Below, one piece after another: positions 1 to 64,000 of a stretch of DNA of 64,000 nucleotides (the first letter of the stretch is position 1; each line of letters opens with the position of its first letter). The translations under genes were made by a program, and so were the position numbers. This stretch comes from Xylona heveae TC161 (lineage: Eukaryota; Ascomycota; Xylonomycetes; Xylonales; Xylonaceae), in NCBI RefSeq assembly GCF_001619985.1, contig NW_017264203.1, positions 868,001 through 932,000 on the forward strand, given 5' to 3'. The notes under the pieces were generated by a model. The model made no database searches. It saw nothing but the letters and a program-made list of their open reading frames with translations, and was not told the DNA's origin.

Positions 1-3000
1 AGATTGTTCTCGAGATTGGCAGCGAACGATAGACCACGACGAGTGGTGGACACACGACAGCTACAACAAGCCACGACGATAGGGAAGAGCGAAAGGGCAG
101 GAGGTTGACACAGAGAGAGTGAGTGTGTGTGTGTGTGAAAGGGTAAATTTAAAAAAGAAGAGACGCGAAGACGACAGAGTTCTTCTGAAGAAGGGAAAGC
201 AGGAGAATGGGAAATTAAGGCTGCCAAGAGGGGAGAGAACCACGGCGAAGGCCAGCCATGCACAAGTAGTGTGAGCAAAAGAGTTAGTAGTTAGTGTTTG
301 TAGTGCCATGGCCATGGCTCAGCATGCATACGATGATGAGTAGTACCCTGTTCTCTGCCCTCAACGACACCCACACTGACTTCGCCGAAGGTGGGCTCTT
401 TGGGCCGCGTTCCGCCTGGACCGACCATGGACGATGGGACCATGGTGAACATGAGGGCTAGGCTGGGTAGGTGGGCGGTCAATGCTGCGGGATCCCATCA
501 TTCGGGTGCTATTGTCAAATGTCCACCAATCTCACTCGCCTCGGGTGGCTGAGCATTATTACCGGGCAGAAGGGGGGCCACAGATTATTGCTAATGGATA
601 GTGTCATGGCAAAGTACGAAGGTATGTACCTCTGTAAAGGAAAAGAGAGAGAAAGAGTACAGTGCTGAGAATCCACTCTTCAGCCCAGGCACAAGCGCAA
701 TAAACAAGGCCATCCATCTCTCGTGCCGGGGGTCGGAGAGAAGACCTGCAGTTCCGTTAGCGTTGTGGGGGAGAGACCGAAGGCTGTGAAAAGAAAAAAA
801 AAAAAAAAAAAAAATGCGACAAGTTCTGGGTACAGCAACTACTGTACTGTACAGACCTATCTCGTTGGTTCTCTCTCTCGGTCCCCCAGTCTACTCTAGT
901 TTCGATAATGGACCGGGACTGGACGGGCGAGCAAATGGGGCCAAAAGAGAAAATAATCGACCAAGATGGGAGCATGATGGCCCTTTCGCTCCAGTTACCC
1001 GTAATAATAGTGGAGCATTATAGTGTGTGCCTGTGCTAGCCGCCCATCGCCAATAAGCTAGTTGGACTCGTGCCATCTAGATTACTTTTTCTTCCCTTTG
1101 ACAGCAACCTGTCGGTAGCACGAGTCGCCTCTTACGGAGTAGTTAGTCGCTGGAGATTCTGAACCGACTCAGCCAGAGCCATAGTTATCACTCTTACTTC
1201 TATCATAACGGGTAGTAGTTATACTGTGCTGGGTTGTACACGTGGTGATAGCATCCTTACAGTATACCTCAGGTCTGTATTCTTTGTGCGGTGCGGGCGC
1301 CTCAGACACCCCTATCCGCCTCGCTTGCTAAAAATACGAGCCCCGAGGGAAAAGATGAGAAACCCGGGGGAGATCCAAGAGTTGCGGGACTACATTACGT
1401 GAGAACAGAGTATAACTCGGTTAGGAAACACTGCCGCCTTGCTTTTGTTATTAAGACTCTGCACGCGCCGTGGCTCTACAGCACAAAACACAGGAGAGGA
1501 GTTGATATGCTGCTGCTGCTGCTGCTGCTGCTGTTGATGGTGATGGTCTGTTCGCGCAGAGAAACGGGTGATGAGCCCGTAGGGGCCCCACTCTCTTCGG
1601 GCTTTATCTGTATCAGTACTTCGGCTGCCATACAGCGCGACCTCTGATCAGACGTACTGTCACTTAGGCAGGTGACGCACCGTTCTTTTTTTCTCTACTA
1701 CCTACTTGCGTGACTTTTGCGCAACCTGAGTGAAACAAGAAGAGGTAAAAGAGATCGCCATGAGAGCCAAGTGTGAGATAAAGTTACGGCATGGGCACTT
1801 GCAAGCAAGAAAGAGAGGAATGAACGAACGAACGAGCGGTGGAAAAGTACCAGTATCAAAGAAAGGAAAATGGTGCCAACTCCACGCGCCAGTTAGGTAG
1901 TTTCAACAACGAAACCACTAGCTGGAGCAAGATTACTCCTTTGAGCGAATCGAACGTTCATCCCTACCCGAAGCGAAGAGCTGATGGAGGGGCGTTGACC
2001 AAAAAGAGTAACGGCTAAACCACTTTTGGCACGATTGACGGTTCCCACGTTCCTGGGCGTCTTTCAACCCACAAAATCAACTTTCGGAGAAAAAAGGGCC
2101 AATTTGTTTCTCTTCGCCTCGTTCCCTCTCTTGTCGCTCTCTCGCCGCTCTTATTCGAGGATTTCCTGTTTCCCAAGCGAATTGCTCCCACTAACCTCCC
2201 TTATTTGTCTGATAGTTTACTGGACATGTCTATCACTAACCTATTATCATAACAATCTGCAGTACTCCATACCTTCGTCCTACGACAATCGTCTTATAAA
2301 ACATGGAGGGTTACTATTACTGTTATCATTCCAGGACAAGCGGACCCAGATGAATCAGGGTCCTCCCCGGTACAGTATATTCTTCTTTACACCCGTTTAT
2401 TATCTTCTTGAAACTAGGGGTCTGAGTCGCTTCTCGCTTCAAAAAATCAGTCTGCTAACTGCTGCGGATGCTCTGATATACGTCGAAGCTCTCAAACGAA
2501 ACAAGGTTGTCGTGTACTGCAGCAACCTCCAGGGAACAAGGTCCCTCGGGCCTCATGCACATCCTAACCATTTTTATATTTTTTGTATCCCTCCCAGTCA
2601 ACATTCATCGTTACCGATCTTCGCCTCTGTAATTTCCCTACACACAACCTCGTCTCGGAAACGTGCAGTGGTTCTTCATGGACGAGATCCTACATCTTTG
2701 TCCCCAAATCTGCGCACCTACGCCGCACAGGCCGTTTAACCCTCCTTGAGAAGGTAGGTAACTTTTGAGACAATGAGAAGCTCCACCCCGACCTCTTCCA
2801 ATAAACAGGTGATGGCGATGAGATCATGGTCGATTGGGCGGGGGACGGTCAATGGTGAAAACCCCATATCGCTTCTCCCGCTCTCAACATAACGTCAACA
2901 TGCAGATACCCTTGAGATCTATGCTGCATGACGAGGACGGACGCGTCCCCCATGATTGCTGCGCGTCTAATCCTGCAAGTTTATGCTGGGATTTTGTGAT

Positions 3001-4861
3001 TAGAAAGCCATGACCAGGCCGGCAGGGCATCTCTGTTTCCCTGCCGACTCTGTGGTTGTGTTCTCAACGGACCAGGCGCGTTGTTATCGGATCTCGATCA
3101 ACTCTGTCCTCTTCTACGAATTGATCACAGTACACAGTGCACAGTACGGAGTATGCAGCTCCACCACGGAGTACTTCCATACACCATACAGAAGAACAAG
3201 ACATTATCCGCATTCAAACTTTACTTGACCCGCCATCCCAATTTTTTATTCGTTGTCATCGCATCGCACCAGAGCTTGAGCAATGTGGAACTTATCTCAA
3301 CTATGGGACGATACTCTTGCTCCCATGGAAATTTATATTACATCCTGGCTTATCGGTTATTTTTCCCCGATGCCTCGGTGGGATCCATCATTGCCCAATC
3401 GACAGGAAGGTAATTCCTCCGAGGTTCCCTCGCTCGGCTTGTACTGGACGAAGTACCTCCGTACTTACTCCCCTAATCCATACCTGTAGGTACCTTACCT
3501 TAGGTACCTTTCTTCCGTCGGACCGTCCCACACACAACTCGCCCCCTTCCCTGCCTCCCTCATCCCCTTCTCCTGCTTCCTCCCCACTACAGATTCACCA
3601 TCTAACGGAACCCATCTGCGATCCCCCTTGCCAAATCATCCATGGGTAACCCTTCTGCACGCCGACGTCGGCGGCTGCACGGGATAGCGTTCGGGTGGCT
3701 TCCACGTTTTTTCCCTCCCCCTTCTTCTCGGTCTTTTGTTTCTCTTTTCCCCATTTCAATGCTTGACTTCCCGAGAGCATCAACCATGTTACTGCGTACC
3801 TAGTAACCTTTTTTTTTTCTCTACATACACGCACAACCTTACTACGTGTAAGCAGGGATGACCATTATTATCCCACTATTATCCCACATAAGGAGTATAC
3901 ACGTTCTTTACTAGAGCACGTACGTCGTTACGCCAAGAAAATAAAATTATGAAATCCCGTTGCCAAGGTTTGCCGACGTTTTGCCTAACGTCCTGCCAAG
4001 AACCCAGGGGAAATTTACTCCGTACTTTGTACATTATGCAGAAATCATTCCACTCCGTTCTACCAAAGGTACGGTACCGAAAGAAAGCTGTTACTATTCA
4101 TAGGTATCTACCTTGTACCCTGTATTTTGTACTGTAAGGTAGCCAGATTCGCCAGATTTGCCAGTCGTTGTGATGACGGGGGACGGATGACGGGGAGACG
4201 GGAGAATGGCAGGGAACGGGCCAACGGGCCAACGGGGAAGAAAAGGAAGAAAAGAAGCTGCGTGCTGCGTGCTGCATGCTGCAAGGTCCAAAGTGCATGG
4301 TGCAACGTGCAGGGCCAACAGTGATCCTTAAATTCCTTGAAGTCTTAATCCTTGAGTCCTTAATCCTTGAGTCCTTGAGTCCTTAGTCCATTAAGTCCTC
4401 ATGTCCCTTAAGCCTCGAATCTTTGAATCCTTCAATACCTTAGTCTTTCCCACGGGACAGGCAGGCAGACGGACAGGCAGGCAGGCGGACGGACGGAGGG
4501 ACCACATAGAAACCCGTTTATGAGAACGGACAATTAATGTGAACCATGAATCATGCAGAAAGTGAGCATCAGGAGTGAGCACCAGGAGTGAACAGACAAA
4601 AGAAAGAAAGAGAAAAAGAAAAAAGGAAAAAGAAAGGTGTTGTAGACTACCGTGTGCCGCATACCGAATACCATATACCGAATACCATATACCAAGAATC
4701 GCATACCAAAAAAAAGAAAAGAGAAAAAAGGAAAGGAAAGAAAAAAGAGCAAAAAAGAAAAGAAAAGAAAAGAGAAAAGAGAAAAGAGAAACAGAACGCC
4801 AGTATGATACCGTAATGATCATGATGATCTGATACCATACATATCTAAACATCAACCCATT
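1..4861. other. Gene-free region with low-complexity tracts
   Basis: I find no convincing coding region in this stretch. Open frames exist, the longest at 2026-2739, but they lack recognisable domains, fungal splice structure or a plausible composition. The first 300 bases are purine-rich on the + strand, so CT-rich on the - strand, like the leader of a leftward gene beginning outside the window; this is inference. Simple repeats occur at 125-138 (GT), 790-813 (A), 1510-1533 (CTG) and densely from 4130 to 4860. Short fungal promoter words such as CGGAGTA and GGTACCT recur between 3140 and 4080. A long leader, a non-coding RNA or a regulatory region are all possible. Confidence 0.6.
4130..4860. 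repeat. Cluster of unrelated short tandem repeats
   Basis: Several different simple repeats lie end to end. There are ACGGGCCA-type units near 4214-4240, GTGCTGC/GTGCATG units at 4257-4312, a degenerate CCTTGAGT/CCTTAAT array at 4325-4440, GGCA/GGAC tetranucleotides at 4453-4500, CGAATACCATATAC units at about 4664-4690, and polypurine AAAG/GAAA tracts at about 4592-4640 and 4708-4796. The block stops just before the 3' end of the NASP-like gene. No coding potential is evident. Confidence 0.75.
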
Positions 4862-6740
4862 TTACTTTTTCGCCTTCTTGGAAGCACTCCCGCTTTCTAC
4901 TTCTTCTTCTCCTTGAGCCCCGTGGCCGTTCTCCCCGCCGCTGCCGCCCTCTACTTGACCTTCAGGAGCAGAAGAGGAAGACGAAGGGAGAGACCGCTTC
5001 TTTTTCCGTACCATGCCGGTGAGATCCCGCGCGGAGGCGGAGGCGGCGGTGACGCGGGCGTGTTGCTCGGCGGCAGACTCGCCCAGGACGGCGCCAAGGA
5101 TGCCGGTCAGCGGGTCGGCGTCTGTGGGATCGGGTGCGCCGGCGGGGCCAGAGCCGCCAGAGCGGAGTAAGTCTCCAGAGGAAGAGAGAGAAATGGGTGG
5201 TTGGCGGAGGTCTTGGAGCTGTATTGAGCGGGATGGAAGTGTTAGTGACTTGGCGTTTATGTACGAGGTACCTTACCCAAATACTAAGGTAGGTGGTAGA
5301 TAGATAGGAGGTAGGTCGAGTAGAACAATATAGGGATCGACAGACTCTGGATTGGAAAGAAAAAGAAAAGAAAAAGGAAAGAAAAAGGAAAGAAAAGAAA
5401 GAAAAGAAAGAAAAGAAAGAAACAAAAAACCCCCCAAAACGAAAAATGGCAAAGAAAAGAAGAAAGAAAAGAATAAAAGAAATAACAAATAACAAGGGGG
5501 ATATAAAGCAGTGAGATAACCTTGTAATAGAATACAGGATACGTACACGTTGCTCCATTTCTTGAATCATGTCCTTGACATCGGCAATGCCGCGTTTCAG
5601 CTTCTCCTTTTCCGCGGGCGAGGTGTCGTCCGACCTGAGAGAGGCTTCCTCCTTTTTGACGCGCAGACGGCAGCTCTCAATGGCGGCTTCCATCTCTTTG
5701 GCGGCGTCCTCGCGCATTGCCATGTCGACTTGCTGCGCCTCTTCGCCCGTCGAATGGGCAGCGTGATTATTGTCGTCATCAGCCGCAGGAGCAGGGGCAG
5801 TCACAGACGCAAATTCCAGTGCGAGGGCAAGTTTGAAATGCGCTTCGGCCAAGAGACTTGACTCTGGCGGAAACAGTTCCCGTTTCAGATCCAGCGCTGC
5901 GCGGGAATCTGTCACGGCGTCTGTAAACCGTTCGTTTTCGAGCGAGATCTCGGCCTGTAGATCATGTGTATCTGCCAGTCTTTCTTTGATTTGCTTGACT
6001 TCCTCGGACTCTGGCTCTTGCTCTCCTATATCTTTGCCCTTGCCCTTGCCCTTGTCTTTGCTTTCGTCTGTTTGATCCGCTGCTGCTGCTGCACCGCCGT
6101 CTTCTTTTATTGCTTCGATTTTCCGTAGTAAAAGGACACGCGCAAGGTCAAGGATCTCGTACGCAGTAGCGAAATCGTCGTCCTCTGCGTCAGCTTCGGC
6201 GTCGGCCTCGCCATCGGCGTCTTCGTCCTCTTCGCCATCTTCCGCATCGCTCTCGTCGCTGTCCCAGTTTTCGTCACCGGTAAATTGAAAGTATGGCTTG
6301 TTTGCTGTTGTAGACGACGCGGAATCCCGCTGGGGTGGTTGCTCTTGATGCAGTCCGTCCTTTTCTTCAACAACCTTTGTCACGATTTCCTCTGCAACTT
6401 TTTGGGCCTCGGAGGATGGCGCAACCGCATCTTGTGCTGCCGCAGATGCGGCTGCGCTGCTCTTCTTCTTCTTTGGCTTCGCGCTCTCGTTTGAGGGCTT
6501 TTCTCCGGCTACTTTGCCGCCCAAGACGTTGCTGTTTGCTACTCCGACGTGATAGAGACATCGTCCGTAAGCGTATAGCAGGTCAGCATTCTCTGGCGCC
6601 ATCTCGCCATTCAGCTCGGCTTGGAGCGCTGTCGCTTCAGAGTACAACTCCGCCGCTGCATCGTAATTTTTTAATGAGTATTGTAAGCTGGCTTGTGCGA
6701 TGAGCTCTGCAAGCTGGCCTTGTTCGGCAGCTTCGGCCAT
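4862..6740 (-). CDS. NASP/Sim3/Hif1-family histone H3 chaperone
   Basis: Two exons, 6740-5547 and 5218-4862, encode about 516 residues. The 328-base intron has a GTACGT donor, a CACTAAC branch point and a CAG acceptor, and is filled with AAAG-type repeats. The N-terminus (about 13-60) matches the first SHNi-TPR motif; an acidic run (about 156-189, rich in D and E) interrupts the TPR array as in NASP; further helices follow to about 400. Exon 2 begins LQDLR and ends with basic KKKR and KKAKK stretches that look like nuclear localisation signals. The family binds H3 or H3-H4 and delivers them to chromatin, including CENP-A in fission yeast. It is divergent from DPB2 across a 375-base promoter with ACGCGT boxes. 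Without splicing the frame would read into intron sequence. Confidence 0.9.
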
Positions 6741-7115
6741 GGTGAATCTAATAGATGCGAAAGACGTAGGATCTGAGGATATGGTGAAGAGAGTATTTAG
6801 TAGAAGGTCAGATCAAAAGGTTCAGGGAAGAACAAGAGTTTCTGATGTAGACCTGGAAAGGATTTCTGGTTTGTTTTGTGGCTGTCTTGATTGCTGGTAG
6901 AAATTCATTATTGAGCCGCAAGCGTCATGAACATCAATCTACGCGAGACGCGTTCGCGAAATCTGGTCGGCAACCACTTTACGCGTCTTCCCAGCGCAAC
7001 TATTATTGACGCACGTCGCATGGTCAACAACAGGCCAAAGGAGCATAGAATCTACCTACAATTCGATCAAGGCCCCAATTATATGCCGGTGAACACTTGA
7101 AAGCTTGAGGGCAAA
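6741..7115. promoter_or_regulatory. Bidirectional S-phase promoter with MCB-like boxes
   Basis: The region separates two divergent replication and chromatin genes. It contains ACGCGA at 6941, ACGCGT at 6948-6953 running into the palindrome TTCGCGAA at 6953-6960, and a second ACGCGT at 6981-6986. ACGCGT is the MluI cell-cycle box bound by MBF-type (Mbp1/Swi6, Res/Cdc10) factors in fungi, and TTCGCG resembles E2F/SBF-type sites. The sites are directly visible; G1/S regulation of both genes is inferred from position and target identity. Confidence 0.6.
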
Positions 7116-9714
7116 ATGAGGCCGCATCAGACTCCAAGTCGTCGCACTGCGCCTTTGTTTCGACCGCCGCATACTCCGGCCTCACATAACCCGATTCCAT
7201 CTTCTTCACCAGCTTTTGGAACCCCGGTCCACCCGCCGAAACCGTATGCGCCAAAAGATGCGACATCTACAAAGCAGACAATTCTACCTATCCTACTTCC
7301 ACCGCCAACGCTTCGACCGCTGGCATTTCGCACATTTACCAAAAAGCACAATCTCACCTTGAGCTCCTCGGCATTGCAGGCACTCGCGTCCTTTATTGGC
7401 ACTCATTGCGGCGCAGGATGGCGGGAGCAAGGCTTGGCCGAGAAGGTCTTGGAAGAAGTCGCAAAGAGCTGGAAGAAGCTTGGCGGGCCTGTCATTGTCG
7501 ATGGCGAGAGTGCCGAGCTTCAAACGATACTGAAAAATATCGAGGGAGCTATGAGCGGGGGCAGAATACAACAAGGCAAATCGCTGAGTCGACAAAATAG
7601 TTTCGCTTTTGGGGACGGTCTTGAGAAGCTCGCTGCGGATGCTGTAGGAGGTGGCAGTCCAGGCAGTCTAGAACGGGAGGATAGCCAAGCAAGTTTTGGT
7701 CTCTCGGCTTTGGGCATGGACGAAGAGGAAGAAGAGTTAGCCAGTGATCCCCGGAAATGGCTCAAGGTTATTTCAGCATTTGAACAACCTAGACTATTCT
7801 ACAACGTTGCCAAGAAGCATTTCGAAAGGTTAGACTCTGCTGTCACAATTTGGCCGTGGGAATGAATGCTAATACATGTCAATCAGAGCAAACGCACCCC
7901 CCTCCCTCCTAGCTTCGGCGTCGCAAAAGACGCAACTTTTCCGACATCGCTATGATATGGTCTATCAAAGGCTTCTACGAAACGAATCCTTCCAAGTGCC
8001 ATCTCTTACACCGGCTCGCTCTAGCTTACTACGCTCTACGTCAAACATGGCTACAATACAACAGGCATACAAACTTACCGCAATAACAAATCTGCTAGGT
8101 CGCAGTGGTACTAGTCATCTACTACTTGGGCTGCTGACCATAGCTCCTACTGGAAACCTGGCTATAAATGACCTTACGGGGAGCATTGCTCTTGACCTGA
8201 CGCATGCGCGGCCAGTACCCGAGGACGGAGCTTGGTTTGCGCCTGGGATGATCGTGTTAGTTGACGGTATCTACGAAGAGGATTCGAATCCCGCAGCAGA
8301 AGTCCTGGGAGGCGGCGGTGGCATTGGGGGTACGATTGGAGGAAAATTCGTCGGATTCTCCGTCGGGGGCCCTCCGTGCGAGAGACGTGAGACTAGCCTA
8401 GGGATCAGCCTTTCAGGCAAAGACGGAGACGTGGTTGCAAGCGGTGGGTTCGGCTGGATCGATTTCCTTGGTGTAGGGAGCGAGCGCGCCGTGGGCTCAA
8501 GGATGCGCCGAATCGAGGATCGCGTGCTACGCCTTTCAGAAACAGGGCAGGAAGACGGAGATGACGAAGAGGCAAATAGCAACCATGGGCGAGAAAGGAT
8601 GATTATCCTGGGAGAAGTCAACCTCGATCAAATGCGCACTCTGGATGCTTTGCGAAAAGTCTTTGAACACTATTCTAGCGAGAGTTCCGACAATGTCCCA
8701 ATGACGGTAGTGCTGATGGGTAATTTTGTTCAACATGCCGTAATGGCTGGCGGTGGGAGCGGCGGAAGCATCGAGTACAAGGAGTATTTCGATGCCCTCG
8801 CGTCGACGTTATCAGATTTCCCTACGTTGCTTCAACACTCAACTTTCATCTTTGTCCCAGGAGACAATGACCCTTGGGCATCCGCGCTGTCAGCCGGTGC
8901 TGCCACGGCAATTCCCCGCAAGAATTTACCTGAGCTTTTCACTTCGCGCATCAAACGAGCCTTCGCATCCGCGGCGGCCGATGCCGAGCGTGCAACGGGT
9001 AGAAAGCCTGACGCAGAAGTTATCTGGACCAGCAACCCCTCGCGCCTTTCTCTGTTCGGACCTACCCAAGAGATTGTTCTCTTTAGAGACGACATTTCTG
9101 CCCGCTTCCGCCGTAATGCAATCACGTTTCGTCCCGTTCCACAGCAAACTCTAGAACCGGACCCCGATGCTCCCGCTGGTGACATTGTCATGGCCGATGG
9201 AGCTGCACCCGCACCATCTCAGACCGAGGCAACTCCTGGCGTGGATGACACTGAAGCCGGGCAGGAAGCACAAAATTCGAATCCGGCTCAGGGCATGGAT
9301 GTCGACCATGCAGTTGAAGCAGCCGAGTCACATACCCCAGCCCCTGCTGGCAGGCCCAATGAGCTTTCTGATGGAGTTGGTGTTGACACGACAACGGCGT
9401 CTAACCAAGTCTCACTAGATACTCAGACTGCCCGAAAACTTGTCAAAACTATCCTCGACCAAGGTTATCTCTCGCCGTTTCCATTGTCTATACGGCCGGT
9501 CATTTGGGACTTTGCTACAGCTTTAGAGCTTTATCCGCTTCCTACCGCTCTGGTACTAGCTGATCAGGACGCTCCTCCGTTTACAGTAACGTACGAGGGC
9601 TGTCACGTCATGAACCCGGGCAAGCTTGTGGCGCCAGATCGCAAAGGCATTGCTCGCTGGATAGAGTACGATGCACGAACGCGTCGTGGGCAGGTCAAGG
9701 AAGTGTCTTTCTAG
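7116..9714 (+). CDS. DPB2: DNA polymerase epsilon subunit B
   Basis: Two exons, 7116-7828 and 7887-9714, encode about 846 residues; the 58-base intron has a GCTAATAC branch point and rejoins KHFER to ANAPP in frame. The N-terminus carries a Pro-rich tail and the helical domain that binds the catalytic subunit. The middle and C-terminus hold an OB fold and the inactive calcineurin-like phosphoesterase domain typical of B subunits, with the recognisable stretches IILGEVNLD, FVPGDNDPW and NPSRLSLFG. A low-complexity insert (PAGDIVMADGAAPAPSQ to about SQVSLD) interrupts the phosphoesterase domain. The protein is an essential structural subunit of the leading-strand polymerase and links it to CMG helicase assembly. 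It faces the histone chaperone gene across a shared promoter. Confidence 0.95.
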
Positions 9715-10104
9715 ATTTTTTTTTTTTTCCCCCTCTTTCCATTCTCATACATTTATATTTTATTTCCTGTCTTTCGCGCGGATGCTTTATCTGGCTTCAT
9801 GAACGGCACGATCGTTGCAGGCATTGTTTACGGCGTATGAGCATATACTACGGGTGGCATTTCTTACGTGATAAAGAGCTAGGTATCTGATTTAAAATTG
9901 CAATTGTTCTGCTACACTTATGTGGCAAACTCCGCTACTCTACATACATGTTCATCAACACAAGAAGAAAGAACCATCATGGCACACCGTCAGAACAAGA
10001 TGACAAACTCCAGGATTTGCTACTACCAACACTGAGAGACAAACGCAGTATAAACCCAATAGCATCTTCTTTATGCCAACTCGCACCCGCCTCATCACTG
10101 CGCA
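9715..10104. other. Convergent intergenic region
   Basis: This lies between the 3' ends of DPB2 and the glucanase gene. It begins with a T-rich then C-rich tract right after the DPB2 stop and has an ATTTATATTTTATTT stretch that could serve 3'-end formation. I see no gene. Confidence 0.6.
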
Positions 10105-10920
10105 CTATGGCTTTATCGGCTCATCATTCATCAACTTGAGCATCAATTCGGTGAATGACCCATTCGGGTTCATCAGCTGAGCTTGCGGGCTGACAAAGTT
10201 ATCCGCGACATGCTCCATGCATCCGAAAAAGCCATACTCAAACACCCACGGCGTCTTGTCCATCCAGTTTGCCAGCTGGGCAGTGAAGTGGTACACTTCA
10301 TTCTTATTTCTCGAGATGCTCGCGATTTCGGATACGATGATCGGTTGGTGGGGATGCTTGTGGTGCATTTCTTCAATGTACTTGATCGCATCGTCGCCGT
10401 TGGTGCCATAATAATGGAGACCAAGATAATCTGGCGGGTGCGCCTGCACGCGATTCATAAAGTCCTCGATCCATGCCCGGCCAGCTCCGTCATCTGCGCA
10501 GGACGGACTCACGAGCTTTTTGCCCTTTTGCTGGCGCAAGGGCAGCATCTGCTTCACCCAAGCATCTGCTGCCTGCTCGGGGCTGACACCGGCACGTTCA
10601 GGCTCGTTGAAGAAATGGATGATATGTTCGGTTGTCTTTTCAATGTTCTCCCAGTCTTGGCCACCGAGTTGACCCGTGGTGCGCACCATGGGCCTGAAGG
10701 GCAACCGGCCTTTGAGCTCGGGAGGTACCCATGTGTTCCAATTACTGCAGGAATGAATGGGCCCATGGAAATTGACCTTATCCATTGCCCAAGGGCAATT
10801 CTGGGTGTTTGTCCAATCCCACAAGAGGCACCGCTTGTGGACGTTGACTTGTTTGTCTGCAGCATTTGCGGGGCTTGCCTCGTTCGCATGCTCGACATGG
10901 TTGACTGGGTTTGATGCCAT
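10105..10920 (-). CDS. GH128-like beta-1,3-glucanase (glycosyl hydrolase catalytic core)
   Basis: A single exon encodes 271 residues. It matches the fungal glycosyl-hydrolase catalytic-core family (GH128, Asl1-like TIM barrel): CLLWDWTNT opens the first strand, FFNEPE (Glu106 as likely acid/base) and IIVSEIAS (Glu198 as likely nucleophile) are the two catalytic stretches, and LGLHYYGTN and WVFEYGFFG are conserved barrel strands. No signal peptide is visible in the first 30 residues, which are polar, so a cytosolic or cell-wall-associated protein exported otherwise is possible. The family cleaves beta-1,3-glucan; the exact substrate is not shown by sequence. A TATATAAA box lies about 165 bases upstream, suggesting strong or regulated transcription. 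Confidence 0.85.
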   Translation of the reverse strand: MASNPVNHVEHANEASPANAADKQVNVHKRCLLWDWTNTQNCPWAMDKVNFHGPIHSCSNWNTWVPPELKGRLPFRPMVRTTGQLGGQDWENIEKTTEHIIHFFNEPERAGVSPEQAADAWVKQMLPLRQQKGKKLVSPSCADDGAGRAWIEDFMNRVQAHPPDYLGLHYYGTNGDDAIKYIEEMHHKHPHQPIIVSEIASISRNKNEVYHFTAQLANWMDKTPWVFEYGFFGCMEHVADNFVSPQAQLMNPNGSFTELMLKLMNDEPIKP

Positions 10921-11081
10921 CGTGGACGAATAAGCAAAAAGAAGAATGAGATCACCTTTTGGACAAGTTTTTAGATATGTTTAAAAGGCAGCGAATTTAG
11001 CATAAATATTCCAAGAGATGCTGTGATAGATAAAGGGGGCAATTGGCAAAGGGCGCAGTAGAAGTGCTGCATCTTTTTAAA

Positions 11082-11089
11082 TTTATATA
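11082..11089 (-). promoter_or_regulatory. TATA box of the GH128-like gene
   Basis: TATATAAA on the - strand lies 162-169 bases upstream of the start codon. Most housekeeping genes in this window lack such a perfect element, so it fits a regulated or highly expressed gene. Assignment is by position only. Confidence 0.5.
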
Positions 11090-12452
11090 CTTCTCTGTTA
11101 TAGCATTGCGAGGCTGAGAGACTATCACGAGAAGAGATTCTTGCGGTCAGTCTTGGACACACTTGTCTTGCTCTCCTGTCCCATATGCCGGAGTGAGATC
11201 CGAACATTGCATCTCTTTTCCGCCCCCGCAAATGTCATGGCTTCAGCCGCGCAGATCGACTTCCCCTCCCATCATGTTTTCTCTGCTGCCTTGGGAGGTT
11301 CGTCTAATCATAGTATCTACCACATCTGTGTGGCACAGGCTCCGCATAGTGACCATTTACAGGCCTTGAGTATTTGGCATGCCTATCTGCGGCTATTCCA
11401 TTTGATGCGAACTTCCCTCTTCAGCGGCTGTGCTAGTGCTGATGTGTGAAGATACAAATACAGGAGTGTAACGGTTTGACGAAACGTGCTGCCCCACCGT
11501 CATTAGAAATCACGGGAATCAATACCTACGAGGGGCCCCCAAGACATGTAAGAGTCCAAAATTATATCCGGACTTATTCTCTTGGTGTGATATTACAAGG
11601 CTGAATCGAGTCTGGCAGCTGATAATTTGGATTACCTTCTGGAGTAATCCCCTGTCATCTCTAAGTCACCGGCTGTACCTGAATCTCCGATGCCTGATGA
11701 CGCTGAAGACGCGGAAAAGAATCCGACAAGGGAACAGCTGAAGAATTATTTTCAGATCCAACATCTAATGCTTACTGTTACGGTCGACCGTCAGCCTCGT
11801 TTCAGAAGGCGGATGCAACGGATGCCTCGCGTGTCAGCTGTCTTGCTACAATGAGGAACAAGATTGATGATCATCCGCATTTCCTGGGGTGTTCGCGATG
11901 ACGATCAAGACTGCTCCTTTGCGTCTAAAACGGTCAACTTGGAGCGAATGAAAGGTGCAGAATCGGCTCAATTGAGCCTCATCATAGGCTCTGGCGGCGG
12001 GGAAACCATGCGCTGAGCTTCCGTCTGCTTATCTGACCCCTTTAGAGCGCCAAGCCAACATGACGGGGGCCGCTAGATGTTGATCTTTCCCCGCAAAAGC
12101 AACAGCTGAACCCCAAGGCCGAAGAATGGGGGGCCGTCAAAAAAGAACAACAGCAATCACGATGCGTTTCTTCTTCACCTAACTGGACGGCTGCCATATG
12201 CCGGACTAATGTACTAATCCTTGCTCACCTTGTGCAGGGTCACGGTTGACGTGCAGAATTGGGGTCCACGGCTTGGCATCATGCTTCTACTGCTGAAAAT
12301 GTACCTGAACGCAATAGCTCAGCGTCATCAGCATGCTCGTTCGTCAACTTGAGGGTTACAATGAGCAGACAGCAGTTGGAAAGAGGCAAAATGAAGGCAC
12401 AGAGGCGGGAATTGTATAATTATTTTGTCCGCAACATCAAAAGAGAGACGAA

Positions 12453-12460
12453 TATAAATA
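12453..12460 (+). promoter_or_regulatory. TATA box upstream of the duplicated-domain gene
   Basis: TATAAATA sits 130-137 bases before the ATG at 12590, in an A-rich leader, at the usual fungal spacing for a core promoter plus a roughly 100-base leader. It suggests regulated or abundant expression. Confidence 0.5.
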
Positions 12461-12589
12461 TGTCTTCTCCTCAGCACAGGTCGTTTTGTCCAGGAATTAT
12501 CAGAACAAACGAGCATCTCAAGATATTTGACTCTTTCGACTCTATCATAGCAAGAAAAATTTATTGATTCATATTGAACAATTATCAAA

Positions 12590-14769
12590 ATGCACAACAT
12601 CAACGTCTTCAACAAGTCTCACCACGAGCAGAGCTTCGAAGTCCACGGCTGGAACAATAATCATAACATTACTGTCAAGCCTGGCGAAACTCATGCCATT
12701 GCAGCACCGGATCACACCTCTGGCGCCATTATTGCCCTGCATGACGGTCACGAGTGTGAGCAGGCAGAAATCACAAAGGACGGATACATGGGTGAGTTGG
12801 CATCTGATAACCTTTTGCCTCCTCGTTATGTTGTTTCTATCTGATATACCCTATTCCGTGCTTTTCATCGTCTTATAACGTAACACTGACTGACTGTTAT
12901 AGGAAACGACTTTATCGATCTCAGCAATATCATGGGTGCAGGCGGAAACATGATTGTGCAACAGGCCGGAGATCCTTCGACTCGCAAGGGTGACCCCCTC
13001 TTCATGCAGCATATGAACAAGGCATGGCACGACGCCGATGCTGCGACCAAGAAGTCTCTGCATGATTGTGTGTTTACCAATCAAGAGGGCACAGTTACCC
13101 GCATTGGCCCCATCAAAGATAATCCTGGGTTGGAAAAGCTTGTTCGTACTTTTGCCAATGGCAAAACGTACATTGGTGTTGGTGCCTGGGGTGGAAGTCC
13201 TGGAAACAAGTCGGACAACGATCAGGTATGCATTTATACCATTCCTTTTATTTCTATCGAAGAATTATCCAGCAATTCCATCGTGAAATCAAGATGCTCA
13301 CATTTGTCCGTTAGAGCTCCGCCGCGCATGGCGACAAGAATATTCTGGTTGTATACAATGACGGCGATGCCACGCCCACCCAACCGCCACACCTGGCGCA
13401 CCGTCCTCAGGAAAAGCTGGTTGAGCATGAGGAAGGCCCGCAGCCATTTGAAGCTCCAGGATCCTCTGGTCCTGGAACGGGCTTCCAAGCGCAAGATCTG
13501 GCGATCCCTCACGGCGCTTCTACAAATGGCAATGTAAACGCGTCTGCCAATGGCAGCGCTGGGGGCCATCCTCAGCAATCAGGAGATCACCAAGAACAAC
13601 AGCAGTCCAATCAGCAAGGAGAGCCAATGCAGCTATTCGACCAGCACGGACAACCTGTGCATCTCCAGCAATTTAACCAACAGCAACCTGCAAACCACCA
13701 GGAACAGCACGGAGATAAGCAGGAACAGCACCAGCAAGAGCCACACAAGCAGGGCGATGAACAACCCGATGATAAGACCGACCATACATCCGATGCTTCC
13801 CAGCAACGCACGGCCATCCACGCCGCCATTAGCGGGCCCGGCGTGATGCTGCACAACCGCTCCTCCAAGCCCGAAACGTACTTTTTCTTCGACAATTACT
13901 GGAACGGCAACGGGACTGCCGGGGCCAACTTTGACCATCCCATGAAATCCGTGCATCTCGCTCCGCGCATGTGCAAATTCGTCAGTCTGCCCGAGAGCTT
14001 CAAGGGCCGTGTCCAGCGCGGCAACATCCAACCCGCCACGTGGGTTGAATTCCAGGTCAAAGCGAGCAACGACGGCGCCGCGCACGGCGACATCTCGCTC
14101 GAGCAAGGCTGCGATGGAGCTGCAACCATCAGCTCGACGGATGGGACGAATCGCTCGAATGGCTTCACTCAGGACATTATCAAGAACGCGCCTCCCGCGG
14201 CGGTCGTAGAAAGGACCGAACATAACGGGTCGAGTATGTTCTCTTTTCGTTTACGTACCCTCTTTTTGCTTTCTCTGATACTCTTTATTATTATCATTTC
14301 ACTTCCCTGTATCACTTTTGTCGTCATCGTTTTGTTTCTCTTTTTGCCGTTTCTTATCCTCCCCTTGCTCTTGCTCCTTTATGGGTGAGCTTCCCTCTCT
14401 CCCCTTTGCACTACATCCATATCCTCTCACCCTTTCCTTTTCGCTTTTCCCCCTTGTCCATCCATCTTCCTCCTCCTCCTCCTCCTCCTCCTTCTTCTCT
14501 ACTTCTCAGCATGTTGGCGGAGGTATTTGGAGACCACAACTACCCAGATCTCAACCTCCTTAAAACGAGTTCAAATTAGCTAACTCTCATACGCTCCAGA
14601 AACAAAATGCATCGCCTCCACAATGGGCAACTGGTCCGCCGGCCCGAACCACGCCGCGGCAGAGTACGAGAAGCGCGTCGTCGGCCAGAAGAAGGCCTAC
14701 ATTGCCGGCGGAACGGGCACGGATGATGTGGCCAGTCACAATATGTGTCTGCGAGTGGACTTTTACTAA
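12590..14769 (+). CDS. Unrecognised protein with two related beta-rich domains and a Gln-rich linker
   Basis: Four exons, 12590-12791, 12903-13225, 13315-14233 and 14600-14769, give about 537 residues with consistent phases; the last intron is unusually long (366 bases) and could hide a small exon. The N-terminal domain (about 1-195) and C-terminal domain (about 330-537) look like copies of one fold. NVFNKS pairs with VMLHNRS, DFIDLSNIMGAGG with HGDISLEQGCDGAA, and KTYIGVGAWGG with KAYIAGGTGTDD, each copy ending in a hydrophobic strand (ILVVYNDGD, CLRVDFY). The DISL/G pattern is faintly thaumatin-like, but I do not claim the family. A linker of Gln, His, Asn and Gly (about 225-320) joins them. 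No signal peptide or membrane segment is seen, so a cytosolic protein is likely. Function unknown. Confidence 0.7.
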
Positions 14770-15736
14770 GTCTAGCACCACCGTATCATCCCACTCCGTC
14801 TCGTCTAGTCTTGAGCTGATGCTGATCCTGGGCTGATCCCTGCTTTAACTTTATTTATCTTTGCTGGAACCCGCGTCACTTGGGTGAAGGGGTTTGGTTG
14901 TCAGAATGTACTGTACTGTACTTTAGTAGTGTTCAATTTGAAACTATTCACAATTGAGTCTCCTTCTTTACGCGAGCTCACTTTAGGCATTTTTGGCAAG
15001 AGGCACGGCCGCGCGATTTGATGGGATTCCGTTTGATATCAATGATTCAATTGAATCAAAGCCAAAGTGATATGTAACTATCGATTCAGAGTCAAGTTGA
15101 TGGACTATAATCCATTGTCCGCTGCCCGCTATCTGCAGTATGCTGCATAGTTGTCGCATAGCCAGCGCATAGCCAGCGCATAATCGGTGCACAGTGTGCA
15201 TATATCTTGTATATGTACGGCCAAAGAACGGTCAAAGATGTAATGAAAAAAAAAAAAAAAAAAAGAAAGAAAGAAAGAAAGAAAGAAAGAAAACGAAAAG
15301 AGAAATGAGAAATGAGAAAGAGAGAAGGGGAAATAAAATGCAGACCACGTTTTGTCACTCGATTCCATGAAGCTTTCAGGGACATTTTCATATTATCTCA
15401 GGATATCAGGTATCGTCTTCAGTATTGACAGTAAATAGTTAAAAAAAAAAAAAAAAAAAAAAAGTACAGGTAATAACCCTAGCTACAGTAGGTTTTGGGG
15501 GAATGAATCTATATGACACAAAGAAGTGACGGGGGAAAAATTGAAGATATCAAGCCATAGAGAATAAAACCGTTGGAAAAGATAAGAGCCTCCAGACTAT
15601 TCTATTGATGGGAAAAGATGAAAACACTCGCTCAAAGAAGCAGCAAAAGTGAAGAAGAATGCCGAGTGTGGGCGCAAATCGAAAAGAGCAAATTAGAAAG
15701 GGAGAAGAAAAGGGAGAAAAGAAAAAATGACAAAAA
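14770..15736. other. Convergent intergenic region
   Basis: No gene seen. It contains a poly-A tract followed by GAAA repeats at about 15244-15292, a 23-base poly-A run at 15441-15463, and a short duplicated CGCATAGCCAG unit at about 15157-15179. The right end is purine-rich, as expected for the 3' flank of the membrane-protein gene read on the - strand. Confidence 0.6.
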
Positions 15737-18107
15737 TCAAAGAGCTACTCCACGGTACTGAGTATCTTGATAATGAGATGGATATTGTCCTAGAGGAGCA
15801 CCTCTACTCTGGGGGACTCCATCCGAGGTATCACTTTGATGACTTTCGACTTTGCCAAAGGCTGCAGCGGACGCGGCCAGGTGCTCAGAAGAAGGCGTTT
15901 TATCGCGACCGGCAAGCGGGGTATAACCTGAGCGGCGCTTGCTGGAGAGAGGATAGGACGAAACCATGGGCGCTTTGAGCTGCGAAGAGTCCGTGTACGA
16001 GTTGGGGTCAATGAGCAACGAGTTGCGGGCATCAAGGGGTGTGAGGTCGTCAAGGTCACGATTGAGTTTTTCTGCAAGAGATTATTGTTAGCATGGTGGA
16101 ACATTAAACAATGGATGATGGGGGCATATGCAACATACCAGCAGCCTTGCGACGCTTGCGGTGGGGATTCTCGCGACAGCAGTTGATAATGGCATTGACT
16201 GCAATCAAGATTGCTAGCGTGCCTGTCAACACTGACTGGACAGCAATGAGCACAACTCCCGTAATCGTCTTTGTCGATTGCGAAAAGCCCAGTTCCTCAA
16301 CAAATAACAAAATGCAGGCTACCGAGAGAACTCGCACAATCTGGATGAAAATGTTGATCCAGTTGCCAGATGCGCGCTGGTAAGGGCGACACCAGATAAG
16401 CAATCCCAACATGAGGGACTCAATAATGAGCTGCGCCACCGTTTGACTCAAGCCATGACCATCACCGGCAGCAAGCACGCATCCCTTGGCAAACATGTAA
16501 AGGATACTCGGGATAAAAAGCCACCAGAGACCCTTTCGATACTGGTCGTAAAACAAGCTGTACTTGCGCCAGGTTTCCTTGTCTTCAAACAATTTGCCTG
16601 CGTCGCCTTGGGCTTTTCTGTATCGGCGTGCCAAGATCCAGATGCGAGAGGTGAAGAAGCCCAAAACGGCGGTAAAAATCAAGAGGGTCACGGCTGCCAG
16701 CAGTTTAGCAGCCCACGAATCGCCGTGCGTGAACTGGTAGATGCAATAGAGCACCCACATGCCATAAAGCAAGAGGATCAAATTGGTAATGGTCTTGGCA
16801 AGCAGCCACCAGTAACGTTTGCGAAAGCTTGTCAGCTTCTTCGGAAAGGTCCCAAAGAGTGCCCAGGCTTCCAGAATGACCTTTAAGAGGAGAATGCCAA
16901 CAGTGATCGCAGCTATGATAATGCAGAAGACCAGGAGAACAGTCATAAAGGTGTTCGCTTGCGGGATTGTCAGCTGCTCAACGTAGCCTTGGACTCCGTG
17001 CACAAGGTGCATTGGGGAGTTGTCTGAATCGCTGCTGTTGCTGGTCCCTCCATTCGCAGAAGTCTGAGTGCCATTGACATTTGTCGTGACACCACGCGCA
17101 GCAAGAGAGATGCCGTCCCGAAGAAGCTCCAGGCCACGACGGGTTTTGCTTGATGATGAAGAAGAAGAACTCGAATCCGAGAAAATGAGTGTGGCATTCT
17201 TCAGGTATGACACGTTATCTTCTGTCAAATTGCCGCCGGTTCTCTGACGGAACGTATCGATGGAGACTTGCATAGAGTTCCATGAAATCAATCCACCGCT
17301 GAAGCCAAAATTGCTTGCAAAGCTGCGATACACCGAGGGATAGTTAACACTGTGCATGCCATTCATGGCCATTGACTGGAACCATCCCATGACTTCGACA
17401 AAGCTAGGACTCATTGTGGGCGCGCCAACGCCTGCTCCACCAGCCGCTGCGCCGGCAGCCGAGAGGCCGGAAAGAACGAATGCAGCGCCAGCAACGCCGG
17501 CGGCAATATACGGTACGGCCGGTACCTGCGCAGATTTGCCATTGGTTACAGTTGATTGAATACAGGCAAGATCGTTTCCACCATCAACGGGGCTCAACTG
17601 CAATTTTGCGGCACCGTCAAGGTCAGGTATCTGAAAGGCAATTGCAGGGATCATATCCGCATATTGAGATGGAATATCTTGTGAACCGGAAGCTGCAAAG
17701 TTGCCGACCGGTACTGGAAAAAGTCTGGTATCAGCAACACTTTCTTTTTTGGATGACAGGTAACTTGGTGCTTGTTAAGATGAAGCATCATACTAACCTG
17801 GACATAGCTGTTCCACGTGGGTATTCGCATCGCAAGGATTAAATTCTTTTTGATAGACTTGCTTTCCGTAGGCGGAGATGCTCAGGGAAGCGGTGACGTT
17901 CTGGGTCTTGGCGCTGGAGCCAGCCACATCGAAGGTGACCACATTGGCTGAACGATCATACTGTACGTTCATCTTCTCCACGGTGATGTCAGAGTCGGAG
18001 AGACAAGAAGTGAAACCAGATGTCTTGAGCACATCGCCCGCTAGAACCCTGACCGGCAGGATTCCTACAGCGAGGAGTGAAAGAACGGGGGTATTAAAGA
18101 GTCTCAT
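15737..18107 (-). CDS. TRP/flavin-carrier-like membrane protein (ML-like plus TRP domains)
   Basis: Three exons, 18107-17798, 17713-16139 and 16071-15737, encode about 739 residues. Residues 1-23 form a signal peptide ending VLA. Residues about 24-190 form the ML-like lipid-binding domain, with paired cysteines (FTSCLSDSD, FNPCDAN, LCPG). A Ser-rich and Gly/Ala-rich luminal region follows, then about eight or nine hydrophobic segments making the TRP-like domain, with WWLLAKTITNLILL, the aromatic IWILARRYRK and LLIWCRPYQR near the middle. The C-terminal tail is cytosolic and Ser-rich. Fungal relatives (Flc1-3, Pkd2) act in ER or plasma-membrane calcium and haem/FAD handling and wall integrity; which role applies here cannot be read from sequence. 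The introns have GTTAGT/CAG and GTATGT/GCAG boundaries and good branch points. Confidence 0.88.
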
Positions 18108-20723
18108 TGCAAGATATTACGCTTCAGTATCTGAAGCGTTTTCTGTCAATAAAGACGGTTGGAATAGGTGGTGATATGTTTGACAATGATTCTGTGCCAC
18201 AGGTCGCGGCTTGATGAAGTTTCGTCGGTCGGGTTGGAAGCTCCAGAAACGAAATGGCGATGAATGACGGAATAAGAATTAAACCAACGACCACAACGTC
18301 CAGCGAGTGGTCGACGGCGAGAGAAGGCAAATAGTCGTCGAAGTGTGAACGTGTCGCTCAGGAAATGATGGCGTGAAGGCAGGACGTCGCCTGCAACCTG
18401 GATTTGTGGTTGTCCTTCACTTGTAGCGGAGACACATATGACTGGAGTGAATGTGGTACCGAAGAAACCAAGCAAAATCAGATGAAGTTGAGACGACTGA
18501 CGATTTTAATGAGTGGATTATCGACGAGGGATGAGGAAGAGAGAGAATCTGTCGAAAAGGTGGATGAATGTGGTCGGGAGAGGGCTGTAGGTGGAGATGG
18601 AGGTGAGGTGAATGAGAAGAGAGTTTCCGGGGGCGGGAAAATTATGCAAAGTAACGGCTGAGACGACGAGACAATATGCAAGTACAGCAGCCACAAGGAA
18701 GCTGAGACGCGATGCGATCTAGGCCAGTGAAAGACGGGGCTGATATAGGACAGGGAACACCGATGAAAGAAACAGCATCTTTTGCTATTAAAAGATGGGA
18801 TCGAACGGCCGCCAAAAAAGAAAACGTAACTACAACAATCTCTACCGAGCCTTCCATCTTCTAAATTTTACTATCCCATCTCCTACGTCTTGATGTGTTA
18901 TTGTTTCCCTCATGGCACATTGTGCCTCTTTTCGAGGTTGCTTGTCTTGTGGCATCCATGGTTCCCACTCTTTCAGGGACAATTGGGGTGGATCAACACC
19001 TGAGACAAGTCTATACGCTAGCAGGCCCCAGTGCCGAGCCCAGAACAGAAGACGAACCAACCACGTTCAAGGCGGTAAGGATTCCCAGGTCAAGCCCGTG
19101 GCACCCCATGCACTGCCATCTCAGTTGATTGGTTGATGAACACGTGACCTGGCACTCTCGTGCCTCGATTGGGAACAAGTGCGACAACGATCCGACCAAG
19201 CTGGACAGCAAATGACCAGGGGTAGCTGAAAAAGATAGGGGGAAGAAATCCGCAGCAACTCGTGCTTTCCAAATTAAATCCTAGCCAGCGCCTGCCTTTT
19301 TTGGGTGGAGCTATTGTACCGTAGGATTGATTGTGATCCTCGCTATTCCTGGGAAAAAGCTACCTAGGTAGTGAAGCGTTCTGCCCGAAGTACATGGATA
19401 GTACGCGGGGAGGGAAAAGGGTCACACTGGAAATGAGATGACATTGCGTAGGATTTGAGAGGCCATAGGCAGTTATCCAGTTCACCTGTGATCTACTCCG
19501 TATATCCTTTCATGCCTGAAATACACACAGCAAATGCTGAGGTCCTTGCAGAGCCGTGGTTATTCGTTCATTCTGAAAGCACCTGGTGGTTGTGAATTTC
19601 CCAAGATATCTAGCTAAGGGCGATCAAGTATTCATCGAGAGAAGAAAAGCTTCTCTCAAAGGATGAAATTGAGCACAACCCAAAATACGACCTGTACCTA
19701 CGTAGAGGATACACCATTCAAAATAAACCGTCCAAAATAGTAACACAAAAAGGGGAAGGCCGCACCAACCAACGGCCCCTCAAAACCGGCGTGGCGGGAC
19801 GAGCAACCAGGAACCGTGGAAAGAGCCGTTCGCTTCGAAGACCGATTCTGCAGGTACCGATTGTCAAATGCGACATGGGTCTACGTGGCTTCGGCATCGT
19901 TATTACTCCTTACAGAGGTACCCTTGCCAATGAATCACGCAGAAACTGTCTGTTTGCCCCTCAAAAGAGGAAATAGACTAACATGTTGTTTTTCGGCTCA
20001 AAAAATCTCAAAGGCGACCATCATTTGATGGAACTAATTTTCGCCTCCGCATTTTCGACAGCCCTGTTATACAGAGTAAGGGCTTATGCTTGCGCTTGCC
20101 CGTTCAATCAAAATAACAAGAATAAATATATGCTATTTGAGTCAGTATAAGCACAAAGGCTAATGAATGCCGCATCGACCAAGAGGGGAAAAGAGGATCA
20201 AAGAAAAAAGAATTAAAAAAAAATAAATAAATAATAATTTTGAAAACAAGTTACGCAAAAACATACAACAGCAGGGATTCGCTGGTCGTCACCGACCCAA
20301 CTACTAATCTGCCGATCTGAGGCTTATGTATGGCAGAGCGGACGGGATGCCCAGTTCTCCTCAGTCTATGGTCGTATGTACCAGTCAGATGTTCAACAAG
20401 GATTGATATTTGGCCGATTCTCATAGACGTAAGTTATGCTGCCAGTCATCACCCCAATTTCTAACCAAGAAGTCGCATGGAGAAGTGTGAGCTTACAACT
20501 TTAATTCAATATATTTTTCTGTTATTGTGCTACAATGCTCATTCTTATGCGCTGTCAAGTTCTTCCGCCCTGCAAGCAGGCAAATAACCGGGCTACTGCA
20601 GTCAATCCTGACGTAAATTGGCACAAGTCTTTTGCTATGGAGCCCCCATCAATTCGCTAAATGATGCACTTTGTCATGAATATATGCTAGATAAATGGAT
20701 GCTACTGTGATAAAGTATATAAA
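18108..20723. other. Long intergenic region
   Basis: This 2.6-kb stretch lies between the 5' end of the TRP-like gene and the 3' end of the aminotransferase gene. The first several hundred bases are probably the TRP-like promoter and leader. A CTACCTAGGTAG palindrome lies near 19360. No frame shows domains or splice structure, and I see no gene. Confidence 0.55.
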
Positions 20724-22263
20724 TTATACCAATACAAGCTTGTCATAGTGTTTGATAAAAGATTCGACTGTTCCAACGAAGCTATCCAGCTCTTCCTCAG
20801 TAGTACCCAGAGTCAAAGCTACCATCCCTCTGCGCACAAACCAAAAGCCTTTCTCAACGCACCAAAACCAGAACAAGTCCCGTAGTTCTATAATGCTTTC
20901 TTCTTCCAGCTGAATGCCAGTTTTCTTTGCCGCTTCGCCAGACGGTATGAAATGAATTGTCATGACGGCTCCAATTCCTGTCACAACCATTTTCGTCCCA
21001 CGCATCGCATGGTTCAGGCGCTCGCGAAACCCATCTCCCATGGCATTGAGCTTGACATTCACGTCGGGCGTGTAAACATGAGCAAGTCCCGCGTATCCAG
21101 CAGCCAGCGTCAGCGTATTATTGTTGAAGGTACCCGAATGACTAGGGTTAGAGCCAATGCGTGGGTCGTAGGTTGACATCAACTCCTCTTTGCCTCCAAA
21201 CGCGCCAAATGGTAAGCCACCGCCTATGTATTTTCCCATGGTGGTGAGGTCCGGGGATAAAGAAAGGCTGGACTGGAGCCCGCCCGGGGAAAGACGCGAT
21301 GTCATCACCTCGTCTAAAATGAAAACAACTCCTTTCTAAGATGCACAGAAAAAAATGTCAAGGATTAGCTTATAATTTCTGACAACACTGAGCATTTGGA
21401 GTTGACAAGACCCACCTCTTTCGCACAAGTTTGAATAGTTTGGAGAAATTGAAGCTCTCCTGGTATGCAACCTCCAGCACCCTGCATTGCTTCTACAAGA
21501 ACTGCAGCAAGGTCGGGAGTGTTTTCGATGAGGGCCTTGACTCCCTGGGCATCGTTGTATCTTCCAACGATCCAATCCTGGGGGTCAACGGTATTTGTCG
21601 CAACTCCATGTGCAAAAGACAATACCCCACCGTGATATCCTCCTTCAAAAACGAGGACCTTTCTTTTCCGTGTGAAGTATCGGGCAACACTAAGCGCATA
21701 CAGATTCGCTTCCGTGCCCGAATTACAGAAACGTATTCTTTCCACGGACGGGAATCTTTCTATTATTAACTTTGCAAGCTGAGTCTCTAGTAAATTCGAG
21801 GCGCCTAGTGAGAGACCAACATTTTCTAACGTCGAGGTAATCGCTTCACGAATAACTGAGTGGGAGTGTCCGTAGAGACCCGCTGTGAGCTCCCCAGCTA
21901 GATCAAGATACCTGTCAATTTTAGATGATATCTCAAAGATATTAAGTATTGATTTCCCACTTACTCGTTTTCATCGATATCAAAGAGTCGATTTCCCACT
22001 CCTCTCTTCATGCAGATAGGAAATGGCTCCGTGTAAAGTACAGAGCGTGTGTTTCCACCGGGCAGAACTGTGGCCGCGTTTTCATGCTGCTGTCTTGATT
22101 TTGGTAATCTCTCGGAGAATTGCTCTCGCGCAGCGCCTAAAATCTCATCTAATGCTTGAACATTTTTGTTGGCCATGATTGGCAGAGAAATAACAACAAC
22201 AAGAATTCCAGTCGCGAACCACAGGAGTTTTTTGGCCTTTGGGGTTCCAATTAGAATTGTCAA
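20724..22263 (-). CDS. Class-III PLP aminotransferase, glutamate-1-semialdehyde-aminomutase-like, membrane anchored
   Basis: Three exons, 22263-21965, 21911-21416 and 21335-20724, encode about 468 residues. Residues about 12-31 form one hydrophobic segment after a basic start, reading as a membrane anchor. The rest is a fold-type I, class-III aminotransferase: the substrate entrance LPGGNTRSV, the phosphate-binding CNSGTEANL, FEGGYHGG, ILDEVMTSR (Asp273 for the pyridine nitrogen) and MGKYIGGGLPFGA with Lys300 as the Schiff-base lysine. The nearest named relatives are glutamate-1-semialdehyde 2,1-aminomutases. Fungi make 5-aminolevulinate by the Shemin route, so haem synthesis is unlikely and the true substrate is unknown. 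The 53-base first intron and the others keep phase, rejoining as DENEYLDLAG and AKEKGVVFILDE. Confidence 0.88.
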
Positions 22264-23060
22264 ATAACAATGAGGGGGCTATGAATGCAGCAGATAGGCA
22301 GGACTACATCAATCAAACTTTTAAATTTCACAAATTTTGTTGTCGTAATCATATTGATTGGTAACATTTCAATGTCCTGATAAGAACGGAGACGGACACC
22401 CACATCAATCTAGTATTGGAGTCATATGTAGATGGTCCAGGTCATCGTCTTATCAGATGGTGGAGACTTTGAAGCAAGTCTCGGGGACTTTGCCTACTTC
22501 GGAGAGCGTACCGAGCGTGTAGAGCTCTATCTTTCTTTTGTGGAGCGAAAGATTATCAGCGTATCGAGATAATCTGGCCAAGAAGGCAATGAAGCCAAGC
22601 GAAGTCAGTTCCTTCATGCCCACAAGGCAATCAATCAAAAGGTTTACAAGAAAATTGTGTGTCAGAACATGTAAAACACACCGCCGCCAATCAAGATTTT
22701 GGGTGTAGTCGACCACTTGGACAATTTTTTGTGGGCGCCACCAGTGGGCACGTGGTTCAGAATCAATCCATTAAGAGTTCTAATTGGACGCCATGCCCGG
22801 TTAATATAGCTCTTTGATTATGTAAGCCAACGGCAGCGGAGAATCCGAACTTCCTCAGCGGGTTATTGCCTCTCCATCTGCTGCCATCTCCGTTCACTTC
22901 GATCACCACAAGCACAACGATCACAATATCAGCTCAATCTAGCGACCCGGTCGACATTCTCCTCCGCGAAAAGCTCGTTCTGACTCTTGAACTCTCGCAA
23001 ACCCCTCACATCAACACATAAACCTATCACCGAGATAGCAACCGTGGCATCCGGACGATC
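22264..23060. other. Divergent promoter of aminotransferase and antizyme genes
   Basis: No gene is evident. The final 220 bases before 23061 are rich in C, A and T with few G, typical of a fungal leader for the antizyme mRNA. A 7-bp perfect inverted repeat, GAGACTT/AAGTCTC, lies at about 22468-22487. Confidence 0.55.
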
Positions 23061-23967
23061 ATGGCGAAAATGACCATAAGTAAACCTAAAAGTAGTAGTA
23101 GTAGTAGTAGTCCTTACGCCCTCATGAAGGACTCTGCTGCGCGTCCCAACATCCTCGCTAGCTGCTACCGCGTCGATGTCTCCTCCGCCGTGATCTGCGG
23201 CTTTCACTACTCCTCTACCGGGGCTGGAGGTAAGTTGTTTACAGCGCTTCAACGATAGTCGTTGTGGTTACTTGAGCAAGTTCTGACATTATCATACAGG
23301 GGCAGAGTGGTGTTCCTGAGGTCAGCTCGGGTATACCATCTCCTCCAGCAAGTCCCCCACTTGCCGCATGCAATGCCAGCTACGAACAGGCTGGCATTAA
23401 AGGCCACGCGCGCAAAGTGGGGGCTGCGCACACTATCACGGAAGAGAGTGAGAGACTCTTCTGCGGGACTCTGCAGGCTGTTTTTCTTGGTGAGAGGGAA
23501 CAGTCTGCCGACTCGCTGGTGGTAGGTGCGCATACAAATGTGGCCAAGACCAATCGCCATGAGAGAAGCATAACAAGTTGGGTCGAAGTCTGGGATTATG
23601 CTGGGGGGACCCGGTTCCGAGGCTTTGTCGCCGGCGAGATCCATAGAAGCCTTTTTGTCTTCTTCGATGCTGATGCCATTGGTAAAGACCTGAAACAGGG
23701 GTATGTACTCGTTCTTTTACCATTTTGCAAAGTAATCTCCTCTAACCATTACTCAGTATGATGGCTCTCATTGAGCTTGCAGCAACGCCATCCTTTGATT
23801 GCTCTAATTTGATAATTTGCCTGGATCGGCAAATTGATCGAACGGAATTGCAGGCGCTGATAAGAGATCTTGGTTGGGTGGGATTCGAGTTGACCACCCT
23901 CGATCGTTGGGCAGGGTGTCCTGACGTAACAAGTCAGCGATGGCTATTGCTTGAGATGGAAGTATGA
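23061..23967 (+). CDS. Ornithine decarboxylase antizyme (needs +1 frameshift)
   Basis: Exons are 23061-23229, 23300-23700 and 23757-23967. The first frame runs 62 codons and stops at UGA 23317-23319 inside UGG-UGU-UCC-UGA, the classic antizyme shift site. Moving +1 after UCC opens a second frame reading SEVSSGIPSPPASPPLAA, then RFRGFVAGE, SLFVFFDADAIGKDLKQG and a C-terminal LIICLDRQ...LIRDLGWVGFELTTL, ending WLLLEMEV. This order and length (about 259 residues) match fungal antizymes. The protein binds ornithine decarboxylase monomers, targets them to the proteasome and blocks polyamine uptake; polyamines raise frameshifting, closing a feedback loop. A seven-codon AGT run codes Ser in the first frame. 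Both introns have strong sites (GTAAGT/ACAG, GTATGT/CAG). The frame change is almost certainly programmed, not damage. Confidence 0.95.
23314..23319 (+). promoter_or_regulatory. Programmed +1 ribosomal frameshift site UCC-UGA
   Basis: Zero-frame codons here are GAG-UGG-UGU-UCC-UGA. Slow decoding of UGA with UCC in the P site lets the ribosome skip the U at 23317 and read GAG next. The upstream UGG-UGU-UCC context closely matches known antizyme sites (UGG-UGC-UCC-UGA in vertebrates), and the acceptor frame stays open for 197 codons across the next intron. Confidence 0.93.
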
Positions 23968-25461
23968 GAAATCTGCTTTTGATGGCTCGGGAAGATCTCC
24001 TAATCGAATATTAATTCGTTCTGTTCACCTTACGGCTCTTCAAATGTTTTATTCGATTCTTCGCCATTAATTCAGCTGCGGCTGTCATTATTACACATGA
24101 TAATTTTTTCATCTGTTCGCTGCACAAATAATTTACCTAGCTTTCCATACAAAGTGTATATCAAAAAGCGAGCAAATACAATCGGAAATATTTTGAATGC
24201 AGGAAGGCTCGGACTCTGGTATGAATATCTGTGAGATTGTTTCGCTCTTCAATGGTTCCTACAATGAGGCTGCCTATGGGCAAAGGGCAGATCGATGCCC
24301 ATGGTTCACTTTTAACTCTCCAAGTACATTTTGATAATGACTACCCTTATGGTTCCTTTCTTGACTAGAGTACTTGATAGCATCGCTGGATGCACCAGAG
24401 GATGAGAACATCTTCCGCCACTCCATGGGCTTCAATAAAAAAAAAGAAATAAAATCCACAAATTGTTCAGCATATTGCTTTTTGTCCCACACAATAAATA
24501 TTTCTTCCCTTGTTCTGAATATTTTCTACTGGGACGGTCCAGACCCAAAAGGCAAGGGAGGGAAGTGGGGTCTTCTAACCAGGATTATACTCCGGGACCT
24601 TTCCTAATCCGGAGCGCACCCGCTCTAATCGATAAGGGCGGGCAACGCGAAAGGCACGTCACATGCAGTCCCAAAAGCAGTCCAAGTGCTCTCTGAGGTG
24701 AGCTGGACCTCCTTTGCATATTGCCCCCGCCTTTGCAACCCAAGCTTAGGGCCCCCCCGGTTCTTTTGCCTAATGCTTCCTATCTGGCCCGAAGTTATGC
24801 ATCATCACATCTCCACAGCTCGGGCGGGCCCTCTGAGGTTTTCTGATTCGTGCTTGGACGGCAGTTCTAATAATCATTGTCATCCCTTAGCAAATAGCAA
24901 AAGAGCAAGGAGTTCCAAGGGTCGCGTCACCGTATTATCATACGACAGCAGTCTATCGAGGACTGGGTTTATTGTTTTATAGTGAAACAGAATTGCGCCA
25001 TCTTATTTATACGCCTTTATCTTTAGTCTTCAAGTCCACCTTTCCTATAACTTTTATACCCTATCCTGACCCACCTTGACATCGTTTGGCAACTGCTCTT
25101 GATCTTGCAATAATTACTCCCTTGACATATATTTCTATTTCTTTCAGCTAAAGTAGCACGAACACTTGCGCATACTTTCAAAGTGGCCGCATACTACTTC
25201 GAAGCTTTATACACCATTATTTGGAATCGCCTTTGGCCACGCGACACTGCGACACACTGCAGCTTTGACGCAAGGGAGCGAACAGACGCTTTCAACTGCT
25301 GGCATACCGCACATTAATCTACCAGTCGAGAAGCACACCGTCTTGATTTTGCTTTCTATTCGGCACAAGCCAACACTTTTTACTCATACGAAGTGGCCTG
25401 AAAAGGAAACACTTTCCTTCGCGAGCATATCACAGCCCTAATACAAAACACAATCGCACAG
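23968..25461. other. Intergenic region and long leader of the Yippee-like gene
   Basis: No gene is supported. From about 24960 to 25461 the sequence becomes C/T-rich and resembles a long leader. A 91-codon open frame at 25166-25441 ends 21 bases before the Yippee-like start and could be an upstream frame if that leader is real; it shows no domain. A GGGCCCCCCCGG block lies near 24750. Confidence 0.5.
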
Positions 25462-26241
25462 ATGCCTTTCCACAAGGTCACTCTCCCGCCGTCCGTTTTC
25501 CCAATCTACTTGCTCCCGCCACTCCCTTTCCGACGACGGCGCAAGACTTCTACCGACTCAAACGCATCTACCGACTCTACCGTATCCTCTGTAATCGACG
25601 GCACCTCATCCTCCACGAGTGGCGGCGATGCCGCTTCCCCCGAGAATTTCTTGTCGGGACATACTTCGCGCCTTCGGTGCGCCAGATGCGCCACAGATCT
25701 GTGCCTGACCTCGCAGATTATTAGCAAGGGCTTTACCGGGCGACACGGACGCGCATATCTCGTCAGCGGGTCTACCAGCCGGACAGACATGGCCATCTCG
25801 CTGACCAGTAGCGTTGGAGGCAGCAGCAACACGACCGTTTCGCTGCCCAACACTACCACCCACAAGCCCACGCCGCGACAACTGGTCACGGGCGCGCACA
25901 CAGTCAGCGACATTAGCTGCGCGTTTTGCGGCGCCGTGCTTGGCTGGAAATATGTCGCCGCAGAGGACGAGAGCCAGCGGTACAAAGTGGGGAAATTCAT
26001 CCTTGAAACACGCAGAGTGTGTACTGCGTCGTGTTGGGAAGAGGAGTACGATTATCAGACCGCAGATGACGGGGCCCTTGCAGTTGCAGCAAACGCCGCA
26101 GGGGCTGTGCCACCCATGAAGAAAGATGAGGAGATTGAATTCGACAGTCAAGACGAGGATGAATGTGAAGATCTGTTTGCAGGCGTTTGGTCCTCGGCGC
26201 TGGCAGCGAGACGGAGGAAGGGCAAGAAGTTTGAAAGATGA
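25462..26241 (+). CDS. Yippee/Mis18-like zinc-binding protein
   Basis: A single exon encodes 259 residues. After a basic, Ser/Thr-rich N-terminus (about 24-60), LRCARCATDL supplies Cys73 and Cys76 and ISCAFCGAVLGWKYVAAED supplies Cys153 and Cys156, the two Cys pairs of the Yippee zinc fold. GRHGRAYL and GAHTVSDI are the expected conserved strands, and YKVGKFILE closes the fold. A roughly 30-residue Ser/Thr/Asn insert separates the two halves, and an acidic tail (EEIEFDSQDEDE) ends in basic RRRKGKK. Relatives include yeast Moh1 and animal YPEL proteins, seen at spindle poles, nuclei or in stationary-phase survival; the molecular activity is not established. Confidence 0.85.
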   Translation: MPFHKVTLPPSVFPIYLLPPLPFRRRRKTSTDSNASTDSTVSSVIDGTSSSTSGGDAASPENFLSGHTSRLRCARCATDLCLTSQIISKGFTGRHGRAYLVSGSTSRTDMAISLTSSVGGSSNTTVSLPNTTTHKPTPRQLVTGAHTVSDISCAFCGAVLGWKYVAAEDESQRYKVGKFILETRRVCTASCWEEEYDYQTADDGALAVAANAAGAVPPMKKDEEIEFDSQDEDECEDLFAGVWSSALAARRRKGKKFER

Positions 26242-27559
26242 TGAGTTCCAAACGTGCCTTTTTATTTTGTTCTCTCAAGCAGAGAGCTCTATTCATCTTC
26301 CAGTCGGGTCGGCCCTTTCTTGAAGCATGTGATTCCACATGCCCACTCAATCTCCTCTCACATTGGATCTTCTATCAGAATGCATCGTGAAAGTCTAAAA
26401 GATGGAATCCATGGAGAAGTTTGGCCCGCAATCTCGCCACTATCGAAACATCGATACTTTCTGCACAGGCACGATGAGCCTGTGCATTAATGTCAGGGCC
26501 ATGGCTCATGGGGTCAGGTAATGAAAGTATTGCCTTTGCAGTATCTATCGCCCCCGGGAAGACGGTCCTTTGTCAATGTACAGACTGCCACCTACAAAAT
26601 TGCCGACGGTAGTGCCAGGAAGGAGGAAATATCACACATATGGCCGAGGCGAATCGTGCTAGCGAGGTTCATGTCGTGTCATTATACGGAGGGAGAGAGA
26701 AAGAGGACGGTTAGAATTAGGAGTGCCTTGCGATGTTAGGAGACGATCGATTCCTATTCCTTTGGGGGATTTTCGGAGAGAATTATTATAACGATCTCAG
26801 AACAATTAATAGCTTTCTAATAAAGTCTTTTGGTCAACATTTAGACTATCCTCTTTCTGTTGTGATCGTTACTCTTTTCGTTATTATTATTGTTATCACT
26901 ATTGATGATGATGTTGTTGTCGAATCACTCCGGTTGTTTAAATCCTACATGCCCACAACTCATCCATTCTCAATCTTCTTACGGAATCGAGCACTCCAAG
27001 ACCACTTGACATCCTAACAAAACAATCTTTAACTAATAATTTTTAAAGATGTCGAGCTTGCAAGCTTTAAACTCGTAGGCGATTTCTAGGCGAAGAGGGT
27101 GCTTGGTGTGGCTGAATTTAGCCTGCCAGGCTGTCACTACTATTGCGGGGCTTAGTGGGAAACTTTAACCTCCAACCACTCCATCCCAAACTCCAAAGAA
27201 TTTATCAATGGAAGTTATGCCCCCTTTTTAATATCGTCTCCTTTGTGCCAAGCCTTGTCTGACAAATTGATAGCTGGAACTAACCCGCGCAATATGACGG
27301 TGCAATGATCGGAAACTAATTCTATAGCTTCAAGCTTCAAGCTTCGAATTCAGTCATGTGACAACCAACAATCAACAATCCACAGTTCTCCACCTACGTT
27401 ACGTTACGTTACCTATAGCTATGATATCGTGTCTGCATCAACCTGGTGTCCCTCTTTCTACCAGATTAATGTGCTGCATCCACGGCCTAACCACGAAGTT
27501 TTACAAATAAGCTCAAAATCATTCCAGAATAAGGAATAAATTAAAATAAGCTCAACGAC
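26242..27559. other. Intergenic region
   Basis: No gene seen. An ATTATTATTGTTATC-type simple tract lies at about 26880-26925. Tandem AAGCTTC units occur at about 27329-27345 and three ACGTT units at about 27397-27411, within the probable promoter of the next gene. Confidence 0.55.
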
Positions 27560-28484
27560 ATGCCCGCCTTCCACGACCGGTTCCTTCTCAACACCGTCGC
27601 GCCACCAATCGCGGTGCGCGAAGAATACATCGCCCCCAGCAAGACGACAATCACAGTCAAGCAAAACGACAAGGCCTGGCTCGGACGAGATTTCACCATC
27701 CGCAACCCTTCCTCGGGTGATTATGATTATGACAATAATGATGACGACGACAACGGGCCTGTTTTGTTCACCGTCGAGTGCAAAGCCATGAGTAATAGCC
27801 AACGTCGCGAATTCAGGGATGCCTCGGGCCTTCCGCTCTTTGAACTCCGTCGCAAATGGCTTGCTCTCAGCGACGCTTGGACTCTTCGGTTGCCTGGCAG
27901 CAGAGACAGCATCATCAGCAATAGCAGCTGCAGTAACAGCAGCGGCAATGGCAGTAACAGCAATGGATCAAGGGATGCAAATGATGCAAATATTCTAACC
28001 GGCTCGTTGAAATGGTCGTTAGGGCGGCCAAAGTTTGACGTGAAATTGCGCAATGCGGCTGTGCCTGACGCAGCAAAGGAGAGTGACAAATACGTCACGC
28101 TGGAGGTCCGGGGCCAGGATAGCAATCGGATTACAACCCATGTCTCGCTGCCTGAAGGAGTGGGAGGGCAAGGGGAAGGAAAAAAGGTCATGCAAATCCG
28201 CAGGAGTCCAGACGAGATGAAGAGCAATTTTCGGACAGGGAGACATGGGTATCTCTGGGAAGTCGGCGTAGCAGAAGGAGTGGACCTGGCATTGGTGAGT
28301 TTTAGATTCCCAGGCAAAAAGACCCTCTCTCCCTCTCCCTCGCGCACTCTCACAGCCATTAAAGTTTGTTGTCACAATACATACTGGCAGTATCACTGAA
28401 ACTACTCGTCATCGTGTCTAGGCCGCAGTCATTGTAGTCATGTTGGCTGAGCTTGTCCCAAGGAGCGTTGCTACAGGCGTCTAA
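27560..28484 (+). CDS. LURP-one-related (LOR/DUF567-type) tubby-like protein
   Basis: Two exons, 27560-28294 and 28422-28484, encode about 265 residues; GTGAGT opens the intron and TCTAG closes it, joining VDLAL to AAVIVVML. The fold is the tubby-like beta barrel of LOR proteins: AWLGRDFTIRN, VLFTVECK, FRDASGLPLFELRRKWLAL, ITTHVSLPEG and a final hydrophobic helix (AAVIVVMLAEL) that threads the barrel. An insert of Ser/Asn/Gly repeats (about 113-138) and an Asp/Asn run (about 53-66) are low complexity. Related plant proteins bind membranes or nucleic acid in defence; fungal members are uncharacterised, so no function is assigned. Confidence 0.8.
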
Positions 28485-28812
28485 GTCTCTCCCATAGCAA
28501 TTGCTCCTCCTCCTCCTCCTCCTCCTCCTCCTCCTCCTCCCCGTTCAGTGTCCATTCTCGCAAATCCTAAAACTGCAGTAGATATAGAGGACATATGTAT
28601 AGCCTTTTTGGGACTCGATGAAATAGGGACATGTCAACATATAGCCAGCGCTGAGGAAGGTCATATATATAACTTTTTATGCATTGTTCTCTATATGGCT
28701 TCTAATAGAAACCCCCTTTTTTTTTGGTCTGCGAGCAGCAGGCATACTGAATATGCGTAGAAAGTTCCCGTGCGTAGCGGGTTCAATCGCCCTGACTAGG
28801 TGATGAGCAGGC
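28485..28812. other. Short intergenic region with TCC repeat
   Basis: A trinucleotide TCC run lies at 28504-28540 just after the LOR-like stop, probably in its 3' UTR. I see no gene. Confidence 0.6.
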
Positions 28813-29240
28813 TTACATGAAGACTACTCCCGTTACATGCTCCATTGAGACGTTGAAATGGCCATATGTGGCAGCATTGAGCCAAGTTACTTGCGTATCA
28901 CCAATGTAGAAGTCCGAGACCGTGAGATTGGAAACCGTGGTAGCGCGGCCCTTCTTATCCGTGAGAAAAGGAAGCTGATTGAACGGAACGCCTGAGCTGT
29001 CGATGAATGGTGTTTCCAGCCAGACATTGCTGATGGCAATGTTCCTAAGGTTAGACGTTGGGTAGATGGCGAACAGAGGGCCTGTGATTCCTTCAGCGCG
29101 GATATCTGAAAACGAAACGATGTATATGTTAATGGCACCAATGATGCCAGGTTGGCTATTGATCGACTCCGAGTGCGAATGAATGACATCGATATGCCGG
29201 ACGGTAATGTTGCGCCAATAAGAAGAGCGATGCGTCTTCT
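28813..29240 (-). pseudogene. Orphan C-terminal fragment of a beta-helix polysaccharide hydrolase
   Basis: An open frame of about 142 codons without an initiating ATG ends at TAA 28813-28815. It opens after a splice-acceptor-like TATGTAG with YWRNITVRHIDVI, followed by GAINIYIVSFSDIRAEG, FAIYPTSNLRNIAISNVWLE and TTVSNLTVSDFYIG. The repeated strand pattern (hydrophobic-N-I-x-V/I steps) is that of right-handed parallel beta-helix enzymes; GH49 (dextranase, isopullulanase) or GH28-like hydrolases are the best guesses. Upstream to 29895 no matching exons are found, so most of the enzyme is missing. Either the gene was truncated by deletion, or this is a fragment brought in by rearrangement. The intact frame suggests a recent loss. 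Confidence 0.55.
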
Positions 29241-29895
29241 CTACATATGTTGTCTGGCATCAGTGTGCCGGACAAGCATCAAACCTTCTAGAAGCCCGTG
29301 ACCCAGAAGGCTCAAAGGCGAATAGACAGTAAAAGAAAATCAAGTTTTACTCGGGATCAAATTGAATTGTGTAAATGCTTTTCCATTTCACTATGATATG
29401 TACCTACATACTATAAGCTAAAAATATACAACACGGCGATTGTGAATAGCTCGGATAACACAAGAACGTTTCTTCTCCCTCTCTTCTCTCTTCCCTTCGC
29501 ACGCCAACAGAGCAAAAGCAGAGTAGTAAAAAAGGATGAAAGATAATTCAGAATAGCATCTCGGTTCCATGAAAAATGAAATCTGATTGTAGCGACGCCG
29601 ATATGATGCTAACATTGCTGCTGCTTGTGCGCCTGCAGCGGTACCACTGCTAAATATACAAGTGCTAGAAAAGAGATACATCTGCTAGAGGGAAAATATA
29701 AAAGAATAGAAAGCAAAGAAGAAGACGGGTATCTCTGACTGATGCCAGGCTAAAAATCGAAATCAACCAATACAAACAGAATTCAAAGCGCAACGCATGA
29801 AGCGGGATACGGGAGCTATCAAAGTACAGCAAGCAAGTGGGGAATACGGTAGGCCGCTGTGCGGCTCCCACCAAACCCAATTCCAGTATAGCACA
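29241..29895. other. 3' flank of MPE1
   Basis: No coding exons are seen. A and T rich stretches on the - strand would accommodate the MPE1 3' UTR and polyadenylation site. Confidence 0.5.
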
Positions 29896-32313
29896 TCATA
29901 ACTCCCGATAATCGCTGGGTCTGATTCTTCTCTGTCTCGACTGATGGCGATGTGGGTTGACGGGTTTTCTAAAATACGCATCATCCTCTTCGTTAGGAAA
30001 CGGTTCGCTGAATATAGTTCGCTGCTGATTCGGGAAGCCCGAGCCCATTGGGCCAGCACTAGGAGGAGCACCAAATTGTTTACCAAGTCCTCCTCCTGCT
30101 CCTGCTCCTCCAGTATGCATCATCTGTGGCGCGGCCCCACCGCCATTGGGCATGCCGTTCATATGAGGCATACCCATTGGATTCATTCCTCCCATGGGAT
30201 TCATCGGGCCTGGACCCAGACCTCCCATGCCATTGGGCATATTCATGTTCATGGGCTGGTTGTATCCGTTTGGCGCCCCCATCATGTTATTGGGGAAATG
30301 GGGACCGCCACCAGATCCGCCGTTGGGATGGCCATAGACGCCGCCACCATATGATCCTCCCATACCATTCATGTTCATATTGCCCCAGCCATTGGGGTTG
30401 TTGTTGTTCATGTTGTTCATGAATCCCATTCCCATCCCGGGCATCATGCCAGAGGGATCCATCATGCCATTCATATTCATGTTCATGTTCATCATGGGCG
30501 GCATATTTGGTGGCATACCCATAAAGTTGTTTCCTCCACTGGTGGGGAAACCCATGGGGTTTACGCCATTCATTCCATGTTGCTGCGGAAAGAACCCTCC
30601 GACTCCGTTGTTGGGGAACTGCTGGTCTTGATTATTGCCAAATGGAAGATTCTGTGGCATGATATGGTTCATTTGTTGAAAGGCGGCAGCTGAAGCGGGG
30701 TCGAGATTTTGCGGGGACTTTGGGGTTTGTGTTGGCGGACGAGGGGTGTGCGACGAACTCAGCCTCCGCATGGCTTCGGGACCGTTTGGTACCCTGTCAT
30801 TCTCAAGCTCCTCCTCTGCTGCGCGCTTTTTAGACGTAGCGCCATCTGTTGCATTCGAAGCGGCGGCGTTAGGAAGGCCATTTGTTGTCGTTTTCGCTGC
30901 CGCTGGGGAAGGCGATTTCACTTTGCTTTCTCCGGTTGCTGTAGGGGTCGCCGCCTGCTTGGCCGGAGGACTCTTAGAAGCTTCGGTTTCCTTCTCTTTC
31001 TCTTTCTTCGCCGCAGCTTTCTCCTCCTCAAATTCCTTTATTTTTTGCGCGGCTTCGGCATCAGGTTCCAGGTTATCGATCAAGACACCCTCTGAGGAGC
31101 ATCCAGGGCAGACAAAGTCGCTCTCAATGAGTGCATTACTGATGCATTCTGCGCAGTATGTACGGCCACAGCATGGCGACTTTGTTGGTTCAACAAACAT
31201 TCGCTTGTCTATCGGACATTCTAAACCACGCTCGCGAACCTCCTTGCTTCCAGTAGCCGCAGCCTCTTGAGCAGCAGCCGACACCTTTGCTTTAGCTTGA
31301 TACTGTTCCCAGGAAGCCTTATCTGGTTCCGCAATAACAAACTCGCCCTCTGCATTGACCATGACACCCGAAACTTGTCGAGCATCCTCTGTTAGTCCGT
31401 CTCCTCCAAGAGCGGCGGGTTTCTCTATCGTTTTTAGAAAAGATCTAGGGATGCCAGTTGTACGCTTGACCCGCGGCCTCCCATCAAAATTTGGATCATT
31501 ATTCGTTGGACAAGCCTGTATCCAGTGTCCTGATATCCACACGTTAGTATATTCCATATGATCAGAGATTTCAACCAAAACTTACCCTTTTCGCCACATC
31601 GATAACAGATATACCCTTGCGGTGGCTTATGGTCAGGGACATTCATAGGTTTTCCTTTGAACGGGCCACCTCGATAAACTGGTGTGGCACTAAAGTAGTG
31701 TTAGTAACTGTTTCTATCGGTTATACATAGAATATCATCGACCAGGTTTGTAAGTAGATCGTGATATGATAAACATGGTCCTTGAACTTACTTTGCCATC
31801 TCTTGTTGTTGCTGCTCCCACTGGTCTGCGCCAGCCTTAAACATGGCTGCAATCCTCTCTTCTTCTGTCTGAGCATTGTCCATCTCAGCAGCAGCAGAAG
31901 ATGCAGCGGGTGCTTGTGACGTCGGCTTCGTTGCTTGCGCTTCGACTCGGCCAGCATTGCGCGCATGGACGGGCATCTTCCCCGAAACATATCGAGCGGC
32001 GCTTCCACGGCCCGCCTTTGCAGCAGGAAGCCGTCTTGCTATGATTGAGGTCGACCGAGGGATAATTGTCGTATCATCATCGTACTCTGAGGAAGAAAGG
32101 TTAATTATCTCGTCGTAAACAGTTACACATGATCATCTTACCTTCATTCGTATCTTCATTGTAAATAGCGAGGTCAAAGTCAGTGCCATCACCCAGTCGA
32201 TTGATGCTAATTATTTCTCGTTTCAACTCAAACACAGATATTCCAGTACCATCGAATGTCACCCTTGATGGTTCCTTTTGAGACTTGAATTTGAAAAATA
32301 CAGAGGACGACAT
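29896..32313 (-). CDS. MPE1: Mpe1/RBBP6-like mRNA cleavage and polyadenylation factor
   Basis: Four exons, 32313-32142, 32086-31792, 31689-31586 and 31529-29896, encode about 734 residues. Residues 3-77 form the ubiquitin-like DWNN domain (SSVFFKFKSQ, VTFDGTGISV, IINRLGDGTDFDLAIYN region). A CCHC zinc knuckle reads CYRCGEKGHWIQAC at 184-197. A RING/U-box-like module runs from Cys295 to Cys334 (ECPIDKRMF, PCCGRTYCAECI, FVCPGC). A Lys/Glu coiled stretch, an Ala/Pro/Lys linker and a long Met/Asn/Gly/Pro-rich tail follow, ending in a basic RHQSRQRRIRP segment. Mpe1 is a subunit of the cleavage and polyadenylation factor, contacting the poly(A) site RNA and the nuclease module. The knuckle is split by an intron after CGEKG, and all junctions keep phase. 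Confidence 0.95.
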
Positions 32314-33522
32314 TTTCAAGGGGGGAATATGTGGTAGGGAATGATAAAGCTTATAACGGGTAAATATTAACAATTAGCCCTAGCGGCCGAGAAGGTCTAA
32401 CTGCCACTGCTCAGTAGACAATAACAGATGATCTACTTCAGCACACCAAGAAAATTATCGTCTCGATATTTCAGGATCACGTTTAGTGACCGTCACCTGT
32501 CAGAGCCCGATAGACCAGCTTGTTTTGACGGCTCAGTTCGAAAGGTTGGTTGAAGGACTGCTGTATTTGGAATCGTTCTCAAAAGAAGAAAAGAAAAAGA
32601 CAAAGAAAGAGAGCAAGTTCAGTGAAATGCTGTGGATGGAGCGTCGATGGAGTCAACAGGAATCTCGTGAGAGAACCGTTCTCTTTTCCTTATTGTGACG
32701 AATCAAATTTAGATTCAAAGCAACAACTTTTTGAGACAAGATTGCGAGCACAATGAATCGCTGTATAAAGAAGCGACAATGGGTACAGAACAAATATTGA
32801 AGTGCGAAGTTGGATGGCAGATCAGCCTTTCTAATAACCTCCACCACAAAGAGAAAATCAGAACACAATGTATCAACCCGACAAGACCTCCTCGATTTCG
32901 TCGCGCAGTATGAACAGTTCCTTATCCACTTATATCCACCAGGCGCCCGGTACGAGTCAGCGACAAACTGAAGAATGACGTGTCAGGCAGAACGAAGCGA
33001 CCGTGATGAATCAAAATGAAGTTAAGCAAAGGACAACGTCAACAATGAAGGGTATCCAGCTGCGCAAACTCAGATGCTGCTTTCGAAAAAAACTGCTGCA
33101 ATTCAAAAGAATCGTCCGAAAGATGAAAGAAAGGTTGGCTGAAAGATGATTAGTTTGATGGGTGAGGATGAAGAAAGGTTGAGTGTAGAAAGATTGCAAG
33201 AGAGGAGGCGAAAGCATCGTCGGACTGCTTACATTAGCAAATTGCAGACTGGTCACGTGATGAGATGACTAATGTCTCTTTTCCTCCGGATACGACTCGA
33301 ACCTTCCTTCCCAGAGAATGCATTGTTTTGGCTTCGAGGAGCAACGATTGTTAATATCATTTGAATGAGGTTGGGCCACATCTGATTTGAATGATGATCT
33401 GACGAGTGCAATCCAAAAGCTTTAAACTCTAGCCATGCTTCTTTTGCACTATCTACAGAGGGGAAACTAAGCTACAAATGATATCTTTAAAATACAGTGA
33501 AATCTACGCTCTTTGAATGTTT
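32314..33522. other. Intergenic region
   Basis: This stretch lies between the MPE1 start and the HIS7 stop, both on the - strand. It holds the MPE1 promoter and HIS7 3' flank. No gene or clear regulatory motif was recognised. Confidence 0.5.
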
Positions 33523-35290
33523 TCATAATTCTTCCTCGAATCTGCGGACCATCAATCCCTCACTCTCCAGGTAGTCTTTGACCTGCTTGACAGTGTATTC
33601 ACCACGATGGAACTGCCAAATTAAGTCAGCTAAGGAACAAGCACTTGGTGCAAATGTAATAAACTTACCATGCCAGCTCCAAGAGCAGCATCCGTAGTTG
33701 TCTTCTCAAATACCTCGGCGAAGTGGGCCGGGTTGCCGGCACCACTTGAGGCAATCACCGGGATCTTGATCGTCTCTTTCACCGTGCTAATCAATTCGAG
33801 ATCGAAGCCGCTATTACTGCCGTCTTTGTCGATGCAATTGAGCAAGATTTCACCAGCTCCCATTGCCTCAACGGCAGAAACGAGTTGGTGAACGTCAAAG
33901 TCTCGCCCTTCTCTTCCACCCTTAATGGTGCACTGATACCAACAGTATTCTTCGCCATTGGGTCCTGGGAATTTTGTCTTGATAGTGCGATGCGGTGTTT
34001 CCTCTGGGCTGCGTACATAAATCCTCTTCGGGTCAACACTGACAACGACTGCCTGCCTTCCATATGCGTTTGAGATAGTTTCAATGGCCGTCTGGCCCGA
34101 CAACTTTTTGCCCGCAGCTTCATATTCCTCGGCAGCCGTCACGGCATCTGAGCCGATACTGACTTTGTCGGCACCAGATTTGAAGTACAGCTTTGCGACT
34201 TCCAAGGCGGATACCTTGGTCCCATCGGTATCGACACTATCTCGGATACCGCCACCGATGGTTAGAGGTACGAAGACTGTCTCAGCTGTTCGCCTCAAAA
34301 TTTCGAGCATGGGCAAATCAGCTAGAGGGCAATTCCGGAAAGAAGTGATGTTGAGAAAAGTAACTTCGTCTGAGCCTTGCTCGTAGTATTTTCGCGCCAT
34401 GTCCACAGGCTTTCCAAGGTTCCTAACCTGCCCCCCGGCGTCCACACCCTCCTTCTCACGCACGTCATATTGATCACCTTTGGTGACCACAAGGTCTCCG
34501 GCATCATTCGTTCGGACGTCGAGGCATGCAATAACCCGTCTTGTCAGACCTTCTTTTGAGGTAGCCAGGGAAGGCTGCTCCTTGAGAGTGTCTAAGCGCG
34601 TGCCATCCAAAAAGGCTTTCAAGACTCTCAATCCAGCTATACCGCTCTTCTCTGGGTGGAATTGTGTGGCAAATATATTGTCCTTTGCGATAGCTCCAAC
34701 GAATTCTTCCTCTCCATATCTTGCCGTAGCCACAGACCAGCCATCCGCCTCATAGTAGCCCTTGCGGTAAGGCGCAGCATAGGAGTGGACATAGTAATAT
34801 TTGCTTGATGGGTTGAGGCCGAACAAGCTTTCCCGAGTCACTTCGTTGCCCTTCGAAGTATTGGCCGAATTCCATCCGATATGGGGAACACTCTTTGTAG
34901 AATCATCAAACTTCACTAGCTGACCTGGGATAATCCCGAAACCCTTCACATTGGGGTCTTCTTCGGAGCTCTCAAAGAGAGCTTGCAAGCCGACACAGAT
35001 TCCCATAAAAGGTTTTCCTGATTTGATGTGTTCTCGAATGGGTTCGACATATCCGCCCTGCTCGAACTGCGAGAGACAGTGGCCGAAATGGCCGACACCG
35101 GGGAGAATGAGTTTCTGGATCAAAGGTCAACTAGTGTGACTCGTATTTGGTATATAAGTATTCTTACATCTGCTTTGGCAACATCGGCAGGCTCTCTAAT
35201 CCACTCCACGGTATAGCCTACTTTTTCAATGGCATTGACAAGCGACCGAACATTGCCGGCCACGTAGTCAAGGAGGTATACTTTGGGCAT
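33523..35290 (-). CDS. HIS7: Imidazole glycerol phosphate synthase hisHF (bifunctional)
   Basis: Three exons, 35290-35168, 35114-33669 and 33612-33523, encode about 552 residues. The N-terminal half is the class-I glutamine amidotransferase His[25 protein letters not shown], and FMGICVGLQ with nucleophile Cys81, with His/Glu in [11 protein letters not shown]. The C-terminal half is the HisF cyclase barrel: [77 protein letters not shown]. The last exon supplies [15 protein letters not shown] and the MVRR end. The enzyme makes imidazole glycerol phosphate and AICAR, joining histidine and purine synthesis. TGASTCA sites upstream fit general amino acid control. Confidence 0.97.
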
Positions 35291-36027
35291 GACGACGAAA
35301 TTTCTGGGCTGTATTATTTGGAGTGTTAGATTGAGTTGCGAGAAGGACCCCTATGAGGATGGTAAAGTACTCCAAACCACCCTAAAGTTGAGTCAAAAAG
35401 TCTCGTTCCTGCGTCATATCCTAGCGCACTCAAAAGGAATGACTGGCTTTGTTTGGTGGGGGTCTGCAGCGGAACACCCCACTACTAGGCCCGGATTAGT
35501 AGTTTTTCCCAATTCCGAAAAGCGTATTCTTCCAGCCACTAGTCAGGCCGTTGTTACTGGACTGTCAAGATGATTTGGCTCGTCACCATTTGCACAATTC
35601 ATGCTTTAAATAATCGCAATATTTCAGAATATACATCCATCTCTATATTTTCTTCTTTTGAAATTTCTTCTAAATTTTGGAATAGAAAAGAATGGGAGAA
35701 AAGGTTTTCGAAACTGGCCCAGCACCACTACGACAGAACCTTGAAGCAACTGATATTCCAAAGAATGCTTCCTGGAATCCGGAAGAAATTTGCAAGTCCC
35801 AAATCAATGCAATTCCAGGGATCTTGATTATACTGCCAGTGCTCTGTAATATGCCCGAAGATAATCCCTTGAAGCTTCATTAGATATATGGATTGAACAA
35901 ATCGACTACAGGATTGTTGACTCACGCAACCAGTACTTCAAATTTAATGGGAGGCGCCCGCAAGGAAAACAAGACCTTTTCGAGGCTATAGCTAAGATTT
36001 AGTAGAGATCAAATATTCTGGTCGGCT
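35291..36027. other. Intergenic region between HIS7 and DCD1
   Basis: Holds the HIS7 promoter (TGAGTCA at 35389-35395, TGACTCA at 35918-35924) and the 3' flank of DCD1. No gene seen. Confidence 0.6.
35389..35395 (-). promoter_or_regulatory. Gcn4/CpcA-type site upstream of HIS7
   Basis: TGAGTCA lies 99-105 bases upstream of the HIS7 ATG. A second site, TGACTCA, is at 35918-35924, within the 3' flank of the neighbouring deaminase gene. Gcn4 and its filamentous-fungal orthologues CpcA/CPC1 bind TGASTCA and activate amino-acid genes, so the near site is a plausible functional element. Confidence 0.6.
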
Positions 36028-37307
36028 TTAGACACTCACAGGTGAATACTGCCTCAGGTGGACCCCTGCCTCTCGAAAGATGGTAGCTGCCTGCATTGGA
36101 ATTACTCTCTGCTCTTGTCGCCGTCGCAAGTTGCCTTGAACATACCTCGGCATCCATACTGTAACTCTGACTATACACTACCTCGGAAATTCCGACTTGT
36201 ACGATCTTAATGCTGCAAGTCAAACATGGGCATCTTTTGCAAGTTTGTAAGCTGCGCTGTCACGGTTTTGCTGGGCATCGGAAACATACGTGTCACAGTA
36301 CAAGACGGATCCTTCCCGAATTCGCTCTCTTCCCGCTTCAAGAAGCGCGTTCTCTTCGGCGTGTATACACAAACAGGTGGCAAGCCCCATGCCGGCATTG
36401 TTGCCGTCGTTGCACCTAGGACCTGTCATAGAATTAGTCTCCGACAAAGTTTGGTCTCGAACATATGAAACTTACATCCCCCTTGATTGCAATTCTTCAA
36501 ATGCCTAGGCGTGCCGTTGTAACCCGTGCTGATCACCCTCCGTTCCCTTACGAGGACGCTCCCAACTCTCCTCTTCATACAATTACTGCGCTGAGAAGCC
36601 AGGGATGCTAGTTCCATGAAATACTGATCCCAGCTTGGTCTCAGTCGTTCCTCGTTTGTCAAGTCTAGATTTTGAAGGGCAAGATGTAGATCACTCGGTG
36701 AAGATGTCGGGTTTATTAGACGCACTTGCGCGCGATCAATCAACTTTGCTAGTCCCAACACAGGATCAAAAAGATGTGCATCACTGCGAATCACGAAATC
36801 TTCCAGAGTTGGAGGGATTTCTGAGCGCTGAAGACACCTATTTTGTGGTCAATACAACCCTGTATGCGAAAGCAAAGCCGGCGATGGTTACAACATACCT
36901 CTCCTTGTATCTCTTCCATCTTACACTTACTGGAGCATCAACGCTGAGCAGGAAGAAAAAAGGTCGTCTGAGGAGCGAGTCTAGCACAGCTTCATTCCAG
37001 ATATCTGTGATAAGCCATCGTTCTCGCCATCGCTTTGTGACAAAATTGATCAGGCTGTCAATGTCGCTGAATGCATATTCTTGACCAGTTGAGCCATTAG
37101 TGGCATGAAGGGGTTGTCTCGCTTCAAGTTTTTCTTCATTGAAAGCCAAGCTCTCAGCATTTCTGAGGCGCAGCCTCCGGAACCCGTACTCTTCTACGAG
37201 ATACTCGGCCACAGAACTCTTGCCGGCGCAGATCCCTAATATTTGTGAGTGGCACTTCTGTTATACTGGAGCTATTGGGACTTGCCTCCACAAAGACCTA
37301 TCAGCAT
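36028..37307 (-). CDS. DCD1: Deoxycytidylate (dCMP) deaminase
   Basis: Six exons, 37307-37286, 37235-36899, 36837-36476, 36422-36290, 36233-36146 and 36090-36028, encode about 334 residues. The N-terminal third starts MLIGLCGGICAGKSSVAEYL, a nucleotide-kinase-like P-loop region typical of fungal dCMP deaminases. The C-terminal deaminase domain has TGYNGTPR, CLCIHAEENAL (zinc ligand His261, catalytic Glu263) and CPCLTC (Cys288, Cys291 zinc ligands). It converts dCMP to dUMP for thymidylate synthesis. The first intron begins GC (GGAG|GCAAGT), a GC-AG intron of about 50 bases, and its first exon is only 22 bases; the assembled GLCGGICAGKS fits the family. In the fifth exon, AG after GCAAA is the right acceptor because it yields CPCLTC. 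Confidence 0.92.
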
Positions 37308-37812
37308 CTTAATTTTTATAAAACAGAAAAAAGACTTTAAAAACAACTGGAATCTAATACATGTACAACAGAAATCATAGATCAGGTAGGTTGGAAATGT
37401 GTGATTCTGGCACAATAAACGTGACTCTGGAACTTTCGCAGAGACGCGACAGAATCAAATCCTCTGTAACGCGGTTTACCACTGAACGCGCCTTCACGTG
37501 TTGGGTCCCTTCAATCTATATTAGTAAGTCTTTGTACCGAGGCTCTCTGGTAATTTGAATCACAAAAAAGGTATAGAATACCTTTGCCTTAACTTTACCC
37601 ATTCAAGCTATTCGTATCGATTTCCCCTCCATAAGCATCCGCCAGCTCCGCCCCTCCGTCCAGAACGCCCCTAGTAATCCTGTACGTCACATATTCTTGC
37701 CCCAAGATTTGCTGCTACTGTCCCTCATCTTGAACAGATATCGCAAGCTTGCTGAGTTGACTTGGTCTTCTCTTCTGGGAAAATCGAGGATACTTCCCTG
37801 TGAGCTCTCAAG
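37308..37812. promoter_or_regulatory. Divergent promoter of DCD1 and ATG7
   Basis: The region contains AACGCGG near 37469 and AACGCGCC near 37486, which overlap the ACGCG core of MCB sites, and CACGTG near 37496. An S-phase role would suit DCD1 but the match is partial. No gene seen. Confidence 0.45.
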
Positions 37813-40323
37813 ATGCAGTACACTCCGTTTGCTTCCGACATCGAGCTACCTTTCTATACCTCGCTAGCTTCCCACAAGATCAACCATGATAAACTCGATG
37901 ACTCGGCAAGGAAGCTACTGGGGCTTTATGAGATCAAGCCTACCGACGCACCTGAAGCATCTTGTCGCATGCAAATTCGTGGAAATGCTCTGACCAGTGA
38001 TGAGTGCGTGCACTTTGTGTGCGATGAGCAAATCGCCTGAACTCTTTGCTAACTTTGTCAGAGTTCCGGCGGCTGCGTGTCGTGCGGAGGGCATTATTAA
38101 GAATGTGAATACGATCGAAGAATACAAGAATTTGGATAAGGCTACGGTTCTGCATCGTGCTGGTCGGATCGTAAGTTGGGGTTTAAGTGGTCTTTCATGA
38201 CTGAGGGTTTCTTGCTGATATGCCTCCATCAGATCTGGGAGGCCATCAATGACGGAACCATTTACTCATGTCCATCCCTTCTAGCAGCTTTCTCGGTCAT
38301 CTCATTTGCAGACCTTAAGCGATACAGATTCACGTATTGGTTTGCCTTCCCAGCTCTGCATTCTGACCCGCCCTGGAAGCTTGACGATTCGCGTCCAACC
38401 GTGTCCGGTCTGTCGAAGCAAGAAACGCAAGCGCTGGTTGAGAAGGTTCAAACGTGGAGATATAGCGTTGATACCCGCCAGCATGGATTTTTCCTCGCGA
38501 AAAAGGTGCGAGTCAGTTCTCAGGGTGAGTTAAATGAGAATGCGGAGGATGGAGAAGACAACCACGAGCATTTTCGTTCAAGCTCACCAGGGGCGTCAGG
38601 GGAGGAGGCGAACTATGTCTGGGCGGTAGCGCCCCTGGGAGGCTATGAAAGTGGCTTCTTCAAGGATGTCGAGCCCCACAACCGCTTCGTCTGCTTCGCG
38701 GATCCTTCCACATATGCAAAGAACCCGGGCTGGATGCTCCGCAACCTGCTGGTGCTCATCCAGAGACGATGGCAATGCGACCGCGTCCAGATACTCTGCT
38801 ACAGAGATGTACAATCCCGTCGCGACGATCCAAAGAGCATAATTCTCAATCTCATGACCGAAGGGACGCCGGCGGCGTTGGGGGATTCTCACAAAATTCA
38901 CAACAGATTACCGCCTATGCCAAAGGTCACAGGCTGGGAACGCAACAAAGAGGGGAAGCTACTGAGCAAGATTGTCCATTTGGCCGAATACATGGACCCG
39001 CAGCGGTACGCCCAGACTCAACTTACTACTCTTTCATCATTGTGAATGTCGTCTGACGGAATGCTCTTTAGGCTTGCGGACCAATCAGTAGACCTCAATC
39101 TGAAATTAATGAGGTGGAGAATAGCACCAAACTTGGATCTTGAGAAGATCAAGAACACGAAATGCCTGTTACTCGGCGCGGGTACTCTAGGAAGTTATGT
39201 ATCGCGCAATCTCTTAGTATGTATTTTGGATATGACAATTCAGATGGAATAAGTCTAATGTATTATAGGGTTGGGGGGTACGCAAGGTTACATTTGTCGA
39301 TAATGCAAATGTGTCGTTTTCAAATCCCGTCCGCCAGCCGTTATTTGATTTCAAGGACTGTCTGCAGGGTGGGGCCAAAAAGGCATACCGCGCTTCTGAA
39401 GCTCTTTTGGAGATTTATCCTGGCGTGGACTCATCTGGACACGTCTTTTCTGTGCCCATGGCGGGCCACCCTATCACTGATGACAAGAAGACACGTAACG
39501 ATTTTGATTTGTTGCAGTATTTAATTGAGCATCACGATGTCATTTTCCTTCTTATGGACACGCGTGAGAGCCGATGGCTTCCAACGGTAATGGCAAAGGC
39601 GGCTGGAAAGATTGTCATGAATGCAGCATTGGGATTTGACACGTTTGTCGTCATGCGACATGGAATGAAGTTGGCACACAACAGAGACCAAGAGCTAGGT
39701 TGCTATTTTTGCAACGACGTGGTTGCACCTCAAGATGTATGGCATAAATCTCCCTATATCCTGGAGTTTCCGCGCTAACTTGCTTTGGCAGTCTATCAAG
39801 GATCAAACACTCGATCAACAGTGTACTGTCACTCGTCCGGGCATTGCTGCTATCGCCTCCGCCATGCTTGTCGAATTACTTGTTTCTATTCTCCAACATC
39901 CAGATGGCGGTGCTGCGCCCGCTCCCAACTCTACAGACCAAGACCGAGGGGAGCATCCTCTTGGCCTTGTTCCTCACCAGATTCGCGGATTCTTGTCCAA
40001 TTTTCAAAATATGACGATCAAAGGTCGCAGCTACGACTGCTGCAGTGCTTGCTCTGATAGGGTGGTTGACGCCTACCGAAAAGGCGGCTTTGAATTTGTC
40101 CAGCGTGCGTTGAATGAGAAAGGTTACGTTGAGGAATTGAGCGGCCTAGCCGAGGTACGGTTTCTCTTTTTTCAGAAATATGTACAAACCTTCAATCTTC
40201 TAACGATTATTGATTTTTTAGGTCCAACGGGCGGCAGAAGCGGCGGCCGCAGAGATTGAATGGGACGAGAATGAAATCGGCGATGACGGAGACGAAGACG
40301 AAGGGGAGGGACAGCTCATCTAA
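37813..40323 (+). CDS. ATG7: Autophagy E1-like activating enzyme
   Basis: Seven exons, 37813-38003, 38062-38170, 38233-39005, 39072-39216, 39269-39736, 39792-40154 and 40222-40323, encode about 716 residues with consistent phases. The N-terminal domain starts [21 protein letters not shown]. The adenylation domain has [14 protein letters not shown] (Gly393-Gly398), [29 protein letters not shown] and [20 protein letters not shown] holds the catalytic Cys573. The C-terminal ECTD region contains SYDCCSACS and an acidic, Glu-rich tail. Atg7 activates Atg8 and Atg12 and passes them to Atg3 and Atg10, driving autophagosome formation in the cytosol. Introns are 49-62 bases, many with a CTAAC-type branch point. 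Confidence 0.97.
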
Positions 40324-40963
40324 ATCGATGCCTTGATGAGGGCTTCTATTCTCTGCATTCCGAGCTTGGCTACGCATCTTCACGACCGCGAATATCAAAG
40401 CGGCGTCCGCCTTCGCACGTCTATCATCTTTTTTTTTTAAAAAAAAAAGTCGTCGGATTCGTCATGTAACGATGCCGTTTTCACCTTCGAATTCCAGCCG
40501 TTCCTTTCTTCACGACCGAATTCTTGTTTATGGGCATCGCACAAGCATATTTACAGCAATTTGGGTACCCGTACTGATGAGTTTAGGAAGTTGTTCCAAG
40601 GCGTCCAGGTGGCATACCATACACGTTGAGCCTCTGCATGTGGCTTTTCCTCCAGTCCATTGCGTTTCCCAAAATATGTCTGATCTGTTTACATTTCATT
40701 ATATTTGTATTATGAACCAAGAGATACCGGTGTTTAGCTCATTACGTTTATTTCCTTGCTTTGTTTTCCACGCCTCTTTCACTCCATTGAGGTATAGCGT
40801 GCTTGATAGCAAGATATTCTAGTTGTACCAGTCTCGCCATTTGCGTTTAGCTATTATCCGTGATTTGATTTGATTTGATAAGTATATACACGTAACATCC
40901 AACTAAGGCCGAGAAAAACTACACCTGAAAATTTGGTCTACTTAGACATAGGCAGGCTATATA
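40324..40963. other. Convergent intergenic region
   Basis: This lies between the ATG7 and MRM2 stops. A perfect T10A10 self-complementary run lies at about 40429-40448 and could form a hairpin in either transcript. The word TCTTCACGACCG occurs twice, near 40377 and 40507. No gene seen. Confidence 0.6.
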
Positions 40964-43195
40964 CTATGCGTCTGAGGCCACATCTTCTCTTTTGACCCCA
41001 TCCTTTCTTCGTAACGCGACAAAGTACGCTTCTTTCGATTCCTGTATGCGTTGCCGGCGGAAGGCGTATGAGTCAGCATTTCATGAAATTTCTCTTCGCA
41101 TGCCCCTTGCAAAGAATGACGCAGAGAGTTTGGCAACGAAGTCTTAGAAAAAAAAAGGGGGGGGGGGGGGGAAAGAAAGGCTCCGACACTCATGGATGTG
41201 ATGGGAGGGGACACATTAACATTGCAGTGGAAGTGGGGGAAATGCAGAACATACGCTTCTAGATGAATCTGGTTTATCTCTATGTACTGACGCGAATAAC
41301 TTTTTGAGTCGCTTCTCCATCGCCTTGTCCTCGGCGCCTTGATAGAATTTGCACACAAAGTGTCCGCCAATGCGCAGTGTATCGTAGCAGAATTGGAGAG
41401 CGGCTGAACAGAGGTCCTAGATTGGTACTTTGTGTTAGGCCCAATATGTGAAGACAGTCAGAAGGACAGGGAGAGGGGGGAGAGATAATCCTAGAAGCTG
41501 AGAAGAAGAGAATGGGGAGGGGAAAGACTGCGGGCCAATGGGTAGGGGGAAAAGGAGAAAGAGAGAAAGCTAAAAGAGAAGGGGGAGGAGGGAAAGAATA
41601 AGAAAAAAGAGAGAAATGAACGTACCATACTACCGGCATGATCTCGAAAGGCGATGCCGCTCGTGTTCATCATCCTAAAATAAGGGTCACTCAAACTCCT
41701 CTTACTAAATCCAGTGGTCTGGGCCCAGGGCGCGGACATGTCGCTAAGAACTACATCTACCATTCTTCCTGCGGCCTCGTCGCGGGCTCGACGGGCCTGT
41801 TTGGTTTCTCGGCTCGGTGTTTTGTTGCTTGCTTCACCCGCCTGGGCGGTTGTTTCCGATTCCGTGGCGCTGAGGTTAACCGTATCGAGCATGCGCTCTT
41901 TGAGATCAACGTGTCTCTCGAAATCAATATATCCTCTCTCTCGCTCGGCAAGTTCTTCTTCAGTAAGCAATGGGCCCGTCGGGGTTGGAGTTGTAGTTGG
42001 TGTCCCGTCTTCAGAGTTCGGTGAAGGAGCGTTGGTTGAGCTTGCTGCCGGGCTGTCAAGATCACTCGACGGGTTGGGCGGTGTCGGTGAAGAAGATGAA
42101 GATGAAGATGTCGAAAAAATACTTTGTTGTCGAGGCCGGCCGCGGTCAGGGTCGAGTAGGAAGTGCTTGACCTCGGCCTGGACCTGGGGCGATAAAAAGT
42201 TGCCTTGGATCGTTGAAACGCCTCGGGGAGGTTGCGCGGGGATGATGTCGATACCGATAATTCGGCCATTAGGAGCGGTGCGGTCGACTGCGACCTGTGG
42301 AAGGCGGATATGTCAATGCTCACGCGCTTTAATCTTACACTTGAGGTAGATGACATTGCGATGATATATCATCGCGTCAAGTTCTCCGCCTGTGAGTCGT
42401 TGAGACGGTTGGTGAAAGCTATAAATCATGTGGAAACTTACTTGTGACCATGATCCTGGAGCGTAGCCCTGTAATAAATTGTAAGTAAATCAATGACCAA
42501 ATTGAGAGATAAAATAATGATACGGTATCGGCTCCTTTGCGCGAATGCAGAGTTACAAAGCCGCAGCAAGATGATGGGGACCAACAAGGGGGAAATACCA
42601 GATCGACAACAGTTTGCCCTTTTTTAAATATCTTATATTTCTCATTCATCTGTGCGATAAATCAATGTCAGCCATATTTTCTTCCACGCGAAGACCTTGA
42701 AGATAACAAGCTAATAGTGATTCCGAATCGCATATAAAGAAACAGAACACAGTTTCAAAAAGGGTCAAACTCCACCAATTTCTCCGGAATTGAGTCTCGA
42801 CATTAGCATGTGTGCATCCAATATATCATCAGATGTTAAAACAAGAAGAGGGGGGGGAAATAAATAATAACTGTCGAATAAATACATATACATACCTCCA
42901 GAAGCTTGAATGCAGCACGGCTCTTCAGACCCTGCACTTTGGCTTCTTTGGCAAATTTGTCCCGCCCTTGACGAGTCTGCCACCTCTTTGACGACGAGGA
43001 AGCGCATCGTCTCTGGACAGACGTGCATACAATAGGTACATGGTTGTTAGGTGAGCTTGACTTGATTGGGCGACTGCTACTGTGCAAGCAGCGGGTTGCA
43101 AATGTCTTGCTTTTCACTGCAGCTGTAGAGCATAAAGTGCCCTCGAGGAGCAATGCATCTGTTAGGCAGCGAAACACCTGACGTGATAACATCAT
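40964..43195 (-). CDS. MRM2: Mitochondrial 21S rRNA 2'-O-methyltransferase (FtsJ/RrmJ family)
   Basis: Six exons, 43195-42896, 42649-42599, 42468-42442, 42294-41626, 41416-41255 and 41041-40964, encode about 428 residues; all junctions are phase 0. The N-terminus is basic and Ser/Arg-rich, fitting mitochondrial import. Catalytic features of FtsJ follow: KSRAAFKLLE (Lys), VVDLGYAPGSWSQVAVDR (SAM-binding loop), GIDIIPAQPP, VVLSDMSAPWAQTTG (Asp), FVCKFYQG (Lys) and ESKEAYFVAL (Glu), giving the K-D-K-E tetrad. A low-complexity insert of roughly 100 residues (Ser/Pro/Thr runs, then charged) splits the barrel between strand 2 and the Asp motif. The family methylates a uridine in the large mitochondrial rRNA. 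Exons of 51 and 27 bases are unusually short, and one intron contains a 15-base G/C run. Confidence 0.9.
41157..41171. repeat. Fifteen-base G homopolymer in an MRM2 intron
   Basis: The + strand shows nine A followed by fifteen G; on the MRM2 strand this is C15 then T9, a pure pyrimidine tract in the middle of a 213-base intron. Such runs are prone to length change and to sequencing error. Confidence 0.8.
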
Positions 43196-43950
43196 ACAAA
43201 AACCCCTCCTACTTCAAAGAAGCTGATGCCGGCAATAAGTCAGGGGATTGACACTCTTTTTCCCCTAAGACAGATATTGTTATCATCTGACGACAGCGTC
43301 CGCTGACTTTTGGTGTTCTGGGGTCCTCTAAATTTCAAACGTCGGATATCGGAGGCGGTGAGCCGACGCCTCTAAGAGGTCCCCCTAGCCTCCATTGCCC
43401 CACGGGGGACGCTTCAAATACTGAGAGCTCGAAACATATCTGCTAGCTAATCTAGTTATTTTATTTATAAATACTCTAAACCTTGTACCGTTTAACTATA
43501 GTGTGTACTAAAAATAATATAGTGTGTATGGAATAACTCCCTAAGAATAATGAAAAAGCTAATTATAATAGTCCTTCCTCAAATCTGACATGGAATGTCT
43601 GCACAAACATTGAAGCCGATGGTTACAACCGCACAATTTCTGTTCCTTAGAGTGGTAGATTACACATGTTGCAAATGCGCTCTGAGACTGCATCTTTCAG
43701 GTTTTGTCAAATGAAAAGGCAGATAATTGAAACTCACAATCATGGCTGTACATTTGAAAGGGGTAAGGAGGTATTGAAACTGCCTGCTGATGAAAATGAA
43801 AAGGAGAAAAAGAAAACGCAAGATAGAAACATGATAAATCAACCCAACGGCATTTACACAACCATGTGACCAATCAAAAACGCCCCTAAACCCAGCCGCA
43901 CTGAAAACTCCCAAGTAAACATCCAGGACTGATAGCTTCAAAAGGCTGAA
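43196..43950. other. Intergenic region with possible decayed small transposon
   Basis: At 43295-43415 there are nested imperfect inverted repeats: AGCGTCC near 43296 against GGACGCT near 43406, GGGGTCCTCT near 43320 against AGAGGTCCCC near 43375, and CGTCGG against CCGACG between them. At about 43436-43580 the sequence becomes strongly A/T-rich. The pattern could be a MITE-like remnant beside AT-rich sequence altered by repeat-induced mutation, but a plain hairpin-forming region is equally possible. No gene seen. Confidence 0.3.
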
Positions 43951-46393
43951 TCAAACCAATCCAGATTTTCTGTCCTTTTTCAAGGGTGAAAAACCTCCAA
44001 AGCCTGCGGCACCTCCAAGACTACCCCGCAGCGCGCCCTTTGGTCCTGCTAATCCTCCTTTCCCGAGGCCGAGACCTTTGGGACCTCCCAATAACGACTT
44101 TTTATTTGCTCGCACAGCTTCTCCGTCGTCTTCGTCGAATAAGGTCTTCCCACCTCCGAGCATCTTTCGCTTCTTTTTCTTTGGTTCAACTTCACTGTTG
44201 ACCGTGATATTCATTGAACTCATATCCGTCTTCACCAGCTTCGAATCCATGACTTCACCAACTCCAGCTGGAGGGATATTCTCCTCGTTGCCTTCGTTTT
44301 CCGGACCATCTTCCAGCTCTTCTTCTGCGACCCCGTCAAGAGCTGGAGGAGCGAGTGTTCGTTTGCGGATGCCAGCCTTTGAGGGCTTCGAATTATTCGT
44401 CGCGGATGGCTTCGCAGTTTTTGAAACTTTTGGCTTCGTGGTAGTTTGCTTGCTGGTTTTCTTTGCCTTGGAGATGACAATCGGTGAATTCTCCTGCTCC
44501 TTTTCCAGCTCGGCAACTCTCACACTCTCTTCCTGGTTTTCCTGGTCCTCGTCGGACCCATCTTCCTCGTTATGAACGGGTGTGTCGGGCAAAATGCTCG
44601 CTGTGCGATTGAGGAAGGGTGTGATGGAGAAAGTAGACTTCTCCCCTGGCATGGCGGAGACTCTCCTTTCAGGTTTGTTTCCCTGGGTTGGTCCTCCAGG
44701 AGTGCCAATCATGGCATCAGTTTCGAAGTGAGCAGTGGCAGCCTTTCTGCCAGGTTTTGACATCTTCCCGCTCTTTTCCTCTTTAGCAGGACGCGTCGTA
44801 GATTGGGCGACTGTCAGCTTTGTTTGCTGAAGATCAGCTTGAGCTTCCTTGAGCTGCTCTTTTGTAGACCGTAATTTGGTGCGAAATGCATCCAATTTTG
44901 TCTCAAGCATACCCTCTTTGACCTCCCACTCGTACCGAGCCTTCTGAGCTTCTCTTTCGGCTCTTTGCCGTTCACGTTTCTCCTTGGAAAGCTCTTCTCG
45001 AGCCTCGTTGATCTTCGCCTGCAAGGCGGTGTCTTGCGCATCGGCTTTATCCTTTTTGGATGCCGCCCGCTCGCCAGCCCGTCTTTCCATACGTAACTCC
45101 TCCCGCAAAGAGTCGACCTCTTTCTGCACTGTCTGCTTTTCTTGCTTTTCTTTTGCAAGCTCGTCGCGGAGAAGCTCCAATTGAGCATAAATATCTGCGT
45201 CCTTTGCCTTGAGCTTCTCCTCCCTTGCCGAGATCTTCTCTATGGCACGGCGCTCCGATTCTAAACTTTTCCGTGCTGCGCTCAGTTCTCGTTCCAGAGA
45301 CAATCTTTCGCGCTCTTCCTTCGTCATGCTTTGTCGAAGTTGTTCAATCTCCTCTCGCAGTATCAATACCTCATCCTGCAACTTATCCTTCTTTTCTTGG
45401 GCCAGCGCACGCTGGGTTGCGTTCTTCTCCGCTTCCAGCTCAACTTTTACCGTGCTTAATTCTCTTTGCAGAGCCAGCTTTTCAGCAAGAGAGGATTGGT
45501 GGCTAGCTGCCTGGGATCGGAGATGGTCAATTTCAGGCTTTAATGTTTCGAGCTCCCTCTCTAGGGAAAGCTTTTCGGTCAGTAGCTTCGTAGACTTTTT
45601 GGATGCTCCATTTAAGGATTCCAGTTCTGCCTATTTTCTCATAAGCTATCATTCTCTTCGGTCTGGAAAATATGGTCCCACCATTAGATTTTCTCGCTCC
45701 TGGATTTTCCCACGCAACTCAGCTTCGCTTTGTCGCAGCTTTCCCGTGAGCTCTTGCAACTGCTGACGTAGCTCTTCTGCTTGTCCATCTAATTCCTTGA
45801 ATCGTTCATCGTTCTGAGCAAGTTTGCCCTTCAAATCGTCATTCTGGTCTTCCAGCAGGTGAAAACTAAGTCGCAGTCTCCTCTGTTGTTCTTCTCTCTC
45901 AATCGCGTCGACGTCTTTCGCTCGTCGCTCATACTCAAGCTCAAGTGTCTGCGTCTTGACAGCTTGTTGTAGCTGCAAGAGGTCGGTCAGTCGCATGGGT
46001 CAAACAGGATCAAATAAGAGAAAAACTTACTTCTTGGAGTCCTTGCTGCTCCATTTCTAATATCGGGTATCGCTTTGCAAAGTTCAAAGAATGAGGGAAA
46101 CAACTTTTAAAGGCGACGGCCAATTCGAGAACCCTTGCGCCTTCGTCCAAAAAGCCTCCTATCCGTAATGTGTCTTTCCTGGGAGATGGAAATGAATTCT
46201 CCGCAATCACTTACTCAGATCTCTGAGCAGTTGGTCTTCTGCGTAATTACACAGGTCACGTCGAGCATGAATGGTACCTGTCGAGACCGTGATCAGGCAG
46301 ACGCGTGATGGGTCTATAACAATCGGAACGAGGGAAGTAAACAAACGACTCTAATCGTCAACTCTTAGCGAACACCGGGTAACACTGCGTCAT
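43951..46393 (-). CDS. Long coiled-coil protein, probably nuclear, unrecognised
   Basis: Coding exons are 46277-46215, 46173-46031, 45972-45682 and 45630-43951. Together with a doubtful first exon they give about 728 residues. The N-terminus reads TIHARRDLCNYAEDQLLRDLNTLRIGGFLDEGARVLELA; from about residue 100 to 430 there is an almost unbroken heptad-rich coiled coil; then come Ser/Thr-Pro stretches (MIGTPGGPTQ, FLNRTASILPDTPVH), a Lys-rich region, KKKKRKMLGGGKTLFDEDDGE and a Gly-Leu-Lys tail ending FGGFSPLKKDRKSG. Basic clusters suggest nuclear import, and SP/TP sites fit CDK control; a kinetochore or chromosome role is only a guess. The start is unclear: one model uses ATG 46393-46391 with a 10-base exon and a weak GTTACC donor; another uses an upstream 46466-46421 exon with a strong GTAAGT donor but no ATG. 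Confidence 0.75.
46301..46306. promoter_or_regulatory. ACGCGT box near the coiled-coil gene start
   Basis: A perfect palindromic ACGCGT lies just upstream of the exon at 46277-46215, either in the first intron or in the promoter depending on the start model. It also sits about 205 bases before the divergent OST3 gene. MBF-type control is inferred only. Confidence 0.35.
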
Positions 46394-46510
46394 CCAGAAG
46401 AAGCTCCCCAAGCTACTTACGTGTACTGTATGTCGTCCTTCCCAGCACCAAGGGATTCTGATGATACTAACGGTAGTATTTCCTCCTAATTCTCATTCAA
46501 TATCGGCGCA

Positions 46511-47677
46511 ATGAGGTTTCTTAGAAGCTTGGCATTATGCCTTTTGCCATTGACAGCTTTGGCGGCCAAGAAGTCGACGGGCGATACTTTCCACGATTTC
46601 CACGCCCGCTCGTTGTCCTCAGCACCCATCAAGCTTAATGATGCGCTCTTCGATGAGCTCACCTCGACGCCGCGGGACTATACTACTGCGGTCCTACTCA
46701 CCGCAACTGAGGCTCGCTTTGGCTGCCAAATGTGCCGCGAATTCCAACCTGAATGGGACGTTCTTGCCAAAAGCTGGGTCAAGGGTGACAAAGCCGGTGA
46801 ATCGCGGGTAATTTTTGGAACCTTGGATTTCATCGACGGCAGAAATTCCTTTGCGAAGGTTTGTATTTAAGGTCTTGTTTTAATCGGTCTGAAAGGATGC
46901 TAATTGGACGGTTAGCTGATGCTCCAAACTGCACCTGTTTTGATGCTCTTCCCGCCGACGACTGGTCCCGATGCCAAGCTTGATGGCCAGCCTCTCCGTT
47001 ACGAGTTCACAAGCGGGTATGTTAATATAATGGCAGCATCTTTTCGCTCAAATGTTGCTGACTTTTGTGTCCATTAGCCCCCAGACGGCAGAGACAGTCC
47101 ACCGCTGGCTATCTCGTCACCTATCCGAGGGTCCAAGACCTCCAATCATCCGGCCAATCAATTACATTCGGATTATCTCTTTGACAACAATTGTCCTTGG
47201 ACTCATTACCCTCTTTAGTGTCGCTTCACCTTATGTCTTGCCCATTGTACAGAATAGAAACATCTGGGCGGCTATCAGCTTGATCATGGTTCTTTTGTTC
47301 ACCAGTGGACACATGTTCAACCATATCCGTAAAGTTCCTTACATTGCAGGCGATGGTAAAGGTGGGATCAGTTATTTCGCCGGAGGATTCTCAAATCAAT
47401 TCGGCCTTGAAACCCAGATTATTGCCGCCCTATGTAAGTCTCATAATCCATGCTAATTGTCAAATCTCTCCGCTCTACTAATCACTATCATATAGATGGC
47501 ATACTCTCTTTTGCGGCCATCTCCCTCGCACTCAAAGCACCTCGCATCGCCAGCGCCAAGACCCAACAGGTCGCAGTGATTGTTTGGGCAATCATTATGC
47601 TGGGAGCATACAGCTTCCTCCTAAGCATTTTCAGGACGAAGAATGCAGGATACCCGTTTTGGTTGCCTCCCTTCTAA
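46511..47677 (+). CDS. OST3: Oligosaccharyltransferase subunit Ost3/Ost6
   Basis: Four exons, 46511-46858, 46916-47016, 47078-47433 and 47496-47677, encode about 328 residues. Residues 1-19 are a cleavable signal peptide (LALCLLPLTALAA). The luminal thioredoxin-like domain carries FGCQMCREF with the redox pair Cys72/Cys75. Four membrane helices follow (IISLTTIVLGLITLF, AISLIMVLLFTSG, ILSFAAISLAL, VAVIVWAIIMLGAYSFLL), and GGISYFAGGFSNQFGLE is the conserved loop. The subunit transiently holds glycoprotein substrates through mixed disulfides and raises N-glycosylation of Cys-flanked sites in the ER. Intron ends follow strong GTTTGT, GTATGT or GTAAGT donors. Ost3 versus Ost6 cannot be told apart by sequence alone. 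RFT1 downstream acts in the same pathway. Confidence 0.93.
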
Positions 47678-48120
47678 GGAAGCAAAAGTTAGATTTCGCT
47701 TTGCAAATAAATTGAACGGAGATTGGCATTGTCAGCTCTACTTATACACCAAGAATTCACTGAATATTGAAAAAGTATATTCTCTCGCCAATAGATAAAA
47801 AAAATAAAAACAAAACAGAATTGTGATTTTGCAAGAGATTGATGCTAAATTGAGTGATTGAGGATGAAATAGCTTCGTAGATGTGTAGCCATGAACATGA
47901 AATTTTGTTCCAATACAGTTCTGTAATGTGTAGAAACACCAAATTAGACAAGCACATTGCTGATTCCGCCTGATAACATTGATAATATATTCGATGAATG
48001 TTGGTTTCGCTGGGAGAGGGTAGGCCCGAGGCAAGTGGAATATCATTAGTCCAGTAGAGACATCGAACGTGTCGGGAACGTTGACGAGGCCACCTAAACA
48101 AACCCCGAAAGGAACCCGCC
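47678..48120. other. Intergenic region between OST3 and RFT1
   Basis: Tandem genes on the + strand are separated by an A/T-rich stretch with several AATAAA-like words near 47706 and 47800, fitting OST3 3'-end formation, then the RFT1 promoter. No gene seen. Confidence 0.6.
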
Positions 48121-50121
48121 ATGGGGAAATTGTCAAAAGAAACCGCTGAATCCAATGTGAGCCAAAATGGCGAGAATAAAAATTTACTTTGGCGATCCGT
48201 ACAAGGAGCGACATTTTTGATCCTCTTGCAAGTGGCGTCTCGGGCCCTTACCTTCATCGTCAATCAGATCCTCATACGTTTCCTCTCACCAGAGCTGGTG
48301 GGAATATCTACCCAACTGGAGCTCTATTCAATTTCAGTCCTCTATTTTTCAAGAGAGAGTCTTAGGGTTGCTCTACAACGACAGACACCTGCTAATGAGC
48401 GGGCGAAAAATGGCGTCTCCAAAGAAGAACCCGCCACAGGGGATGAGCGATCACCATCGAAACAAGGCGGTTCAAGCGCAAATAAGAATTCATATTTAGA
48501 TGCCTTTTCCCCTGCCGGAAAAGTTCAAACTCTGGTCAATACTTCATACCTAGCCGTTGCTTTAGGCATTCCTTTGGCATACATCATTGCTACATTCTAC
48601 CTCCAATCGGATAGTGCAAAGGTAGCATACTTTTCCGAATCTTTATCGCTCTATGGCCTGGCTACCGTGATCGAGCTCCTTGCGGAGCCGGGCTTTGTGG
48701 TCGCCCAGGAAAAGATGGTCTTCAAAATCCGAGCATCTGCAGAAACAACAGCTACCATTGCGCGATGCTTTCTGGCCTGTGGACTTGTTGTTTGGGCCAG
48801 CACCAACAAGCACGACATTGGAGTTCTTCCGTTTGCTGCGGGTCAGCTGAGCTATGCTATGCTCCTTAATATCACTTACTATTCTAAGCTATATGAAGCA
48901 TCTTCCAGAGAGGGTTTCTCATTTCTGCCCAAGCCTCTGGCTTCTAGGTAGGTGATCGTGGCCGTATTGAGAGTCATTCTCCAGGACCTACTGACAACCC
49001 ATGCCTAGCGAGAAATCATACCTCATCATGTCGTACTTTTCTCGGCCATTGTGTCTTTTGACGGGTAGCCTTTTCATTCAGTCAGCTGTCAAATACGTTC
49101 TCACGCAAGGAGATGCGCTGTTGATGGTGAGCTTGAGCTCTCTGCAAGAGCAGGGCGCCTTTGCCCTCGCATCAAATTATGGCGGATTGGTTGCACGGAT
49201 GCTCTTTCAGCCAATTGAGGAGAGCAGCAGGAACTTGTTCTCAAAGTTGCTGTCGTCGTCTTCTCCGGATTCGAGATCATCCACGACCAAACAGCCTTCC
49301 ACTGGCGTCGCCGGTAATCAAGACGCATCGCCTAGTGAAACTCATAACCCGCTTCGATCAGCTCAATCTATCCTTAACGATATCCTGAAGCTTTATCTAT
49401 TGCTTTCTCTGGTAGCGTGTGCTCTTGGGCCAACAATTGCGCCGCTGTTGCTACGTCTCGTTGCCGGATCACGGTGGTCTAGTACAAGCGCCAGCTCAGT
49501 CCTCGCTACATATTGTTACTACATTCCACTGCTCGCGCTCAATGGTATCACCGAAGCCTTCATCTCATCAGTAGCTACAAGCAAGCAACTGCACGCCCAG
49601 TCTATCTGGATGTGCGGCTTTTTTGTCATCTTCGCCGGTTCCAGCGTCTTCTTTATGCGATTTCTCCAATGGGGCGCCGAGGGTCTCGTGTGGGCTAATG
49701 CCATTAATATGGTCATGCGCATTGTCTGGAGTTGGACCTTTATTCAGCAATATTTTAGGCAGAATGGCGAGAGCCTGGATATCAAATCGGTCCTTCCAAA
49801 TGGTGGATCACTCGCTGCAAGTGTTGGTGCCGCAGCGGAACTGAAAATGCTCCAGGAAAGATCATTCGGTGGCAGCTTGCTAGAAGACTTGATCAAAGCT
49901 GCAGGAGTGGCCGGAATAATGGCGTTGTCCCTGTAAGTTCTGTCCGCGCTTTCACCTGTGTTCGTTCTTTCATTCAATTGTTGGCCTGATTCTAGACTTG
50001 AATCTCGGAGGCTTTCAAAGTACCACATATTACTCCAAACTAAGATACTAACAATCTCAGGGCTTATTTCGAACGTCATTATCTCATTCATTGCTATACC
50101 TTGCTTCGGCCAAAATCATAA
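48121..50121 (+). CDS. RFT1: Man5GlcNAc2-PP-dolichol translocation protein Rft1
   Basis: Three exons, 48121-48947, 49009-49932 and 50061-50121, encode about 603 residues. SVQGATFLILLQVASRALTFIVNQILIRFLSPE is the conserved first helix region of the MATE-like Rft1 fold; later markers are ELLAEPGFVVAQEK, ALLMVSLSSLQEQGAFALASNYGGLVARMLFQPIEE and YYIPLLALNGITEAFISS. About twelve to fourteen hydrophobic helices are visible, with a polar insert (KNGVSKEEPATGDERSPSK) in an early loop. The acceptor at 50059-50060 follows ACTAAC and yields a tail AYFERHYLIHCYTLLRP, typical of the family; an earlier AG at 49994-49995 would give an atypical, much longer tail. Rft1 is required for lipid-linked oligosaccharide supply in the ER; its exact flippase role is debated. 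Confidence 0.92.
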
Positions 50122-50559
50122 ACCTCAAATCAGGAAAAAAAAGAAAAACATACTCGGCTCCGCTCAAAGTAGCCTCACACGGACCATTTGCTTACAATTC
50201 AGAGCTTTCAATCAAGTAGAAATCATCAACGTTGAATTATATATATATCCTAACCAATAGAAAGACTTTTCAAGACCATGCCTGTTCCCATCTGTCTTTA
50301 AACAAAAAATAACTACAATCCTAATCTCCCATCTTGCCCTCTATATGATATCCTCTAGAATGCACCTTATGTTTTTGTCTCAAAAAAGAGTAAGAGCGCT
50401 CGCGATACTCTAGATGCTCGCTGTTTTTAGGTGTCTGCCATCTAACTTCGCTCTAGCAAATATCTCGCTGAGATATAGATTTTGACCCAAATGCTTCATG
50501 AGATGCAATATCCTCTACTGGTCCCTTGCTGGCAACAAATAATGGATGTAAGGGATTGT
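50122..50559. other. Convergent intergenic region
   Basis: It lies between the 3' ends of RFT1 (+) and DBP3 (-). A/T-rich, with a TATATATAT run near 50237. No gene seen. Confidence 0.6.
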
Positions 50560-52913
50560 CTAATCATCAAAAGTAATCTTCTTCGCGGGCTTCATGTCCT
50601 CTGTATCTTTGAAGAAGGCACCGTATGCGTCGTGCGACTTCTTCTTGACCGTGGTGCCGAACTTGAGAAGCTCTTGCGGGACAGGCTGGTTGGCGGCTTT
50701 GAGGACGTTGATCAAACTAGGAAACCCGTATCAGTATATATGTCTTGCATTACCCAGCAATACTGTAGAAAAGAAAGGAAGGAAGGAAGGAAGGAAGGAA
50801 GGAAGGAAGGAAGGAAGTGTGACGGGGGATGACGTACGCTCCAGACTGCGCTTTGTCGTGTTCCGTGAACAAGGTGATTGCCGCGCCGTCTTGGCCAGCT
50901 CGTCCGGTTCTACATGTGCAAGCAAAATCGTTAGCTACGCTTTCTTTGAGATTATACGCTCGAGATAGGACACTGCGCTCAATAACGCGGTTGCGATTGA
51001 GATTGATGTGCATAAGAGGCAAAAAACAAAGATTGAAGAGGATTGAAGAAAAAGAAAAAGAGGTCGACGTACCTTCCAATACGATGAACATAATCCTCCA
51101 CAGTCAGGGGAAAGGTGACGTTAATCACCATTTTGACGGCAGGGATATCCAGACCTCTGGCTGCGACATCCGTGGCCACGAGAAGTGGGACTTTGCCCTG
51201 CTTGAAGGCATCCAAACTGGATGTGCGTTGTTGCTGGCTCAAATCGCCATGGATGCCAGCGACACGCAGGCCCTTGGCGCGAAGGAAGTTCTCGACGCGG
51301 GTAGCTTCCTTTTTGTACAGGCAGAATACAAGAATGCGGTCGTCGCGCTGAGCGCCGGACTGGTGTTGCTTGAGCAGTTGAAGCAGGCGCTGCTCTTTGC
51401 CGCGGGGGTCAACGACCTCGACGGTCTGCGTGATGCGCGTGTTGGCGCGCAATTCGCCCGTGGGGTTGTCGCCAATGGTGATCTTGACGGGGTCGTTCAT
51501 GAATGTAGCGGCGAGTTCACGAACAGATGGGGGCCAAGTGGCGGTGAACATGAGTGTCTGGCGGGCATTTGAAGCAGAAGTGGTGGAGATGATTTTGCGG
51601 ATTTCTTGCTCGAAACCTGGATAATGTGGAAAAAAAACAAATTGTCAGCAGGTGGATAAGATACGTTTGATGTAGCGAATGAAAGAGAATTAGGGATGTG
51701 GGTAGGTAGGAATGCGGGTGAAAGTTAACTGACCCTTGTCCAGCATCCGGTCAGCCTCGTCAAGGACGACATAATTGACCTGGCTGAGATTCGCGGCGCC
51801 CTCGTCGATCAAGTCGTTCAAGCGTCCAGGCGTGGCGACGACAATGGAAGCGGTCTTCAAAGCCCTGCGCTGCTCCTCCTTGGGCACACCACCGTAGACG
51901 CAGACCACAGAGAGCCCAGCTGGCGTGGCCAGCTTGACCATCTGGTCGTTGATTTGCTGAGCCAATTCTCGGGTCGGCGAGACAATGACTGCCCTAGGGC
52001 CCTTGGACTTCTTCGATAGAGATGACACTGCGCGTATGCAGGGAACGCCGAATGCCATGGTTTTTCCGGATCCGGTTTCAGCGACACCAATCATGTCCCG
52101 ACCAGAAAGCAGGAATGGCCACGACGCGGCTTGAATGGGTGTAGGAGCGCTGAAGTTCTTGAATGGCTCCCGCTCCGATTCATTAGTGACAGGGAGGTAT
52201 GCGAAAGATACAATGGGTCTGAGCGGGGCGGAGGCCTTAGGGTCCGTCACGGCAACAAAGTGTTTCGAGAGGAAGGAGTCAATCTCTGACTGCGGCAGAG
52301 CAGTCAAGGCTGGATCCTCGCGATAAGACTCGGACGAGGAACCGCTGGGCTTGGCAAGTTCGCTCGACGGGACTGCAGAAGTCTCCTTGGACGTTTTAGA
52401 AGACTCAACTTCCATTGGCGTGGTCGAGCCTGTTGCTACAGCGCTGGAATCGGTTGCACTCTCTTTCGCATCCTTCTTGGCGCGCTTGGAAGCCTTCCGG
52501 GCTTCCTTCTCTGCCTTGCGCTTCGCCTTTTCGGCCTTCTTCTCGCTCTCGGCGTCAGTAGATCCAGCTACTTCAGCACCGGCCTCCTCCTCATTTCCAA
52601 CTTTGGGGGTGCTCTCTCCAGAGGCCGCGGCAGCTTCGGCCTTCTGAAGCTTTCTGAGGCGCTTCCGCTCCTTCTTGGCTTCCTTGTCCTCTTTCTCGGT
52701 CTTCTTGTCTTTCTTCTCGACCGCACTGGCGTCGGTCATTGAGACATCCTCAACAGTGTCCTCGGGTTCAGTTGACGCGCTCTTGCTCTTGCTCTTCTTG
52801 CTCTTCTTGTCCTTGTCCTTGCGGCTTTTCTTGCTAGCAGGAGCGTCGCCGTTCAGCATTTCCGCGGCATCGACGTTTCCCGCATCGGCGAGTTCTCTAA
52901 CACGCTTAGCCAT
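50560..52913 (-). CDS. DBP3: ATP-dependent DEAD-box RNA helicase Dbp3
   Basis: Four exons, 52913-51734, 51616-51073, 50909-50838 and 50716-50560, encode about 650 residues. The first 200 residues are Lys/Glu/Ser-rich (repeats of KKSKKSKSK and [12 protein letters not shown]), as in nucleolar helicases. The helicase core has [14 protein letters not shown] (Q motif), AETGSGKT (278-285), [27 protein letters not shown] (DEAD 385-388), [30 protein letters not shown] and [13 protein letters not shown]. The C-terminus ends [11 protein letters not shown]...KKITFDD, matching Dbp3, a 60S ribosome assembly factor for 27SA pre-rRNA processing. An in-frame ATG 63 bases upstream is possible, but MAKR is the usual family start. 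The last intron holds a GGAA repeat. Confidence 0.95.
50776..50817. repeat. GGAA microsatellite in the last DBP3 intron
   Basis: About ten perfect GGAA units on the + strand, TTCC on the gene strand, lie between the last two coding exons and make a long pyrimidine tract before the acceptor. Confidence 0.9.
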
Positions 52914-53444
52914 TTTGTTCAAAGGGCTGTTTGTGGAGGAAAAATGATAAATCCTTTGGCCGCTCTCGATCGGCACAATTTGTGGGATTGATTTTCTCCA
53001 GATTTGCCATTTTCTTTTTCCCCAAAGGCCCGATCACCGACGACCCTTAACCCATTTAGGATGGATGGGGTCTTTTCGGCTCAGGGTCTTTAGCGGAGAT
53101 TTCCCTTCTTATCTTATCACTGATTTACTACTCTTTCACCACCATGAGGAACAACAATTGTAAGAAGCAAGGCAATTAATAGCCTTGTAAATATACAGCG
53201 AATTTCTCTATAAAGAAATTTTTTAAATGAACTCACGGAGAGCAATTTAAAAATAATCCAGTACGTTTCCATAGGTATCAGGGAAATGGCAATTTCGATG
53301 TTGAAAAAAACAATACAGATTAATATATTGCGTGACGAATAAAACATAACACGAAATATGGAATACTTTCATTTTATGTCAAGCACCTCAGTATCTTGAC
53401 AAACATAAATATCATTTATAAGAACAACACCAAATCACACAGAT
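52914..53444. other. Intergenic region between DBP3 and the oxidoreductase
   Basis: It contains the DBP3 promoter and leader, then an A/T-rich 3' flank of the oxidoreductase gene (both on the - strand). No gene seen. Confidence 0.6.
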
Positions 53445-54787
53445 TCAGTCAACAGTACATATGATTTTCCCCCTTGTCTGATTGCTTTCCATCAATTTAT
53501 GCGCCTCGACAATCCTCTCAAAGGGGAGAACTTTCTCAATATAAACCTTGAAACTGCCATCAACAAATTTCGGCAACGCGTGGTCTTGCAACGTATCTCT
53601 GAGACGGCCCTGATAAGCTTCGTCGCGACTTCGAAGAGTACTACCTTCAAAACGCAGGCGTTTGGCGACAAAAAGTCCAATATCCACCGGTCCGTCTGTC
53701 CTGGTACCACTCATCATGCCCAAAGAAACGATGCGCCCATCCCTCGCACCGGCAATGAGATCTTGCTGGAAGTAGCTCTGTCCGACTGGATCGACGATAA
53801 TATCTACCCCTTTTCCGTTGGTCGCCTGGAGAAGAGCCTGTGCCCAGTCTCCTGACCGATAATTAAATCCGCCGGTAGCGCCGAGCTCCTTCACACAGAA
53901 GTCAATCTTCTCCTGTGACGAAGCCGTCACGTAGATGGCAGACGCCCCGTCAGCCTTACTCAGTTGAATTCCTGCAATAGAGACGGCAGAGGCTCCAGCG
54001 TGCCAGAGGATGGACTTCCCTCGGCTGTATTCGCCCACGAGATACATGGCTTGCGAGGCTGTTATCCACGTCTTTAGATATTAAGACTGCTCGTTAGCTT
54101 TGTTGATGGGTTTGTCGAGGGCCACGCGTGCAATTTTCAGTAAATGGATGTTAAAACAACGTACCTCTGGGATGCCTGCAGCTTGCTCCCATGAGAGAGA
54201 TTTCGGTTTGTGGAGTAACATATGTGTAGACACAGCAACGTACTCAGCATAGGCGCCTGTACATACAATAAATCAGTGTGATTGGTAAAATTGCGGGCAC
54301 CTTCCAATATCATTTGAATAGACAAGGAAAGCAATGGGAAGGAAAAGCGATGAAATATGACATTACTAACCGCCATATGCTAGTCCAAAAACCTCGTCGC
54401 CCACTTTGAATGACCGTTCGGCATCCTCGTTTGTCCGACTCTCGATGATGCCGGAAAACTCGACGCCCATTGTAGCTGGTGCTTGTGATGGCACGGGGTA
54501 TTTGCCTTCCCGCTGTAACAGGTCCATACGGTTCAATCCGAATGCTTTGACCTTTACAATTACCTCAGAACCTTTGGGAACAGGTTTGGGTATGGTGTCC
54601 ACAAAGAGAGCATCGGCAGGGCCAGACCCATTCTTGATACCTGTAAAGTCAAGTAAGCATACTTACCACAGTGAACGAAAGTAGCAGACATTGAAGGCAA
54701 ATCAATAATTTCACATTGACAAGCAAACTAGTCAATGAGCAAAATCATGACTGGAGTATTACCAATTGCACGCATCGTCTCTCCCAT
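53445..54787 (-). CDS. Quinone oxidoreductase, zeta-crystallin type (MDR superfamily)
   Basis: Four exons, 54787-54763, 54640-54371, 54256-54165 and 54071-53445, encode about 337 residues. The N-terminal GroES-like part has KAFGLNRMDLLQREGKYP and PATMGVEFSGII; the nucleotide-binding part has ILWHAGASAVSIAGIQLSK in place of the usual GAAGGVG loop, followed by ATGGFNYRSGDW and IVDPVGQSY. No zinc-binding cysteines or histidines are seen, so it is the zinc-free class that reduces quinones or enals with NADPH. The first coding exon is only 25 bases (MGETMRAIG), and a 122-base intron follows. It resembles p53-inducible TP53I3/PIG3-like enzymes. Substrate is unknown; its neighbours do not suggest a pathway. 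Confidence 0.88.
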
Positions 54788-55736
54788 TTTTGTACTTTAG
54801 TTCCCAAAGCTTTCGAATATAGAAGGAAATGACAAAGCTGTCTATGTGACGAATTGTAACCTCTGCTGAAAGTGTAGTAGGACTATCGATTTTCACCCTC
54901 AAATTTTAGATCTCAGTAAGTATTACTAAAGATTGAACAAGGAGTCACAAAGAGATTTGTTGTATATTCCGGGCAAAGTCAAGATGCGATCAATTCATGT
55001 AAAATTTTTTTTTTGATTGGCCTTCCTCGGATTTAAATTTTGGCCTAATTCTAGGCAACTTTAGCGATGATCACATCCGCGTCATGAGGGGCAAGTCGTG
55101 ACGTTGTCCCTCGGCTTTCATCTGTCATCTGTCTCAATTAAGTAGATTATTCATCTATGGCTACAGAGGCAAGGAGTTGGCTATCTAAGGTAGGTAGGTA
55201 GTACTGCAACCATCTACCCTATCCAATTGCAGGTAAATTATGAGCTGCAAAGCATCCGCCTCGATCTCCCCTAGCAGCCAGGGAGCAAAAGCTACCTAGC
55301 GGATTACCGAGGTTATTTCGGTGAACCATGTGTTAGCTAAACAAACGAAAACATCGGTCTCTGCATTCATGTAGTTTTTTTGATTAACTTACCATATTCC
55401 GAGAGTGTAAAGAGAGTAACCAGTAACCTCAAAAGCGATTCTCGATTCAATACCAGCTAAGATTATGGTCTGCAATGGCTTAGTAAAAGAGATACTGTTG
55501 TATTTGAAGTAATTAAATATTAAAACATTTTGAGAAGATTGACATGAGCTCAATATTGAGAAACAATTGCCGCCTTGTCATTGCTCTAGCTAAAGTGCTT
55601 CTTAAAAAATCTCAACAGGAAAGAGCAAAGCGAAACCAAATTGAGTACAACATTGCCTATGTTAAAACGTTATTCTACGAGATCCAAACGCCTACTCCCA
55701 TTTACATCTAATGATGCTGCCCAAGAAATTTGTCGA
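54788..55736. other. Intergenic region
   Basis: Holds the oxidoreductase promoter and the RFA1 3' flank. It has the run AAGGTAGGTAGGTAGT near 55188 and GCTACCTAGCGG near 55291, words common in the promoters of this genome, and T-rich tracts. No gene seen. Confidence 0.55.
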
Positions 55737-57842
55737 TTAGCCGTAGTATGCATAGTTATAGTCTTCCGTGTCGTAGAGTTGAATGATGCTGTTCAGCCTT
55801 TCGGATTCAGCAGCGAGATTCAACGGATTGGCAAAGGAGACTTGATATCGAACCCTGAAAAGTAGGAGAAACGTTGAATTAGTATTACAAGCTCACAAAT
55901 TTGAATCCTGATACGCAGGCCTGCATTGACGTACCTCTGTTGATCCTGGAAATTGTCCATTTTCGCTCTGCACTTGAACACCCATGTACGACAATTGGCT
56001 TCCTGAAACACTTCTTCGGCAGCCTTCTCGTCACTTTCCCGCAGCGCCATCAGCTGATCCGCACTCATTCCAATTATCATCCGTCCAACATCGTCAAAAC
56101 AATTGAGCCAAATCTGACCCGTGTGATCGCTGACGTTCAAACTCAGAATATATCGATACTCGGGCCGTGGGTACGATTTGTCGCATCGCTCACAACGCCA
56201 TTCATCGGGCGAGACCTCGAAGACCTTCTTGTTGCATCCTTCTGAGAGGCAGGCGGGGTATGCTATGTTGTCCTGCTTGACATATATGACAGTAGCCTTG
56301 GTAGTGAAATAATCCACGCTCTCAGAGTAACCAAGCTGCTCGTCTCGAATCTGAGCGATGCTTTTGTATACTTCATTGCGGGAACCTGCGCCCCCTGTTG
56401 CGGCAGCTAGCGAAGCATGCGACATGAAAGAGTCGGCGTGTCCTTGAGCATCGTACCATCCCTTCAGTCGATGCGCTTCGTCAATGTCAGGATCCACGGT
56501 CATGGAGCCGGAGCTTAACAAGCTCAGACTTCGGCCACCAAAATCAGAAACTTTGACACCTTTGAAAGCAATTACAGAGTCAGGTTGCACATCGAAATTT
56601 GTCGCGGTTCTACCCCAAATGGTCAAGCGGACAGAGAAATTAGTGTTGTCAACCAAGGTAAGGTCGCGTTTATCATAAGGTTTGCTCGTGGTCTTGGACA
56701 CAATCTGAGAAACCTCGCCAACTTCTTTCAATACGCCAATGGTATCAATGGTGGTATCCTTTTCGACCGATTGGAGGTCTCCGATGTTGGTGAAGTTGAA
56801 CCGTACTTGTGGAATGCTGTCTTGGTCTTCAGACTTCTCGACGACAGTCTCTCGCTCGAAAGTCAGTTCATAGTCGTTGTTCAGATTGGTAAATTGCTTC
56901 TTGGCCAAGTTAACGCGGCACGGACTGCTAATGTAATAAACGCAGCCTTCCTGAAACAAATCGTAAAACATGTCACACTGGTCATTAAAACCAGTCGCCT
57001 TGATCTCACCACTGTCGTCGAGTAGGTTGACGCTGAATAGCTTGCCTTCACCATTCTTGTTGTGCCATGTTTTAATGTCGGACTTGTGAGTGACACGAGC
57101 TTTGATGGTCCACTTGTGTCCGTATGGAGAAAGTGCCTCGATGGGATAAACATTTCCGTGGGAGAAAGAGGGACCACTCGAGGCGTGAGATTGTTGGACG
57201 CGGCTGGGGGCTTGATTGTAAGGGGCCGACACGTTTCCGTAGAAGCCATTGCTTGATATCACGGTTGGCTGCGGTGCGGCCTGTTCCGTTGGAGCAGGCT
57301 CCAGAGGTCTTGGCTCCCCCATCTTCTCGCACTCCCCATACTGCTCCAATACGTCCAAGTCTAACACGATAATAATCCTGTCTGGGTTAGCTTCTGCGGA
57401 AGGATACTCGTAAAGTGCCGTACTTTTTTCCTTTCACTTGGTTGGCTTGAAATGACTTCAGCCGACAGATTACACCCTTTCTGAGCTTTCCTTCATGAAC
57501 GACATAATTCGCCTCTTGGAAATAGTCAATCAATCAACGTTATATGATCAATGTGGTCATGGAACCGAACGTACGAGTAGCAAGCATGCTTTGCACAAAA
57601 TTCTGAATATCACTGAAGACTACCCGGTACCGCTCCGGAGAGCCCGGTTGCCCGGCAAGCGGCTTTATCTGCACACATTGAAGAATAGGATTCGCAACCG
57701 CATATTCAGGATTGTTCCCGCCGTCGAAGATTGCGCTAGACGCAGGAATAGTCAGTGCCCGCAGCCAAAAGTGTTACTCCACCGAGAGAAGAACCTACTT
57801 TAGGGATCCTTGATCGATAATCGACGCTGCATCGGCAGCCAT
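55737..57842 (-). CDS. RFA1: Replication protein A large subunit
   Basis: Five exons, 57842-57799, 57735-57575, 57514-57424, 57377-55935 and 55854-55737, encode about 618 residues. The N-terminal OB fold (NAIFDGGNNPEYA, PILQCVQIKPL, RYRVVFSDIQNFVQSML) is followed by a Pro/Gln-rich linker, then DBD-A (PYGHKWTIKARVTHKSDIKTW, VNLLDDSGEIKATGF), DBD-B (NFSVRLTIWGRTATNFD, VIAFKGVKVSDFGGRSLSLLSSG) and DBD-C with a zinc ribbon (CLSEGCNKKVFEV, WRCERCDKSYPRPEYRY). The last exon restores VRYQVSFANPLNLAAESERL. Rpa1 coats single-stranded DNA in replication and repair. The promoter carries a perfect ACGCGAA/TTCGCGT inverted repeat, fitting S-phase control. Confidence 0.97.
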
Positions 57843-58392
57843 TTTGTACCAAGAACGATTGTTGCTGATTGCAAGTCGAGAGGAGTGCAGTGTCTGGTCC
57901 TGTGGCAAGTCTGCTGAGGACGTGTTTTTGATTTGGGAGACGCGAAGGGTTCGCGTTAAGTGCTCTCGTGCCGCGCTAGGCCCAACGCGGTAATAAGATA
58001 GGCTGCCTCACAACGCGGGGGCCCGGAAGCTTACCAAGCTTCATAAAAAAAAATCAATAATTCTTCACTAATAATTATGGAGGATCTATTTTGCATTGTC
58101 AGCCATTCTATATTTTGAAGGGAAATCAGAGCGAGGCTCTCAGCAACTTTGTTTTGGTAAAATATTAGAAGCAGCACCATAGCATGGATAAAATGCTAAA
58201 AAGTACTTTAGATACTTCGGTGCAAACAAACCCCCACACCTCGCACGAATCCGGTGTTTTGCGGAACATTTTACTTCAGGCACCAAACCTCGCTAAGTGG
58301 GGGAGCTCATTTGTGACGTCTGTTCAACCCGTTCCTTTGCGTATCGTATTTTGTACCTTCCTGGACCATCTTGCGATATTGTGCCTTGAAGC
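57843..58392. promoter_or_regulatory. Divergent promoter of RFA1 and UBP14
   Basis: This 550-base region separates two divergent genes. The RFA1 side carries the ACGCGAA/TTCGCGT pair at 57940-57956 and another CAACGCGG near 57981. The UBP14 side is A/T-richer with no clear motif. The open frame at 58184-58396 overlaps the start region and is not supported. Confidence 0.5.
57940..57956. promoter_or_regulatory. Inverted MCB-like pair in the RFA1 promoter
   Basis: ACGCGAA and TTCGCGT flank a 3-base spacer (GGG) about 98-114 bases upstream of the RFA1 ATG. Both halves match the ACGCG core of MBF sites. The symmetry suggests a paired binding site; function is inferred. Confidence 0.55.
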
Positions 58393-61071
58393 ATGAGTTG
58401 TACGCACGTTAACGCTGCAGGTTTGTGCGCTCTTCCTTATCGTATTTGTGATAGAAGCTCATTATTATTCAGAACTTAGGCCTCCAGGGCCTAACCAGGC
58501 AGTGTACCGCGAGGACTGTACGCAGTGTTTTGATTCGATTGTGAGCTGCTTTCATGAAGTTGCCAAGTACTACACAGAGATACTGACATGTTCTTCAAGG
58601 ACGATCCTACAGGTCTTAATGTATGTCTCTACTGTTTCAACGGTGGGTGCACGGCAGAACGGCGCCACGCCTTATTACATTATGAAACAATCAAACACCC
58701 TCTCGTGCTCAATGTCAAGAGGACGCGAAAACATGTCAAGGTAAGTCTTGAAGCCTTGCTTTAGCCGGTTATGTCTTTGCTTGGGATTTATCGAGCTCAA
58801 GCTGATCCGCGTACTTGCAAACCTAGCGTGATGAACCTCCACAGAAGATAACAAAGCTCGCTATCGCCGCGGAAACAGAAGCCGATCGCTACGATACTCA
58901 GCTGCAAGTGAACTGCTACGAGTGCGGCGTGAGTGACATAGATCAAGCTCAGGGCAGACTTCCTGCAGTGGTAGATGGTGTTATGAAAGCCATGACCTTT
59001 TCGCGTCAGGAAGAGGTCAAAGCGTGGGAGCAGGAAATCACACCGTGCGAGCATACTCTATGCCTGCAGCAGGAGCAGTCTAGGCAAATCGCTTCTCAAG
59101 GTCTGAAAGTCATTGCATTATCTTGCTAAAGAGGGGATGCTGACATTCTTTGTTTCAAGATTTGGGTCATTGTTCGATGTGTGATCTCAAGGAGAATCTT
59201 TGGCTTTGCTTGCAGTGCGGCAAGCTTGGATGCGGACGGGCTCAATTTGGTGGCGTTGGCGGCAATTCGCATGGCCTTGCTCATGCAGATGCCACAAATC
59301 ATCCGGTCGCAGTAAAATTAGGGTCCATCACGCCAGAAGGGACTGCCGACATTTACTGTTACGCCTGCAATGATGAACGAACGGATCCAGAGCTCGCTGC
59401 ACATCTGGCCCACTGGGGCATCAATATTGCTGAACGAGAAAAAACTGAGAAGAGTCTGACGGAAATGCAAATAGAGCAGAACCTGCGATGGGAGTTCTCC
59501 ATGACAACAGAGGATGGGAAGGAATTGAAGCCGGTATTTGGGCCAGGCTTGACGGGCTTGAAGAATCTTGGAAACAGCTGCTATCTTGCCAGCATTCTTC
59601 AATGTCTATTCGCATTGCCGGTATTCAGGGAAAGATACTTTTCCCATGTCGATCTCGCTCCGGCCGCGTCTAAGCCCGCTGAAGACCTGGAAACTCAATT
59701 GCGTAAATTGGCCGACGGTCTCTTGTCTGGACGCTATTCTCGCCCCGATTCGGATGTGATTGCATCAGAACACTCTGCTGAGGTTCCCTATCAAAAAGGA
59801 TTGGCTCCGGCCATGCTCAAGCACTTGATTGGCAGGGGTCATGAAGAATTCTCGACGATGAGGCAGCAAGATGCTTTTGAGTTGTTGATGCATCTTTTCA
59901 AGCTGATTACCCGTTCCTCCCACCCAAAACCTTTGAACGATCCGATTCAGGATTTCCGCTTTGTGATGGAACAGCGTCTACAATGTCTGACCTGCAAAAA
60001 GGTGAGATATCGAACCGACGAAGTGGAAAATCTGAGTATTCCGGTCCCGGCTCGTAAAGTCTCAAGAGGGGCAGAGCAGGACACTGAGGGAAAGGATGAG
60101 TACGAGTCAGTATCCTTAAAGGAATGCCTCGACACCTTCACTGCCGAGGAAATTGTCGAGTTCAAGTGCCCCTCATGTGGCAGCCAAGACGGTGTCAGCA
60201 AACGTTCACTTTTCAAAACCTTTCCCGCTGTGCTGGCGGTCAATGCCCGCCGTTTTCAGTTGGTTAACTGGGTACCCACCAAACTTGACATACCAGTCGT
60301 GGTTAATGATGAACCATTTGAACTCGACGAATACTTATCAAAGGGACTTCAAGCAGGGGAGGAAGCATTACCCGAGGATGCTGACGATAAAAGCGGCGCC
60401 TCCAGCTTCACTCCAAATGAGGCTGCACTATCCCAGCTTGAAGCCATGGGGTTTCCCCGTGTTCGTTGTGAAAAGGCTCTTCATGCGACTGGCAATACTG
60501 ATGCGGAGGTTGCAATGAACTGGCTCTTTGAACACATGGAGGATCCTGACATTGATCAACCGCTTGACCTTGGTGGCTCTACCGGGGCTTCCGTGAATCC
60601 CGAGCAGGTCGACATGCTAGGAAGCATGGGATTCAGTGCGCCGCAGGCTCGCAAGGCTCTTAAGGAGACAGGCGGGAATGTGGAGCGAGCGGTCGAATGG
60701 CTATTCAGTCATCCCGATGACCAGGGTGATTTTGGCGATGGAGCAGGTTCTTCGGAAGAGCCAACAGGTGCTCTAGAGAAGCCGCTCGCCGGTAGTGGGG
60801 ACCTTCCCGCCAGGTTTCAACTTCAGTCAATCGTCTGCCACAAGGGCGGGTCAATTCACGCAGGGTAGGTGACCTTGAGGCTTTCTATAGATCATGTAAC
60901 CATTGGGATGCTAATACTATCGCTAGACACTACGTTGCATTTATTCGCAAGGAGCTTCCGGATGAGATTGGCAAATCATGGGTATTGTTCAACGACGAAA
61001 AAGTCGTCAAGGCGGTTGATGTGGACGAGATGAAAAAATTTGCATATGTGTATTTCTTCCGGCGTATATGA
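58393..61071 (+). CDS. UBP14: Ubiquitin carboxyl-terminal hydrolase 14 (USP5/isopeptidase T family)
   Basis: Six exons, 58393-58424, 58480-58540, 58600-58740, 58827-59100, 59160-60864 and 60927-61071, encode about 785 residues. The N-terminal variant zinc finger includes YREDCTQCFDS and LNVCLYCFNGGC; the ZnF-UBP domain has HCSMCDLKENLWLCLQCGKLGCGRAQFGG and HPVAVKLG. The peptidase has NLGNSCYLASILQCLF (Cys310) and GGSIHAGHYVAFIRK (His box). Two UBA domains (about 595-715; LEAMGFPRVRCEKAL, LGSMGFSAPQARKAL) are inserted in it. The enzyme disassembles free ubiquitin chains from the unanchored end, recycling ubiquitin. The first two exons are short; GTGCGC at 58425 is the donor that keeps PPGPNQAVYRE in frame. 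Confidence 0.95.
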
Positions 61072-61831
61072 GATAGAATGGAGCAATGGCGGGGGGAGCG
61101 TTTCAATGTAGTTGACTGGTGTACGGGAGAGAAAATGTGTAGCGGGATAGCTGAACAAACTAATCAAAAGAGCAAGACTTTGAGAGTTTCGTTTCTCTCC
61201 ATCTGCCCAATCTTCTAATAAATCGAGATGCGCCGTGTGCACAAGCAAGATAGCTTTTCATGAGTAAGGGGTGAAAAGGGTCGATTATGCACAGCAAATA
61301 TATCATTGGGCTACAGCTCAGTTATGACGTTAACAGAGTACTTGTATCATTTTTCTTTTGGTGGGTGGCTAGAACTAGATGGATCGAGCGGATCTGTCAG
61401 CTACCTTAGGGAGGTGGAAAGGGTACAGAGGTACATTTGACGCATCAATTACGCTTTTCGTCTTCCGCGGCAATTTTCTGCTGTGGCGAAACAAATCAAA
61501 GGGCGAGCGTTAATCAGTGGATCTGATTACCCCCGCGGACTTGCAGTGGGGCTTACGCACGTGATCTCGGTTTTATCTCTCTTGGATCCGCTTGATGGAC
61601 CCCCGAGTCCGAGCTCGCGTCTCTATTGGTGGAAAGCTCTCTGGTTGATCAAATCGTCACTGCACACCCTCCACCATCTTCACTCTTCGCTCCCATTTCT
61701 TCTTTCGCCCTCTCGCCTTTGCTCGACTTTCTTACAACCCATCTACCCACCAATCCATCAAAGCTCACTATCAAACAATCCATCAATTCGAGTCGATATT
61801 CTTCATCCATTCCATCATCATATCTTCAGCC
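61072..61831. other. Intergenic region between UBP14 and ISU1
   Basis: Tandem genes on the + strand. The last 200 bases are C/T-rich with CATC and ATCC repeats, a typical leader for ISU1. The frames at 61483 and 61626 are not supported. No gene seen. Confidence 0.6.
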
Positions 61832-62675
61832 ATGTTTAGCAGAACTATTGCGACCGCTGCACCTCGCGCTGCGGGCCGGGTTTTTGCCTCTGCTACGCGC
61901 CCCAGCATGATTGCACCTCTTCAGCGTTCGGCTCCCGCAGCTGCCGTCTTCCAGACAAGACGAAGCTACCATGAGAAAGATAAGTGTCCCATCTCGACAA
62001 TTGGTCCCGATTAGCCTTAGATGAGTCTGGTTGCAATATTTTCCACTCGCATTTTGAGAGACGATATTTCAGCCAGCTCAAGTTGCCCATTGATATTCCG
62101 CGATATTATCCCCATCATCATCTCTTTCGAACGCTCAGCTAACATTTACATTACTGCTCGACCACTACAGTCGTCCTCGCAATGTCGGATCGATGAACAA
62201 GACCGATACCGATGTTGGAACGGGTTTGGTCGGTGCCCCGGCATGTGGCGATGTTATGAAGCTCCAGATCCGGGTCGACCCGAAGGACAACACTATTAGT
62301 GAGGTCAAGTTTAAGACTTTTGGCTGCGGCAGTGCAATTGCAAGCTCCAGTTACCTCACTGAACTCGTTCGTGGCATGAGTCTCGAGGATGCCGCCCGGA
62401 TCCGAAACACCGAGATTGCCAAGGAGCTCTGCTTACCTCCCGTCAAGCGTGCGTTTCCTTTCAACTACCAAAATTTCTATTTTTGCAATATTGTAGCTAA
62501 CCTTTGAACAGTGCACTGCTCTATGCTTGCCGAGGACGCTATCAAGTCGGCCATCTCCAACTACTACACCAAGAACCCCAAGACTGCCACAACTAACCTC
62601 GGCGGCACTGGCGCTGCGATGCCCAAGATCGAGGTTGAGACCGTCAAAACCACCGACAGCCAGCCGAGTGCTTAA
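61832..62675 (+). CDS. ISU1: Iron-sulfur cluster assembly scaffold protein (IscU family)
   Basis: Three exons, 61832-61979, 62155-62448 and 62512-62675, encode about 201 residues. Residues 1 to about 40 form a mitochondrial presequence rich in Arg, Ala and Ser. The mature part has VLDHYSRPRNVGSM, GAPACGD (Cys80), TFGCGSAIASSS (Cys107), the Hsp70-binding LPPVK (143-147) and LHCSM (Cys150), the three scaffold cysteines in place. It builds Fe-S clusters with Nfs1, frataxin and ferredoxin in the matrix. The first intron appears to be AT-AC: AAAG|ATAAGT at 61979/61980 and TTAC|TG at 62154/62155, with GCTAAC 17 bases from the end. Only this choice gives the invariant VLDHY; the available GT-AG choice would delete it. 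The C-terminus extends past the usual end by about 35 residues. Confidence 0.92.
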
Positions 62676-63459
62676 ATTAATCGGTTTCATCTGAATATTT
62701 TAAATTGCATAAGGCTGCTGTAGAAATTGTTTGGTGGTTTTTGGCTTTCTCATGTGATTCCCATACGAATTTGCGGTTCCCTTTTTCTCACTTCTTTTTT
62801 TCACAAGTACGGCGCAGAATAGCTCGAGGCTTTACTTCAGCGGTTCAATTTGACTATTTTCTACATCCTTATGTTATTGCTCGGCTTTTCAATGCTACGA
62901 TTTCTGGGGCATAGTATGAATTTGCCCGGTGGGGTTAGGCTGGAGTCGAAAAAAGGTGTCGGTGGCTGTGGCGACATCCAGTCTCTTTAAGAGTTGTGAA
63001 AAAGATTGGTATTGCTTTCCATCGGAGTGGTCGTTGTGGTGTTGTCGATGAGGAGTGGCCATCGTTAAATCGATATGATGGGGTCGGCGTATCAAATCTC
63101 TCTTATGACCATAAGCTTTATATTTATATTCCATTTGCTACGAGCTATCTTGGTTCATTGTGTAAACTATTTCTTTCGATAAATGTCAAAATTTATTTCG
63201 ACAATTCTTAAGATAACTGTCAATATGGAACAAGAAATGTTTCTGAATAAATGGCAAGGCAAAGGTGATTCATTTTGTTCTTTCGACAATAAAAAAGGCA
63301 TCTCAGTCGAGTACGAAGATTTTTTTGAGTGAATAGAGAATCCATGGAGCTTAAGGTGAAATAAAATAAAATGAAATTGATTTCCAGGGCTCCGCTGGTA
63401 ATATGCTAGTGTAATGCATTTTAGTAAAGACAAAGAGACCTATGTTTGCTTCGTGCTCG
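62676..63459. other. Convergent intergenic region
   Basis: It lies between the ISU1 stop and the stop of the next - strand gene. A/T-rich with several AATAAA-like words near 63246 and 63288. No gene seen. Confidence 0.6.
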
Positions 63460-63993
63460 CTAGTACTCCTCCATTAGATCCTCATCCATGGGCATCTCTT
63501 CCCAAGGCGGTTCTGGGCCAGAACCTGGCTGATCCTTGGTACCCATACCTCTTCTGGATCTGCGCGAAAAATCAACAAAGTCCTTTCGCAAGCTCATGCG
63601 TACATCCATTTCCTTGACCTGATCTGCCAGCGCGAGAACTCGAGCAGTGGTCTCCTGAAGCTCTTGAAACTGCTCTTCTTCAGACACGGCGAGCGGGCCA
63701 GTCGTTGAGTCAGACGCAAAGCATAGCACTGTGTTTGACGGTTGCTTCAGTTCAAGTCCGTCATTCGATGTGGCCGGGGGTTTGCTATCTCGACATTCAA
63801 GTGAGGCGTTGAGATGGCGGTCTCTGATAAGGGACAAAATGTACTCTTGCGCTCTAGCTGGATCAGCTGGAAGAGCAGAGGTGAGCTGGCCGACTTCTTC
63901 GAGCGATAATGCAGAATAAATTTCCTCCAGTTTGATGATTGCATAGCGCCTGCGCGACTCGAGAAGCTCGAGGGTGAGCCCTTCGTTGGAGTC
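63460..63993 (-). CDS. C-terminal exon of a probable COP9 signalosome subunit 3 (partial)
   Basis: An open frame of about 177 codons ends at 63460 and begins at a TTAG acceptor just inside the window edge, so earlier exons lie beyond 64000. It reads LLESRRRYAIIKLEEIYSALSLEEVGQLTSA, a PCI-type helix-turn-helix, then ARAQEYILSLIRDRHLNASLE and a hydrophobic strand (NTVLCFASD), followed by a helix-rich tail (EEEQFQELQETTARVLALADQVKEMDVRMSLRKDFVDF) and an acidic end (MPMDEDLMEEY). The order fits PCI-domain subunits, and the tail resembles fungal CSN3. Other PCI subunits (26S lid, eIF3) are less likely but not excluded. COP9 removes NEDD8 from cullins. Confidence 0.55.
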   Translation of the reverse strand, partial: DSNEGLTLELLESRRRYAIIKLEEIYSALSLEEVGQLTSALPADPARAQEYILSLIRDRHLNASLECRDSKPPATSNDGLELKQPSNTVLCFASDSTTGPLAVSEEEQFQELQETTARVLALADQVKEMDVRMSLRKDFVDFSRRSRRGMGTKDQPGSGPEPPWEEMPMDEDLMEEY

Positions 63994-64000
63994 CTAACAT

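Follow-up and report, generated by a model that had tools for sequence, protein, structure and literature searches.

The locus considered here raises the question of how a single protein comes to be read from two frames: an open frame that starts at an AUG and ends at a UGA, and an overlapping +1 frame that carries an antizyme domain. It lies within a 64,000-nt stretch of Xylona heveae TC161 (contig NW_017264203.1, forward strand), hereafter called the window, to which all positions refer unless a contig is named. The gene is an ordinary, well-formed fungal ornithine decarboxylase (ODC) antizyme, a sound but expected find, and judging from its sequence we consider it about 95% probable that +1 programmed ribosomal frameshifting at UCC-UGA is required for a functional product. 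Published antizymes are cited below from those passages of the respective articles that were covered in this analysis.

Reading of the exons (Table 1) confirmed the extent of the gene, 23061–23967, as given by the initial sequence-only reading. ORF1 consists of 62 codons in frame 0 and is terminated by UGA 23317–23319 in the context ...GAG-UGG-UGU-UCC-UGA, so that the frame does end inside UGG-UGU-UCC-UGA as had been described. Reading in the +1 frame resumes at GAG 23318, and skipping one base at the UGA gives a frameshifted spliced product of 259 aa. Counted from 23194, where the +1 frame opens, ORF2 overlaps ORF1 by 53 nt in the spliced mRNA, and it stays open to the stop at 23965–23967; ORF1 thus ends at a stop while the antizyme domain lies in the overlapping +1 frame. 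The sequence-only reading had placed two more introns after the shift, which proved wrong, as one lies upstream of the shift site and one downstream. It had also stated that the +1 frame immediately encodes SGIPS: the frame is indeed open, but it begins EVSSGIPSPP, with SGIPS only from the fourth codon. The start codon carries an A at −3 and a G at +4, and the genomic segment 22700–23060 contains only two AUGs (22793 and 22820), whose frames run for 3 codons and 1 codon. Near the N-terminus, exon 1 encodes a poly-Ser stretch of seven consecutive AGT codons (23091–23111), a microsatellite whose length may differ among strains.

Table 1. Positions of the antizyme gene, its predicted RNA structures and other genes named in the text (window positions unless a contig is given)
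Feature	Position	Strand	Basis
SHNi-TPR protein	4962–6812	−	Pfam
Glycosyl hydrolase (PF11790)	10105–10980	−	Pfam
TRP-channel family protein	16104–17774	−	Pfam
Antizyme gene, whole	23061–23967	+	exons inferred from sequence
Exon 1, start of ORF1 (AUG 23061)	23061–23229	+	read from sequence
Intron 1, 70 nt, 5' of shift site (GTAAGT...CTGAC...ATACAG)	23230–23299	+	sequence reading
Exon 2, final codons of ORF1, shift site, and +1-frame ORF2 carrying first part of antizyme domain	23300–23700	+	
Shift site UGG-UGU-UCC-UGA (P-site UCC 23314–23316, stop UGA 23317–23319)	23308–23319	+	
Hairpin around shift site, spliced mRNA, 23 bp	23223–23349	+	predicted fold
3' structure adjoining shift-site hairpin	23348–23427	+	predicted fold
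Intron 2, 56 nt, 3' of shift site (GTATGT...CTAAC...ACTCAG)	23701–23756	+	sequence reading
Exon 3, remaining antizyme domain, stop TGA 23965–23967	23757–23967	+	
ATG7, N-terminal part	38140–39045	+	Pfam
Ubiquitin hydrolase with zf-UBP and UBA domains	59144–60868	+	Pfam
ODC gene	contig C3: 2534662–2535285	−	only one found

A class III aminotransferase gene (PF00202, two open frames, 20724–21970, minus strand) diverges from the antizyme gene, and a gene for a Yippee/Mis18-domain protein (PF03226, E 2.9e-15, 25462–26241, plus strand) lies downstream of it. If the first exon of the aminotransferase is the frame 21961–22263, about 0.9 kb separate its start from that of the antizyme. Nine other frames of the window were searched against Pfam, four of which matched no family. 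Short introns and neighbours such as the ATG7 and TRP-channel matches (Table 1) give the genes a fungal look. Elsewhere in the window an open frame on the plus strand (13315–14388) contains a Gln/His-rich stretch, and the frame 12890–13534, which overlaps this locus, has no Pfam family.

The identity of the product is carried by its domain. The 259-aa product matches Pfam ODC_AZ (PF02100) over the entire profile (positions 1–114 of 114) with an E-value of 8.1e-42 and 142.2 bits, where the curated cut-off is 24.2 bits; both the assignment as ODC antizyme and the full domain in the +1 frame, as put forward in the sequence-only reading, were thereby upheld, and the similarity to antizymes by which it had proposed to check the +1 product is present. 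Each part of the domain is recognized separately: the open frame 23276–23758, which holds exon 2, covers profile positions 1–50 (E 8.5e-15, 55.1 bits) and the open frame of exon 3 covers positions 46–114 (E 1.3e-21, 77.1 bits). ORF1 alone matched no Pfam family. When the entire genome (24,276,669 bases in 17 contigs) was searched in six frames, PF02100 matched twice, both times in exons of this gene.

Rfam gave only two matches on 22800–24200, both far under the gathering scores (E 6.7 and 7.9), and no family matched in NCBIfam, a bacterial and archaeal library. Sequence searches of solved structures returned no antizyme up to E 1 (one match listed, E 0.23) or up to E 10 (12 listed); the structure matches at E ≤ 10 (best E 0.059) were HLA-type chains and the hypothetical protein AF1437, which we take as chance. 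Homologues were confirmed for none of 6 pattern matches in viral contigs and none of 94 in bacterial and archaeal contigs. Being viral and bacterial/archaeal, these two collections are silent on the distribution of antizymes among fungi, and since no homologue was found in them, conservation of the shift site was judged against published descriptions only.

Codon usage points to the same change of frame. Scored with a table trained on 5853 codons (15 hand-chosen stretches of neighbouring ORFs, all of which were used), the 62 codons of ORF1 favour frame 0 (+4.4 bits vs. −0.7 and −13.5), and the 197 codons of ORF2 favour the +1 frame (+20.6 bits vs. −24.4 and −30.1). The preference switches at the UGA, although it is small (0.07 bits per codon for ORF1 and 0.10 for ORF2). 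Taken separately, exon 3 is ambiguous, as several windows there score frame 0 at least as high as +1 despite the stops in frame 0.

A splice could in principle join the two frames and spare the ribosome the shift, and one candidate has consensus-like signals. Joining the donor at 23230 to an acceptor after 23348 would excise a 119-nt intron together with the UGA and give ...STGAG-ASPPLAA...; among 183 introns it alone has both a YAG acceptor and a donor of the form GTRNGY or GTNNG, and its acceptor, TCCTCCAG, is pyrimidine-rich. The 183 are all single introns obtained mechanically (GT, GC or AT-AC type, at least 30 nt, acceptor before 23480) that leave a continuous frame from the AUG at 23061. 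The proximal acceptor ATACAG, however, is the first AG past the branch-site-like CTGAC, just as intron 2 has CTAAC ahead of its acceptor, and inspection by eye found no CTRAY word in 23300–23348. Use of the distal acceptor would moreover remove exactly the motif typical of antizyme shift sites, whose presence would then be left to chance. On these sequence grounds the one consensus splice that avoids recoding looks weak, and we regard it as very improbable. Hardly credible at all is a +1 ORF that is initiated independently or survives as a pseudogene remnant: in the spliced mRNA the frame opens at 23194, and a non-AUG start is conceivable, but no AUG occurs in it between that point and 23758, so that internal AUG initiation would lose roughly the first 45 of the 114 profile positions; moreover, the domain is complete and lacks stops, and no second copy turned up in the genome.

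Frameshifting at the UGA is also the reading that agrees with the shift site as it is known from other antizymes. Frameshifting in this family is long established from yeasts to mammals, and the review passages covered describe a layout of two ORFs and UCC-UGA as the majority type, with UGG two codons 5' of it (PMC5009743); all three are found here. They further describe a Gly or Pro seven codons 5' of the shift as frequent (PMC5009743), a wording that does not make this residue a requirement; our gene has GCT (Ala) at codon −7, and Gly occupies −8, −6 and −5. The antizyme of Schizosaccharomyces pombe (SPA), likened here by its published table row and not by its full sequence, reads P A G G A in Table 2 of PMC5009743 against G A G G A at codons −8 to −4 of X. 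heveae, a difference of one letter. Because the row has four column labels for its five letters, the register is our reading: the A falls at −7 only if the row spans −8 to −4. Saccharomyces cerevisiae OAZ1 is likewise a +1 frameshift antizyme (PMC5349141), with GCG-UGA-C as its shift site (PMC5009743) in place of UCC-UGA. Among the filamentous ascomycetes, the antizymes of Emericella nidulans and Botryotinia fuckeliana are the same kind of gene, compared by description only; the covered part of PMC3432380 attributes their sequences to a paper of 2000 and states that neither species had been the subject of experiments. The present gene adds to the antizymes already described from filamentous ascomycetes, and +1 frameshifting was already known. 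Such genes were said in 2008 to be beyond recognition by standard pipelines, and a dedicated tool exists, according to the passages covered of PMC2375905; this agrees with the remark in the sequence-only reading that automated gene callers probably miss or split this gene.

By itself the motif is no proof. TGGTGYTCCTGA occurs at 12 exact places in the genome (24.3 Mb, both strands), compared with 5 for a reversed-pattern control, and at one place in the window. With only one of the 12 matches at the antizyme, we rejected rarity of the motif as an argument; since TGGTGYTCCTGA is not rare, the evidence is the domain match together with the change of frame. In the 3-kb loci taken for the 12 sites, the unspliced frame terminated by the UGA lacks an AUG in every case. 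The antizyme's own site fails this test because of intron 1, and the test therefore cannot exclude other recoded genes. A figure legend of PMC2375905 names the stop-codon T as the one base shared by all frameshift sites.

The least expected result is that two RNA structures are predicted at and 3' of the site in this one sequence; we treat these models as leads only. The first is a hairpin formed in the spliced mRNA, with a 5' arm made of 23223–23229 joined to 23300–23320 and a 3' arm at 23326–23349, which would place five of the six UCC-UGA bases in the apical stem. Its 60-nt window folds at −37.6 kcal/mol with z −5.2 against dinucleotide shuffles, ranking first among the 73 overlapping windows of the mRNA (the runner-up, starting 137 nt 5' of the UGG, has z −4.7), and none of 564 coding windows of neighbouring genes reached this energy or z. 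Pairing probabilities in a context of about 310 nt are 0.93–1.0. When codons were redrawn synonymously with the core fixed, 301 of 10,000 sequences were as stable; redrawing the downstream arm alone gave 580 of 10,000, and the core plus downstream alone 902 of 10,000. Since 301 of 10,000 synonymous sequences are equally stable, the encoded peptides explain much of the hairpin and we do not claim selection. Nor would it be a classical 3' stimulator, because it would already be unwound by the time a ribosome occupied the site. With few exceptions, the 3' stimulators known so far are located entirely 3' of the shift site (PMC5009743, passages covered), so this arrangement, if conserved, would be an unusual layout.

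The second lies further 3' and performs better in the synonymous test (10/6000 vs. 301/10,000). Its main stem pairs 23354–23367 with 23410–23423 and encloses a 9-bp hairpin (23372–23380 with 23390–23398). The 99-nt window, chosen after an earlier fold had revealed the structure, folds at −44.0 kcal/mol, a stability that 10 of 6000 synonymous sequences and none of 496 coding windows attained. The first 60 nt from 23318 are no more stable than shuffles (z −0.23), while 100 nt from 23318 give z −1.04 and the 147 nt at 23321–23467 give z −2.43. With its main stem about 35 nt past the UGA, the structure may act as a 3' stimulator. Antizymes of Coprinopsis cinerea and other Agaricomycetes also shift to +1 and have a putative 3' structure that would lie outside the ribosome (PMC4505036). 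According to the passages covered, theirs consists of two adjacent stem-loops from 19 nt downstream, as opposed to the more distant stem with an enclosed hairpin in X. heveae; the shift site is UUU-UGA and not UCC-UGA, and there is a nascent-peptide signal and an AAAU beside stem 1 (PMC4505036).

The 3' arm of the shift-site hairpin holds the IPSPP codons as well as the sole consensus-like alternative acceptor, and in unspliced RNA its predicted partner is the terminal part of exon 1 (probability 0.78–0.86). A coupling of splicing and recoding through this shared arm in such fungal genes is conceivable, although we consider it an unlikely proposal: the arm would be paired with exon 1 sequence before splicing and close over the shift site afterwards, and the closed hairpin would hide the frame-restoring acceptor and pace the ribosomes that approach the shift site. 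The titles and abstract openings listed in our literature search contain no description of a shift-site hairpin in ascomycete antizymes; Ivanov and Atkins 2007, reportedly the key survey, lies outside that scope.

Recoding at UCC-UGA would place the product in a regulatory circuit with ODC, whose gene is present. PF02784 (ODC) has one match in the genome, and the main ODC exon aligns with the ODC of 4ZGY (E 1.8e-103) and with human ODC 1D7K (E 2.1e-103). In the N-terminal part, reconstructed from two exons, 98 residues precede AVKCN, which is found at residue 67 of chain 2ON3, making the N-terminus about 30 residues longer than that of human ODC before the first conserved motif. At the other end, the frame in this two-exon reconstruction stops 7 residues past the aligned region, where chain 2ON3 runs 48 residues further. 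Because of the longer N-terminal part and the end soon after the conserved domain, the ODC of X. heveae probably carries an N-terminal degron, as yeast ODC does (PMC5349141, passages covered).

By analogy with the family, frameshifting is expected to occur in this gene and to respond to polyamines, and the product would inhibit ODC and target it for degradation. At high polyamine levels, more of the ribosomes that have UCC in their P site and face UGA in the A site would advance by one base; the shifted ribosomes would read GAG and continue through the +1 frame to produce antizyme, which would bind ODC monomers and deliver them to the proteasome without ubiquitin, so that polyamine synthesis is lowered. 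The fungus very probably has the usual antizyme–ODC feedback loop.

The antizyme family, whose frameshift lets the ribosome act as a sensor of polyamine level, gains a clean member for which the exon and shift positions are given exactly. The literature passages covered describe no antizyme cis-signals for filamentous ascomycetes, and the two predicted structures provide concrete candidate cis-signals for the antizyme of X. heveae.
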